Assembly (NCBI GenBank): GCA_023249255.1
Contig: JAHFCY010000111.1
Coordinates: 1-10,300 of the forward strand
Length of the DNA: 10,300 nt
Direction: 5' to 3'
From: Candidatus Lindowiibacteriota bacterium
GTDB taxonomy: Bacteria > Lindowbacteria > 2-12-FULL-62-27
Positions 1-10,300 of this stretch are shown here, in pieces. The notes beneath the pieces are model-generated. The model was not told the origin of the DNA and made no database searches. It worked only from the letters and a program-made list of their open reading frames with translations. Position numbers and translations under genes: made by a program. Every line of letters starts with the position of its first letter. Position 1 is the stretch's first letter.

Positions 1-868
1 TGATGAGCGCGACGCCCGTCACGCCGTAGGTCTCGAATCCATCGGCGGTGGGGCCGACCGAATCGCCCGCGTTGTCGCCCGTGCAGTCGGCGATGACGCC
101 GGGGTTTCGCGCGTCGTCCTCCTTGATTTTGAAAACAATTTTCATGAGGTCAGAGCCGATATCGGCGATCTTGGTGAAAATGCCGCCCGCGATACGCAGC
201 ACTGCGGCGCCCAGCGATTCGCCGATGGCAAAGCCGATGAAGCAGGGTCCGGCCCACGCGCCGGGGATGAAGAGCAGGATGGCGAGCATGATCACCAACT
301 CGACGCTGATGAGAAGCATGCCGACCGACATCCCTGCCTGGATTGGAATCGCGTAGATCGAAAACGGTTTGCCGTAGAGGCTGGCGAAACTCGTGCGAGA
401 GTTGGCGTAGGTGTTGATCCGGATGCCGAACCACGCCACCGCGTAGCTTCCGAGAATGCCGACGATGGTGAAGAACACGATGACCGAAACCTGCGTCACC
501 GTCATGTGGCTCAAGAGGCCGAAGTAGACGATGATGATGGAGCAGATGAAGGCAAATAATATGGAGAGGAACTTGCCCTGCGTGATCAGGTAAGTCTTGC
601 AGGTTTCGTAGATGAGATCGGAAATGTCGCGCATCGAGCGGTGGACGGGAAGGTTTCGGACTCTGGCCATCATCGCAAATCCGAAGACCATGCCAAGGAC
701 GCAGATGACAAGGCCGATCAGGAGGAGATTGTGGCCTGTCATGCCAAGAAAGGACTGCGACGCAAGATCAGGCAGAACCAGTTCCGCCTCGCTTGCCGAC
801 GACGGCGAAATCCAGCCGAACGCCAAAATGGAGAGAACCAAGAACCAGAGACTCAAGCGCATTTTCAT
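1..868 (-). CDS. hppA: Membrane-bound ion-translocating pyrophosphatase, N-terminal part (cut by left edge)
   Basis: The product hydrolyses pyrophosphate and uses the energy to pump H+ and/or Na+ across the cytoplasmic membrane. The reading frame on the minus strand is open from the ATG at 868 to the window edge (289 codons; the family is usually about 650-800 residues). It begins MKMRLSLWFLVLSILAFGW, a hydrophobic first segment resembling a signal peptide or first membrane helix, followed by further hydrophobic helices. The substrate-site signature is clear: D-x3-D at residues 236/240 (ADIGSD), EDDARNP at 250-256, then D261, D265 and D269 in a D-x-x-G-D-N-x-G-D pattern, and TADGFETYG just after. 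These match the Mg-pyrophosphate ligands of the family. The residues that decide K+ dependence lie in the missing C-terminal part, so the transported ion cannot be told. A second in-frame ATG lies at 862; neither start has a clear Shine-Dalgarno sequence. The gene is transcribed away from the uptake cluster and is probably functionally separate. Confidence 0.95.
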   Translation of the reverse strand, partial: MKMRLSLWFLVLSILAFGWISPSSASEAELVLPDLASQSFLGMTGHNLLLIGLVICVLGMVFGFAMMARVRNLPVHRSMRDISDLIYETCKTYLITQGKFLSILFAFICSIIIVYFGLLSHMTVTQVSVIVFFTIVGILGSYAVAWFGIRINTYANSRTSFASLYGKPFSIYAIPIQAGMSVGMLLISVELVIMLAILLFIPGAWAGPCFIGFAIGESLGAAVLRIAGGIFTKIADIGSDLMKIVFKIKEDDARNPGVIADCTGDNAGDSVGPTADGFETYGVTGVALI

Positions 869-988
869 CAGAGCGCAGAAGAAAAACAAAAACCGGGCGG
901 AAAGTCAACGAAAGGGGCGAAGAAATTGCACAAATCGCTCCATCGAAGTATTGCGCGGGAGAGGACGAAAGGTTAGACTGACTTTTCC
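869..988. promoter_or_regulatory. Divergent intergenic region with weak promoter-like elements
   Basis: This is the only gap between divergent genes, so any promoters for hppA and for the plus-strand operon should lie here or inside the neighbouring genes. On the minus strand TTGACT (908-903) is followed after 17 bases by TTTTCT (885-880): a good -35 with a poor -10. On the plus strand TTGCGC (951-956) is followed after 17 bases by TAGACT (974-979), which would place the transcript start a few bases before the ATG at 989. Both matches are weak and could be chance. No inverted repeat operator or terminator hairpin was seen. Confidence 0.25.
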
Positions 989-1189
989 ATGCACCAGTTC
1001 ACAGGCAAGGTCATTCTGATTTTGATACTCATCGCATTTTTTCTCGGGGCGCTTGTGGCGGCGCGCTGGCCGAATTACACCCTTGAGCACAATATCCGCT
1101 CGAACCGATCCTACTATCCGTCCGTCAAAGTCGGCGTGCCCGACGAAGCCGAAGACCCGCAGGAGGAAACCGGTGCCCAAGGGTACTGA
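989..1189 (+). CDS. Small single-pass membrane protein, unknown function
   Basis: The 66-residue product is not recognised. It has a short polar start (MHQFTGK), one strongly hydrophobic stretch at about residues 8-24 (VILILILIAFFLGALVA) and a polar tail ending in an acidic region around residues 51-62. This fits a small bitopic membrane protein. An in-frame TAG at 974 means the ATG at 989 is the first possible start. No good Shine-Dalgarno sequence precedes it (AAGG at 969-972 is too distant). Its stop at 1187-1189 lies 17 bases inside the next gene, whose ribosome binding site is within this frame, an arrangement typical of translational coupling. That overlap and the clean membrane segment are the main reasons to think it is real. 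It could anchor or partner the nuclease or channel encoded downstream, but this is a guess from position only. Confidence 0.6.
   Translation: MHQFTGKVILILILIAFFLGALVAARWPNYTLEHNIRSNRSYYPSVKVGVPDEAEDPQEETGAQGY
1162..1166 (+). promoter_or_regulatory. Strong ribosome binding site that sets the nuclease GTG start
   Basis: GGAGG (within AGGAGGA, 1161-1167) lies six bases before an in-frame GTG at 1173. No comparable site precedes the in-frame ATG codons at 1053 or 1287. This selects GTG 1173 as the start of the tandem nuclease and gives a 17-base overlap with the upstream small gene. Confidence 0.75.
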
Positions 1190-4100
1190 ACAGCCCCGAA
1201 CTTCAAGCCGACGGACGTTCAGTTTCATCTCGCTGGCAAAAAAAATCCGGGACGATATCCGTTTTTTTCTGTCAAATCCCGTCCCGATGAGTTTTTCCAA
1301 ACTCAGCACGTACCAGACCTGCGCCTACAAATATAAACTCATATATATAAATGGCCAGCCCGGAAAGCCGAGCCCCCACTTGTCGTTCGGCACGATCATG
1401 CACAACACGTTTTACGAATTCGAAAGCATCCCGGCTGGGGCGAAACGCGAATACGCGGATCTCGAACGAATTTTCGAGAAAAACTGGGACGGCGAAATCG
1501 GCTCCTACCGCCGCAAGTGGGGCAGGAGTCTCTACGAAGTCGCCGCGGCGGAGAAAAACACGCCGGCGGATGACCTTGAGAGGCAGGCCCGCGAAGACGG
1601 CATCCTCATGCTGAAAAATTACTGGCGGGAGTCGCAAACCAATCCGAACAAAGTCCGCGGCGTGGAAAAATGGCTTGGCGGAGAAATCGGTCATTATCAC
1701 GTCACCGGCCGGCTGGACCGGCTGGATCAGCGGCCCGACGGCGCCTACGAGATCATCGACTACAAAACCGGCCAGCGCATCTACACGGAGGACACGCTCA
1801 AGGACTCCTCGCGCGGCTACGGATTGCAGGCCGGGCTGTATTATGAAATGTGCCGGGAGGCCTGGCGCGGCCGGGTCGACCGGTTCGTTTTCAAATATCT
1901 TCAAAAACGCCAGAGCCTGACGGAACATCTCATGACGCAGTGGATGGACCGAGTCCGGGACGCGGCCCGGCTGGCGCTTGGGGCGGGCGCGGCGGGCGCG
2001 CAGACGCCGGACGCGGCGGACCTCGCAAAAACGCTTGCGGAGGAAGCGGACCGCGCGATCCGGGAAAAACTGCCGGACAAACTGACGAAGAAAGTCATCG
2101 CCGAATTCCGGGAGAATCGGGTCCGGGACGCGACCAAAAAAATATCGCTCGACGAGGAAGAGGAGATGTTGACGTCCCTGCCCGAGCCCGAGCGCAGGCG
2201 GGGCCGGTTGTTTTTGAAAACGTTGAACAAGACCATCGAGCAGAAAATCAACGAGGACATCGCCCCCCGATCGATCCGGGACGCCGCGCCACAGGCAACG
2301 GACGACGTTCAGGCGGTCATCCGCGAGGTCCTCAAGGGATATGACGGGGGCCGGACGGCCGCGGCAGTCTCGGCGTTTCTGGCCGGCATCGCCGGAGAAT
2401 TTTCCGCGCGGATGCGGGCCGTGAACTGGCCGGAACTGGCAGGATCCGAACGCGACCGGATCACGGACGAACTCATGGAGATTTTGCATCGCCGCGAAAT
2501 CAAGGACCGCACGGCGAATTTTTTCCGCACGGCCGACGCGGGCGAGCTGGCAAAGAAGCTCTCGAAAGACATCGAGGCGATTTCGGAAATCCGGTCCGAC
2601 CGGCGCGTTGAACTCGTGCGACACGTCGTCTCCAAACTGGCCTCATCCTTTACGCAGCAGTTGGACGTGTATCCAGCCGACGAAATCGCGCGGCTCGTTT
2701 CTGAATCGGCGCCGGACGGATTTCTCACGGACGACCACACGCGTCGCGCGGACGCCACGCTGGATGACCTGGTCAAGCGATCCGGCGTCACGGACAAGCA
2801 GTCAGGCCGGACTCTGACCGCGGACGCCATCGCACTCGCCCGGAAAAAAACACTGCTTCAGCCGCTGACGAAAGCCGTCACCCTCGTTGTCCACGCCTGC
2901 GTCGAATCGGTCATTTCAGACATGCTCGCCGAGCGGTCCGACGTTCTCACGCCGCAGTTGCGCGAATCGTACCGGAAATTTCTCGCCGCGCTCGGTGATC
3001 CGGCCGTGGCGCGGGCGGCCGCGCAAAAAATGGCGGCGGCCATGGCGCGCGGACTTTTTCACGACATCTATTTCAAACAGGGCGTTGTGCCGGTCGTCGA
3101 ACATGTGACGCGGCTCTTTGACCGGCCGGAGGTCATGAAAATCATGGCGAAACTCCAGCCGGACCTTTCCGAACCGGACCGGAGGAAGCACGCTCAGCGG
3201 CTGATCGAAAAACTCGACTGGCGCGACGTCGAATATCTGCTTGACGAGGCGCTCGGGCCCGGATTCGCCGCCTGGCAGACGCTGATCCTCGACCTGGCCA
3301 TGCCGGCCGCGCAGTCAGCCGTGTCGGCGGCATCGACGCCGGAGTCCCTGGACGGGATTTTGCGCGATGCCGAAACGCTTTTTGAGGGCCGCCTGATCCG
3401 CGTCACGACGGTTGACGTCAACGTGCCCTACACGCCCCAGACGCGCGACAACGTGATTCGCGCCATCGAGGCGGTTGAAAACGGCATTCGCCGGAATGAT
3501 TTCACGCCCGCCCCCGGGGCGCTTTGCGGCTGGTGCGAGTATCAGGCCGGATGTCCCGCGTGGTGCAAATACCGGGACATGTGCAAGGACGTCTGCAAGG
3601 ACGAATACAACTGCCGGAAATGGTTTGACGAAAAAACAGGAAAGTTGGTCGAGGGCAAGCCGGCCGGGATGACGCACGAAGAATACCTCCGGCGCGTGGC
3701 CGAAAAATTCGAGGTGACCGATCGATCGCTCTTCCGGCTGAGTTTTTCGAAGATGAACACCTACGAGATGTGCCCGATGAACTACCGGAAGCTCTATCTG
3801 GACCACGTGGCGCCGAAGCCCAAATCCTTTTTCTCGATCGGCCTCTCGTACCATCAGACGATGGAGGATCTCTACGCCTACACAGGCCCGAAAAAACAGC
3901 CGAGCCTTAAGAAGCTTCTGGATCTCTTCAAGAGAAAATGGATTTCGGCCGGCTATCGGAGCCGGGAGGAGGAGGATTTTAATTTCCGCCGGGGCCTTCG
4001 GATGTGCGAGGATTATTACGCCGAATTCATCGACGGAAAATACAAGCCGGCCGGGGCGGCCGAGGACTATTTCGAGTTCCGGGTCGGCCGGACGCTTCTG

Positions 4101-4634
4101 TGTGGATTCATCGACCGCGTCGACCTCAACGAGGACGGCACCATCACCATCATCGACTACAAGACCAACCCCAAGCTCTACACGCAGGAAGAGCTGGACG
4201 AGGACCAGCAGATGACGATGTATTATCTGGCCGCGCGGGAAGGAAAGATTTCGAGCACGAACTACAAGCCCGTCGACGTGAAAAAATTCGTTTTCCAGTT
4301 CGTGAATTTCTGCAAGGACCTCGTGACATACCGGAAACCCTCCGACCTGGAGGCCCTGACCGAGCGGGTCACGCATTTCACGGCCGAGATGGAGTGGCGG
4401 CAGAAATTGTACAAAAATTCAAACTTCGACCCGCGAGCCGGGATGCTTCTCTTCCCGCCACAGGACAACAAATACTGCCAGTCCTGCGACCACCATCATC
4501 TCTGCCCGCTCAAAACGGACATGACATGGGTCACCGAAATCCAGTCGAAGGGCGTGCAGTATGAGGACGGGACGGACGCGAACGAGTTTTCGGAAGGGGA
4601 GACCGAGCGGCTGGCAAAGGTGGATTCCGAGTGA
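1173..4634 (+). CDS. Tandem RecB/AddB-like PD-(D/E)XK nuclease with two Fe-S-type modules
   Basis: The 1153-residue protein carries two PDDEXK_1-type nuclease modules and no helicase motifs. Module 1: C50 (TYQTC), H77, D182 (GRLD), D196-Y-K198 (IIDYKTG), Q219-x3-Y223, then C785, C788 and C794 (C-x2-C-x5-C). Module 2: C867 (TYEMC), H894, D981 (GFID), D995-Y-K997 (IIDYKTN), Q1013-x3-Y1017, then C1102, C1105 and C1111 with the same spacing. In AddB, Cas4 and related enzymes, one early and three late cysteines bind a 4Fe-4S cluster, and the H, D, D-x-K and Q-x3-Y residues form the metal-dependent active site, so both modules look competent for cutting DNA. Module 1 is split by a long, charged, mostly helical region (about 255-740) that I cannot assign. 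Four more cysteines (798, 804, 808, 814) follow its cluster. The start is GTG 1173, chosen from the GGAGG at 1162; ATG 1287 (M39) is a weaker alternative that still keeps all motifs. The gene overlaps the ComEC gene by four bases. No signal peptide is evident, so it is probably cytoplasmic. A role in DNA uptake or repair is inferred. Confidence 0.88.
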   Translation: MPKGTEQPRTSSRRTFSFISLAKKIRDDIRFFLSNPVPMSFSKLSTYQTCAYKYKLIYINGQPGKPSPHLSFGTIMHNTFYEFESIPAGAKREYADLERIFEKNWDGEIGSYRRKWGRSLYEVAAAEKNTPADDLERQAREDGILMLKNYWRESQTNPNKVRGVEKWLGGEIGHYHVTGRLDRLDQRPDGAYEIIDYKTGQRIYTEDTLKDSSRGYGLQAGLYYEMCREAWRGRVDRFVFKYLQKRQSLTEHLMTQWMDRVRDAARLALGAGAAGAQTPDAADLAKTLAEEADRAIREKLPDKLTKKVIAEFRENRVRDATKKISLDEEEEMLTSLPEPERRRGRLFLKTLNKTIEQKINEDIAPRSIRDAAPQATDDVQAVIREVLKGYDGGRTAAAVSAFLAGIAGEFSARMRAVNWPELAGSERDRITDELMEILHRREIKDRTANFFRTADAGELAKKLSKDIEAISEIRSDRRVELVRHVVSKLASSFTQQLDVYPADEIARLVSESAPDGFLTDDHTRRADATLDDLVKRSGVTDKQSGRTLTADAIALARKKTLLQPLTKAVTLVVHACVESVISDMLAERSDVLTPQLRESYRKFLAALGDPAVARAAAQKMAAAMARGLFHDIYFKQGVVPVVEHVTRLFDRPEVMKIMAKLQPDLSEPDRRKHAQRLIEKLDWRDVEYLLDEALGPGFAAWQTLILDLAMPAAQSAVSAASTPESLDGILRDAETLFEGRLIRVTTVDVNVPYTPQTRDNVIRAIEAVENGIRRNDFTPAPGALCGWCEYQAGCPAWCKYRDMCKDVCKDEYNCRKWFDEKTGKLVEGKPAGMTHEEYLRRVAEKFEVTDRSLFRLSFSKMNTYEMCPMNYRKLYLDHVAPKPKSFFSIGLSYHQTMEDLYAYTGPKKQPSLKKLLDLFKRKWISAGYRSREEEDFNFRRGLRMCEDYYAEFIDGKYKPAGAAEDYFEFRVGRTLLCGFIDRVDLNEDGTITIIDYKTNPKLYTQEELDEDQQMTMYYLAAREGKISSTNYKPVDVKKFVFQFVNFCKDLVTYRKPSDLEALTERVTHFTAEMEWRQKLYKNSNFDPRAGMLLFPPQDNKYCQSCDHHHLCPLKTDMTWVTEIQSKGVQYEDGTDANEFSEGETERLAKVDSE
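4618..4624 (+). promoter_or_regulatory. Ribosome binding site and stop-start overlap coupling nuclease to ComEC
   Basis: AGGTGGA differs by one base from the ideal AGGAGGA and ends six bases before GTG 4631. The sequence GTGA at 4631-4634 holds both the ComEC start and the nuclease stop, a classic translational coupling junction. The two proteins are therefore probably made together. Confidence 0.65.
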
Positions 4635-7600
4635 CGCCCGAGGCGCGCGCGGGCGGGACGAACAGGCCGGCACGGCGGGCCGGCGAGACGGTCGGCGTTT
4701 TTCTGAAACTGATTTTCACCAAAATCGTCGAGTATCTTGAAGTCTGCGCCCTGCCGTATCTGGCCGGCATTGCGTCGGCCGTCGCGTTCGAGTTGACGAT
4801 CCCGGCGGGACTGTGGAAGGCGTTCGAAGCGATCGGAGTTATTGTGACGGTCGCACTCCTCTACGCGCCGATCGCCATCCTTCACGCGGCGCACATCCGA
4901 AATCTTAAAAAACGCCGGACCGACGCGAGCATCCTCTTTTTTCTCGAAGACGGCCTGTTCGAGCATCGCAACACCCTCGGCCTTGCCGTCATGGCCGCCG
5001 TCCTTTCGTTCGTCTTCGGCATCGTCAATTACAATTTCGCTGTCGACACGTCCGATCCGCATCATCTGGCGCGATACGTCGTGAAACCCTGGGAATCCAA
5101 TCCGGTCGCGCTGGAAGGCAAGATCATCCGCGAGCCGGAATTTCGCGATTTCAACGTCTGGCTCTACATCCAGCCGACTGTTGTAGACCGACAGCCGGTG
5201 TCGAAGGGCCTGGTGCTGGTCAAAGTCGCGCGGACGGTTGAGGGATTCGAGGATTTCGAATACGGCCAGTACGTCCGGGTCCGCGGACAGCTTCGGGAGC
5301 CCGACCCGGCGACGAATCCGGGCGGATTCGACTACAAGCGCCACTTGAACAACCGGAACATCTTCGCCGTGATGAGCGTCAACAAAACGGAAAATATCGA
5401 GGATCTCGGCCGGAAAGAATCCAACGCGCTCTTTGACGTATCTCTCTGGGTGAAAAAAAGATTCCTCGCGATCATGAAACAGACCCTGCCCTATCCGCAA
5501 TCATCGTTTCAGGGCGCGATCATTTACGGCCTCCGGGTGGGCGTGCCGCAGGAACAGCTTTTCGAATTCAAATGGGCCGGGATGTCGTGGCTCCTCGTCG
5601 TAGCCGGCGCCCACCTTCTCATGGTGTATCTGACGCTCAAGATGATTCTCGAGAGCGTCCGGCCGAATCCCAAGCTTGCGTTCTGCGCGCTGTTTGTTCT
5701 GCTGATGATATTTTTGATTCTGACCGGCATCAATCCGCCGACCGTGCGGGCGTTCATCATGATCATGCTGTATGAATTCACGAGAGTATTTCTGGGCCAG
5801 GACGTGCGGGCGGCCGTCCGAAGCGCGATCGGCATCGCGGCGTATCTTCTGCTCGCCTCGCACTTCTTTCCGTTTTTTTCGCCGCTCATTATTTTTGAGC
5901 CGACCGTCACGCTGTCCTTCGGCGCGGTCCTGTCGCTCGTCTACCTCTCGCGGCCCATCGAGCATCTTCTGCGCCGCCACTGCTACGGCCTGACCAGCGT
6001 CGTGATTCTTGCCGGACTTGCAACCTCGCTCACCGCGATGAGCGTGCTTCGGCCGCCCACGATGTCGGTGCTCGCGGCCCAGCAGGCGCCCATCTGGATC
6101 ACCATGATCGTTCTGGCCGCCCTGACCTGCCGGCTCAACAACCGCTACCGCGGGCAATACCGGTTCGACCAGATTTATCTCGGCTACAATGACGCGTCGA
6201 TGTTTCAGGGATGGAGGCGCTGGATTCACCCGACGTTTCTCACATACAACCGCCTGCCGGGCTGGATTCTCGCGTTCGCCGGCGCGCAGGTCGCGATCCA
6301 GTTCGGAATGATGCTGCCGCTGTCGAGTTGGTATTTTCAGCGCTCACCCGTCGGGGGCTTTCTCGCCAACGTCATCGCTTTTCCCACGCTCGGCGTGATC
6401 ATTCAGGTCGGTCTGATCGCCGTTCTGGCCGGGATGATTCCGGTGATCGGCTTGAAGCTCGCGTTTCTTCTGAACGCCGCCGATTTTCTGGGCATTCAAC
6501 TTCTCATGAAACTCGCGCACTACAGCAAGGTTGTTTTCCCGTATCCGATGGCGATGAAACCGACCGGGCTTCAAATTCTGCTGTATTATCTGATCCTGTT
6601 CGGTCTCATCCTGTACGACCGGATTTTTTATGCGGGACCACAGGGCTATCTGACGCTGAAAGAAGTGCTCGACCAAAAAGTCATCCTGACCAAACGTCCC
6701 GTCTACGCGCGGATTCGCTCCTGGCTCGCCACGCCGCGGAGGAAACAACTCTTTGCGGCCGCTTCCATTTTCATCTGCGGCTCGATGGCGATGGGCATGG
6801 CGCGAGGCAGGACGCTCGATCATCTCAAAGTCGTCGTCCTTGAGCTGGCCGATGGTTCCGGCACGATCATCGAAACGCCGGGCGGGCGCCGGATCCTTGT
6901 CGACGCCGGCAAAGTCGACTCCCGCGGCATGTTTGACGTGGGCGAGCGGACGGTCGCGCCGATTCTTCTCGCGGAACAGATCGAGCGTCTCGACGCCGTG
7001 GTGGTGACATCCTTGAAACCTTCGAACATCGGCGGCATGCCATTCATTCTCGAAAATTTTACGGTCGGGGCCGTCCTTGTTCCCTTCGATCCCGCCGTGT
7101 TTCTGGGCGAGGACACATTCACGTCCAAAATCTACGCCCGCCTCGGCGGCTATTCGAGCGGGGGAAGCGGGACGAAGCACGCGATCGAGACGGTCGAGCG
7201 GATGCGCGGGATCGTCCGGGAACGGCATATACCCGTGGCGCGGATCAAGGCCGGCGACGTTTTGCTTCGCGGTGGCGGAATCGACATCGACGTTCTCAAT
7301 CCAGATTCCGAGCCGGTCGAGACGGATGAGAACGTCATGGGAAACAACTGCGCCGTTCTGCGCCTGAAGTTCGGACCGAACACGCTGATTTTGGGAGGCG
7401 ACATCGACGCGGAGGGCGAGGCAAACGTGCTGAAAGAGCTCGGACCGGACGCGCGCGCAAGTTTCGTGCTGATTCCATCGCATGGGAGCGCCGACGCCGG
7501 TGATGATTCCTTCATTGCGGCGATCCGGCCCGCTCACGCGGCCGTTCAATACAAGGCTCCCCCGTGGCGGCGGGCCGAAGAAGGCAAGGACCCCGTCACA

Positions 7601-7807
7601 GTTATCCTTCAAAAATATGCGAACGCCGGATCGCAAGTCTATCGGACCGATCTCATGGGCGCGATCATGGCCGAGGCGTGGCCCGACGGAAGATTTTCGG
7701 TGACGCCGGCCCTGGCGACGCCGATCCCGGACATCACCGAGCAAACCGAATCGGACACCGACGTCGAGGAACGTTCGGCGTTGAAAAGCGAGGGCGCGGG
7801 TCTCTGA
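4631..7807 (+). CDS. comEC: ComEC/Rec2-type DNA uptake channel with degenerate MBL domain
   Basis: ComEC forms the inner-membrane channel that brings single-stranded DNA into the cytoplasm during natural transformation. The 1058-residue product has the family order: N-terminal membrane helices (about 38-138), a DUF4131/OB-like region (about 160-260, with NPGGFDYKRHL), the Competence membrane domain (about 290-700) and a C-terminal metallo-beta-lactamase-like domain (about 730-1030). The channel motif usually reading HLLAVSGLH appears as SWLLVVAGAH (H328 kept, the earlier His replaced by W320), and the later PPTVRAFIM keeps R373. In the C-terminal domain the usual GQGD is ADGS (about 740-743), and the usual THxDxDHIGG is TSLKPSNIGG (793-802), so the metal-binding His and Asp residues are gone. 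The usual HHGS is SHGS (950-953); D924 of GGD remains. The protein is longer than most ComEC proteins (roughly 750-850 residues), partly through extra sequence after the first helices and around 500-545. It starts at GTG 4631, overlapping the nuclease stop by four bases. ComEC identity is strong; whether it works in transformation is not shown. Confidence 0.9.
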   Translation: MTPEARAGGTNRPARRAGETVGVFLKLIFTKIVEYLEVCALPYLAGIASAVAFELTIPAGLWKAFEAIGVIVTVALLYAPIAILHAAHIRNLKKRRTDASILFFLEDGLFEHRNTLGLAVMAAVLSFVFGIVNYNFAVDTSDPHHLARYVVKPWESNPVALEGKIIREPEFRDFNVWLYIQPTVVDRQPVSKGLVLVKVARTVEGFEDFEYGQYVRVRGQLREPDPATNPGGFDYKRHLNNRNIFAVMSVNKTENIEDLGRKESNALFDVSLWVKKRFLAIMKQTLPYPQSSFQGAIIYGLRVGVPQEQLFEFKWAGMSWLLVVAGAHLLMVYLTLKMILESVRPNPKLAFCALFVLLMIFLILTGINPPTVRAFIMIMLYEFTRVFLGQDVRAAVRSAIGIAAYLLLASHFFPFFSPLIIFEPTVTLSFGAVLSLVYLSRPIEHLLRRHCYGLTSVVILAGLATSLTAMSVLRPPTMSVLAAQQAPIWITMIVLAALTCRLNNRYRGQYRFDQIYLGYNDASMFQGWRRWIHPTFLTYNRLPGWILAFAGAQVAIQFGMMLPLSSWYFQRSPVGGFLANVIAFPTLGVIIQVGLIAVLAGMIPVIGLKLAFLLNAADFLGIQLLMKLAHYSKVVFPYPMAMKPTGLQILLYYLILFGLILYDRIFYAGPQGYLTLKEVLDQKVILTKRPVYARIRSWLATPRRKQLFAAASIFICGSMAMGMARGRTLDHLKVVVLELADGSGTIIETPGGRRILVDAGKVDSRGMFDVGERTVAPILLAEQIERLDAVVVTSLKPSNIGGMPFILENFTVGAVLVPFDPAVFLGEDTFTSKIYARLGGYSSGGSGTKHAIETVERMRGIVRERHIPVARIKAGDVLLRGGGIDIDVLNPDSEPVETDENVMGNNCAVLRLKFGPNTLILGGDIDAEGEANVLKELGPDARASFVLIPSHGSADAGDDSFIAAIRPAHAAVQYKAPPWRRAEEGKDPVTVILQKYANAGSQVYRTDLMGAIMAEAWPDGRFSVTPALATPIPDITEQTESDTDVEERSALKSEGAGL

Positions 7808-7813
7808 AGATTC

Positions 7814-8668
7814 ATGGACAAAGCCAAGCTTAAAGAGCTGATTGCCCGCATCGAGAAACTGCCGACCCTGCCGGTCGTCGTTTCGCGCATCAACGCGATG
7901 GTGCAGAATCCCAAGACGTCCGCGAAGGAGGTCGGCGCGGCCATCGCATCCGATCCGTCGCTGTCAGCCAAGGTTCTCCGGCTCGTCAACTCCGCCTATT
8001 TCGGATTCCCGTCTCAAATTTCTTCCGTGACGCACGCAACGACCATCCTCGGATTCAACGCGATTCAGAATCTCGCGCTCAGCGCCACCGTCTTTCAGAT
8101 GTTCGGAGAGGGCGGCGCCGAGGATCTCTTCGACCGCCGGCGTTTCTGGGAACATTCCCTTGGCGTCGGCGTGATTTCGCGTATTCTTGCGGAAAAATCG
8201 CGCTACCCCGACCGCGAGGAGGCGTTCACGGCCGGCCTGATCCATGACGTCGGAAAAATCGTTCTGGACCAGTTCGTGCATGAGGATTTCATGGCGGTGA
8301 TGAACAAGGTCCGCGCCGAGGACTGTCTCCTCTACGAAGCCGAATCGGCCCTGCTCGGCCTGACCCACGCCAATGTCGGCTACATCCTGGCGCAGAAATG
8401 GAACCTCCCCAAAAAACTTCAGGACCCGCTCTCGTACCATCACACCGTCGGCCTCTCAAAATACAATCCCCAACTCACCTCGATCATCCACGTCGCCGAC
8501 ATTTTCTGCCGCGCGTTCAAAATCGGACATGGCGGCGACAACAAAATCCCCTCGCTGGACAAATCCAATGTCCTCGAGCTGAAACTCGCGCCGCCCGACA
8601 TCGAACAGCTCCGGGACCAGACGGAAAAAGAAATCGAGAAGGCCGAAGTGTTTCTGGAGATGATGTGA
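7814..8668 (+). CDS. HDOD domain signalling protein with intact HD site
   Basis: The 284-residue protein is an almost pure HDOD domain (PF08668), a helical output or scaffold domain related to HD phosphohydrolases and often found with two-component or cyclic-dinucleotide signalling. The opening LPTLPVVVSRI and the segment with LRLVNSAYFG and SVTHATTILGF (about residues 16-85) are typical of HDOD. Unlike many HDOD proteins it keeps a full set of candidate metal ligands: H114 (WEHS), H144-D145 (GLIHDVGK), H185 (THANVG), H209/H210 (YHH) and D229 (HVADIF). This pattern resembles active HD and HD-GYP enzymes, so hydrolase activity is possible, though no HD-GYP motif is seen. It has no membrane segment and is presumably cytoplasmic. 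It starts six bases after the ComEC stop behind a weak GAAG (7806-7809) and is followed one base later by a histidine kinase gene, a common type of partner. Confidence 0.9.
   Translation: MDKAKLKELIARIEKLPTLPVVVSRINAMVQNPKTSAKEVGAAIASDPSLSAKVLRLVNSAYFGFPSQISSVTHATTILGFNAIQNLALSATVFQMFGEGGAEDLFDRRRFWEHSLGVGVISRILAEKSRYPDREEAFTAGLIHDVGKIVLDQFVHEDFMAVMNKVRAEDCLLYEAESALLGLTHANVGYILAQKWNLPKKLQDPLSYHHTVGLSKYNPQLTSIIHVADIFCRAFKIGHGGDNKIPSLDKSNVLELKLAPPDIEQLRDQTEKEIEKAEVFLEMM
8656..8659 (+). promoter_or_regulatory. Ribosome binding site of the histidine kinase gene inside the HDOD gene end
   Basis: GGAG lies ten bases before the ATG at 8670 and within the last codons of the HDOD gene, whose stop ends at 8668. 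The one-base gap and internal binding site support co-translation of the two signalling proteins. Confidence 0.45.
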
Positions 8669-8669
8669 G

Positions 8670-10300
8670 ATGACCAAACCCGCGGCCGATACAGACCTTG
8701 CGCTCGGAGAACTCGCGCGAAAACTGGAGTCGCTCTTTGACGAGGCCGAAGCGCTGTGTGATCTCGGATTTGCGGCGAATCCCGACACGGATGTCCGCGT
8801 CGGCGCGCTGTCCGTCACCGAACGCATCACCCGCCTGATCGACCGGTTCCGCCAGCGGCTCGACGCGCAGACCGAGACGGCGCGCCTTCAGCAGGACGCG
8901 CTGGACGAAGTTTCCAAAAGCAAGGACGAAATCAGCAATCTGCGCGATCTGTCCACGGCCATCTCGCTGGCTCAGACGCGCGAGGAAATCGTCGAGCTTC
9001 TCCTCAAGATGATTCGCGACAAAATTTTCAATTTCGGCGCGGCCGCGCTGTATCAGGGGACGGATGAAATCGGATTTGAGCGGGCCGGGGACTGGGACGC
9101 GACCGGGGACGATCTGCGGGAAATCGAGCGGCAGAAAAACGCAGGGTTCATGAACTGGGTCCTGCGGTCGCACACGCCGATGGTCATGCCGGCCGAGGGA
9201 AAATATCCGACGGCGATGTACGTGCCGATGAAAGTCGGCAACCGCGTGACCGGCGTGCTCCTTCTTCTCACGGTACGGGCCGTCGACGAATTCACGCAGT
9301 CCGACCAGGACCGGCTCTCGCTTCTCTGCTCCCAGGCGGCCGTTGCGCTTGAGAACGCCCGGCTTGTCAATCAGATCATCGAGATGAAACAGTACAATGA
9401 AAATATCGTTCTCAGCCTCACCAGCGGACTTCTGGCCGTCGACCTTTCCGGCCGCGTGACCACCGTCAATCCAGCGGGCCTCGCCATCCTCGACATGGCC
9501 GGGCCGGAGATCATCGGCCGGTCCATGTCCGAGTTTGCGCCGCTGGCCGAATTTTCGAAGCTTCTCGACGACACGCTTGCCACCGGCGCGGTTCGACGAA
9601 ATGTCGAGCTGACGGCTCTGTTCGGCGAAAAAAAACTGGTTCTTGGGGCGAGCGTATCTCCGATTCTGGCGGAAGACGACAGCGTCTGCGGCGCGCTGGG
9701 AATTTTCGCCGACCTGACGCCGATCAAGATTTTGGAACAGCAGGTCAGGCGGACAGACCGGCTGGCCGTGGTCGGACAGCTGGCGGCCGGCGCGGCCCAC
9801 GAAATCCGAAATCCGCTTTCGGCCATCCGCGGCACGATCCAGCTTCTGAACCGCAAACTTCAAAAAATGCCCGACACCGAGCCGATCCTGGCGAAAACAA
9901 AATCGGTCATTGAGGAAGTCGACCGGATCAACCGCATCGTTGGCGGGATGATGGACATGTCCAAGGAAGGCGCCCTCCAGCTCGTCCGCACCTCCATCAA
10001 TGCGCTCCTTCAGGACGTCGGCTACATCGTCGAGGGAAATTTCAAAGAGGCGGGCGTGGAGCTGGAATTTCAACTGGGGGAGGGACTGCCCGAGGTCCAT
10101 GTCGATCCGGCCGAGATGAAACAGGTGTTTCTCAATCTCTATCAGAATGCCTTGCAAGCCATGAAAGATAATGGAAAACTGGTGGTCAGGTCGGTCCTGA
10201 CCAAAGACGCGGTGACCGGGAACTGGATCCGTGTTGACGTTCAGGATTCCGGGTGCGGTATTGACGAAAAACATCTGGAAAAAATTTTCGCGCCATTTTA
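8670..10300 (+). CDS. Soluble GAF-PAS sensor histidine kinase, NtrB-like (cut by right edge)
   Basis: The frame is open from ATG 8670 to the window edge (543 codons and two bases). The domain order is: a helical, probably coiled-coil N-terminus (about 8-92); GAF (about 93-235, ending QAAVALENARL); PAS (about 240-350, with GLLAVDLSGRVTTVNPAG); HisKA with the phospho-acceptor H377 in AAHEIRNPLSAIRG; and HATPase_c with the N box around 482-498 (MKQVFLNLYQNALQAM) and the G1 box DSGCGID at about 525-531, ending in the F box (IFAPF) where the window stops. All kinase residues visible are intact. No membrane helices are present, so it should sense an internal signal through GAF or PAS. The histidine region resembles NtrB, AtoS and ZraS kinases, which usually act on NtrC-type sigma-54 activators; no response regulator is in the window. 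It follows the HDOD gene by one base, suggesting a shared signalling pathway. Confidence 0.93.
   Translation, partial: MTKPAADTDLALGELARKLESLFDEAEALCDLGFAANPDTDVRVGALSVTERITRLIDRFRQRLDAQTETARLQQDALDEVSKSKDEISNLRDLSTAISLAQTREEIVELLLKMIRDKIFNFGAAALYQGTDEIGFERAGDWDATGDDLREIERQKNAGFMNWVLRSHTPMVMPAEGKYPTAMYVPMKVGNRVTGVLLLLTVRAVDEFTQSDQDRLSLLCSQAAVALENARLVNQIIEMKQYNENIVLSLTSGLLAVDLSGRVTTVNPAGLAILDMAGPEIIGRSMSEFAPLAEFSKLLDDTLATGAVRRNVELTALFGEKKLVLGASVSPILAEDDSVCGALGIFADLTPIKILEQQVRRTDRLAVVGQLAAGAAHEIRNPLSAIRGTIQLLNRKLQKMPDTEPILAKTKSVIEEVDRINRIVGGMMDMSKEGALQLVRTSINALLQDVGYIVEGNFKEAGVELEFQLGEGLPEVHVDPAEMKQVFLNLYQNALQAMKDNGKLVVRSVLTKDAVTGNWIRVDVQDSGCGIDEKHLEKIFAPF

Follow-up and report, generated by a model that had tools for sequence, protein, structure and literature searches.

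The window analysed here, a stretch of 10,300 nucleotides, makes up the entire contig C49 in a Candidatus Lindowiibacteriota draft genome of 3.35 Mb, and its forward strand carries three overlapping genes (Table 1): one for a single-pass membrane microprotein (YYP), one for a tandem nuclease (TNUC) and one for a ComEC protein of a clade with a dead metallo-beta-lactamase (MBL) domain (ComEC-d). The YYP stop and the TNUC start overlap by 17 nt, and the overlap is identical in G001, which with G002 is the nearest relative of the window's genome. An earlier note on this DNA had described a nuclease overlapping ComEC by GTGA, and both the coordinates and the overlap are exact; the YYP gene had been overlooked, nor had it been registered that the genome holds three ComEC-type genes, the window's and one each on contigs C112 and C157. 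The C157 copy lies 3′ of a ComEA-like gene and no MBL domain is recognised in it; the C112 copy is described below. Genes for an HDOD protein and a histidine kinase lie downstream in the window and were dropped as parts of the system, since neither adjoins ComEC in G001. The data are draft metagenome assemblies of related genomes from uncultured lineages, the carriers fall in several poorly known bacterial phyla, and topology was read from hydropathy.

Table 1 Genes and sequence features of the YYP–TNUC–ComEC-d cassette
Feature	Position in window	Strand	Remarks
YYP microprotein, 66 aa	989..1189	+	a charged, short N-terminus precedes the single TM helix, which is followed by ...SNRSYYPSV...
TNUC, tandem PD-(D/E)XK (RecB/AddB/AdnA/Cas4-type) nuclease, 1153 aa	1173..4634	+	without TM helix or signal peptide
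TNUC N-terminal nuclease half, approx. residues 27-245	1251..1907	+	GRLDRLD...IIDYKTG
Helical insertion of ~500 residues within the N-terminal half	1908..3407	+	low model confidence
TNUC C-terminal nuclease half, residues 850-1118	3720..4526	+	GFIDRVD...IIDYKTN, C867, C1102xxC1105x5C1111; AdnA Z 18.9
GTGA stop/start overlap TNUC-ComEC	4631..4634	+	TNUC stop 4632-4634, ComEC GTG at 4631
ComEC-d (ComEC of the dead-MBL clade), 1058 aa	4631..7807	+	
DUF4131/OB region of ComEC-d	4931..5395	+	Pfam
Competence channel domain, two Pfam pieces	5522..6613	+	
Enlarged channel-domain segment, 124 residues	5915..6286	+	two extra hydrophobic helices; 24-57 residues in other ComECs
C-terminal MBL-fold domain	6806..7738	+	most metal ligands gone
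TSLKPSN replacing T-HxDxDH	7007..7027	+	

In the ComEC protein, Pfam recognises the Competence domain PF03772 (89 bits against a cut-off of 23) and DUF4131 (83 bits against 31.6) and gives no match to Lactamase_B; the NCBIfam equivalog cut-off of TIGR00361 is not reached (138.5 bits against 190.05). Residues 726–1036 adopt an MBL fold in the AlphaFold model (pLDDT 86), whose best structural match is the ComEC of Moorella (9ic4; Z 32.0, r.m.s.d. 2.5, 261 residues aligned), and the domain also aligns by sequence to the crystallised Moorella ComEC nuclease domain. Four metal ligands are replaced, Moorella H598, D600, D602 and H603 corresponding to S794, K796, S798 and N799, and the motif-IV aspartate (D924) and a later histidine (H951) are kept. 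As alanine at H598, D602, H603 or D700 nearly abolishes the activity of Moorella ComEC (PMC12455585), the window's domain is strongly predicted to be inactive. The claim of the earlier note that it is metal-dead thus holds, SLKPSN standing in place of HxDxDH in a retained fold, as a prediction, given that D924 and H951 remain.

TNUC matches PDDEXK_1 in several stretches (197 bits against a Pfam cut-off of 22, E 5.7e-58). Each half shows a DR...D-x-K core and a C...CxxCx5C cluster, in agreement with the intact tandem nuclease previously described. The cysteines of the N-terminal half (CGWCEYQAGC, residues 785–794) lie beyond the large insertion, which is found in the window and G001:C28 only, and an AddB-like match covers model residues 27–803. 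The closest folds to the two halves, the only parts used of a full model with a middling pLDDT of 67, are AdnA, ACE1, AddB, Cas4 and Dna2, and AdnA/AddB/Cas4-type likeness is also found by sequence match. Catalytic residues and cysteines of the C-terminal half are invariant across the TNUC family; the N-terminal core is lost in some Elusimicrobia TNUCs. Pfam gives no match to a helicase family, the NCBIfam cas4 equivalog cut-off is not reached (29 bits against 65), and in PHROGs TNUC matches generic phage exonucleases only and YYP nothing. A role in a defence system was considered and rejected, PADLOC yielding only generic Cas4 and MBL-type matches. A hydropathy scan of the TNUC family gives, apart from one weak peak, neither a signal peptide nor a TM helix. 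Because of this and of its Fe-S-type cysteines, TNUC is probably cytoplasmic, which would make it a poor stand-in for an extracytoplasmic MBL domain.

When about 85,000 genomes were scanned with an alignment of TNUCs, a tandem TNUC was found on 27 contigs, along with 53 single-domain relatives. Two of these contigs (L099 and L104, from one Sumerlaeota-named genome) apparently carry the opposite ends of a single broken gene and were counted once, leaving 26 distinct tandem loci besides the window, which occur in Lindowbacteria, Elusimicrobia/Endomicrobia, CSSED10-310, Sumerlaeota and UBP18 records, among others. Linkage of TNUC to ComEC across these genomes is far above chance: a ComEC gene is present on the contig in 24 of the 26 loci, which come from related genomes and are not independent events, and within reach of none of the 53 single-domain homologues. 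At the remaining two tandem loci (L094 and L101), TNUC directly adjoins a linked MBL gene, and the contig ends without ComEC. The metal motif (HxHxDH/HxDxDH) is dead in all 22 readable TNUC-linked ComEC-d proteins, the window's counted in, and ComECs sampled from other phyla have mostly an intact motif or no domain. The neighbourhood survey proposed in the earlier note as a test of its idea thus finds the nuclease habitually beside ComEC and the linked ComECs dead. Gene orders vary (TNUC-ComEC; ComEC-TNUC-MBL; ComEC-ComEA-MBL-TNUC; ComEC-(UvrD-like)-MBL-TNUC-...-ComEC2), and 4-nt overlaps are frequent in several of them. Distances among TNUCs and among ComEC-d proteins are congruent (Mantel r 0.85, p 1e-4), and G001 carries two separate matched TNUC/ComEC-d pairs. 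ComEC-d also occurs in genomes without a tandem TNUC (G020, G069, G182, G225 and G066), and TNUC in genomes without a detected ComEC-d (G255 and G122).

This specific linkage and co-occurrence with ComEC-d in many families, absent from the single-domain relatives, makes it unlikely that TNUC is a general DNA-end repair nuclease of AddAB/AdnAB type that sits in comEC operons merely for co-expression, even though its nearest folds (AdnA, AddB, Cas4 and Dna2) would suit such a role. Two features of its neighbourhood also speak for such a role: in family f111 TNUC lies near pheST, and in one Elusimicrobia clade it is adjoined by a degenerate UvrD/PcrA-like gene, whose 574-aa product has apparently lost its Walker A lysine.

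In a tree of 59 ComECs built on 546 columns with the MBL domain excluded, every dead-MBL TNUC-linked ComEC falls in one clade (28 rows, SH-aLRT 100), which also takes in the Lindowbacterial sister copies and proteins of G020, G066 and G069 without a linked TNUC. Since some members of the clade lack a TNUC in their neighbourhood or in their whole genome, loss of the metal ligands is, on sequence evidence, a property of the ComEC-d clade that preceded or accompanied TNUC and is not tied to TNUC alone; the 22 dead motifs among 22 linked proteins are therefore not 22 independent events. Members of the clade also share an enlarged channel-domain segment (92–169 residues, compared with 24–57 elsewhere; the G069 protein, with 38, is the exception), which adds hydrophobic helices as a TM hairpin and in UBP18-type members contains a ComEA-like helix-hairpin-helix. 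As the outer nuclease of ComEC-d is dead, one could imagine that the protein moves double-stranded DNA, or both strands, through this enlarged channel, with the two AdnAB-like sites of TNUC processing the strands inside and YYP as a channel subunit, but we regard this as improbable.

Directly upstream of ComEC-d, or of the TNUC-ComEC pair, lie genes for single-pass membrane proteins of 48–85 aa (about 65 aa) with the pattern N..SN..YYP.V. They accompany 31 of the 32 readable members of the ComEC-d clade, the one in G066 lacking it. YYP has no annotation in the libraries searched and matches no Pfam family over its cut-off, and comparison of its gene in the window and in G001 shows codon changes typical of coding sequence (third-position excess 18/12/38). 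A scan of 386 genomes with a YYP-only profile gave matches in 17 genomes, including a weak one in G029 (E 1.6e-4, within a 444-aa frame) that was rejected as chance. In all nine YYP-positive genomes that had not been read before, the match lies beside a ComEC-d-type gene, with a dead motif wherever the C-terminus is readable. YYP and TNUC, each with 16 positives among the 386 genomes, occur together in 12 (Fisher 1.7e-16; by family about 3.5e-12, with the total number of families approximated), on different contigs in G135, G149, G257, G362 and G383.

Both YYP and the C-terminal TNUC site are strictly retained over about 25–30% identity. Together with long intact frames and a purifying codon pattern, this already disfavours relaxed selection, in which ComEC-d would be a decaying duplicate and its neighbours hitch-hikers; despite the several paralogues per genome, the lost metal site and, in some clades, an N-terminal TNUC half without catalytic residues, such decay appears very improbable.

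A further component, likewise overlooked in the earlier note, is a stand-alone MBL protein that shares the operon in most tandem-TNUC loci. Nearly all linked copies have one N-terminal TM helix (that of L081 shows a weaker hydrophobic stretch only), on account of which the MBL domain is predicted to lie outside. The metal motif is intact in 14 of 21 linked copies, has lost one ligand in L085 and is dead in six, all from the Elusimicrobia clade whose operon holds the UvrD/PcrA-like protein (L082-L084, L086, L087 and L089); an outer nuclease of that clade would therefore have to come from unlinked exported MBLs, or be absent. No stand-alone MBL gene is linked to the window's own cassette. Elsewhere in the same genome, on C112, which is cut by the contig start, a sister ComEC-d with a dead MBL precedes a ComEA-like HhH gene and the gene of an MBL protein that is TM-anchored and bears the motif HPHSDH. 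The carriers examined hold additional intact exported or anchored MBLs away from these loci, some of which may have no uptake role.

Because TNUC is probably cytoplasmic, the anchored MBL, usually with intact ligands, is a more plausible candidate for the nuclease that cuts the outer strand. This divides the proposal of the earlier note that the nuclease could take over the task lost by ComEC or process the incoming strand: a division of labour is supported, whereas the assignment of outer-strand cutting to TNUC is not supported. The tight coupling and congruent history of TNUC with a metal-dead ComEC, and its invariant C-terminal catalytic residues, would agree with TNUC itself substituting for the MBL domain and degrading the non-transported strand. 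However, such substitution is rendered quite unlikely by the near-complete lack of export or membrane signals among TNUCs, by cysteines suited to the cytoplasm, by the intact anchored MBL at hand and by the existence of dead ComEC-d without TNUC.

ComEA-like HhH genes are found in several ComEC-d operons, and DprA, a protein that is not transformation-specific, is present in all nine genomes tested. The presence of both weighs against ComEC-d being a nutrient DNA-scavenging importer whose DNA would be cleaved on the two sides of the membrane without being recombined. A cassette rich in nucleases would suit such an importer, as would the second ComEC kept in many carriers, which could serve transformation, but we consider scavenging a doubtful explanation, of low probability.

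That a dead-MBL channel travels with a tandem nuclease, an anchored MBL and a tiny membrane protein suggests that the cutting of incoming DNA is split among separate proteins. We favour, with a probability of roughly 0.6, the reading that the window holds one cassette belonging to a distinct DNA-uptake system built around ComEC (ComEC-d), in which nuclease work is split over the two sides of the membrane. Linkage, co-occurrence, ligand loss, anchoring signals and shared history are its observed part, from which we infer the roles of the components. ComEC-d would form the inner-membrane DNA channel, with its pseudo-MBL domain guiding or docking the DNA and YYP as a small channel subunit; on the outer face, the anchored MBL would cut the strand that is not transported; and TNUC, at the cytoplasmic exit, may trim or process the entering DNA before it passes to RecA/DprA or is degraded. 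Nuclease duty would in this manner have shifted out of ComEC and become shared between both sides of the membrane. The genomes with TNUC and no detected ComEC-d, those with ComEC-d and no TNUC, the dead linked MBLs of one Elusimicrobia clade, the lack of a linked MBL in the window and the retention of D924 and H951 weigh against this explanation.

Among known ComECs, nearly half are without the kind of nuclease domain that has been characterised, and the way in which their cells handle the non-transported strand has been stated to be open (PMC8579336). In the deep ComEC-d clade the nuclease domain is present but dead, and separate nucleases accompany the channel, apparently on opposite sides of the membrane; with this clade the question becomes testable with defined genes. 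With YYP, moreover, a DNA channel gains a conserved microprotein partner, which we did not find described in open-licence papers. Within that literature, we found no report of a metal-dead ComEC clade combined with a microprotein, a tandem RecB-type nuclease and a membrane-anchored MBL of ComEC type, and papers linking ComEC to AddB, to microproteins, to Elusimicrobia or to Lindowbacteria did not describe the system. The earlier note knew of no description of the division of labour itself; split nuclease duty is known from pneumococcus, and it is the multi-part system that appears new in the literature searched.

In Streptococcus pneumoniae, the ComEC MBL domain is probably inactive and a separate membrane-bound nuclease, EndA, is present (PMC12455585, PMC8579336); a pseudo-MBL acting as DNA guide has also been suggested there (PMC8579336). 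ComEC-d resembles this arrangement in pairing a probably inactive MBL domain with a separate putative nuclease, and differs in having, in an operon, a ComEC-type MBL that is anchored and a TNUC that lacks an export signal. EndA is known neither as a PD-(D/E)XK nor as an MBL enzyme. With AdnAB and AddAB, TNUC shares a pair of nuclease modules of the RecB family that contain Fe-S-type cysteines; however, it carries both modules on one chain and no helicase, and only one clade has a neighbouring, degenerate-looking UvrD-like protein. Cas4 and ACE1 have the nuclease fold and cysteine pattern in common with TNUC, which is unlike them in being tandem, and no CRISPR or Argonaute context was seen. A stand-alone ComEC-type MBL nuclease domain is also found in HamM and other ComEC-like nucleases of defence systems (PMC12799240), whereas the MBL of ComEC-d is TM-anchored and encoded with ComEC. 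Canonical ComEC/Rec2 (DUF4131-Competence-Lactamase_B), as in Bacillus subtilis and Moorella, shares its layout and MBL fold with ComEC-d (Z 32 to 9ic4); in contrast to it, ComEC-d has lost the metal motif clade-wide, has gained a TM hairpin and a near-constant microprotein, and has its nucleases on separate genes.

The gene for the microprotein YYP (66 aa, a single transmembrane helix) is conserved and overlaps the start of the gene for TNUC, the tandem PD-(D/E)XK nuclease; it is counted into the main finding. The helical insertion in TNUC is present only in the window and in contig C28 of G001, one of the closest relatives of the window's genome. Directly 3' of the window ComEC, on the same strand, are genes for an HDOD protein and for a histidine kinase of the GAF/PAS type, which in G001 do not adjoin ComEC; the H+-pyrophosphatase gene is divergent from the cassette.

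Coordinates of features in the window and at other loci
Feature	Locus	Positions	Strand	Remark
Conserved microprotein gene	window	989-1189	+	without annotation; overlaps TNUC start
~500-residue helical insertion, TNUC N-terminal nuclease half	window	1908-3407	+	
HDOD and GAF/PAS histidine kinase genes	window	7814-10298	+	
Membrane H+-pyrophosphatase gene	window	2-889	-	partial
Second, divergent ComEC	L070	4284-6374	-	equivalents in L082-L084, L086-L089
UvrD/PcrA-like protein, 574 aa	L070	10142-11866	-	equivalents in L082-L084, L087, L089
Third ComEC-type gene	L060 (G000:C157)	1629-3776	+	
MBL/helix-hairpin-helix fusion gene	L207	2501-4588	+	

The second ComEC, located 3' of the TNUC operon and preceded in L070 by an SLBB-domain gene, lacks an intact metallo-beta-lactamase (MBL) domain, as do its equivalents. 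The genome of the window also has a third ComEC-type gene, which is very divergent, adjoins a ComEA-like gene and contains no recognisable MBL domain. In UBP18-type genomes (L085, L092, L093, L105), the channel domain of ComEC-d, the clade with lost MBL metal ligands, is interrupted by a ComEA-like helix-hairpin-helix.

The gene for the UvrD/PcrA-like protein, in which, as in its equivalents, the Walker A lysine is not recognisable, is flanked by ComEC-d and a dead stand-alone MBL. The fusion gene at L207 encodes a stand-alone MBL joined to helix-hairpin-helix domains, four in number; it adjoins a UvrD helicase gene and lies ~4 kb from TNUC, with pheS and pheT intervening.
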